Positions 1 to 32,332 of a stretch of 32,332 nucleotides of DNA are shown one piece after another (position 1 is the first letter of the stretch; each line of letters starts with the position of its first letter). The DNA is taken from NCBI GenBank assembly GCA_947624935.1, contig CANQML010000011.1, forward strand, positions 1 to 32,332. Direction: 5' to 3'. The notes below the pieces were generated by a model. That model had not been told where the DNA came from. It saw only the letters and a list, made by a program, of their open reading frames with translations, and did no database searches. The DNA is from Candidatus Gastranaerophilales bacterium (GTDB taxonomy: Bacteria > Cyanobacteriota > Vampirovibrionia > Gastranaerophilales > Gastranaerophilaceae). A program made the translations under genes and the position numbers.

Positions 1-167
1 AACGAAGTGACGAAGCAATCCATTTGACCCCTCACCCCGTCGCTACGCTCCTCCCCTCTCCCGCAAGGGGCGAGGGGGCATGTCACAATAATAGTGGCAC
101 TCCACAGAGGTTAATTAATGTAAAGGGCTTAGCGCGAGCGAGCAGAGGGCGAGCTTTGTCGTCGAAA
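1..167. repeat. Repeat-rich leader region before the first prepilin gene
   Basis: No independent gene is visible here. The stretch is richer in G and C than its surroundings. It contains the motif CGAAGTGACGAAGCAATCCA (2-21 in the window) and a C-rich/G-rich inverted block around 48-76 (CCCCTCTCCCGCAAGGGG). It also contains a CGCGAGCGAGCA motif (about 132-143) that recurs at 209-220 and, inverted, near 27469-27482 and 27546-27556. The reading frame of the following prepilin stays open back to 24. The translated product there is repeat-like and does not resemble a leader peptide, so I treat it as non-coding repeat. Confidence 0.55.
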
Positions 168-905
168 ATGACAAAGTCATTGCAGACGACAAGCGCAGAC
201 CCGTTTAACGCGAGCGAGCAAGACTTCACTTATTCGCCTATTCGCTTATTCACTTCAAAATGCGCAGCGTTTACGTTAGCGGAAATCCTCGTCACGTTAG
301 CCGTTATCGGTATAGTTGCAACCATGACCATTCCGAATTTGGTCAATAACTACAAAACTCAGGTTAATGTCGTTAAGATTAAAAAGTTTTATTCCATGTT
401 CAATCAGGCAATAGAGCTCTCTGAAGCTGATAACGGACCTATTAATAGCTGGTTTCTTGATTGTGGTACCACAAGTGAACCTACATGCACAATCGATGAG
501 GTTGAAGATTGGTATAATAATTATTTAGGCAAATATATAAAAACTACAAAAGTAGAAAAAGATTCTCAATCAACTCCAAATCGTTTGTATTTGTATTTTG
601 CTGACGGGAGTGTAGTCGATTTGTTTGTTTCTATGAGAGATGTATCGTTGTACACGTCTAAAGGTGACTACTATTTTGCATTTATATTTAACGGTAAAAG
701 TATGACCAATGGGCCTGAGCAGTGGGAAAATTGTTCAAGTTATTTGGATACATATTGTTATTATTGGGACGGGACAAGAGAAGGGTTAATTGAAGGACGT
801 AATTATGCGGAGGCAGCTGCGAAGAAGAACAGTGCGTATTGCACAAAACTTTTGCAATATGACGGCTGGGTTGTAAAAGACGATAACCCTTGCAAATACT
901 ATTGA
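168..905 (+). CDS. Type IV prepilin-like protein (FTLAE class)
   Basis: This 245-residue protein has a class III/prepilin-type N-terminal signal. A leader of about 34 residues ends in KCAA, followed by FTLAEILVTLAVIGIVATMTIP, a hydrophobic helix with the conserved Glu at +5. Prepilin peptidase normally cuts after Gly; here the -1 residue is Ala. The rest is a soluble, Cys-containing pilin or pseudopilin head, with Cys pairs near the C-terminus (CSSYLDTYC, CTKLL, NPCKYY). I prefer ATG 168 because it begins MTK, as does the second prepilin at 31303. The frame also has an upstream ATG at 24, but that segment is repeat DNA. A hairpin (AATGAC/GTCATT at 167-181, nested in TTGTCGTC/GACGACAA at 156-192) covers this start, and no clear ribosome binding site is seen. 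The 3' end overlaps the convergent downstream gene by 7 nt. Confidence 0.8.
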   Translation: MTKSLQTTSADPFNASEQDFTYSPIRLFTSKCAAFTLAEILVTLAVIGIVATMTIPNLVNNYKTQVNVVKIKKFYSMFNQAIELSEADNGPINSWFLDCGTTSEPTCTIDEVEDWYNNYLGKYIKTTKVEKDSQSTPNRLYLYFADGSVVDLFVSMRDVSLYTSKGDYYFAFIFNGKSMTNGPEQWENCSSYLDTYCYYWDGTREGLIEGRNYAEAAAKKNSAYCTKLLQYDGWVVKDDNPCKYY

Positions 906-1414
906 TCGCTTTCGTGCCGGTCGTTATCCTTCATCAGCTTTGCAAAGTCCGACGGCTTAATGCTTTGTACGAAGTTTTTGAACTCTTGCGCTTCTTCTTC
1001 GTCTTTTGCCGTATCTGTTGAGACAGACCCGCTTGATAAAACCTTTGCAGAAATAAATATTGGCGCATCAACCCTTATCGCAACCGCAATGGCATCCGAG
1101 GGGCGGGAATCTATTTCAAGCACCTCATCATTTTTGTCTTTTAAAAATAACGTTGCGTAATAGGTTTCTTTTTCAACATCATTTATTTCAACTCTATCCA
1201 GCGTATAGCCAGCTTTTTCAATAATATTTATAATCAAGTCATGCGTCATGGGGCGCGAAACGTTCAGGTTTTCGATTTTTCTTATAATCGCGCTGGCTTC
1301 TGCCGAACCTATCCATATCGGCAAAGCTTTTCGGTTGTCTTTATCGTGCAAAACAACAATCGGTGAACCTGTTCTCGTATCAAGGGCTATGCCCATTACT
1401 CGCATTTCTATCAT
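899..1414 (-). CDS. Bifunctional nuclease family (BFN/DUF151) protein
   Basis: This 171-residue protein matches the DUF151/bifunctional nuclease family. The N-terminus reads MIEMRVMGIALD..TGSPIVVLHD, followed by LPIWIGSAEASAI. The family core (RPMTHDL near residues 55-61, then AT-rich beta strands and the SRPSDAIAVAIR signature around residues 103-114) is present. Related proteins in plants and some bacteria are reported to have DNase/RNase activity; activity here is inferred only from family. A short acidic tail (TAKDEEEAQEF) follows the domain. The start has an AGGAAGG ribosome binding site that overlaps the thiG stop codon 9 nt upstream, so translation is probably coupled to thiG. Confidence 0.85.
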   Translation of the reverse strand: MIEMRVMGIALDTRTGSPIVVLHDKDNRKALPIWIGSAEASAIIRKIENLNVSRPMTHDLIINIIEKAGYTLDRVEINDVEKETYYATLFLKDKNDEVLEIDSRPSDAIAVAIRVDAPIFISAKVLSSGSVSTDTAKDEEEAQEFKNFVQSIKPSDFAKLMKDNDRHESDQ

Positions 1415-1423
1415 AAAACCTTC

Positions 1424-2191
1424 CTAATTCTTTCCTACAACGCCGACTAACGGAGATGATGCCGATGCAATTTCTTTTTTTGGTATTCTGCCTGCCTCAT
1501 ACGCCGCATGACCTGCTATAACGCCATATTTAAACGCTTCTGCCATTTTTACGGGGTCTTGAGCTTTTGCAATCGCTGTATTTATCAAACAGAAATCCGC
1601 ACCGCATTCCATAACAGCCGCCGCATCTGACGGAACTCCTATCCCTGCATCCACAACGACAGGGATGTTTGACTGCTCAATTATAATTTTAATGTTTTCA
1701 AGTGTTTTTATCCCCTGACCTGAACCGATTGGCGATGCCAACGGCATTATTGTGGCACATCCGATTTCTTCCAAACGTTTTGCCAAAATCGGGTCTGCAT
1801 TTATATAAGGTAATACCGTAAATCCTTCATCCACCAGCACTTTTGCAGCGTCAAGCGTTGCAATCGGATCGGGCATCAGGTATTTCGGATCGGGTATAAC
1901 TTCTAGTTTTATCCAATTATTTATTCCCATAGCACGTGAAAGTCTTGCAACCCGAATTGCTTCTTCTGCGGTTGCGCAACCTGCTGTGTTAGGCAAAAGC
2001 CAATATTTATCAAGGTCTAAATGCTCCATTAAGCCGACATGCCCCGGGGCATTCATATCGACTCGGCGGATTGCAACAGTTACAATTTCCGCTCCGCTTG
2101 CATCAAGCGCTCTTTCCATTGTGTCAAAGTCGCTGTATTTGCCTGTTCCTACCATTAAACGTGATGTAAATTCTTTATCTGCTATTTTCAT
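1424..2191 (-). CDS. thiG: Thiazole synthase ThiG
   Basis: This 255-residue protein covers the whole ThiG TIM-barrel length. ThiG makes the thiazole phosphate moiety of thiamine from 1-deoxyxylulose 5-phosphate, dehydroglycine and ThiS-thiocarboxylate in the cytoplasm. Recognisable blocks are [12 protein letters not shown] (11-22), [22 protein letters not shown], the Schiff-base lysine K95 in [21 protein letters not shown] and [13 protein letters not shown]. The start has AAGGAG 7 nt upstream, and a TATAAT box lies at 2212-2217 on the minus strand. No thiS, thiF, thiH or thiO is adjacent, and no TPP riboswitch is visible in the 87 nt between it and tRNA-Ser, which is unusual for a thiamine gene. 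It is followed by the BFN-family gene in a probable two-gene operon. Confidence 0.96.
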
Positions 2192-2278
2192 TGTTTTTTC
2201 TCCTTAATTTAATTATAATCTAAAAATATTTTTTAGACTGCTTTAAAAATAAAATATTTGTGTTAAAATAAGTCATGT

Positions 2279-2368
2279 GGAGTAGTGGCCGAGTGGCTGA
2301 AGGCGGCACCCTGCTAAGGTGTTATGTGGGTCTAACCTGCATCCAGGGTTCAAATCCCTGCTACTCCG
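2279..2368 (+). tRNA. tRNA-Ser (GCU)
   Basis: A 90-nt class II tRNA. The acceptor strands GGAGTAG/CTACTCC pair fully, with discriminator G at 2368. The D-arm reads GGCCGAGTGGCTGAAGGC. The anticodon arm GCACC-CTGCTAA-GGTGT carries GCT at 2313-2315. A long variable arm and the T-arm CAGGGTTCAAATCCCTG follow. No 3' CCA is encoded. Seven Ts follow directly (2369-2375). Unlike the other two tRNAs in this window, it has no self-derived fragments around it. Confidence 0.96.
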
Positions 2369-2436
2369 TTTTTTTATGAAAAAGACACACACGTCGAACT
2401 TTTGCAAACCGTAAAAATTTTTTGTTGATTTTTGCA

Positions 2437-2460
2437 AAATGTAATAAAACGATTACATTT
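2437..2460 (-). terminator. Hairpin at the end of the exported GH13 gene
   Basis: A perfect 9-bp inverted repeat (AAATGTAAT / ATTACATTT) with a 6-nt loop spans the GH13 stop codon. It is AT-only in the stem and is followed on the minus strand by a weak T-run, so its strength as an intrinsic terminator is uncertain. Confidence 0.4.
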
Positions 2461-4453
2461 TTATCCAAACAACTTCGTAGGGTTTTAGTCTTACACTCAG
2501 TTGTTTATTCTCAACAGATGCTTTTACCATTTTGTCCGTTAAAAGGTCATAGAAATAAACTTCCTTGGGCTTTTTGCCAAAATCATCATCAATCATATTT
2601 ATTGTTGCTCTTACTTTATCATTTGACAGATTGTTTATAACAACAACACGCATTTTGTCGGTTGCTCTGATAAATGACAGCACATTAGATGATTCCGATT
2701 TTGCCTCTACAAACGAACCTCTTGTCATAACAGGATATTCACGTCTTATTTTGATGAGCTTTTTAACTTGTTCATAGACCCTGTTATTGTAAGACCCTTT
2801 TGTATTAACCGCATCATTAAAGGCACTTTGCGGTATCGGGCCTCTGTTTATGTCACGACTGTCAAAACTCGTTAGCATATCGTCTTTTTTGGATCTGTGT
2901 TTGGCAGATTTTTTGGCGTTTGCAAAATTGTTTTGAACCCCTATTTCATCGCCGTAATAAATTATAGGAACTCCCGGAAGTGACATTAAAATTGAAAAAG
3001 CCATTCCTATCCTGTCCGGATTGTTATCTAAAAAGTTTGCAAGTCTGCCGCTTACGCCAAATCCTTTTCTAAATCCCGCACCTTTTGGCGCCAAATCGTC
3101 ATATATCAACTCTCTTATTTTTTCGTCTGACATCTCAAGCGTTAATTCGTCATGAACCCTCAAAAAAATTGCCCATGCCGCCGATTGCGGGATTTGAGGA
3201 GTTTGTTTGTATGCTTTCCAAAAATAAGAATTGTCTTTTGAAACCAATGACGCCCAAATGGCGGGCATATAAGGGAAATTATACGCAAGCTGGACTTCAT
3301 CCGTTCTGGTTAACTCTCTAACCTGCGCATTTATAACGGGTTTAACTTTTCTTTCGTCGCCAAAGTACGGTAAAATCTTATCCGGCATCTGGCATGCTTC
3401 CGCCTGTATAACCGAACGCGGTGCAACAGCTTGAATGTAGGCGCTCAAAAGCTTTATAATCCTGTGGGTTTTTTGCAGATTTTCGGCATCCGTTCCTTCT
3501 TCTTTTATAAGGTATGGAATTGCATCCATTCTGAATATATCAATTCCTAAATTCGCCCAAAAACTTATCGTTTCAAGGTTGTAATATAACACGTCCGGAT
3601 TTTCCCAGTTCACGTCAAGTTGAAACGGATAAAATGTATGATAAATCCAATAATCCTTGCCGTTAACAGTTATTTTCCGGTAATGATTATCGCTAATTTC
3701 CGGAAAAATAAGCCGTCTTTTGGAAATTTTCCCGTTCGCCTCTTTGTATTCAACCACATATCCCAGTTTGGAATCCTTGTATTTCTTATATTCCGGCATT
3801 GTATCTTTTATTATAAATCTGTTTAGCATATTCAAATCGCCGTTTTGTAAATTTTTAAACCACTCGTGTTCTTCAGATACATGGTTTAATACCAAATCGG
3901 CTTTAATCTTAAATCCCTTTTCTCTTGCCGTGTTAATAAATTGCTTAAATTCGTTCATCCCACCCAAATCCGCTCTTACGTTTGTGGGATTTTTCACGTC
4001 AAATCCTGCATCGTTCATCGGCGAATCCGCAAACGGCAGTATATATATGGTCGTCACACCAAGGTTTTTTAAATAATCCAGCATTTTAATGTCATCTTTG
4101 AATGTGTTTGCAGAATTATTTTTTACCCCGAACTGGTCAGCGTAAAACATATAAATAACTTCATCTTTGTACCAGTCGTCAACCCTTGTCAAATCCTGTT
4201 CCCGTAAGCTTTGCGGTCGGGTTATTTTTGTCTTTAGCGCAATTCTTTCAACAACGGAATATATCTCGTCAACTCGTTCGGTTCCGTAAATCTTTGATAT
4301 AGATGTGCGAATTTCCTTTTCAAGTTTTGACGGGATTATGATATCAACGGCTTTGTGTTCTTTGTATGCTGTTGTGATAGGTTTTGCATAAGACATCGGA
4401 CAGCTTATTAAAACTGCCGATAGAATTGCTGCCGTTAATTTTTTCCAATCCAT
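2453..4453 (-). CDS. Exported trehalose-synthase-like GH13 enzyme
   Basis: This 666-residue protein has a signal peptide (MDWKK, hydrophobic LTAAILSAVLIS, then SYA|KP near residue 23). The GH13 regions are all visible: DLVLNH (186-191), GIDIFRMD with nucleophile D310, AEACQMPD with acid/base E352, and VHDELTLEM with H434/D435. AEA.Q.P..ILPYFG, HDELTLEM and LANFLDNNPDRIGM..SILMSLPGVPIIYYGDEIG are the pattern of GH13 subfamily 16 (trehalose synthase, maltose to trehalose), so alpha-glucoside rearrangement or hydrolysis is the likely chemistry. Trehalose synthases are normally cytoplasmic; export here suggests a periplasmic or secreted glucan or maltose role. The start has no ribosome binding site. 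A TATAAT box lies 6 nt upstream of ATG (4460-4465), so the mRNA may be leaderless. It lies 25 nt downstream of the flavodoxin gene. An alpha-amylase activity cannot be excluded. Confidence 0.85.
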   Translation of the reverse strand: MDWKKLTAAILSAVLISCPMSYAKPITTAYKEHKAVDIIIPSKLEKEIRTSISKIYGTERVDEIYSVVERIALKTKITRPQSLREQDLTRVDDWYKDEVIYMFYADQFGVKNNSANTFKDDIKMLDYLKNLGVTTIYILPFADSPMNDAGFDVKNPTNVRADLGGMNEFKQFINTAREKGFKIKADLVLNHVSEEHEWFKNLQNGDLNMLNRFIIKDTMPEYKKYKDSKLGYVVEYKEANGKISKRRLIFPEISDNHYRKITVNGKDYWIYHTFYPFQLDVNWENPDVLYYNLETISFWANLGIDIFRMDAIPYLIKEEGTDAENLQKTHRIIKLLSAYIQAVAPRSVIQAEACQMPDKILPYFGDERKVKPVINAQVRELTRTDEVQLAYNFPYMPAIWASLVSKDNSYFWKAYKQTPQIPQSAAWAIFLRVHDELTLEMSDEKIRELIYDDLAPKGAGFRKGFGVSGRLANFLDNNPDRIGMAFSILMSLPGVPIIYYGDEIGVQNNFANAKKSAKHRSKKDDMLTSFDSRDINRGPIPQSAFNDAVNTKGSYNNRVYEQVKKLIKIRREYPVMTRGSFVEAKSESSNVLSFIRATDKMRVVVINNLSNDKVRATINMIDDDFGKKPKEVYFYDLLTDKMVKASVENKQLSVRLKPYEVVWIKM

Positions 4454-4478
4454 AAGTTAATTATACACTAAACACGAA

Positions 4479-4964
4479 TTAATCGATATTTAAATTATCC
4501 GCCCATGCTTTAAGAGTTTGCATATCAGGGTTATGATTAAACAATTCGCCTTGAATGATTTCGGTTGAATTAGCAACGCTGTTTTTGAGGTTTTCTACGG
4601 TTCTTCCAAACCCGCTACCGCCTGAGGTTGCAAAAAGAATAATCTTTTTGTTTGAAAAATCGTGTTTTTCCAAGAATGTGTTAATAATAGTCGGTGCAAT
4701 ATACCACCAAATCGGAAATCCCAGAAAAATGACGTCATAATCCGTTACGGAAAAATCATCATCAACCATTTGTGGTCTGGAATTGTAATCTTTCATCTCA
4801 ACGGTGCTTCTGGCGTTTTTGTCCATCCAGTTTAAATCCGCATCGGAATAAGGAACCTCGGGCTTAATTTCATAGATATCGGCGCCGATGGCGTCTGCTA
4901 AATTTTGTGCAACGTGTTTTGTAACCCCGCTTGCCGAAAAATACGCAACTAAATTTTTACTCAT
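4479..4964 (-). CDS. Flavodoxin
   Basis: This 161-residue protein has a flavodoxin fold. The N-terminal FMN-phosphate loop YFSASGVTKHVA (8-19) is typical of the Flavodoxin_4 group. It is followed by DYDVIFLGFPIWWYIAPTIINTFLE, with the aromatic residues that cover the isoalloxazine ring, and LFATSGGSGFGRT. It would act as a cytoplasmic FMN one-electron carrier or NAD(P)H-linked quinone/flavin reductase-type protein. It has an AAGGAG ribosome binding site and a clear promoter (4982-5009). It is transcribed away from the TetR gene at 5112, so it is probably part of that regulator's target set. Confidence 0.88.
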   Translation of the reverse strand: MSKNLVAYFSASGVTKHVAQNLADAIGADIYEIKPEVPYSDADLNWMDKNARSTVEMKDYNSRPQMVDDDFSVTDYDVIFLGFPIWWYIAPTIINTFLEKHDFSNKKIILFATSGGSGFGRTVENLKNSVANSTEIIQGELFNHNPDMQTLKAWADNLNID

Positions 4965-4981
4965 AATAACTCCTTAAGATT

Positions 4982-5009
4982 ATTATATCTTTTTTCAGCG
5001 TTTAGTCAA
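4982..5009 (-). promoter_or_regulatory. Promoter of the flavodoxin gene
   Basis: On the minus strand, TTGACT (5004-5009) is followed by a 16-nt spacer and TATAAT (4982-4987). The predicted transcription start is near 4975, at the edge of the AAGGAG ribosome binding site. The -35 box extends into TGACTAAA, which matches one half of the TetR-type palindromes at 5065-5091. Confidence 0.75.
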
Positions 5010-5064
5010 TAGCGAATGATGTAAGGTGTGTTTTGAGTTGCCCCAGTTAAAATTCCTTAATATA

Positions 5065-5091
5065 TGACTAAAAGTCATTGACTTTTGGTCA
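5065..5091. promoter_or_regulatory. Tandem TGACT..GTCA palindromes, probable TetR operator
   Basis: Two 13-bp palindromic sites, TGACTAAAAGTCA (5065-5077) and TGACTTTTGGTCA (5079-5091), lie end to end with centres 14 bp apart. The second overlaps the -35 box and the start of the spacer of the TetR gene's own promoter. This fits autorepression by the adjacent TetR protein and possibly co-repression of the divergent flavodoxin gene. Confidence 0.75.
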
Positions 5092-5105
5092 GCATATTGT
5101 ATAAT
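5078..5105 (+). promoter_or_regulatory. Promoter of the TetR-flavoprotein-AKR operon
   Basis: TTGACT (5078-5083), a 16-nt spacer and TATAAT (5100-5105). Only 6 nt separate the -10 box from the ATG at 5112, so transcription probably begins at or next to the start codon, giving a leaderless message. Confidence 0.75.
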
Positions 5106-5111
5106 AGAAAT

Positions 5112-5729
5112 ATGGCAAACAGAAAAGAAAATGCTCTTAAAACCCGACAAAAATTGCTTGATACGGCAGAAAAACTGCTTAAAAATAAAGGGTTTAATAA
5201 TGTATCCGTTGAAGATATTACAAAAAATGCCAATGTCGCAAAAGGCACTTTTTATGTTTATTTTAAACATAAAGAAAATATTTTGACGGAAATTTGCAGA
5301 GGATATTTTAAGAAAATCGAATTACAGCTTGACGAAATGAAATCAAGTAATATTGAAGAAAAATTGACGGTGTATGTTGATGAATTTATGAATGCGGTTG
5401 AAATATATGGAATTAATATTTGCAGAGAGTGGATTAAAGGTGTAATTGACCCAAATCATGCTAATGAAGATATGGATAAAAGCAAATGGAAATACGATTA
5501 TGATATGTTGGAGGGAATCTTAAAAACCGCAATTAAAAATAAAGAATTAAAGAAAAATACACCTGTTGAGCTTTTGACGCATTTAATCATTTCCGAATTA
5601 TACGGAATGATGACGGTTTGGTGTATGTCAGACGGGGTTTTTGAACCAAAAGATTGGACAAAGAAATTTTGTGAAATTCAATTAAAAGAGATGTTAGGTA
5701 ATTTTATTATAAAGAAAGGCAAATTATGA
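5112..5729 (+). CDS. TetR/AcrR-family transcriptional repressor
   Basis: This 205-residue protein has the standard TetR layout. An N-terminal helix (RQKLLDTAEKLL) is followed by the helix-turn-helix VSVEDITKNANVAKGTFYVYFKHKENIL (about residues 32-59) and a helical ligand-binding and dimerisation domain. I place the start at ATG 5112 because it gives the usual family N-terminus; a TTG 27 nt upstream is also open but lies inside the promoter. No ribosome binding site is present, which fits a leaderless transcript. Its stop overlaps the next start as ATGA, so it is co-transcribed and translationally coupled with the flavoprotein gene. Palindromes directly upstream make autorepression likely. The ligand is unknown; the neighbouring reductases suggest a reactive electrophile, quinone or aldehyde. 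Confidence 0.9.
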   Translation: MANRKENALKTRQKLLDTAEKLLKNKGFNNVSVEDITKNANVAKGTFYVYFKHKENILTEICRGYFKKIELQLDEMKSSNIEEKLTVYVDEFMNAVEIYGINICREWIKGVIDPNHANEDMDKSKWKYDYDMLEGILKTAIKNKELKKNTPVELLTHLIISELYGMMTVWCMSDGVFEPKDWTKKFCEIQLKEMLGNFIIKKGKL

Positions 5730-6265
5730 GCAAAAAAGTTTTAATTTTATCAGGCAGCCCAAGAATTGGCGGAAATTCGGATATTTTGTGCGATGAATTT
5801 AAAAAAGGTGCGCTTGAATCGGGTAATGAGGTCGAAAAAATCAACATCGCAAAAATGAAAATAGATTATTGCAAAGGCTGTTATTATTGCACAAAAAGCG
5901 GCGGGGTTTGTGCAATAAAAGACGATATGGCACAAATTTTACAAAAAATGATAGATTCCGATGTGATAGTTTTATCAAGCCCTGTTTATTTTTATTCAAT
6001 TGACGCGCAGTTAAAAGCGCTTATAGATAGAACCGTTGCACGCTGGACGGAAGTCAAAAACAAAGACTTTTACTATATTGCAACATGTGCCGACGGCATT
6101 GAAGGCTTAAATCGAACTATAGAATGTTTCAGAGGCTATGCCGATTGCGTTCAAGGTGCAAGGGAATGCGGAATAATCTATGGGCATAGCGTTTATGAAA
6201 AAGGTGAAATTTTAGATAAGCCCGCAATGAAAGAGGCTTATGAAATGGGAAAATCTATAAAATAA
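5726..6265 (+). CDS. NADPH-dependent FMN reductase / Fe-S flavoprotein
   Basis: This 179-residue protein belongs to the flavodoxin-like NADPH-dependent FMN reductase superfamily. The FMN-binding loop is LSGSPRIGGNSD (8-19). A cysteine cluster C49-X2-C52-X2-C55-X6-C62 follows, matching the compact motif of iron-sulfur flavoproteins. VLSSPVYFYSIDAQLKALIDR is the conserved flavin-contacting segment. It probably reduces a small organic substrate or a partner flavodoxin in the cytoplasm. The start overlaps the TetR stop (ATGA), and the aldo/keto reductase follows 12 nt after its own stop, so all three genes form one operon. Confidence 0.88.
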   Translation: MSKKVLILSGSPRIGGNSDILCDEFKKGALESGNEVEKINIAKMKIDYCKGCYYCTKSGGVCAIKDDMAQILQKMIDSDVIVLSSPVYFYSIDAQLKALIDRTVARWTEVKNKDFYYIATCADGIEGLNRTIECFRGYADCVQGARECGIIYGHSVYEKGEILDKPAMKEAYEMGKSIK

Positions 6266-6277
6266 GGAGAACATATT

Positions 6278-7120
6278 ATGCAAACAGTCAAATTAAACAA
6301 CGGGATTGACATGCCGATTTTAGGGTTTGGTGTTTATCAGGTATCAAACCAAGAAACAGAGCGTGCGGTTTCGGATGCCATAAGCGTCGGTTATAGAATG
6401 TTTGATACCGCTCAAGCTTATGCAAACGAAGAAGGTGTCGGCAATGCCATTAAAAAATCAGGCATTGACAGAAGTGAATTTTTTGTTGTAACAAAAATTT
6501 GGATTTCAAATTATGGCGAAGATAAAGCCTATCAATCAATTTTAAGGTCATTAGAAAAATTACAGACCGACTACATCGATTTATTATTGCTCCATCAGCC
6601 TTTTAATGATTACTACGGAGCATATAGGGCTATGGAAAGAGCTTACAGGGAAGGCAAAGTCCGTTCAATCGGTGTATCGAATTTTTACGCCGACAGATTT
6701 GTTGATTTGGCACATTTCGTTGAAATTAAACCCGCGATAAATCAAATGGAAACACATGTTTTTAATCAACAATCGGAATTAAAAAAATATTTGGATAAAT
6801 ATAACACTCATCTTATGGCATGGGGACCTTTTGCCGAGGGCAGAAATAATATGTTTAAAAATGAAACACTTGTCGCAATCGGTGAAAGATATAATAAATC
6901 ATCGGCTCAAACAGCGTTAAGATTTTTAACTCAGGAAGGCGTAATTGTTATTCCTAAATCAGTCAGAAAAGAGAGAATGGAACAGAACTTTAACGTATTT
7001 GATTTTAAACTGATGCAGGAAGAACTTGCTCAAATAAGAGCATTAGATACAAAAAAGAGTTTGTTTTTCTCTCATCAAGACCCGCAAACGGTTGAAATGA
7101 TTATTAATTTAATAAGATAA
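6278..7120 (+). CDS. Aldo/keto reductase
   Basis: This 280-residue protein is a full-length aldo/keto reductase of the 2,5-diketogluconate reductase-like group. The catalytic tetrad is visible as D43 (MFDTAQ), Y48 (AYANE), K73 (VVTKIW) and H106 (LLLHQPF). The NADPH-binding C-terminal part includes VIPKSVRKERMEQN. It reduces aldehydes or ketones in the cytoplasm; the physiological substrate cannot be read from sequence. It has an AAGGAG ribosome binding site and is the last gene of the TetR-controlled operon. Together with the flavoprotein and divergent flavodoxin it forms a small reductive detoxification cluster. Confidence 0.93.
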   Translation: MQTVKLNNGIDMPILGFGVYQVSNQETERAVSDAISVGYRMFDTAQAYANEEGVGNAIKKSGIDRSEFFVVTKIWISNYGEDKAYQSILRSLEKLQTDYIDLLLLHQPFNDYYGAYRAMERAYREGKVRSIGVSNFYADRFVDLAHFVEIKPAINQMETHVFNQQSELKKYLDKYNTHLMAWGPFAEGRNNMFKNETLVAIGERYNKSSAQTALRFLTQEGVIVIPKSVRKERMEQNFNVFDFKLMQEELAQIRALDTKKSLFFSHQDPQTVEMIINLIR

Positions 7121-7201
7121 AATAAAGACAAAGGCGTAACACCCGCTCAAATATCCGGATGATAAAAATGATTTTGTAAACCCTAATATGAGATTTTAAA
7201 A

Positions 7202-7218
7202 GCTGATAATTTATCAGC
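7202..7218. terminator. Hairpin between convergent genes
   Basis: GCTGATAA / TTATCAGC, an 8-bp palindrome with almost no loop (realistically 6 bp with a 5-nt loop). It is followed by ATTTATTTT on the plus strand and TTTTAAAA on the minus strand. It may serve both the AKR operon and the opposing MBOAT operon. The rest of 7121-7238 shows no feature. Confidence 0.5.
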
Positions 7219-7238
7219 ATTTATTTTGAAACCAAATT

Positions 7239-8642
7239 TTAAAACCTAAAGTAAATAAACGGATTATATGTGCTTGATGCTATCGTTGCGGCTGAGGTTA
7301 AAAATAATAATAAAAGCCAAAGGTTTATCATCGCCATTTTGATTTTGTTTTTTACCTCAAGCATTTTGCCAAATATCGGTGTTGCGCACAAAAACGCACT
7401 GACAAAAATAATTACCTCGTATGTGTCTATATAATACGGCAATTTATAAGTTATTTTATCCGTGTAAATTTCCAAAATTCCAAACATATTCATTAAATAA
7501 TGAATTGCATAGGTCATATTTTCCGCTCTAAATATTACCCACCCGATTACAAATATAAGTATGCAGTATACGTGTTGGATTACCTTTACTCCCCAGCTGG
7601 TGTGTTCAAATTCTTTTATGTTTAATAATTTTTCAACAACGATGAAAAACCCGTTCCATATCCCCCATATAACAAAATTCCACGATGCGCCATGCCAGAT
7701 ACCCGTCAGTAAAAATACTATCGACAAATTTCTGACAGTCTTTAATTTTCCCTCTTTGTTCCCTCCAAGCGGGATATAAACGTAACATTTAAACCATGTG
7801 GAAAGCGATATGTGCCACCTTCTCCAAAATTCCGTCAACGATTTTGAAATATACGGATAATTGAAGTTTTCCAGGAATTTGAACCCGAAAATTAATCCCA
7901 AGCCGATTGCCATATCGGAATATCCGCTAAAATCAAAGTACAACTGGAATGTGTATGCTATTGCCCCTAACCACGATGTTAAATGCGTGAATGTGTGCGG
8001 GTCTTGTACAAAAATCTTATCCGCAATCGCACCCATAGTGTTTGCTATAAGCATTTTCTTAGAAAGCCCGATGATAAATCTTTTTACCCCTAAATTAACT
8101 TTATCAAAATTCACCTCTCTTGATTCGATTTGTTCTTCTATATCGTGATATTTGACGATAGGCCCTGCAATCAATTGCGGGAACAGGCAAATGTAGAGCG
8201 CAAGTTTATATATGTCTTTTTGTACTTTCAATTCTTTTCTGTAAACGTCAATTACGTATGACAATGCCTGAAACGTGTAAAACGATATCCCGATTGGCAT
8301 AACGATTTCCAAGATGCTCAAGTTTGTGTGGAAAATATTGTTAAAATTCTCTATTAAAAAATTAAAATATTTGAAATAAATCAAAAATCCCAAATCGCCG
8401 ATTATTGTTAAAATCAGTGCCGATTTTTTGTGCTTTTTAAACTTGTCTATTGCAATTGCACCAAAATAATTGATTATTATTGTGCAAAGCATTATCGCAA
8501 GGTATTTAGGTTCACCCCATGCATAAAAAATAATACTTGCAATCAACAGTATCGGGTTGTGCAGCTCTTTTTTCGTAACAAGATACAACAGCAAAACCGT
8601 CGGTAAAAATATAAATATAAATGTCATTGAACTAAAAAGCAT
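7239..8642 (-). CDS. MBOAT-family O-acyltransferase (AlgI/DltB-like)
   Basis: This 467-residue polytopic membrane protein has about ten hydrophobic segments and MBOAT hallmarks. These are FDFSGYSDMAIGLGLIFGF (237-255), the block LTEFWRRWHISLSTWFKCYVYIPLGG with H277, and the catalytic histidine H317 in LLTGIWHGASWNF. AlgI-type proteins move acetyl groups from a cytoplasmic donor across the inner membrane to a periplasmic acetyltransferase. The next gene upstream encodes such a partner 11 nt away, which supports this reading. The start has a GGGG-type ribosome binding site. The acceptor polymer is not encoded nearby and remains unknown. Confidence 0.92.
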   Translation of the reverse strand: MLFSSMTFIFIFLPTVLLLYLVTKKELHNPILLIASIIFYAWGEPKYLAIMLCTIIINYFGAIAIDKFKKHKKSALILTIIGDLGFLIYFKYFNFLIENFNNIFHTNLSILEIVMPIGISFYTFQALSYVIDVYRKELKVQKDIYKLALYICLFPQLIAGPIVKYHDIEEQIESREVNFDKVNLGVKRFIIGLSKKMLIANTMGAIADKIFVQDPHTFTHLTSWLGAIAYTFQLYFDFSGYSDMAIGLGLIFGFKFLENFNYPYISKSLTEFWRRWHISLSTWFKCYVYIPLGGNKEGKLKTVRNLSIVFLLTGIWHGASWNFVIWGIWNGFFIVVEKLLNIKEFEHTSWGVKVIQHVYCILIFVIGWVIFRAENMTYAIHYLMNMFGILEIYTDKITYKLPYYIDTYEVIIFVSAFLCATPIFGKMLEVKNKIKMAMINLWLLLLFLTSAATIASSTYNPFIYFRF

Positions 8643-8653
8643 TTATTTATCCC

Positions 8654-9955
8654 CTATTCCATATTAAACATTTCGGTTATTCCGTATAAATGATCAACCA
8701 GCAAACAAAAGATTATAATATCCGGTTTGTAATCAAGCATTTTCTTTTCGAGATATTTCATTATTTTGTTTTCCGGGATGCTATTTGTTCTTAATCTGTA
8801 GACATGCTTGAATGTAAACGGTATAAATTCGGTTAAATTCTCATTCATGCTTGTGCCGAGCATTATCACCCGTAAATCTGCACCTTTTGGGTAATAAAAG
8901 AATTTTTCACGATGCATTTCATCTTCAATAACTTTTGTTTCCAAGGTTTCAAAATCTTTGTGTCTAAAATATTTATAGTCTGTATTTGAATATTTTTTGC
9001 AAATCCTGTATGGTATTTTGTAAGTTCTACATGTATTTCCTGTGTGAAATTCTCTTGAAAAATCCCCGCGGACTTTTTTGTTGTAAAAATAATCAAAATC
9101 ATTTTCATCAAGTACTTTAACATTTGGAAAATCTTTTTTTATGAGTTTCATAATTTCTTTGTATCCGACAAATGCTCCACTGTCTGTCCAATGATGTTCG
9201 GTTTTAAAATATACGTATTCGGATTCTTTTTTAAGTTCATCTGCCGGAAAGATTACTTTTAAATGATTGTTTTCTCTTTCATATTTTACAATCTCATTAA
9301 ATTCTTTATCATTGTATTTTACCCAAGACATGGGGTATATCGCTGTCTTGACCGGAGTAATTAATACATACAATTTTATACCGTTTTGCTCACAAAATTT
9401 ATCAAATTTTTCTAAAGTTTTCAGACTTTCTTGCCCTTTTTTAATGTCAATAATTTTTGTTTCAAATGGGGCATAAATAAAGTTTCCATTCGTAAAATAC
9501 TTGCCTGCCGAATTGCTGCCATTCAATGATATGAAGTCGAGAACATCCTTTCGGGCTTTTATAACAGCTTTTCTTGTTAAAAACCTGTCTGAAAACCATT
9601 TGTCAAATTGAACGCCGAATTTATTATTCAGTTGATTGTTTTCGATAAGCGGATGGAATTTTTCAAGCTCTCTGCTGTCAAAGTTTGAACATAAACTTTT
9701 GTCTATGTGCATCATCGGGATAAATAATATCGTGAAAAATAATGTCAAGAATATAATTTCAATTCTTGATTTGTTTTTCAGAGTTTTAAATTCTGTCAGG
9801 TAATTTGTAATTTTGTACGCAAGCAGATATCCGCATACAAGAATTGTTATAAAGATTTGCAGTTCAAAATGGGCATGCGTGTTCAACCATATTTTATTTG
9901 TTGCCGCAAGCACCGCCAAGGTTATTATTAAGCTTATACTTTCTCTTTTTTTCAT
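8654..9955 (-). CDS. AlgJ/AlgX-like SGNH (DHHW) acetyltransferase partner
   Basis: This 433-residue protein has three N-terminal transmembrane segments (about residues 8-24, 31-47 and 66-82), followed by a soluble SGNH-type domain. The SRELEKFHPL and FDKWFSDRFLTR blocks are typical of the DHHW/AlgJ-AlgX group. EHHWTDSGAF (253-262) provides the His-containing signature, with Glu in the usual Asp position. GTSMNENL contains the likely nucleophile S369. It would complete periplasmic O-acetylation of a glycan using acetyl groups passed by the MBOAT protein encoded downstream in the same operon. The start has only a weak AGAAG ribosome binding site. The promoter region is shared with the divergent HTH gene at 10026. 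Confidence 0.82.
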   Translation of the reverse strand: MKKRESISLIITLAVLAATNKIWLNTHAHFELQIFITILVCGYLLAYKITNYLTEFKTLKNKSRIEIIFLTLFFTILFIPMMHIDKSLCSNFDSRELEKFHPLIENNQLNNKFGVQFDKWFSDRFLTRKAVIKARKDVLDFISLNGSNSAGKYFTNGNFIYAPFETKIIDIKKGQESLKTLEKFDKFCEQNGIKLYVLITPVKTAIYPMSWVKYNDKEFNEIVKYERENNHLKVIFPADELKKESEYVYFKTEHHWTDSGAFVGYKEIMKLIKKDFPNVKVLDENDFDYFYNKKVRGDFSREFHTGNTCRTYKIPYRICKKYSNTDYKYFRHKDFETLETKVIEDEMHREKFFYYPKGADLRVIMLGTSMNENLTEFIPFTFKHVYRLRTNSIPENKIMKYLEKKMLDYKPDIIIFCLLVDHLYGITEMFNME

Positions 9956-9970
9956 ACTTCTGTTTAATTA

Positions 9971-10010
9971 AGTCTATAGACTGTAATCAATAGATTATAA
10001 TCAATATAAT
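9971..10010. promoter_or_regulatory. Two palindromes and a -10 box between divergent genes
   Basis: AGTCTATAGACT (9971-9982) and GATTATAATC (9993-10002) are perfect palindromes with centres 21 bp apart, two helical turns. They lie between the SGNH gene (minus) and a small HTH gene (plus). TATAAT at 10005-10010 is a likely -10 for the HTH gene. The spacing suggests paired dimers of a regulator, perhaps the HTH protein itself. Confidence 0.5.
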
Positions 10011-10025
10011 CTAAAATTAATAAAT

Positions 10026-10310
10026 ATGCAAGATGCAGATTTTGAAGAACAAAAATTAAAGAAAAAAGAGTTGCTAAAAGCTTTTGGTGCTTTGGTTTAT
10101 ACCAACAGACAAAAGCTTAACAAAGGTATAAATACTTTTTCTTACGAATACGATATCGGGAATGGTTTGTTGTCGCGATTGGAAAAAGGTTTGATTGATA
10201 CAAAAATAACGACTTTGTGGAAGTTATCGAATGCGTTTGGGTATAAGTGTTCTGAATTTGTAAAGATGATTGAAGATTGCCTGCCGGAGGATTTTAATTT
10301 TTATAATTAG
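10026..10310 (+). CDS. Small Cro/C1-type HTH protein
   Basis: This 94-residue protein has a lysine-rich N-terminal helix. An XRE-like helix-turn-helix follows: LVYTNRQKLNKG, then FSYEYDIGNGLLSRLEKG (recognition helix region, about residues 38-55) and ITTLWKLSNAFGYKCSEFVKMIE. No effector domain is attached. It lacks a ribosome binding site and sits 15 nt after a TATAAT box. It diverges from the O-acetylation operon and may regulate that operon and itself through the palindromes at 9971-10002. It could equally be a remnant regulator of a lost mobile element. Confidence 0.75.
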   Translation: MQDADFEEQKLKKKELLKAFGALVYTNRQKLNKGINTFSYEYDIGNGLLSRLEKGLIDTKITTLWKLSNAFGYKCSEFVKMIEDCLPEDFNFYN

Positions 10311-10326
10311 GGGTAAGCGTAGAATC

Positions 10327-10461
10327 TCGGGACGACAGGATTTGCACGACAAACAAGGCGAATAGCCGTAGTTTGACGGGTCGGGAAAGTAGATTTTCAA
10401 GGCGATTAGCCGTAGAAAATCACTTTCGGGAAACCTGCGAAGCAGGATAAAGTGTACAAAA
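10327..10461. repeat. tRNA-Pro 3'-end fragment and nested palindrome mosaic
   Basis: Positions 10327-10344 (18 nt) repeat exactly the 3' end of the adjacent tRNA-Pro (10462-10479 on the plus strand); the match stops inside the T-loop. Between the two copies lie a pair of 18-nt repeats, CAAGGCGAATAGCCGTAG (10354-10371) and CAAGGCGATTAGCCGTAG (10398-10415), which match at 17 of 18. The second copy is nested in GATTTTC/GAAAATC (10392-10421), which is itself nested in GAAAGT/ACTTTC (10385-10427). A further hairpin, CCTGCgaaGCAGG, follows. No open reading frame here looks genuine. Confidence 0.75.
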
Positions 10462-10535
10462 TCGGGACGACAGGATTTGAACCTGCGACCCCCTCGTCCC
10501 AAGCGAGGTGCGCTACCAAGCTGCGCTACGTCCCG
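10462..10535 (-). tRNA. tRNA-Pro (UGG)
   Basis: A 74-nt tRNA without CCA. The acceptor strands CGGGACG/CGTCCCG pair fully, with discriminator A. The D-arm is GCGCAGCTTGGTAGCGC. The anticodon arm CCTCG-CTTGGGA-CGAGG carries TGG (10499-10501 on the complement). The T-arm is GCAGGTTCAAATCCTGT. It is surrounded on both sides by partial copies of itself. A promoter-like TTGACT..TAAATT sits about 220 nt upstream, so the repeats at 10536-10690 would be transcribed as part of the precursor. Confidence 0.96.
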
Positions 10536-10690
10536 AAAAAATAATTAATATAGAAGTGCTACGTCCCGATATAAAATTGTCAAAATCAAAAACTTCGTTT
10601 TTGAAGTGCGCTACCAACCTCTCACAAACGATACTCAATCGTTTGTTCGGCAGAGTGCTACGTCCCGAAAAAATAATTAATATAGAAGTT
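10536..10690 (-). repeat. Array of tRNA-Pro 5' fragments with a 39-nt hairpin element
   Basis: Read in the tRNA direction, the 10-11 nt acceptor/D-stem start CGGGACGTAG(C) recurs three times upstream of the real tRNA (about 10558-10568, 10657-10667 and 10691-10700). Two copies share the flank with core TTCTATATTAATTATTTT (10541-10558 and 10671-10688 regions). One copy (10607-10667) retains D-arm sequence on both sides, but its D-loop is replaced by a 39-nt element (10618-10656). The core of that element is a 9-bp stem, ACAAACGAT/ATCGTTTGT. A second hairpin, TCAAAAAC-TTC-GTTTTTGA, lies at 10586-10604. The 39-nt element is identical at 27952-27990 in the tRNA-Leu array. Confidence 0.85.
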
Positions 10691-10752
10691 CTACGTCCCG
10701 TTAATTCGGCTTTAGCAAACTAAAAGCCGGTAAGCCGATGCCCACCGACTTT

Positions 10753-10781
10753 AATTTAATATAAAAATCTCTTTCAGTCAA
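10753..10781 (-). promoter_or_regulatory. Probable promoter of the tRNA-Pro transcription unit
   Basis: On the minus strand, TTGACT (10776-10781) is followed by a 17-nt spacer and TAAATT (10753-10758). It begins just after the rubredoxin stop codon. The -10 box is imperfect (4 of 6 matches to TATAAT). Confidence 0.5.
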
Positions 10782-10783
10782 GT

Positions 10784-10936
10784 TTAATCATCCGTGCAAT
10801 TTTCATCAATCAATTCAAAATTATCGTGGTTTGCAAGGCAGATAGGACATCTCCAATCCGACGGCAAACTGTCAAAAGCTCTGCCCTCTTTTGCCTCATC
10901 GTATATCCAATTACATACCAAACATCTAAATCTCAT
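10784..10936 (-). CDS. Rubredoxin
   Basis: This is a 50-residue protein starting MRFRCLVCNWIYDE. The two knuckles C5-X2-C8 and C30-X2-C33 (DWRCPIC) would bind one iron. The family landmarks W10/Y12, FDSLPSDW (21-28) and F40 (NFELI) are in place, and the length is near the usual 45-55. It is a cytoplasmic one-electron carrier, commonly paired with flavoproteins or oxygen- and peroxide-reducing systems; no obvious partner is adjacent. The start has AAAGGAG at 6-7 nt spacing. It is transcribed divergently from the thioesterase operon, with only 29 nt between start codons. Confidence 0.93.
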   Translation of the reverse strand: MRFRCLVCNWIYDEAKEGRAFDSLPSDWRCPICLANHDNFELIDENCTDD

Positions 10937-10953
10937 TTTTTCTCCTTTCGTGT

Positions 10954-10959
10954 TATAAT
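10954..10959 (+). promoter_or_regulatory. -10 box for a probable leaderless operon
   Basis: TATAAT ends exactly 6 nt before the ATG of the thioesterase gene, and no ribosome binding site lies between. This is the same geometry as at the TetR gene. No good -35 box is seen. Confidence 0.55.
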
Positions 10960-10965
10960 CCTTTT

Positions 10966-11382
10966 ATGAAACATTCGTTTGAACAAAAAGTTTTTTATTC
11001 CGATACCGATGCTTACGGCGTTGTCTGGCATGGCGCCTACCTTCGCTGGCTTGAGGCAGGCAGGGTTCTTCTTTGCGAATCTCTCGGACATAACCTTTCC
11101 GATTTGACCGCTCAAGATATCCTTTTGCCTGTTGTGAACATTAACATCCGCTACAAGGCATCGGCAAGGCTTGACAATATCGTAATTATTGAAACAGTTA
11201 TCGAAAAATGCAATCCCCTCTCGGTTACTTTTAAACAAACTGTCAAAGATAAATTCACCGATAAAACCTACATCGAAGCTGCTGTTGATGTCGTTGCAAT
11301 CCACAATGACGGCAAACTTTACCGACGCATGCCCGATATCCTTGCAAAATCATTCAGCGAGGCAATTTTATGCTGCGTTTAA
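10966..11382 (+). CDS. Acyl-CoA thioesterase (4HBT/YbgC-like hotdog)
   Basis: This is a 138-residue single hotdog domain. The active-site segment VFYSDTDAYGVVWHGAYLRWLEAGR (9-33) has the conserved TD..G motif with catalytic D15, plus the family Y/W..EAGR helix. It matches the 4-hydroxybenzoyl-CoA/YbgC/DHNA-CoA thioesterase group, which hydrolyses acyl- or aroyl-CoA in the cytoplasm. Context does not identify the acyl group. Its last 13 nt overlap the next gene, which also supports co-expression with the CoA-biosynthesis gene coaE. Confidence 0.9.
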   Translation: MKHSFEQKVFYSDTDAYGVVWHGAYLRWLEAGRVLLCESLGHNLSDLTAQDILLPVVNINIRYKASARLDNIVIIETVIEKCNPLSVTFKQTVKDKFTDKTYIEAAVDVVAIHNDGKLYRRMPDILAKSFSEAILCCV

Positions 11383-12095
11383 ATAAATACATTGCATCTT
11401 CAGGACTTTGTTCCAGAAGAAAAGCCGACGAATTAATCGAGAGCGGTTTGGTTTATGTAAACGGTAAAAAAGCTACAGAGCTTGGCTTTTTGGTTAATGA
11501 CAAAGACAAAGTGGTCGTCGACCAAAAACTCATAAAACCTGCAAGTCATAAATATTATAAATTTTACAAGCCCGCAGGCTACATTACAACATCCGACGAT
11601 GAAAAAGGCAGAAAAACCATTTATGACATTTTGCCCAAAGAATTGTATAACCTCAAACCCGTAGGCAGGCTTGATAAAGATTCCACGGGGCTTTTAATCC
11701 TCACAAACGACGGCGATTTGATAAATTCCTTAACTCATCCGTCCGTGAAAGTTCCAAAAGTCTATCTGGTGTCGGTTGATGCTAAAATGCAAAAAAGCGA
11801 TTTTGAACAAATGGCTAATGGTATTGAAATCGAAAAAGGCAAAATTGCTTACGCAAATGTGTCGGTTCTTGAACTCGATAACAAACACACATTAATGCAA
11901 ATAACGCTCTATCAGGGCATGAACCGTCAAATAAGAAAAATGATTGAGTATTTGGGCTATGAAGTTAAAACGCTCAAACGCATTCAGCATGCAACAATTA
12001 CGCTTGACGGGCTAAAACGCGGTGAAGTTAAACCTTTAAAACCGCAGCAGGTAAAAGAATTGAAAGGATTTTTGCAAAAATGCGAACGGCTTTGA
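11370..12095 (+). CDS. Pseudouridine synthase, RsuA/RluB family
   Basis: This 241-residue protein has an N-terminal S4 RNA-binding domain (LRLNKYIASSGLCSRRKADELIESGLVYVNG). It is followed by the RsuA/RluB/E/F catalytic domain with GRLDKDSTGLLILTNDG, where D102 is the catalytic aspartate, and the C-terminal motif GMNRQIRKMIEYLGY. It isomerises a specific uridine in rRNA. The S4 domain and length fit RluB or RsuA best; the target base cannot be decided from sequence alone. It overlaps the preceding gene by 13 nt and the following gene by 16 nt. Confidence 0.93.
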   Translation: MLRLNKYIASSGLCSRRKADELIESGLVYVNGKKATELGFLVNDKDKVVVDQKLIKPASHKYYKFYKPAGYITTSDDEKGRKTIYDILPKELYNLKPVGRLDKDSTGLLILTNDGDLINSLTHPSVKVPKVYLVSVDAKMQKSDFEQMANGIEIEKGKIAYANVSVLELDNKHTLMQITLYQGMNRQIRKMIEYLGYEVKTLKRIQHATITLDGLKRGEVKPLKPQQVKELKGFLQKCERL

Positions 12096-12628
12096 CAGGT
12101 AACATTGCCTCGGGAAAATCTCAGGTCGAAAAAATTTTAATCCAAAAAGGTTATAAAGTCTTGGATACGGATTCTTGCGCTCATGAAATTCTCTCATCCG
12201 ACGATGCAATCAAATCGGCGTTTAAAAATTATGATGTTTTTGAAAATTCTCAAATCTCTCGCGAAAAACTCGGCAAACTCGTATTTAATGATAAAAAGCT
12301 TCTGGCTGAGCTTAATTCACTAATCCATCCCAAAATCAAAGAAAAAATTTTGGAATTTCAAAAGAATAACGAAAACGGCGTCGTTTCAATTCCCCTTTTA
12401 TTTGAGACCGGCATGGAAAATTTGTTTGATAAAATTGTTATGGTGTTTTCAGATGACGAAATAAGGCTTGAAAGGCTTATGAAAAGGAACGGTTACGAAA
12501 GAGTTTATGCAATTCAAAGGATTAATTCTCAAATGCCGCAACAGGATAAACTGTCAAAGTGCGATGCCGTGATTTATAACAACGGAACGCTTGAAGATTT
12601 AAAGCATCAGGTGGATTTGATTTTCTAA
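12080..12628 (+). CDS. coaE: Dephospho-CoA kinase
   Basis: This 182-residue protein catalyses the last step of CoA synthesis, phosphorylating dephospho-CoA. The P-loop is LTGNIASGKS (5-14); the usual second residue GG is GN here. The DTD motif (KVLDTDSCAHE), the LNSLIHPKI block and the VSIPLLFETGMENLFDKIVMV segment are all family-typical. The lid region RLEKLM-like ERLMKRNGY follows. The start lies inside the end of the pseudouridine synthase gene, so it is translationally coupled. The stop overlaps the convergent gene by 4 nt. Confidence 0.94.
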   Translation: MRTALTGNIASGKSQVEKILIQKGYKVLDTDSCAHEILSSDDAIKSAFKNYDVFENSQISREKLGKLVFNDKKLLAELNSLIHPKIKEKILEFQKNNENGVVSIPLLFETGMENLFDKIVMVFSDDEIRLERLMKRNGYERVYAIQRINSQMPQQDKLSKCDAVIYNNGTLEDLKHQVDLIF

Positions 12629-13461
12629 ACCGGTACAAATACTCTTGCTCTATCTGAAGCTTTTGTAGTATCTGATGCAAACTGGCTGATAGAAGAACCG
12701 TCGCCTCTTGTGATTAGAATATGACCGTAAGCTCTGCTGTAAACATCATTTTGCGGATATACAACGACACAACCTGCGGGAAGATTTTTCAAATCGTTTG
12801 CTGCAACTTTAATTTCCTGGAAGTTGCTGTTTTGAGCCATAATATCACCGCACTGGTAAGCGTGTCCGCTTATATATTCACCCAATCCGGTACGTTGGAT
12901 TGATTCTTTAACGTATGCTGCGCATCTTCCTGTTTCACCTTTTCTGAGAGGTGTTGTGCGTCTGTGTGACATTGCGTCTTGAACCAATCTATTTGCTTTT
13001 TGTTCATTATAATCTACTTCTGACAATGTTGGCAAATTCTGTCCGGAAACTTTTGCGGTTGTTTTTTGGCATGTAGTTTGCGGTTTAACTTGTTTATCCT
13101 CAGAAACTTTTGTGGCTTTTTTCTTTGGAGTAGAAACTACTGATGTAGTTTTTCTTATCGGTGTTGAAGCTATTGGTTTTACTGTTTTTTCTGTGTTAAT
13201 TGTTCTAACAGAGTTATTTTTTGTCAAATTAAGAAAACTAAAAGGTTGTTGTGGTGCAGTTTGTCTTAAATTCCATATATTTTGGAATGCGTTTTGGAAA
13301 ACATTCATAAAACTGAATTGATAAGGCATAACAGGCGTAAACGGAACAAACGGCATAATAGGTTGTTGAACGAATACGGATGTCGGCATAACGATGGTGG
13401 GTGTCATCATCATCGGTCTGCAGCAACAGTTATTGAACGATATAAATCTCTGAACAAACAT
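12625..13461 (-). CDS. CHAP-like cysteine peptidase/amidase domain protein
   Basis: This 278-residue protein has two parts. Residues 1-150 are low complexity: CCC at 12-14, a Pro/Met/Phe/Gln-rich stretch, then a Lys/Thr-rich linker. Residues about 155-278 look like a CHAP or NlpC/P60-like domain. The likely catalytic cysteine is C180 in ETGRCAAYVKESI and the histidine is H247 in SRAYGHILITRGDG, followed by ISQFASD. Such domains usually cut peptidoglycan peptides. No standard signal peptide is recognisable, so export and target are unclear; internal self-processing or a structural role is also possible. The ribosome binding site is AAGGGG. Confidence 0.68.
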   Translation of the reverse strand: MFVQRFISFNNCCCRPMMMTPTIVMPTSVFVQQPIMPFVPFTPVMPYQFSFMNVFQNAFQNIWNLRQTAPQQPFSFLNLTKNNSVRTINTEKTVKPIASTPIRKTTSVVSTPKKKATKVSEDKQVKPQTTCQKTTAKVSGQNLPTLSEVDYNEQKANRLVQDAMSHRRTTPLRKGETGRCAAYVKESIQRTGLGEYISGHAYQCGDIMAQNSNFQEIKVAANDLKNLPAGCVVVYPQNDVYSRAYGHILITRGDGSSISQFASDTTKASDRARVFVPV

Positions 13462-13532
13462 TAATTCCCCTTAATCCTCGTATTTATATAAAGTATTTTG
13501 TTAAGGGAAAATTGCCTTTTTGTAAAGAAATG

Positions 13533-13871
13533 TTAATACATTATTACGGAAGCTTCTGCTTTGCCCGAATCTACTTCGTCAAAGGGCTGGTTTTCGTCCT
13601 CGGATATAACGTAATCGTTTTCGCCCAATTCAAAAGATTTTGTTAAAAGCTCTTTTATGTTGCAATTTGTTGCGTCAAAAAGGTAGAATTTGTTGACGTT
13701 TTTCATATACAAGCCAAAGCTTTTGCTTTCTTTAAGCTGTTTTAAAAAGTGTGATTTTAAGATTACTTTATTAGAACCGTCAAAGGTAAAATCCTGCATA
13801 GTGGCATATTCTTTGATGGTTTCCAAAAGTTTGTAAGGTTCAATCCATTTTCTGATAATTAAATTTAGCAT
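13533..13871 (-). CDS. Hypothetical protein following the ABC exporter
   Basis: I do not recognise this 112-residue protein. It is soluble and mixed alpha/beta by composition, begins MLNLIIRKWIEPYKLLETI and ends in an acidic stretch (ENDYVISEDENQPFDEVD). No transmembrane segment or cysteine cluster is present (one Cys, in ATNCNI). Its start codon overlaps the end of the ABC exporter gene by 7 nt, so it is almost certainly translated with it. It may be an accessory of that exporter or simply operonic. Confidence 0.7.
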   Translation of the reverse strand: MLNLIIRKWIEPYKLLETIKEYATMQDFTFDGSNKVILKSHFLKQLKESKSFGLYMKNVNKFYLFDATNCNIKELLTKSFELGENDYVISEDENQPFDEVDSGKAEASVIMY

Positions 13872-15700
13872 AATTCCTCTTGTTTTTTAAATTGCATTTC
13901 GTATAAGTTTTTGTAAATTCCGTCGTTGATTTTCATTAATTCATCGTGAGTGCCGAGTTCAGCCAGTTCGCCTTCGTTGATTACGGCAATTCTGTCGGCG
14001 TTTTTAATGGTCGATAGTCTGTGAGCGATAACAAAGACTGTTTTATTTTGCATAAGGTTATCGAGTGCTTTTTGAACGATAGCCTCGGATTGGTTATCTA
14101 AAGCGGAGGTTGCCTCATCAAGAATAACGATGGGCGCGTTTTTAAGCATTGCTCTTGCAATTGCGACACGTTGTCTTTGACCGCCGGATAAGGTTGTTCC
14201 CCGCTCGCCCACATAAGTATCAAGCCCGAGTTCAAGTGTTGATATAAATTCATCCAAATGCGCAAGCTGTACGACCCTGTTAATTTCTTCATCGGTTGCT
14301 TTTTCGTTGCCCATTAAGATATTATCTTTTATAGTGCCCGAAAACAGGTAATTATCCTGGAACACGAACGATATTTGATTTCTGAGTGATTTTAGTGTGT
14401 AATTTTTTATGTTTACTCCGTCAAACTCAACGGCGCCTTGAGTTACGTCATAAAATCTCGGGAGCAAGCTTACGATTGTGCTTTTGCCGCCACCTGAATT
14501 TCCGACGAAAGCTATTGTTTCGTTTTTGTTAATTTTAAGAGTGATATTTTTCAAAACCGGAATGTTGGGTTCGTATTCAAACGAGATGTTATTGAATGTT
14601 ATGTCGTCATAAAATCCGGTGAGTTGAAGTGCATTCGGTTCATCTTTGATGTAGGGAACAAGGTCGAACAATTCAAACACACGTCCCATAGCGACAAATG
14701 TTGATTGCAGACCGGTCAAAGTGTTACCCAAATTTTTAACGGGTTTATATAATAACAGTAATGAAGTGACGAAAGACATCATGCTTCCGGCAGAAAGAGT
14801 GCCTGTCAAGATAAGGTGAGTTCCGTACCAAAATACAAGTGCGATACCGATTGAGCATACAAAGTACATAATCGGTGACATCCAGCCGACGCGCTTTGTT
14901 AAAGACATCGCAAGGTCAAATTGCTGATGAATTTGACCTTCAAACTTTTTATTCTGGTCATTTTGCAGGTTATAAGCTGCCATAATTTTGTTACCTGCAA
15001 AAGTTTCGTTAAAGTTGGTGGTCATATTACCGCCGACGACCATAGATGCGTTAGAAACGCTTTTAATTTTTTTTCTGATTAAGGTGACAGGGGTGATAGC
15101 GATAGTCATGACTGTGACGCCGACAATTGCAAGCTGCCATGAGTTGTATAATAACACAGCGACCAAACCGACAATGCCGAATGCGGTTGAAATAAAAGTA
15201 TTCAATGTTGATATGACTGTTTTGGATGCGGCATCGGGGTCGGATAAAAACCTTGTAAGAACAAGCCCTGATGAGTTTACGTCATAAAACTGCGGGTCAA
15301 GCGAGGTCAATTTTTTGAACAAATCTATTTTAAGTGAGTTAGAAATTTTTTGACCTGTCCAATCGGTGAGGTAGTTGCTCAAATATTTCAATATACCTTG
15401 AAAAGCGGCGAACAAAACAATGCCGATAGGAATTATAGCCGCAAAACTTGATTGCAGGTAAATTTCATGCCCCATAATATTGTATGTAACCGACGGGTTG
15501 CCGTTTATGACCAAATCCATATATGGTCTTAGAGAAAATGCAACAACGCCGTCGAGCAATCCCAAAGGTACTGCAATAATGAGGTTAATCAATATTCTTG
15601 CCCAAAAGGGTTTGACATAGGGTGCGATTTTTTTTATAAGATAACCGTATCTGAAAGCATCTTTTGCGGTGGTATTTTTAAGTCTGTATTCCATAATCAT
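13865..15700 (-). CDS. MsbA-type ABC exporter (fused TMD-NBD)
   Basis: This 611-residue half-transporter has an N-terminal six-helix membrane domain (about residues 30-330). A nucleotide-binding domain follows with Walker A GNSGGGKST (400-408), Q-loop FVFQDN, signature LSGGQ (504-508), Walker B VILDEATSALD with E529, and the H-loop H560. It would work as a homodimer at the inner membrane, exporting a lipid, lipid-linked glycan or peptide; MsbA-like lipid flipping is the nearest guess. The start is ambiguous between ATG 15700 and ATG 15694; neither has a good ribosome binding site. It heads a minus-strand group with the 112-residue protein and perhaps the CHAP-like gene. Confidence 0.92.
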   Translation of the reverse strand: MIMEYRLKNTTAKDAFRYGYLIKKIAPYVKPFWARILINLIIAVPLGLLDGVVAFSLRPYMDLVINGNPSVTYNIMGHEIYLQSSFAAIIPIGIVLFAAFQGILKYLSNYLTDWTGQKISNSLKIDLFKKLTSLDPQFYDVNSSGLVLTRFLSDPDAASKTVISTLNTFISTAFGIVGLVAVLLYNSWQLAIVGVTVMTIAITPVTLIRKKIKSVSNASMVVGGNMTTNFNETFAGNKIMAAYNLQNDQNKKFEGQIHQQFDLAMSLTKRVGWMSPIMYFVCSIGIALVFWYGTHLILTGTLSAGSMMSFVTSLLLLYKPVKNLGNTLTGLQSTFVAMGRVFELFDLVPYIKDEPNALQLTGFYDDITFNNISFEYEPNIPVLKNITLKINKNETIAFVGNSGGGKSTIVSLLPRFYDVTQGAVEFDGVNIKNYTLKSLRNQISFVFQDNYLFSGTIKDNILMGNEKATDEEINRVVQLAHLDEFISTLELGLDTYVGERGTTLSGGQRQRVAIARAMLKNAPIVILDEATSALDNQSEAIVQKALDNLMQNKTVFVIAHRLSTIKNADRIAVINEGELAELGTHDELMKINDGIYKNLYEMQFKKQEELC

Positions 15701-15887
15701 GTATTATTACATAAACCTGCGTAAAATACAAAAGTTTGATTGTAAATTAATGTTAATAGAAAAATTATTATTTGGAACTGATATTAATTTTTAAAAATTA
15801 TTAACAAATCATACTTTTATATGTAAAACTTTATTGGATTTGTTATAAAATAGAAGTGCGAATTAAGAATAATTGGAGAAAAAATAT

Positions 15888-18800
15888 ATGTTTAAAAAGG
15901 CGCTATTTATTGCGGGTTTACTTTCTGTAATGTCGGTATCAAATTCGGCTTATGCAGATAATAGGCACGTCTTATCGAATGATGAAAGTATTCTTGAAGG
16001 TATAAAAGATGTAGTAACGGTAGAAGAAAACGCTCGTGGTGGTGCAATACAAAACGCTGGTGGATATAATTTAACCGTTGGCGGAACAATCAGCGGAAAT
16101 CAGCTTAAATCAGCAATAGCAGATCAAATCTCATTAGGCGGAGCAATCTTCCAGCAAGGTGGTACATTAACAGTAAAAGACGGAACAACCTTTGAAAATA
16201 ATACAGTCACAGGTTATGAACAGTCTTACCCCGGATATCCGCAAAATGACTATCCGTCTGGTGGCGCAATCACACAATATGGTGGTACTTTTAGTGCACA
16301 AGGAACTGTTACATTCTCTGGAAACGAGGCTACAGGAAATGAAGGTTATTCTACAGGCGGAGCAATATTTTTTGGCAGTAACGCAAATGCAACTTTCAAT
16401 AATGCAAATTTCTCTGATAATAAATCCGGATTTTACGGCGGTGCTATATATGCCGACAATTCAAACGTTACAATAACGGGCAAAGGTGATTTTCAAGGAA
16501 ATGAGTCTTGGCACGGCGGCGGAGTGATGATGCTTGGTGAGGAAAGCAATTATTTGCATATTGGTGCATCTTCAAACTTCCAAGGCAACAAAACGACTGG
16601 CGGAAATGGTGGTGGAATTGCAAATTACGGTACGACTGTTGAAATAGGAGAAAATTCAACCTTTACAGGTAATGAGGCTGTAAAACAAGGTGGTGCAATT
16701 TTTAATGCCGGCGGTAATGTAGAATTGGCAAAAGGCGCAACATTTTCGGGCAACAAGGCTAAAGACGGCGGTGCCATTGAAAACCAAATATATGAAGAAT
16801 ATAATGCCACTTTGACTATTAACGAAGGAACTCAATTTACAAATAACAGCGCCACAAGCGAAAGTGAAGGCTATGGCAGAGGCGGTGCAATCCATACAAA
16901 CAGTACTGTTAACATTAATACAGGTGAAAGAGATATCGTTTTCTCGGGTAATACTGCAAACAAAGGCGGAAACGATATATATCTTGAAGACGGAGCTAAC
17001 CTTAATATAAGCGGTTCGGGTAAGGTTTCGTTCCAATCAGAAGGCGGCTCTATTGCAGGTGGCGGTAACATAAATTTAAATTCAGGCATATTTGAAATAA
17101 AAAATAACACTGAGGACAATTTAAAGGGCTTTACAGGTAAATACACTCAAAACTCAGGTAAAACAATTCTCGATAATTCGGGATTTTTCAGCAATTTCGA
17201 TATCCAATCGGGTGAGTTTGAACTCAAAAACGGCTCTAAAGTTACGCTCGACGGTGTGACCAAACAAGTCGCTCAGTCGGGTTCGGTGATTTTGACCGTT
17301 GGGTCTGATGACGGCAGCAAAAGCACTTTGACAATCGGCGACGAACAACATAAATACAATTTGGGCAAAGATGTTCAAATTGTACTCGGCGAAAGCGGCG
17401 TTCTTGATATCGTAAACGGTAAAGTGACGTTTAACGGCTCTGCGCCAGCAGGGATAATGCTTTTGGCTGATTATTCAACCGATGACGATTGGAAAGGTAC
17501 TGTTAAAGTTGGCGGTGAAGGTGAGGCAGAGCTTACGCTTAGCGGGTTTACTCACGACACGTCAACGGGTAGTTATCAGCAATCAGGCGGAAAATTAACA
17601 CTTGAAGAAGGCGCAAAACTCTCAATTACAGATGAAGAAAGTTCTATCACGGGCGGTGATATCACCGTAAATAGCGGCACTACGTTGGATTTCTCTGCCG
17701 GTAGTATGACAGGCGGAACGGTCGATTTGCAAGGTGATATGATTGTTACCGGCGGAACATTTAATGAAAAATTTGACACTCAAGTCAAAGAGCACGGCAA
17801 CCTTTCCATTTCGGGGGGGGGTGAGTATCAAGGCAAAGCAGAAGTAGAGAGCCAAGGTCAATTAAATGTCACAGGCGGTACTGTTTCCGGTGAAACTACC
17901 AATAACGGCGGTAATATAACCGTAAGTGGCAATGGTTCAATCACAGGTAACTTGACTAACCAAAGCGGTAATGTAAATGTCAATTCGGGCGGTTCTATTA
18001 CAGGTAGTGGCACTCTTGATTTGCAAGGCGGAAAACTTACCGTAGAAGGCGGAACAGTTGACAAAGAAGGTCAAACCAAAGTCGGCTCAAGTGCCGAAGT
18101 CGATGTTAAAAGCGGTAGCTTTACCATGCAATCAGGTGATGAATGGAGCGGCAGCGTTAAAAACGAAGGCGGAAAAGTAACATTAAACGGCTTTGACGCT
18201 TCATCAAAAGGAGGTCATTATCAAGGCACGGGCGGAGAACTCGATTTGGAAGGCGGAGCTAAACTCAAATTAGGCGATGGTGACAGCGTATCAGGCGGTG
18301 ACGTTAATGTTAAAGGAAATTCTCAACTTGAAGTCGGTTCAGGCTCATCCGTTTCAGAAAATAATTTCACGGTAAGCGGTGAAAGCAGTGACCTTAAGGT
18401 TAGTGAAGGCGGTTCAATTTCAGGCGGCACTATCACGGCAAGCGATAACGGAAGTTTAACCGTTGACGGCGGAAATATCACAGGCAGCGCTGAGTTGACG
18501 GCTGACGGCGGTCAGATTGATGTCAAAAACAACGGCAAAATCGAAGGCGGCTCTATTGATGTAAAAGGCGAAGGCGGTTCGCTGACTGTTGAAGGCGGCG
18601 GCTCCGTTTCGGGCGGTACTATAACTTCAAGCGGTAAAGGCAGTGTAACCGTTGGCGATGGCGGTTCTATATCAGGTGGTTCGGTCACGGCAAAAGACGG
18701 CGGAAGTGTCAATGTCGGCGAAAACGGTTCAATTAAAGACGGTGCAAGTGTTACGGCAGAGGCAGGCGGAAGTGTTGACGTTAAATCAGGCGGTACAATC

Positions 18801-21800
18801 GAAGGCGGCAACATTACCGTTTCGGGTGAAGGTTCAAGTTTTAAAAACGAAGGTACAATCACAGGCGGTGAAATCACTTTAGGTGAACACGCGTCATTTG
18901 ACTCTACGGGTGAAATCGATGGCGGAAGTTTCACATTTGAAGGTAAACTTGAAGGAAACGCTTTAATCGAAAGTGAAATTAAAAAAGAAGCCAAATATAA
19001 TTTAGGCGGCGGAAATACTTTTGAGATAAAAGATAAAGGTAATTTGACAGTAAACAGCGATGAAACTGACGGGGATAATTGGTTAGAAAATTCAACCGTT
19101 CAGTTGGGTTCGGCTCCCGAAGAAGAACCGTCAGCTAATGGCGGTACGTTTAACTTTGAAGGTACTAAAAACGGTACAAACGGAGTATTAAAGGCTTATA
19201 GCGGTAATTTAAAAGTCAACGGTAAAAATCCCGATGGCGTTACATCTCAAGCATTAAAACTCGGTGAAGGCAGTGTTATTGCAAAAGAAGTTAATACTAC
19301 AATTGACTCCGAACTTGATGTTGATGCGGGTTCAGAGGTTACCTTAGATAGCTCTGACGAATGGAATGAATCCGGTCATGTCGTTGTCGAAGGCGGTAAG
19401 TTAACGCTTGAGGATGTAACCGACAAATCAGGTTACTTAACTCAAACAAGCGGTGATACTACTGTTAATGGCGAATTTGATATGAATAATGCCGATGATT
19501 CATTCACAGGCGGTAACTTACATATCACAGAAGGTTCAACACTTAAACAAAGCAACGGTACGATTACAAGCAATGCTGAATTAGATATACAATCAGGCGG
19601 TAACCTCACATTGTCAGGCGGTGAAACTCATATCAATGGCAACGACAAATGGACAGGAGAAATTGATGTTAGTGACTCGGGTGATTTGCAGATTGCAACC
19701 AGCAAAGGCAAGACAGGTGCTTTGAAACAGTCAGGCGGAAAAGTTACCGTTAAAGGCGAGTTTGACTTAAATAATGCGGACGATGATATTTCAGGCGGTG
19801 AATTTATTATTAAAAACGCAACAAACACCCCGACCAACTTAACCCAAAGCGCAGGTAAAATAGAAAAAAATGCAAAAGTTACGCTTGAAGATAACAGCAC
19901 ATTGACCTTAACGGGCGGTACAACAACACTTGACAGTTCTACTGATTCTGCCGATACTTGGGCTGGTAATGTTTACCTGTCTGAAAGCGGTAATTTGACT
20001 TTAGAAGGATTTTCGGGCAAAGAAGGCAAATTAATGGCTGACGGCGGTTCGTTGACAATGACTAGCGGCAGCTCTATTCAACTTGGCGCAAATGAATATA
20101 TTAAAGAAGCTACTAAATTTGACCTTGAAGCCGGTAACACCTTGGGTGTTACAACCGGTTCAGAGGTTACATTTAATGAAGGTGACACGTGGCAAGGTGA
20201 TGTGACACTTAAAGGTGGTACATTGACCTATGACTTAAAATCTAACGGCAAACTCGATGCGCAAACAGGCAGTTTAAACACTGTTAAAGAAAGTAACCTT
20301 ACTATCGCAGGTGGCAGTAAGATTGGTCAAGATGTCGCGGCTGATATTCAAGGCAAATTGACAATTTCAGGCGAAAGTGCCGAAAATCGCGGTACGGTTT
20401 CATTAAACGAAAATGACACAGTTACAGGCGACATTACTATTAATAATCATGGTTTGCTTGAAATGGGCGACAATGTCAAAATGGCTGAAAGCGGTCAGAC
20501 AATTACGTTTAGCGGTTCTAATGCCCAAATGGATTTGAACGGGCAGGGAAATCTCGATTTGAAAGCCGCACTTGTCAGTGAGACTGGTAATGGTATAATC
20601 AACAAAAACGGTGATGGTGATGTAAACTTTAAGGGTTTAACCAGCGGTTACAAAGGCAATTTTGTCGTTAACGGCTCGGGCAGACTTGATTTCTTTGATG
20701 AACAGGGGCTTGGCGGCAACTTGACCTTTGGCAATATCGAAGGCAAGGACATTACAATAGCTTCAGACAAGGTTATGGGCACAACCACACTTGATAAAAA
20801 AGCCACAATCACGTTTGAAACCCACACAGACGGAAAAGACTTAACTTTAGGCGAAGTTGATGTTTCAAATGAAGGTACAATCAACGCAAACGCAAAATCC
20901 GGCGGCTTGTCGTTTACTGACACGGTCAGTGCAAATAACGGTACGATTGGCGCATTTGGTAATACTGTCACTTTCTCAAACGGTATCACGGCAGAAGATA
21001 ACAGTAACATTAATATCTATTCGGCAAATGAGGCATCGCTTGGCGCAGTTAATTTGAAAAACTCTGCTTTGAACGTTGCGGGTGCGGGCTTTACGGCAGA
21101 AAGCGTAACGTTTACCGGCACAAACTCGGTTAACGTTATGGACGGTGCAATGACCGATAACAATATGGGTCAATTAACACTTAAAGACAAGGCAACAGGC
21201 GAGTTTGGAATAGATATTGCGCCTCGTAATTGGAAATCCGATACTTTCTTAACGGGTGCTGTCACAGAGGGCGGAACGCTCCACGTTTCGGATTTTGCAT
21301 TTATGGGAAAAGCTCCGATTGACAGACACATCGGCTTGCAGGTGTTCCAAGGTAGTTTCAGTGAAGATACTTTGTTTACCGCGACTGACAAGGAAATCTT
21401 TACGCCAATCGGCTGGTACGGTTTGACATCAAGAGGCGGCGGGTATTACACAGCGTCATTGAGAAGATACAATGATCAGGTATTCAGAGGTCAGGTAACT
21501 GCCGTTGCAAATTACCAAAACCAAATGGTATTAAATAATATTTTATTCGACCATATTCAATTAATAAATAATCAATACTTTAGCGATACGACGGCAAACA
21601 AATACGCAGCGGCATATCCGCAGTTTGCACCGTATCAATACAACAAAAAAGACGGTAGCCTTTGGTATAAGGGTTTTGGAACTTTTGAAAAACTCGACAT
21701 GACCCGCGGACTTGATGTTAACAACAACTTCTACGGCGCTTTGGTCGGTGCGGATTTCCCTGCTATTGAAATGAAACACGGCTGGACGTTCTTGCCGACT

Positions 21801-22418
21801 GCGTATTTGGCATACACCGGCGCTCACCAAACTTATGCGAATATGGGTATGACCCAAAACGGCGGACAGGGCGGTGTCATGGGTTCATTTATGAAAAATG
21901 ACTTTATAGGCTCTGTCTTGGCATTCGGCGGCGGTTACGGAAACCAAATGGATGTGGCAGGCTTTACCGATGACAACGGCAACTGGTACGTCGGTGCCGC
22001 AACCAAAGCCGCATACAACTTCCACCCGACAAAACACTTTATCATTCAACCAAATGCCTTAGTCGGTTGGAATATGTTTGGCAGGTCAAACTGGTACACC
22101 GGTTTTGGCGATATGAATATGAAAACGGGCTTGCTCAACGGTGTTAATGTTGCGCCCGGTGTAAACTTCATCTATGGCAGAGAAACCTGGAGCGTATACT
22201 TGACGGCTCAATATTTCTTCAACGTAATGAGCTCGGTCAACGGACGTGCGGGAAATGTTGATTTGCCTGCGATTGGTATGAGGCATGGCTATCTTGAATA
22301 CGGTTTTGGTGCGACCAAAACTTGGAAAGACAGATTTAGCGCTTATCTGCAATTCGTTGTAAGAAACATTGGCAGAACGGGTATCGGATTCCAAGGCGGC
22401 ATGATGTTCAGATTATAA
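15888..22418 (+). CDS. Giant Pmp-like autotransporter with G9 tract
   Basis: This is a 2176-residue type V secreted surface protein. ATG 15888 follows GGAG and begins a signal peptide (MFKKALFIAGLLSVMS..AYA|D); a TTG at 15873 lies in the ribosome binding site region and is rejected. Residues about 45-370 carry eight GGA[IV] and about ten FxxN motifs, the signature of Chlamydia Pmp passengers. Residues about 370-1770 are a Gly/Ser/Thr-rich predicted beta-helix. This part includes a (S/T)GG-periodic stretch and at least seven modules marked by a D-x-W-x-(G/E) motif, with Trp at 535, 753, 1065, 1159, 1255, 1358 and 1435. Residues about 1920-2176 form the beta-barrel, ending GFQGGMMFRL. No cysteines are evident. 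A G9 tract at residues 642-645 could switch it off. A promoter is likely around TATAAA 15844-15849 but is weakly defined. Confidence 0.9.
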   Translation: MFKKALFIAGLLSVMSVSNSAYADNRHVLSNDESILEGIKDVVTVEENARGGAIQNAGGYNLTVGGTISGNQLKSAIADQISLGGAIFQQGGTLTVKDGTTFENNTVTGYEQSYPGYPQNDYPSGGAITQYGGTFSAQGTVTFSGNEATGNEGYSTGGAIFFGSNANATFNNANFSDNKSGFYGGAIYADNSNVTITGKGDFQGNESWHGGGVMMLGEESNYLHIGASSNFQGNKTTGGNGGGIANYGTTVEIGENSTFTGNEAVKQGGAIFNAGGNVELAKGATFSGNKAKDGGAIENQIYEEYNATLTINEGTQFTNNSATSESEGYGRGGAIHTNSTVNINTGERDIVFSGNTANKGGNDIYLEDGANLNISGSGKVSFQSEGGSIAGGGNINLNSGIFEIKNNTEDNLKGFTGKYTQNSGKTILDNSGFFSNFDIQSGEFELKNGSKVTLDGVTKQVAQSGSVILTVGSDDGSKSTLTIGDEQHKYNLGKDVQIVLGESGVLDIVNGKVTFNGSAPAGIMLLADYSTDDDWKGTVKVGGEGEAELTLSGFTHDTSTGSYQQSGGKLTLEEGAKLSITDEESSITGGDITVNSGTTLDFSAGSMTGGTVDLQGDMIVTGGTFNEKFDTQVKEHGNLSISGGGEYQGKAEVESQGQLNVTGGTVSGETTNNGGNITVSGNGSITGNLTNQSGNVNVNSGGSITGSGTLDLQGGKLTVEGGTVDKEGQTKVGSSAEVDVKSGSFTMQSGDEWSGSVKNEGGKVTLNGFDASSKGGHYQGTGGELDLEGGAKLKLGDGDSVSGGDVNVKGNSQLEVGSGSSVSENNFTVSGESSDLKVSEGGSISGGTITASDNGSLTVDGGNITGSAELTADGGQIDVKNNGKIEGGSIDVKGEGGSLTVEGGGSVSGGTITSSGKGSVTVGDGGSISGGSVTAKDGGSVNVGENGSIKDGASVTAEAGGSVDVKSGGTIEGGNITVSGEGSSFKNEGTITGGEITLGEHASFDSTGEIDGGSFTFEGKLEGNALIESEIKKEAKYNLGGGNTFEIKDKGNLTVNSDETDGDNWLENSTVQLGSAPEEEPSANGGTFNFEGTKNGTNGVLKAYSGNLKVNGKNPDGVTSQALKLGEGSVIAKEVNTTIDSELDVDAGSEVTLDSSDEWNESGHVVVEGGKLTLEDVTDKSGYLTQTSGDTTVNGEFDMNNADDSFTGGNLHITEGSTLKQSNGTITSNAELDIQSGGNLTLSGGETHINGNDKWTGEIDVSDSGDLQIATSKGKTGALKQSGGKVTVKGEFDLNNADDDISGGEFIIKNATNTPTNLTQSAGKIEKNAKVTLEDNSTLTLTGGTTTLDSSTDSADTWAGNVYLSESGNLTLEGFSGKEGKLMADGGSLTMTSGSSIQLGANEYIKEATKFDLEAGNTLGVTTGSEVTFNEGDTWQGDVTLKGGTLTYDLKSNGKLDAQTGSLNTVKESNLTIAGGSKIGQDVAADIQGKLTISGESAENRGTVSLNENDTVTGDITINNHGLLEMGDNVKMAESGQTITFSGSNAQMDLNGQGNLDLKAALVSETGNGIINKNGDGDVNFKGLTSGYKGNFVVNGSGRLDFFDEQGLGGNLTFGNIEGKDITIASDKVMGTTTLDKKATITFETHTDGKDLTLGEVDVSNEGTINANAKSGGLSFTDTVSANNGTIGAFGNTVTFSNGITAEDNSNINIYSANEASLGAVNLKNSALNVAGAGFTAESVTFTGTNSVNVMDGAMTDNNMGQLTLKDKATGEFGIDIAPRNWKSDTFLTGAVTEGGTLHVSDFAFMGKAPIDRHIGLQVFQGSFSEDTLFTATDKEIFTPIGWYGLTSRGGGYYTASLRRYNDQVFRGQVTAVANYQNQMVLNNILFDHIQLINNQYFSDTTANKYAAAYPQFAPYQYNKKDGSLWYKGFGTFEKLDMTRGLDVNNNFYGALVGADFPAIEMKHGWTFLPTAYLAYTGAHQTYANMGMTQNGGQGGVMGSFMKNDFIGSVLAFGGGYGNQMDVAGFTDDNGNWYVGAATKAAYNFHPTKHFIIQPNALVGWNMFGRSNWYTGFGDMNMKTGLLNGVNVAPGVNFIYGRETWSVYLTAQYFFNVMSSVNGRAGNVDLPAIGMRHGYLEYGFGATKTWKDRFSAYLQFVVRNIGRTGIGFQGGMMFRL
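17813..17821 (+). repeat. Poly-G tract (G9) in autotransporter 1
   Basis: Nine consecutive G residues encode part of Ser-Gly-Gly-Gly at codons 642-645. In this sequence the frame is open through to the barrel. Gain or loss of one or two G would truncate the protein before the membrane anchor. Confidence 0.9.
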
Positions 22419-22419
22419 G

Positions 22420-22442
22420 GCGGGTTTTAAACCCGCTTTTTT
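22420..22442 (+). terminator. Intrinsic terminator of autotransporter 1
   Basis: GCGGGTTT / AAACCCGC stem (22420-22436) followed by six Ts, starting 2 nt after the stop codon. A textbook intrinsic terminator. Confidence 0.92.
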
Positions 22443-22505
22443 GCAACTTGCGGTCTTTCAATTTCTTTGTTATTCCATTTTGGAATATCAAGTTTTGAAT
22501 TAATA

Positions 22506-22853
22506 TTAACTTTCCCCAAAAATTTTGGAGGCTTTTTGTGCTTGTTTCAAGAGTCCGTAATAAAATTCCAGTTCTTGTTCGGTTGCGTTGTTCAAAATTT
22601 GCATGGATTTAATATAAAACGGGTTGTCATTTTCTGATACTTTTTCATAATTCAAACCGAGCTTATTAACTTCCAAATCGAGAGCGGTCAAAACTTTATT
22701 CAAGGTATCGAAACTGGGCTTATAGGTGCCCAATTCAAGCTTTGAGATGTGCTTTTCATGAACCCCTGCAAGCTCTGCCAGTTTTTCCTGTGTCAACCCT
22801 TTAGATTTCCTTATTTGCTTTAGTTTTTTACCAAAATCATTGTCGTTATTCAT
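22506..22853 (-). CDS. XRE-family HTH regulator between the autotransporters
   Basis: This 115-residue protein starts at ATG 22853, preceded by GGAGG at 6 nt; a GTG two codons upstream is also open. Residues about 6-60 form a Cro/C1-type helix-turn-helix: GKKLKQIRKSKGLTQEKLAELAGVHEKHISKLELGTYKPSFDTLNKVLTAL. A short helical C-terminal part (ATEQELEFYYGLLKQAQKAS) may mediate dimerisation. It is transcribed divergently from the second autotransporter, 146 nt away. A perfect palindrome lies between them next to the autotransporter -35 box, so it is a good candidate for its regulator. Confidence 0.87.
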   Translation of the reverse strand: MNNDNDFGKKLKQIRKSKGLTQEKLAELAGVHEKHISKLELGTYKPSFDTLNKVLTALDLEVNKLGLNYEKVSENDNPFYIKSMQILNNATEQELEFYYGLLKQAQKASKIFGES

Positions 22854-22907
22854 ACACACCCTCCACTATATTTTATGTTGATTTTTAAACAAATTTAACT
22901 CCGCAAT

Positions 22908-22933
22908 CTGGTACTTTTAAAAAAAAGTACCAG
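22908..22933. promoter_or_regulatory. 26-bp palindrome, probable HTH operator
   Basis: CTGGTACTTTT (22908-22918), a 4-nt A loop and AAAAGTACCAG (22923-22933) form a perfect 11-bp-arm inverted repeat. It ends 4 bp before the TTGACA box of autotransporter 2. The lack of a T-run on the plus strand and its promoter position favour an operator over a terminator. Confidence 0.7.
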
Positions 22934-22937
22934 CCAC

Positions 22938-22966
22938 TTGACATTTTTTTTGCTTTGTGTTATTTT
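22938..22966 (+). promoter_or_regulatory. Promoter of autotransporter 2 and the Skp-like gene
   Basis: TTGACA (22938-22943), a 17-nt spacer starting with eight Ts, and TATTTT (22961-22966). The predicted start near 22973 gives a leader of about 27 nt containing AAAGGAG. Confidence 0.75.
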
Positions 22967-22999
22967 ACATGTGTTGGAATTAAAAAAAGGAGCTATAAG

Positions 23000-25900
23000 A
23001 TGAAAAAAGAAAAAGCCTTATTGGCATTGTTGGTTTGTTCCGTGCTTTCGGTTCAAACTGTAATGGCTAATACTATTAATGGCGCTAGTAACCAGTTTAA
23101 CAGTGATGGCAAGGTAGGTGGCGCAGGTCATACCGGAACAAGTGATTTGAGTGATTATCTCATCCAAGGTCAAACATTTGACAAGAACGGTGCTTTGCAT
23201 GACGGTGGTGCATTAGGTATTTACGGTAAAGGTAAGACGACAATTGACGGAAGTACCTTTACAAATAACACAGCACAGCTTGAGCAGGGGGGGGGTAAGC
23301 TCAAAGATGGCGAGGTTGATACAAACCATCCAATAGGCGGTGGCGCTTTATCATTAGGAGCTTCTTCCAACACAGATGTAAAAGGTTCAATATTTAAAGA
23401 CAATAAATCAGGTACGGACGGCGGTGCCATTTCAACAAGACATTGGGATACGGGTATTGATAATTCAAATGCACATCTTAGCGTTTCGGGTTCAACTTTT
23501 GAAGGAAACAGCGCAGAAAATAACGGCGGTGCGATATTTAACAGTTTTTTAAAAACAACAGTTAGCGGTAATTTCATGCGTAACTCCGCAAAAAGAAGCG
23601 GCGGCGCAGTTTTTAACCAGGCTGGTTCTGATATAACAGTCGGCGGAACATTTGAAGGCAACTCGGCTCTATATTCCGGCGGTGCTATACATAACAACGG
23701 AAATTTAACTGTAGAAGATGGCTCAGTATTCCGTAATAACACAACTTTGTGGCCGAATAGAGATACGGCAGAGGATTATCCTGAGGTTGCTTGTGAAATG
23801 GGTACGATATATTCAGAAGGTACAGAAGCGAAAGCTGCAGAAGTTCATATCGGTAACAACGTAAAATTTGAAAATAACACGGCAGGTGCCGGCGCAGGCG
23901 TGTATTTATACGGTAACAATACGGCGACCATAGGCGATAATGTTACATTTAGCGGCAATAAGTCGTTAAAAGACAATAAAAATGACCAAGGCGGTGGCGG
24001 TGGTGCTATATCTTTAGTCGCCGGAAAATCTAACGGCACACCCGAGTTAGAAATAGGTAATAATGCAACATTTGAAGGCAATGAAGGTACATATGGCGGT
24101 GCTATTACTGTTGGTAAGGAAAAAGATGCAACAGGAACAGCCCAATTAGAAATAGGCATTAATTCCGTATTTAGAAACAACAAGGCAGAGACTTTTGGCG
24201 GTGCTATACAAAACGAAGGCAAAACGACTATTGGAGATGGTGCCGTATTTGACGGAAACTCATCCCAAATATTAGGCGGTGCTATTGCCAATCAAGGCGA
24301 CATGGGTACATTAAAAAATGCTACTTTTGTTAACAATTCGGCAACTAGTTACGGCGGAGCTATATATCAAAGTGGTAAATTAGATATAGAAAACTCTTTA
24401 TTTAAAAATAACAGCGCAGGTGAAAAAGGCGGTGCTATTACTGCATTAAAGGGAATGAGTATTACGGGTTCAACTTTTGATTCAAACAGTGCAACTAGCG
24501 GTTTTGGCGGTGCAATATATAATTCTAGCACAGAGGACGTTATTGTAAAAAATAGTGATTTAATTAACAACTCTGCATATAGAGGTGGTGCTATATATGG
24601 CACGGCAAATACTAAAACTGTGGTTAACGGTGGTACATATAGCGGTAACACGGTAACCGGCTTAAAGGACGCCGCAGGCAATTCCTTATACGGACAAGGC
24701 GGTGCAATATTTACAAATAGAAATGGTGCTGAATTACAGGTAGAAGGTGCTGTTTTTGACGGCAACTCTGCCGAAAACGAAGGCGGAGCAATCTGGTCAG
24801 GTAACAAAACAAATATTACAGACTCGGTATTTGCAAATAACAGTACTACAGGAACCGCCTTTACGGGTGATACTCCCGATTATAAAACTGATGCAGAAGG
24901 CGGCGGCGCAATATTTGTCGGAAGTAACTCCACGGCAACCGTTAAGGGCTCTGAATTTACGGGCAACTCATCGGGTACGGTCGGCGGTGCTATCGCAACT
25001 CGTTCTAATGCGGCAAGCGGTTCTTCAAAATTAACCGTTGAAAGCAGTAATTTTAGCGGAAACAGTGCGGCTAAAAACGGCGGTGCTATCGCATCTTACG
25101 TTGAAGCCGATATAAAGGATTCAAGCTTTACGGGTAACAGCGCAGGCGAAAAAGGCGGTGCTGTTTGGGCTAACGGTGATGTAACGGTTACAGCTGACGG
25201 CAGTGATGTAGTATTTGCAGGTAACTCGGCGGCTGACGGCGGCGACATATATATGGACAAACTCGGTACTAAAGGAAGTGTAGGCGAATTGAAATTTGAG
25301 TCAAAAGCTGACAAAAATATTACGATAGCCGACGGTATTTCGGGCGCAGAGAAATATAATGTTGAAAAAACTGGTGACGGTACATTAACCTTCAACGGTG
25401 AAATTAAAAACGCTAAAATGTCGGTAGATAAAGGTACACTTCACTTGGCAGAAGGTCACTCGATTGTTGATTCAACAATTACTATGAAAAAAGATACGAC
25501 CCTTGATACTACTGACGGTGCGTTCGAATCGTATGATAAAGGCGTTATTGAAGCAAAAGGTGCATTGAATTTGAAAGCTGATATCAGCTCTGCAACAGGT
25601 AAAACGGACTCATTTGAAGGATTAGAAGGCGAAGTAACACTTCAAGACTTCAACCCGGTCGGCGATTCTCTGTCAGGTAAGGGCGGTTCGATTTCTTTGG
25701 AGGAAATTAGTAGATCTTTAGGCATAGATCCGAGTAAGCTTAGTGTAGGTGAAGCCGCAAAACAAAACCACAGATTCTTAACACCTATCAGATACTTTGA
25801 CGGCAGATATGATGAGGCAACCACTTCATTTATATCTACACCGACCGGCAACGGTTACAAAGACTTCAACCCGGCTGTTATGGCAAGCCCGATAGCGGCA

Positions 25901-26914
25901 CAACTTGGCGGATATTTAACCCAGTTAAATTCATACGATGAGGCATTCCGCAATATGGATATGTACATGCTTATGACGAAAAAACAACGCCAGGCATTGA
26001 AATTAAGAAACAAATACGCGGCAGCAGACGGAAACTTAATCTTTGATCCTACAAATACACCATACGAAGATAAAGCCGTATGGATAAGACCTTACGCAAC
26101 ATTTGAAAATGTACCACTAAAAGGCGGTCCTCGAGTATCAAACGTTGCATACGGTTCATTCTTCGGAGCAGAAAGCGAATTGTATGACTTAGGCAACGGT
26201 TGGGACGGTATGTACGGAGTTTATGCCGGATATAACGGTTCTCACCAAGCTTACGACGGAATAGGAATATACCAAAACGGCGGTACTTTAGGTTTGGTAG
26301 GTATGGCATATAAAGGAAACTTCTTCACCGGCTTGACAATAAACGCAGGCGCTAACGTTGGCGAAGCAAGCACCTTCTACGGTCAGGATAACTTCACAAT
26401 GCTTATGGCAGGTATCGCTAACAAAACAGGATATAACTGGGAACTTGCAGACGGCAAATTTATTATCCAACCGAGCTTGATGTTATCTTATTCATTCGTT
26501 AATACATTCGATTATACAAATGCGGCAGGCGTTCACATTGATTCAGATCCGTTACACGCAATTCAAGTTGAACCCGGTATCAAATTTATTGGTAACTTGA
26601 AAAACGGCTGGCAACCATACGCAGGCGTAAGCGTAGTAATGAACTTTATGGATAAAACGAAATTTATGGCAAACGATGCAACATTACCGGATTTGAGCGT
26701 AAAACCGTTTGTAAGATACGGCTTAGGTGTTCGTAAAACCTGGGGCGAAAAACTAACAGGGTTCTTCCAAACATACTTTACTAATGGCGGAAGAAACGGT
26801 GTAGGTTTCCAACTCGGATTTAGAGTCAACTTAGGCAAAAACGGAAACGCAATCAAAAAAGGTAGCGTTCCGGAAAGACAAAAAACAGAGTTAAAGTTGA
26901 GTAATATCAGATAG
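23000..26914 (+). CDS. Pmp-like autotransporter 2 with G9 tract
   Basis: This is a 1304-residue surface autotransporter. ATG 23000 follows AGGAG at 7 nt and starts a signal peptide (MKKEKALLALLVCSVLS..VMA|N). The passenger carries about 20 GGA[ILV] motifs and about 20 FxxN motifs from residue 50 to 780, a very regular Chlamydia Pmp-type beta-helix. A linker region follows (about 790-1020). The C-terminal barrel begins near VWIRPYATFENV (about 1026) and its last strand is GVGFQLGFRVNLG (about 1279). About 25 further, basic residues (ending KLSNIR) follow, so the beta-signal is not at the extreme C-terminus. A G9 tract spans codons 96-99, early in the passenger. The Skp-like gene follows 31 nt downstream, probably in the same transcript. 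Confidence 0.92.
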   Translation: MKKEKALLALLVCSVLSVQTVMANTINGASNQFNSDGKVGGAGHTGTSDLSDYLIQGQTFDKNGALHDGGALGIYGKGKTTIDGSTFTNNTAQLEQGGGKLKDGEVDTNHPIGGGALSLGASSNTDVKGSIFKDNKSGTDGGAISTRHWDTGIDNSNAHLSVSGSTFEGNSAENNGGAIFNSFLKTTVSGNFMRNSAKRSGGAVFNQAGSDITVGGTFEGNSALYSGGAIHNNGNLTVEDGSVFRNNTTLWPNRDTAEDYPEVACEMGTIYSEGTEAKAAEVHIGNNVKFENNTAGAGAGVYLYGNNTATIGDNVTFSGNKSLKDNKNDQGGGGGAISLVAGKSNGTPELEIGNNATFEGNEGTYGGAITVGKEKDATGTAQLEIGINSVFRNNKAETFGGAIQNEGKTTIGDGAVFDGNSSQILGGAIANQGDMGTLKNATFVNNSATSYGGAIYQSGKLDIENSLFKNNSAGEKGGAITALKGMSITGSTFDSNSATSGFGGAIYNSSTEDVIVKNSDLINNSAYRGGAIYGTANTKTVVNGGTYSGNTVTGLKDAAGNSLYGQGGAIFTNRNGAELQVEGAVFDGNSAENEGGAIWSGNKTNITDSVFANNSTTGTAFTGDTPDYKTDAEGGGAIFVGSNSTATVKGSEFTGNSSGTVGGAIATRSNAASGSSKLTVESSNFSGNSAAKNGGAIASYVEADIKDSSFTGNSAGEKGGAVWANGDVTVTADGSDVVFAGNSAADGGDIYMDKLGTKGSVGELKFESKADKNITIADGISGAEKYNVEKTGDGTLTFNGEIKNAKMSVDKGTLHLAEGHSIVDSTITMKKDTTLDTTDGAFESYDKGVIEAKGALNLKADISSATGKTDSFEGLEGEVTLQDFNPVGDSLSGKGGSISLEEISRSLGIDPSKLSVGEAAKQNHRFLTPIRYFDGRYDEATTSFISTPTGNGYKDFNPAVMASPIAAQLGGYLTQLNSYDEAFRNMDMYMLMTKKQRQALKLRNKYAAADGNLIFDPTNTPYEDKAVWIRPYATFENVPLKGGPRVSNVAYGSFFGAESELYDLGNGWDGMYGVYAGYNGSHQAYDGIGIYQNGGTLGLVGMAYKGNFFTGLTINAGANVGEASTFYGQDNFTMLMAGIANKTGYNWELADGKFIIQPSLMLSYSFVNTFDYTNAAGVHIDSDPLHAIQVEPGIKFIGNLKNGWQPYAGVSVVMNFMDKTKFMANDATLPDLSVKPFVRYGLGVRKTWGEKLTGFFQTYFTNGGRNGVGFQLGFRVNLGKNGNAIKKGSVPERQKTELKLSNIR
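23287..23295 (+). repeat. Poly-G tract (G9) in autotransporter 2
   Basis: Nine consecutive G residues encode Gln-Gly-Gly-Gly at codons 96-99. The length is the same as the tract in autotransporter 1. The frame is open here; a slip would remove almost the entire protein. Confidence 0.9.
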
Positions 26915-26945
26915 AAAAAAAAACAAAAAAAACAGGAGAAAATAA

Positions 26946-27395
26946 ATGAAAAACATAATAACATACACAATAATGATATTACTCGGCTTTGGCATACACA
27001 GTGCAGCTATTTCAAACATACCGTCAAAGGTCGCGGTAATAGATGTCAACGGAGTATTAAGCCAATCCTCGCAAGTTATGGCTTTGAAAAAAGAACAAAA
27101 ACGAAAAGCTGAGGAATTGCAAAAATGGATTACGACGGCGAGAGCGGATGTTGACAAACAAAAAACGCAAGACGGGAAAGAGAAGTTAATCCAAAAGTAC
27201 GATGCAGAATACAACAAAAAGCAACAAGCGATGCAAAAGGAATATACGGCGCAACTGCAAAAGATAGACAGCGACATAACTGCGGTGATAGCCAAAGAGG
27301 CGCAGTCCAAGGGTTATGACGTAGTTCTATCAAAGAGTGTAGTGCTTTATGGTGGAACCGACCTTACCGGCGCTATTGCTAAATTGATTAAGTAA
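26946..27395 (+). CDS. Skp/OmpH-family periplasmic chaperone
   Basis: This 149-residue protein has a hydrophobic signal (MKNIITYTIMILLGFGIHSAA). The OmpH opening strand is KVAVIDVNGVLSQSSQVMALKKEQ. Long charged helices form a coiled coil (about 45-110). The C-terminal strand-helix is VLSKSVVLYGGTDLTGAIAKLIK. Skp trimers hold unfolded outer-membrane proteins in the periplasm on their way to the BAM complex. It lies 31 nt after the large autotransporter, with AGGAG before its start, and shares the terminator at 27411, which suggests dedicated chaperoning of that client. Confidence 0.9.
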   Translation: MKNIITYTIMILLGFGIHSAAISNIPSKVAVIDVNGVLSQSSQVMALKKEQKRKAEELQKWITTARADVDKQKTQDGKEKLIQKYDAEYNKKQQAMQKEYTAQLQKIDSDITAVIAKEAQSKGYDVVLSKSVVLYGGTDLTGAIAKLIK

Positions 27396-27410
27396 AAACT
27401 ATAAACAAAA

Positions 27411-27449
27411 AAACTAAAGGCGATAGGATTAACCTATCGCCTTTAGTTT
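27411..27449. terminator. Strong intrinsic terminator after the Skp-like gene
   Basis: A perfect 17-bp stem (27411-27427 with 27433-27449), loop ATTAA, and T or A runs on both sides. It can work in either direction and separates the autotransporter operon from the tRNA-Leu region. Confidence 0.92.
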
Positions 27450-27716
27450 GGGCATGAAGAGACTTTCTTGCTCGCTCGCGTTTAACGGCATTTCGTATTT
27501 TGCTATTGTGATTACATCACAACCGCAAAATAGCTCCAGCCTCAGCTCGCTCGCGCGTCTTGGATTTGCTCCACGCTCACAGAGTTTCGCATATGTGGCT
27601 TTGCCACATTTATGCTCAATCTGTTCGCTATCCGGACTCGCTTCGCTCCGTCCGTCCGCAAATCCGCTCGAACTCTGACAAGGCTAACGCCTTGTGAGTT
27701 CTCGTCTCTTCCACAT
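27449..27716. repeat. tRNA-Leu 3'-end fragment and palindrome mosaic
   Basis: Positions 27449-27464 (16 nt) repeat exactly the 3' end of tRNA-Leu (27749-27764); the match breaks in the T-loop. An imperfect inverted fragment of the same T-arm lies near 27695-27714. In between is a non-coding mosaic of inverted repeats: TTGTGAT/ATCACAA (27506-27522) nested in ATTTTGC/GCAAAAT (27497-27531), GTGGC/GCCAC near 27595-27606, GGATTTGC/GCAAATCC (27562-27569 with 27658-27665), CAGAGTT/AACTCTG (27580-27586 with 27671-27677), and ACAAGGC/GCCTTGT (27678-27695). CTTGCTCGCTCGCG (27467-27480) is shared, inverted, with 207-220. It is GC-richer than neighbouring genes. No credible coding region is seen. Confidence 0.8.
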
Positions 27717-27744
27717 AAAAAAAGAACCTTCTTCAGGTTCTTTT
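27717..27744 (-). terminator. Intrinsic terminator of tRNA-Leu
   Basis: On the minus strand, AAAAGAACCT and AGGTTCTTTT pair and run into a T7 stretch, 4 nt beyond the tRNA 3' end. Confidence 0.9.
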
Positions 27745-27748
27745 AAAC

Positions 27749-27827
27749 TGGGCATGAAGAGACTCGAACTCCCACGCGTTAGCACCAGTTCCTAAGACTG
27801 GCGTGTCTACCATTCCACCACATGCCC
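27749..27827 (-). tRNA. tRNA-Leu (UAG)
   Basis: A 79-nt tRNA without encoded CCA. The acceptor strands GGGCATG/CATGCCC pair fully, with discriminator A. The D-arm is GTGGAATGGTAGACAC. The anticodon arm CCAGT-CTTAGGA-ACTGG carries TAG (27792-27794 on the complement). A short variable arm (about 11 nt) and the T-arm GGGAGTTCGAGTCTCTT follow. Its 5' side is followed upstream by repeated copies of its own first half, and its 3' side by a copy of its last 16 nt. Confidence 0.95.
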
Positions 27828-28100
27828 ATATTGTCAAATCGGCGTTGCCGAGGCGTGTCTACCACCTCTCACAAACGATACTTAATCGTTTGTTCGGCAG
27901 AGTACCACATGCCCATATTGTCAAATCGGCATTGCCGAGGCGTGTCTACCACCTCTCACAAACGATACTCAATCGTTTGTTCGGCAGAGTACCACATGCC
28001 CATATATTTTCCGGCAGAGTACAAACATTTGCCCATATTAGATTGTCAATTGGCATCCGCCGAGGCGTGTCTCTCTCACAAACAATATTCAATCGTTTAT
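27828..28100 (-). repeat. Array of tRNA-Leu 5' fragments with the 39-nt hairpin element
   Basis: Read in the tRNA direction, two good 87-nt units (period between 27851 and 27938) and one degenerate unit lie upstream of tRNA-Leu. Each unit contains the tRNA 5' strand GGGCATGTGGT, the 39-nt element (27865-27903 and 27952-27990, one mismatch between them), the rest of the D-arm TGGTAGACACGCC, and a flank containing CGGC..GCCG and TTGACA. The real tRNA differs only in having its normal D-loop in place of the element. A decayed copy spans about 28009-28100. The element at 27952-27990 is identical to that at 10618-10656 in the tRNA-Pro array. Confidence 0.9.
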
Positions 28101-28115
28101 GAACTCGCCTTTCTT

Positions 28116-28144
28116 ATATTAATACACACTATCCCTAATGTCAA
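28116..28144 (-). promoter_or_regulatory. Promoter upstream of the tRNA-Leu array
   Basis: TTGACA (28139-28144), a 17-nt spacer and TAATAT (28116-28121) on the minus strand. With a start near 28109, the precursor would carry a leader of about 280 nt made of the whole fragment array before mature tRNA-Leu. Confidence 0.75.
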
Positions 28145-28169
28145 TAAAGAGGTCTTTCGACCTCTTTAT
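28144..28169 (-). terminator. Terminator of the response regulator gene
   Basis: An 11-bp perfect stem ATAAAGAGGTC / GACCTCTTTAT with a 4-nt loop, containing the response regulator stop codon. The following T-run is short, and the tRNA-Leu -35 box directly abuts it. Confidence 0.7.
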
Positions 28170-28831
28170 ACCATGCCTTCTTTTACCGCTTTCACCGCCG
28201 CTTGAACTCTGTCGTTCACGCACATCTTTTGCAATATCGAGCACACGTGCGCTTTTGCCGTATGCACGCTCACGATTAATTCCTTCGCTATCTCCGTATT
28301 GCTTTTGCCCGTTACAAGATGCTTTAATACTTCGTATTCACGTTCTGTCAAAGGCACCCGACCTTCCCCGTGCGATTTGCTCGGCAAAAATCCCGGGTTG
28401 TCCGCCTTCGGTAAAGAATTTAATGCCATTTGCGCCACCACGGGGTCTATCCAGCAAACCCCTTGTGCCACATCCCTTACTACATCCGCAAGCTTTTGCG
28501 GGTCAATGTCTTTCAGGCAATATGCGTTTGCACCCGAGCTTAATGCGGCAATAACTTCTTCCTCTCTGTCATGCGAGGTCAATGCTATTATTTTAATCTC
28601 GTTTGAAAACTCTCTTATCTTTAACATCGCCTCTATCCCGTTCATTCCCGGTAATCCCAAATCCATTAAGACCACATCGGGTTTGAAACGCTCTATTAAC
28701 TTTAAACCCTCTGTTGCATCTTCGGATTCGCCCACAACATCCATGTCAGGATTGGCATTCAGCGCACATCTTAAACCTACTCTGGTTAACTTGAAATCTT
28801 CCACGATAATAATTTTGATTGTTTTTGTCAT
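28166..28831 (-). CDS. NarL/FixJ-type response regulator
   Basis: This 221-residue protein has a receiver domain and a LuxR-type DNA-binding domain. In the receiver, the acidic pair E11/D12, phosphoacceptor D57 in VVLMDLGLPG, T in IIALTSHD and K in YCLKDI are all present. The C-terminal HTH reads LTEREYEVLKHLVTGKSNTEIAKELIVSVHTAKAHV. I choose ATG 28831, with GAGGTG 6 nt upstream; a GTG three codons earlier lies in that ribosome binding site. No histidine kinase is adjacent, so the signal is unknown. Confidence 0.93.
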   Translation of the reverse strand: MTKTIKIIIVEDFKLTRVGLRCALNANPDMDVVGESEDATEGLKLIERFKPDVVLMDLGLPGMNGIEAMLKIREFSNEIKIIALTSHDREEEVIAALSSGANAYCLKDIDPQKLADVVRDVAQGVCWIDPVVAQMALNSLPKADNPGFLPSKSHGEGRVPLTEREYEVLKHLVTGKSNTEIAKELIVSVHTAKAHVCSILQKMCVNDRVQAAVKAVKEGMV

Positions 28832-28944
28832 TGTAAACACCTCTTTCTTTAATAAGTCAATTTAAGAATAGCCGTGATTATTAATCCATTACCCAATCAG
28901 GCAATATTGCACTTTGTTGTTTTTATTTATGCTAAAATTAAGTT

Positions 28945-31182
28945 ATGCTAAACTTTCTATTTAAACGGGAAAACAAGGCGGATACGTTAAATGAGCTTTA
29001 TTCAAAGTTACTTTCCGCATACGATGAAAATTCTATCGACAACGACAGAAAAGAGTATTTGAAAAATATTGTCGCCGACAACGGCTACTTACCATATCCG
29101 TATTTCAAAGCGCTGGACGAATTGACCGATGCGGAAACGCTTTTCGCACTCAAAGAAAAATGGATTAAAAATGGCGTTATGCAGGGCGGAAAGTTCGTGT
29201 TTGAAAACCAAAGCGTTTTATATAGAAACGGTGTGCAAAATTCCGATTGGATAAAAAAAGAAGGGCATGACATCAAGTTAATCAATCTTGCGGGACTTGG
29301 CAAAAACGGCGTCGGCAAGTTCTTTGACTGGCTTAAGCAGCTTTTAATTCTTCCGAGCGGAAATTTGGAAAATAATATTTATAACACGACTATTTATTTA
29401 ATCCCGTTTCACCCGAGAGAATTTGGGTGCGCGTATTTGCCTAAAAGCTCCGAGGTTAGCAAAAATCTTTTGGATGAAAATATACAAAAAATCACCGGAC
29501 TTGACGCCAAAGGTCAGGTAAAACTCTTTATTCATCTTGCACAGCTTGCAGGACACCCCGTAATTTATGATATATTGCCGCAAACGGGCAGATTTTCCAA
29601 GGCTGTTTTGGCAAACCCGTATATCGCACGCTGGTATGACATTAAGTCTTTGCAGGAACAAATTGACAAAAAAGTTGACGAAGTTGCAAAGTTAATGGAT
29701 TGCGATGATGAGGATATGGAAGTCGTCAAAGGAATTTACAAGCAAAACGGCACGTCAGGCGATTTAAGCGAATATTATCAAAGTATTTACGACACTTTTG
29801 AAGAAAAAATGAGCGCTTATAAAAAAGAATTTTCCGAAAAGATGTGCGAAAAAGCAAATCAGATTAAAATTCAAAAACGCGCAAAAGAAATTGTGCAAAA
29901 TATCGAAAAATCAAACAAAATCAAAGCTGAAGCAGATATTAAACATCAGCTTGAGGACATTCAAGAATTGATGAAAGAGGGCTTGTGGCCTGCACCGGGC
30001 GGGGCATGGTGCTCTGCGGGAGTTCCTGTTTACGACAAGATGAGCGATTGCGGAAGCTATCCGACCTTTAAACACTACGATTACAAGGGCGAGGATGTCA
30101 CATGCTTTGCAAATTTGGATTGCCAAACGCCTTACTACTTTGCGTTTTTGGAAAACGGTACATTAAATGAGCCTGTTGTTGAATATTTTATTAATTATAT
30201 GAAAGAATTGCAGGCGGAATACAATTTTGACGGGTTTAGGGTTGATCATATAGACCATGTCGCAGACAGAGTGTCCGAATACGAAGGTAAGCCGATAAGC
30301 TATCGTGCGCCGAGAGTGGTTCTTGGCAGGCTTAATAAGGCGATGAAAGAAAAAATCCCTTATTTTGCGACTTTAGCCGAGTACATGCTCTGGGATAATT
30401 TGTATAAAGAATACAACAAGGATATGGGTTTTGACCTCTTGTGGGGAAACGATATCGTTTGCCAGTCTCAAAAAACTCCCGAAAAAATCACCGAAGATAA
30501 TCAATTTTTGACAAATTATAACGTTGAATTGAAAAATCGCTTGTCGATTTTAAAGACTTATAATAACCAAGACGGCGAATTTAGATGTATAGACCAGTAT
30601 CCGGGGCAATTGGGCGAGGACGGAGCTTTGTTCAAGTGGTTTAAGTACAAGTTTTTGCCGGGCGGAAAGTTTGCGCAACGCCCCATGCTCTATATTGACG
30701 GCGATGAAAGCTTTACGCAAAAAGGAATTGAGCATGCGATAGGTGAAGAAACCTGCATGCCCAGAGAAGAAAACAGTGAATTTTACGAAAAATTTAATGC
30801 AATTGATGTATTTGTGAAAAATGAGCCGATTATAACAGACGGTGAGGCACAGATAATTGAGCAGACGGACGACGGGTTTTGCGCATGGCTTATTACTAAA
30901 GAGCCTATGAAAAAGGCTTATTTGGTTGCGGCAAATTACAAATATCCGATGGAAAAAATCACTAAAACCGACGACAACGGCGCAAGCTACAGTGAATTGG
31001 TTGAAGGTCAGTCGGTTTATGACAAAAATATTCAAATCCCCTCGGATTATACTATAGTTGGAGAACATGTACTAAAAAACGGTAAATTTGAAAAAATTAT
31101 TTGCGATAATTGTACAAATTTTTTGTCCGTAAATGAGCTGAAATGTTCTGAATTTCGTGTGTTTGAGCTTTTAAGAAGTTGA
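28945..31182 (+). CDS. GH13-like alpha-amylase superfamily protein, cytoplasmic
   Basis: This 745-residue protein has no signal peptide. Alpha-amylase-type barrel motifs are split by a long insertion. YLIPFHPREFGCAYLP (151-166) and VIYDILPQTGRFSK (region I-like, D209) come first. A charged helical segment of about 110 residues (235-345) follows. Then come FDGFRVDHIDHVADR with probable nucleophile D434 and ATLAEYMLWDN with probable acid/base E479. The usual NHD region IV is not evident; YIDGDESF may stand in its place, so activity and specificity are uncertain. A glycogen- or sucrose-type intracellular sugar enzyme is possible. The start has no ribosome binding site, and TAAAAT ends 6 nt before ATG, so the mRNA may be leaderless. 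Confidence 0.72.
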   Translation: MLNFLFKRENKADTLNELYSKLLSAYDENSIDNDRKEYLKNIVADNGYLPYPYFKALDELTDAETLFALKEKWIKNGVMQGGKFVFENQSVLYRNGVQNSDWIKKEGHDIKLINLAGLGKNGVGKFFDWLKQLLILPSGNLENNIYNTTIYLIPFHPREFGCAYLPKSSEVSKNLLDENIQKITGLDAKGQVKLFIHLAQLAGHPVIYDILPQTGRFSKAVLANPYIARWYDIKSLQEQIDKKVDEVAKLMDCDDEDMEVVKGIYKQNGTSGDLSEYYQSIYDTFEEKMSAYKKEFSEKMCEKANQIKIQKRAKEIVQNIEKSNKIKAEADIKHQLEDIQELMKEGLWPAPGGAWCSAGVPVYDKMSDCGSYPTFKHYDYKGEDVTCFANLDCQTPYYFAFLENGTLNEPVVEYFINYMKELQAEYNFDGFRVDHIDHVADRVSEYEGKPISYRAPRVVLGRLNKAMKEKIPYFATLAEYMLWDNLYKEYNKDMGFDLLWGNDIVCQSQKTPEKITEDNQFLTNYNVELKNRLSILKTYNNQDGEFRCIDQYPGQLGEDGALFKWFKYKFLPGGKFAQRPMLYIDGDESFTQKGIEHAIGEETCMPREENSEFYEKFNAIDVFVKNEPIITDGEAQIIEQTDDGFCAWLITKEPMKKAYLVAANYKYPMEKITKTDDNGASYSELVEGQSVYDKNIQIPSDYTIVGEHVLKNGKFEKIICDNCTNFLSVNELKCSEFRVFELLRS

Positions 31183-31213
31183 AAATCTGAATTGTTAAAT
31201 ATCATACAAATGC

Positions 31214-31242
31214 TTGACACATTCAAAAAAAATTGATAATAT
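31214..31242 (+). promoter_or_regulatory. Promoter of prepilin 2
   Basis: TTGACA (31214-31219), a 17-nt spacer and TAATAT (31237-31242); an overlapping TATAAT at 31240-31245 gives a 20-nt spacer. The leader is about 55 nt with a ribosome binding site (GAAAGGTG). Confidence 0.75.
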
Positions 31243-31302
31243 AATTTCATTAGTAAGATAAAAATTGTTCATAGCTTATTAAAAAAGAAAGGTGAAAAGA
31301 TT

Positions 31303-32073
31303 ATGACAAAACGATTCGGCGTGCCTGAGGCACAACAAGACATGGGTAATTCGTCAAGTGCGGCGTTTACCTTGGCAGAAGTGTTAATTACACTTGGTAT
31401 TATTGGTGTTGTAGCTGCGATGACAATCCCTACACTTATTTCAAACACAAACGGAGCACAATTTAAGACTGCTTACAAAAAGGCGTTATCAGTGTTAAAT
31501 CAAGCTGCTGTTATGAATGTTGCGTTGGAAGACACTGATTTTTCAACAATCAAGGCTGATGGTGACAGTGATGACGATGAACCGAGCTCATTACGTTACA
31601 TTTTAACACACCGTACAATGGGTACATACAATGAAGATTTGTATGATGGTGCTACAGCGCCTACACTATCTGGGGATACGGACTCACCGCTTAGTGGAAA
31701 AACTTTAAATGATGACACTGCTTTCCATTCAATCGAATTTCCGGATGGAACTTCGTTCTCCTATGAAGTAATTAGTGATGCTGATGGGAAAAAATGTGAA
31801 TCTGCTGCTAGTAAATGTATTGGTTTTATCGATGCAAACGGTAAAAAAGGACCGAACAAAGAAATCACTTGTACAAACGGTACCAATAGTGTAGATGAAG
31901 ATGATTGTTATGTTACAAACGACACAATAGGTGGTGGCGATATTTATCCTGTATATATTTACGGACAACAAATCGTACCTGCAACGGAAGCTGCAAGAGC
32001 AGTGTTATACGGAAACGACAAAGCTCCGTCCGGTACAACATCATCTGCTACGACTACTTCATCATCTGACTAA
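31303..32073 (+). CDS. Type IV prepilin-like protein (FTLAE class), second copy
   Basis: This 256-residue protein has a 21-residue leader (MTKRFGVPEAQQDMGNSSSAA) and the prepilin helix FTLAEVLITLGIIGVVAAMTIP, with Glu at +5 and Ala at the cleavage position. The mature head is acidic (DGDSDDDEPSS, VDEDD), has four Cys (EESAASKCIG region and TCTNG/DDCYV) and ends in a Ser/Thr-rich tail (SGTTSSATTTSSSD). It resembles the prepilin at 168 in leader start and helix but not in the head. Such proteins are processed by a PilD-type peptidase and assembled into a pilus or type II secretion pseudopilus; no assembly genes lie nearby. The ribosome binding site is AAAGGTG. Confidence 0.88.
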   Translation: MTKRFGVPEAQQDMGNSSSAAFTLAEVLITLGIIGVVAAMTIPTLISNTNGAQFKTAYKKALSVLNQAAVMNVALEDTDFSTIKADGDSDDDEPSSLRYILTHRTMGTYNEDLYDGATAPTLSGDTDSPLSGKTLNDDTAFHSIEFPDGTSFSYEVISDADGKKCESAASKCIGFIDANGKKGPNKEITCTNGTNSVDEDDCYVTNDTIGGGDIYPVYIYGQQIVPATEAARAVLYGNDKAPSGTTSSATTTSSSD

Positions 32074-32095
32074 GTCGAGCTTATCAAATCTAATT

Positions 32096-32126
32096 AAAAA
32101 AAGCGGAGCGGAAGTTCCGCTTTTTT
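32096..32126 (+). terminator. Intrinsic terminator after prepilin 2
   Basis: An A-run, GCGGA (32103-32107) paired with TCCGC (32116-32120), and six Ts. It begins about 25 nt after the stop codon. Confidence 0.85.
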
Positions 32127-32332
32127 GTAGCTTTCAATGTGAGGTGGCGAAGCCATATAAAGTCGTTAAGACGTTAGGACGTTAAGTCGTTAAGTTCTTT
32201 ACATTAAGTTGGGTTGTGGATTGTCGTCACGCAATCCCCACCCCTTGCGGGCGGGGAAGTGGTTGTGCACGAGTTCACGAGTGCTACAACCGCAGGGGCG
32301 GGGTTCGTAATTGTCATTTGTCATGGCATTTG
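32127..32332. repeat. Repeat-rich intergenic end of window
   Basis: Four imperfect 8-bp tandem units (TCGTTAAG, ACGTTAGG, ACGTTAAG, TCGTTAAG; 32163-32194) are followed by GC-rich inverted repeats. These are a CCCC..GGGG block around 32237-32258 containing CCCTTGCGGGCGGGG, and GGTTGT..ACAACC around 32262-32291. They echo the C-rich/G-rich repeat at the start of the window. No gene is visible. Confidence 0.6.

Follow-up and report, generated by a model that had tools for sequence, protein, structure and literature searches.

Hairpins of 21-27 nt, the small dispersed repeats (SDR), were reportedly described in Nostoc punctiforme and its relatives by Elhai et al. in 2008 (Genome Res 18:1484). PMC3116915 and PMC3733652 cite this work on the Nostoc SDR (Elhai 2008) and describe REP/REPIN sequences with their RAYT transposases, that is, short palindromic repeats in many copies that involve a single-strand hairpin. 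Another kind of system, the tRNA-targeting integrative elements, uses tRNA genes and leaves a working tRNA together with a partial copy. Here we analyzed a 32,332-nt stretch of a Candidatus Gastranaerophilales genome (hereafter the window), in which an intact tRNA-Leu(UAG) gene is preceded by tandem copies of its own 5' part, each interrupted by a 39-nt hairpin element.

Judged by description, the SDR of Nostoc appear to be the closest known kind. Both are very small hairpins with compensatory change that belong to one lineage of the cyanobacterial phylum, lie nested in other repeats or mini-transposons and have no associated gene. Nevertheless, the element is longer (37-44 nt versus 21-27 nt for SDR) and different in sequence, and it occurs mainly in partial tRNA copies that go with a tRNA-end duplication, where it sits at N|GNA and replaces 4-7 nt; the element pattern gave no matches in other cyanobacterial classes. 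With REP/REPIN sequences it shares the traits given above, but it lacks a GTAG or CGTC tag, does not occur in inverted doublets and targets tRNA, and the local RAYT genes have other palindromes. In contrast to tRNA-targeting integrative elements, the array is made of ~90-nt units, carries neither cargo nor integrase, and the duplicated part can be the 5' as well as the 3' end. An earlier note on this DNA had held that no family of this kind was described; the broadly similar SDR qualify that statement, whereas a literature search found no description of tRNA-end duplication with an N|GNA replacement rule.

The array and other copies in the source genome

The features of the tRNA-Leu(UAG) locus are, in order of coordinates:

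27720..27744 (-): terminator-like hairpin 3' of tRNA-Leu (sequence)
27748..27828 (-): intact tRNA-Leu(UAG) (ARAGORN; Rfam RF00005, 57.3 bits)
27830..27837 (-): leader motif TTGACAAT directly before the intact tRNA-Leu (family form TTGAnAAnTnAATA; sequence, seen again before units and many tRNAs)
27839..27851 (-): P3 (second hairpin) of unit 1, TCGGCAACGCCGA (sequence; other species have a different but paired hairpin at the homologous position)
27852..27864 (-): unit 1 copy of the tRNA D-arm 3' strand, TGGTAGACACGCC (identical to the intact tRNA)
27865..27903 (-): 39-nt hairpin element, copy 1 (repeat and motif searches, family alignment)
27904..27914 (-): unit 1 copy of tRNA nt 1-11, GGGCATGTGGT (repeat search, tRNA comparison)
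27917..27938 (-): P3 hairpin of unit 2, TCGGCAATGCCGA, and leader motif (sequence)
27939..27951 (-): unit 2 copy of the tRNA D-arm 3' strand (repeat search)
27952..27990 (-): 39-nt hairpin element, copy 2, 1 base different from copy 1 (repeat and motif searches)
27991..28001 (-): unit 2 copy of tRNA nt 1-11 (repeat search)
28006..28100 (-): decayed unit (ACTCTGCCG remnant at 28012-28020, tRNA 5' remnant, eroded element at 28072-28100; 83% match over 28042-28098)
28116..28144 (-): promoter TTGACA-N17-TAATAT upstream of the array (10/12 matches; the arrays of sister species likewise lie between promoter and tRNA)

A repeat search identified two 87-nt copies (27817-27903 and 27904-27990) that are 98% identical (TRF score 364). 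Together with ARAGORN and Rfam, it bore out the earlier description of two 87-nt units plus a decayed one, each with 5' parts of tRNA-Leu(UAG) and a 39-nt hairpin, the stem of which (ACAAACGAT/ATCGTTTGT) had been given correctly. A unit reads GGGCATGTGGT (tRNA nt 1-11), ACTCTGCCGAACAAACGATTRAGTATCGTTTGTGAGAGG (the 39-nt hairpin), TGGTAGACACGCC (the 3' side of the tRNA D-arm, tRNA nt ~17-28), TCGGCAAYGCCGA (P3) and TTTGACAAT, so that each closes with a second hairpin (TCGGCAACGCCGA); the third unit has lost most of its hairpin. The promoter proposed upstream of the array was confirmed, and the array is therefore expected to be part of the pre-tRNA leader and, since it lies between promoter and tRNA, is predicted from the sequence to be transcribed. 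The 381-nt array stretch folds better than 100 out of 100 shuffles (z -4.96), and a search of the array region with Rfam gave only tRNA matches at the gathering score and one further low-threshold match at chance level. The window also contains two very long repeat-rich ORFs (15873-22418 and 22955-26914) with the look of autotransporter/polymorphic outer-membrane proteins.

The tRNA-Pro(UGG) gene of the window has an element copy as well:

10461..10536 (-): intact tRNA-Pro(UGG) (ARAGORN and Rfam)
10618..10656 (-): 39-nt hairpin element upstream of tRNA-Pro, within a copy of tRNA-Pro nt 1-11 and D-arm (DNA search of the genome, motif search)
10657..10667 (-): copy of tRNA-Pro nt 1-11, CGGGACGTAGC (sequence)

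A DNA search of the source genome also located the element upstream of tRNA-Leu(GAG) and tRNA-Leu(CAG), where it is repeated in tandem, and downstream of tRNA-Leu(CAA), where it is antisense. All nine exact copies in this genome lie within tRNA-derived sequence (9/9), and the reversed control gave none, which excludes chance. An assembly artefact, the other concern, was ruled out because independent assemblies carry different units.

Structure, distribution and target sites of the hairpin family

Across genomes the element takes the form ACTCTGCCGA-[stem]-GAT-TNAGT-ATC-[stem']-GAGAGG over 37-44 nt. The parts ACTCTGCCGA, GAT-TNAGT-ATC and GAGAGG are invariant, while the helix between them varies (AACAAAC/GTTTGT, AGAAAAAC/GTTTTTC and ACGAGGAA/TTCCGAG, among others). 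Because the search patterns held the base motif (ACTCTGCCGA/GAGAGG) fixed, its covariation falls outside the measurement, and the following figures cover the inner stem: 54 compensatory stem cells were counted against 13.8+-3.0 in shuffles (0/500 shuffles as good), seven of ten inner-stem pairs were altered on both sides, and 95% of the cells were paired. The unpaired cells were mostly of the CGAG/CGAG type, able to form tandem G-A pairs. The element hairpin is kept as a structure through compensatory change. At its base, a CTC/GAG stem, a bulge and then G-A/A-G opposite GA resemble the K-turn RNA motif in sequence only; the bulge of a K-turn is usually 3 nt versus 4 nt in the element, which moreover keeps its sequence where it lies antisense. 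In a less common sub-family, AAGGACTCCGC...GGAGGAGG (loci L110, L139 and L155), the base is CTCC/GGAG and the apex is unchanged. At the same three loci this sister hairpin, AAGGACTCCGC-stem-GATTAAGTATC-stem-GGAGGAGG, occupies the identical D-arm position in copies of tRNA-Val and tRNA-Leu(UAA).

The genomes compared are mostly draft metagenome assemblies with many element copies at contig ends, and since the loci came partly from motif searches, the counts are biased to intact copies. A strict pattern detected the element in 26 of 59 relatives; with a looser pattern, 88 of 146 Gastranaerophilales genomes had it. Exact patterns detected it in 110 of 386 genomes of the cyanobacterial phylum, only in two families of Gastranaerophilales (f1 and f6), with no match in the reversed control. 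The element thus recurs in related genomes, as the earlier note had proposed to check, and does so at many tRNAs at the identical D-arm position. A covariance model found up to 55 copies per genome in the family to which the window belongs, where 38 sampled genomes matched (a count of matched genomes, not a rate), and gave one further, weak match in a genome of another family of the class. Copy number ranges from 1 to about 55 per genome. In the copy-rich genomes (G063, 51 copies; G070, 55; G080, 49) many copies are identical and nested in larger palindromic repeats, and at least 16 copies of G063 share the same top score with the covariance model; in low-copy genomes 24 of 30 copies are in a locus with a tRNA gene. 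A search of 2.9 million viral contigs returned no element match.

Upstream of tRNA genes the element is sense, and the D-arm copies that hold it stem from Leu, Pro, Val, Met, Ile, Lys, Ala and Thr tRNAs; downstream it is antisense, and the T-arm copies are those of Leu-CAA, Phe, Glu, Gln, His and Arg tRNAs. At tRNA loci the host is an additional, truncated copy of the tRNA end, and the intact tRNA is retained. The left flank of 112 out of 229 element copies was found in a tRNA within 600 nt, and in 73 of 93 sense copies the element follows tRNA nt 11 with no gap. The element replaces 4-7 tRNA nucleotides, most often 5, and in all distinct tRNA contexts the intact tRNA reads N|GNA at the target, N being any base but A. 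Examples are TAGC|GCAG, TGGC|GGAA, GATG|GTAG, GAGC|GCAC and GAGT|GGAG for sense targets in the D-arm (in Ile, just after the D-arm), and GGCC|GGAG, AAGG|GGAA, TCTC|GGAA and GATG|GGAT for antisense targets in the T-arm. The occurrence of the |GNA target in sense in the D-arm and in antisense in the T-arm explains the orientation of the element in each.

Confinement to the D-loop, as the earlier note had it, is only partly upheld: the same D-arm position is used in many tRNAs, but the element also occurs antisense in T-arms, beside tmRNA and in palindromic repeats unrelated to tRNA. The copies beside tmRNA are carried by antisense partial copies, apparently of the tRNA-like end of tmRNA (L151, L262, L282), and outside tRNA the element is hosted by palindromic repeats, for example TCATCCTGAGC|element|GCGAAGGATC and CCCTCCCC..|element|..GGGG. 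Positions unrelated to D-loops, which the note had taken to speak against its proposal, are therefore among those found, while the link to tRNA itself is overwhelming. In a REP-like host, GAGC|GAATGC|GAAGC is a candidate empty site for GAGC|element|TAAGAAGC, a suggestive comparison between different loci. Abundant hosts are nested palindromic mini-repeats (TCATTGCGAG..GCAATC and GTCATCCTGAG..GAAGGATC, with outer GCAAATTCC ends; L046, L101, L291-L295). At one contig end (L034/L311, G011:C17:69-109) the element lies within an apparent antisense 5S rRNA stretch that has no Rfam match to the 5S gene.

Partial tRNA copies, leader hairpins and syntenic loci

Among the sense copies derived from tRNA 5' ends, 78 had the cognate tRNA within 700 nt, 22 were at contig or locus ends and one was a false match, so that none lay away from its own tRNA. 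Matches to tRNA nt 1-11 numbered 124, versus seven chance matches for control internal 11-mers. Partial 5' copies devoid of the element are rare, most carrying an element variant or another hairpin. Two architectures were distinguished: a direct one (Leu-UAG, Pro-UGG/CGG and Val) and a fold-back one, with the tRNA 5' end copied again in inverted orientation after the element (Leu-GAG/CAG/UAA, Pro-GGG and Met); such inverted copies were present in 33 of 88 units at p<=0.05. A general three-way junction, with P1 pairing around every element, was considered and rejected as not general (18% of loci at p<=0.05 versus 6% of controls). Stem types per locus, examined as evidence for descent, gave a mixed picture.

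In the Leu-GAG/CAG leaders the P3 hairpins comprise 18 distinct sequences, nearly all paired (mean z -3.1), and many of those in Leu-UAG, Pro, Val and Ala units have z below -2. Over the whole set, 21 of 83 were at p<=0.05 (control, 6 of 53), and P3 is missing from many units. Its pairing, kept despite sequence turnover, is a sign of selection on a folded leader. The leader motif TTGAnAAnTnAATA lies just before tRNA 5' ends at many loci, whether arrays are present or not, and resembles the boxA region of rRNA leaders. At another locus (L093:7506-7925), two tandem leader units precede tRNA-Arg(ACG), and their components are tRNA nt 1-19, a hairpin unrelated to the element and tRNA nt 12-28 in inverted orientation. 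The architecture is the same, but the element is absent.

Comparison of syntenic tRNA-Leu loci, suggested in the earlier note, did reveal loci free of the array. These tRNA-Leu(UAG) loci have common neighbor genes (76-98% protein identity for the main neighbors), and the number of units is 0 in G004, G006 and G011, 1 in G007 and G010, 2 in G008, 3 in G013 and at least 4 in G012, with decayed remnants in G001 and G009. At tRNA-Pro(UGG), the element is present in G000, G004 and G012 and absent in G005 and G014. Decay by internal deletion leaves ACTCTGCCG (window 28012-28020, G009 and G040). Wherever the upstream region was read, sister species included, the array lies between promoter and tRNA.

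Origin of the arrays

We lean toward the view that the element is a lineage-specific family of very small mobile hairpins, with tRNA copies that accompany duplication of the tRNA end. The earlier suggestion of a D-loop hairpin with the tRNA regenerated by 5' duplication fits best in its essentials, given the many tRNAs, the 4-7 nt replaced and the array-free loci, but not in its limit to the D-loop. Bursts of ~50 copies, a structure kept lineage-wide and the target rule argue for mobile DNA. Counting against this reading, the compared genomes showed no enzyme, excision product, new insertion or clean before/after insertion pair, and an unrelated hairpin has the same architecture at tRNA-Arg (L093).

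Since the neighboring P3 hairpins also keep their pairing, the main rival is a functional structured leader RNA of repeated tRNA-like units (tRNA 5' strand, P2, P3 and boxA-like motif), which would influence how the tRNA is transcribed, processed or stabilized, or would serve as a sensor of it; we hold this to be possible but doubtful. The placement of the array between promoter and tRNA, the arrays on the same tRNAs across genera, the unrelated yet nearly all paired P3 sequences (also at Leu-UAG) and the inverted tRNA 5' copies after the element are consistent with such a leader. Yet sister species lack any array at the same syntenic tRNA, many units have no P3, and the element sequence is unchanged antisense downstream and in non-tRNA repeats, where an equivalent sense RNA role is impossible. 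The fold-back inverted copies also suit a neutral origin, in which slippage during replication or template switching by fold-back at tRNA hairpins made the tandem repeats and only recombination spread the hairpin; the near identity of units within an array and the unrelated hairpin at tRNA-Arg suit it as well. This origin is nonetheless very unlikely, because identical 41-nt elements in dozens of unrelated, widely dispersed places together with a strict target rule need active spread.

Spread by the REP-associated Y1 transposase, which would make the element a member of the REP/RAYT palindromes, is slightly less probable still. In its favor, the element is short, palindromic and intergenic, and 21 of 59 relatives have Y1 transposase genes; in G020 such a gene is 265 bp away from an element, and in G009 and G010, two species, a RAYT (Y1) gene interrupts an element copy (L162 and L163, beside tRNA-Phe-like sequence), which shows contact, not mobilization. 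Against these points, the palindromes at the flanks of the local Y1 genes (GTTGGGCATACTTGCCCAAC, TAGGTCGGGC..) are their own and differ from the element, the element-rich genomes G024, G028, G035 and G008 have no Y1 gene, and the element has variable flanks and, at its base, ACTCTGCCGA/GAGAGG in place of a GTAG or CGTC tag. RAYT/Y1 was rejected as the mobilizer, its occurrence being uncorrelated with the element and its palindromes different. Least probable of all, to the point of being negligible, are attachment-site scars of tRNA-targeting integrases or of ICE and phages, where sequence carried by the integrating element would have restored the tRNA. A tRNA end does recur as direct repeats beside an intact tRNA, but the units span 84-130 nt and have no gene cargo or integrase, the duplicated part is the 5' end with the leader, copies also occur in non-tRNA palindromes, and the viral contigs gave no match.

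If the element is a mobile hairpin, a putative trans-acting enzyme might insert it in single-stranded, folded form into a short target on one particular strand, and insertion into a single-copy tRNA would survive, or occur at all, only with local duplication of the tRNA end. The duplicated part would be the 5' end with the leader for a D-arm target and the 3' end for a T-arm target, and the product in the former case would be [leader]-tRNA nt 1-11-element-tRNA nt 17-28-[leader]-intact tRNA. Arrays could later expand, contract and homogenize via unequal recombination and lose hairpins by deletion. Since false tRNA 5' halves would compete for the tRNA 3' half, presumably only self-folding units survive; element, P3 and inverted tRNA copies may fold the false halves on themselves, such that they do not compete with the real 5' half. 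Survival of self-folding units would reconcile selection on P3 with mobile DNA.

That the element keeps so closely to tRNA loci and is present in most genomes of the family could point to a function, which counts against the mobile reading. Just short of an even chance, in our estimate, is the broader claim of a ~40-nt tRNA-seeking mobile hairpin whose insertion is coupled to tRNA-end duplication and which thereby colonizes essential single-copy tRNA genes, and tmRNA genes, while leaving them intact, or else of a new class of repeated tRNA-like leader RNAs, each controlling the tRNA that it precedes. For annotation, truncated tRNA copies in predicted transcribed leaders could affect tRNA maturation. 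If the mobile-hairpin reading is true, the element would rank with the smallest known mobile DNAs, would follow a defined target rule and would have a way to reside within essential tRNA genes, and its arrays would provide a natural record of partial tRNA gene duplication and re-formation, as well as a comparative system of more than 100 genomes for array gain, growth and decay.
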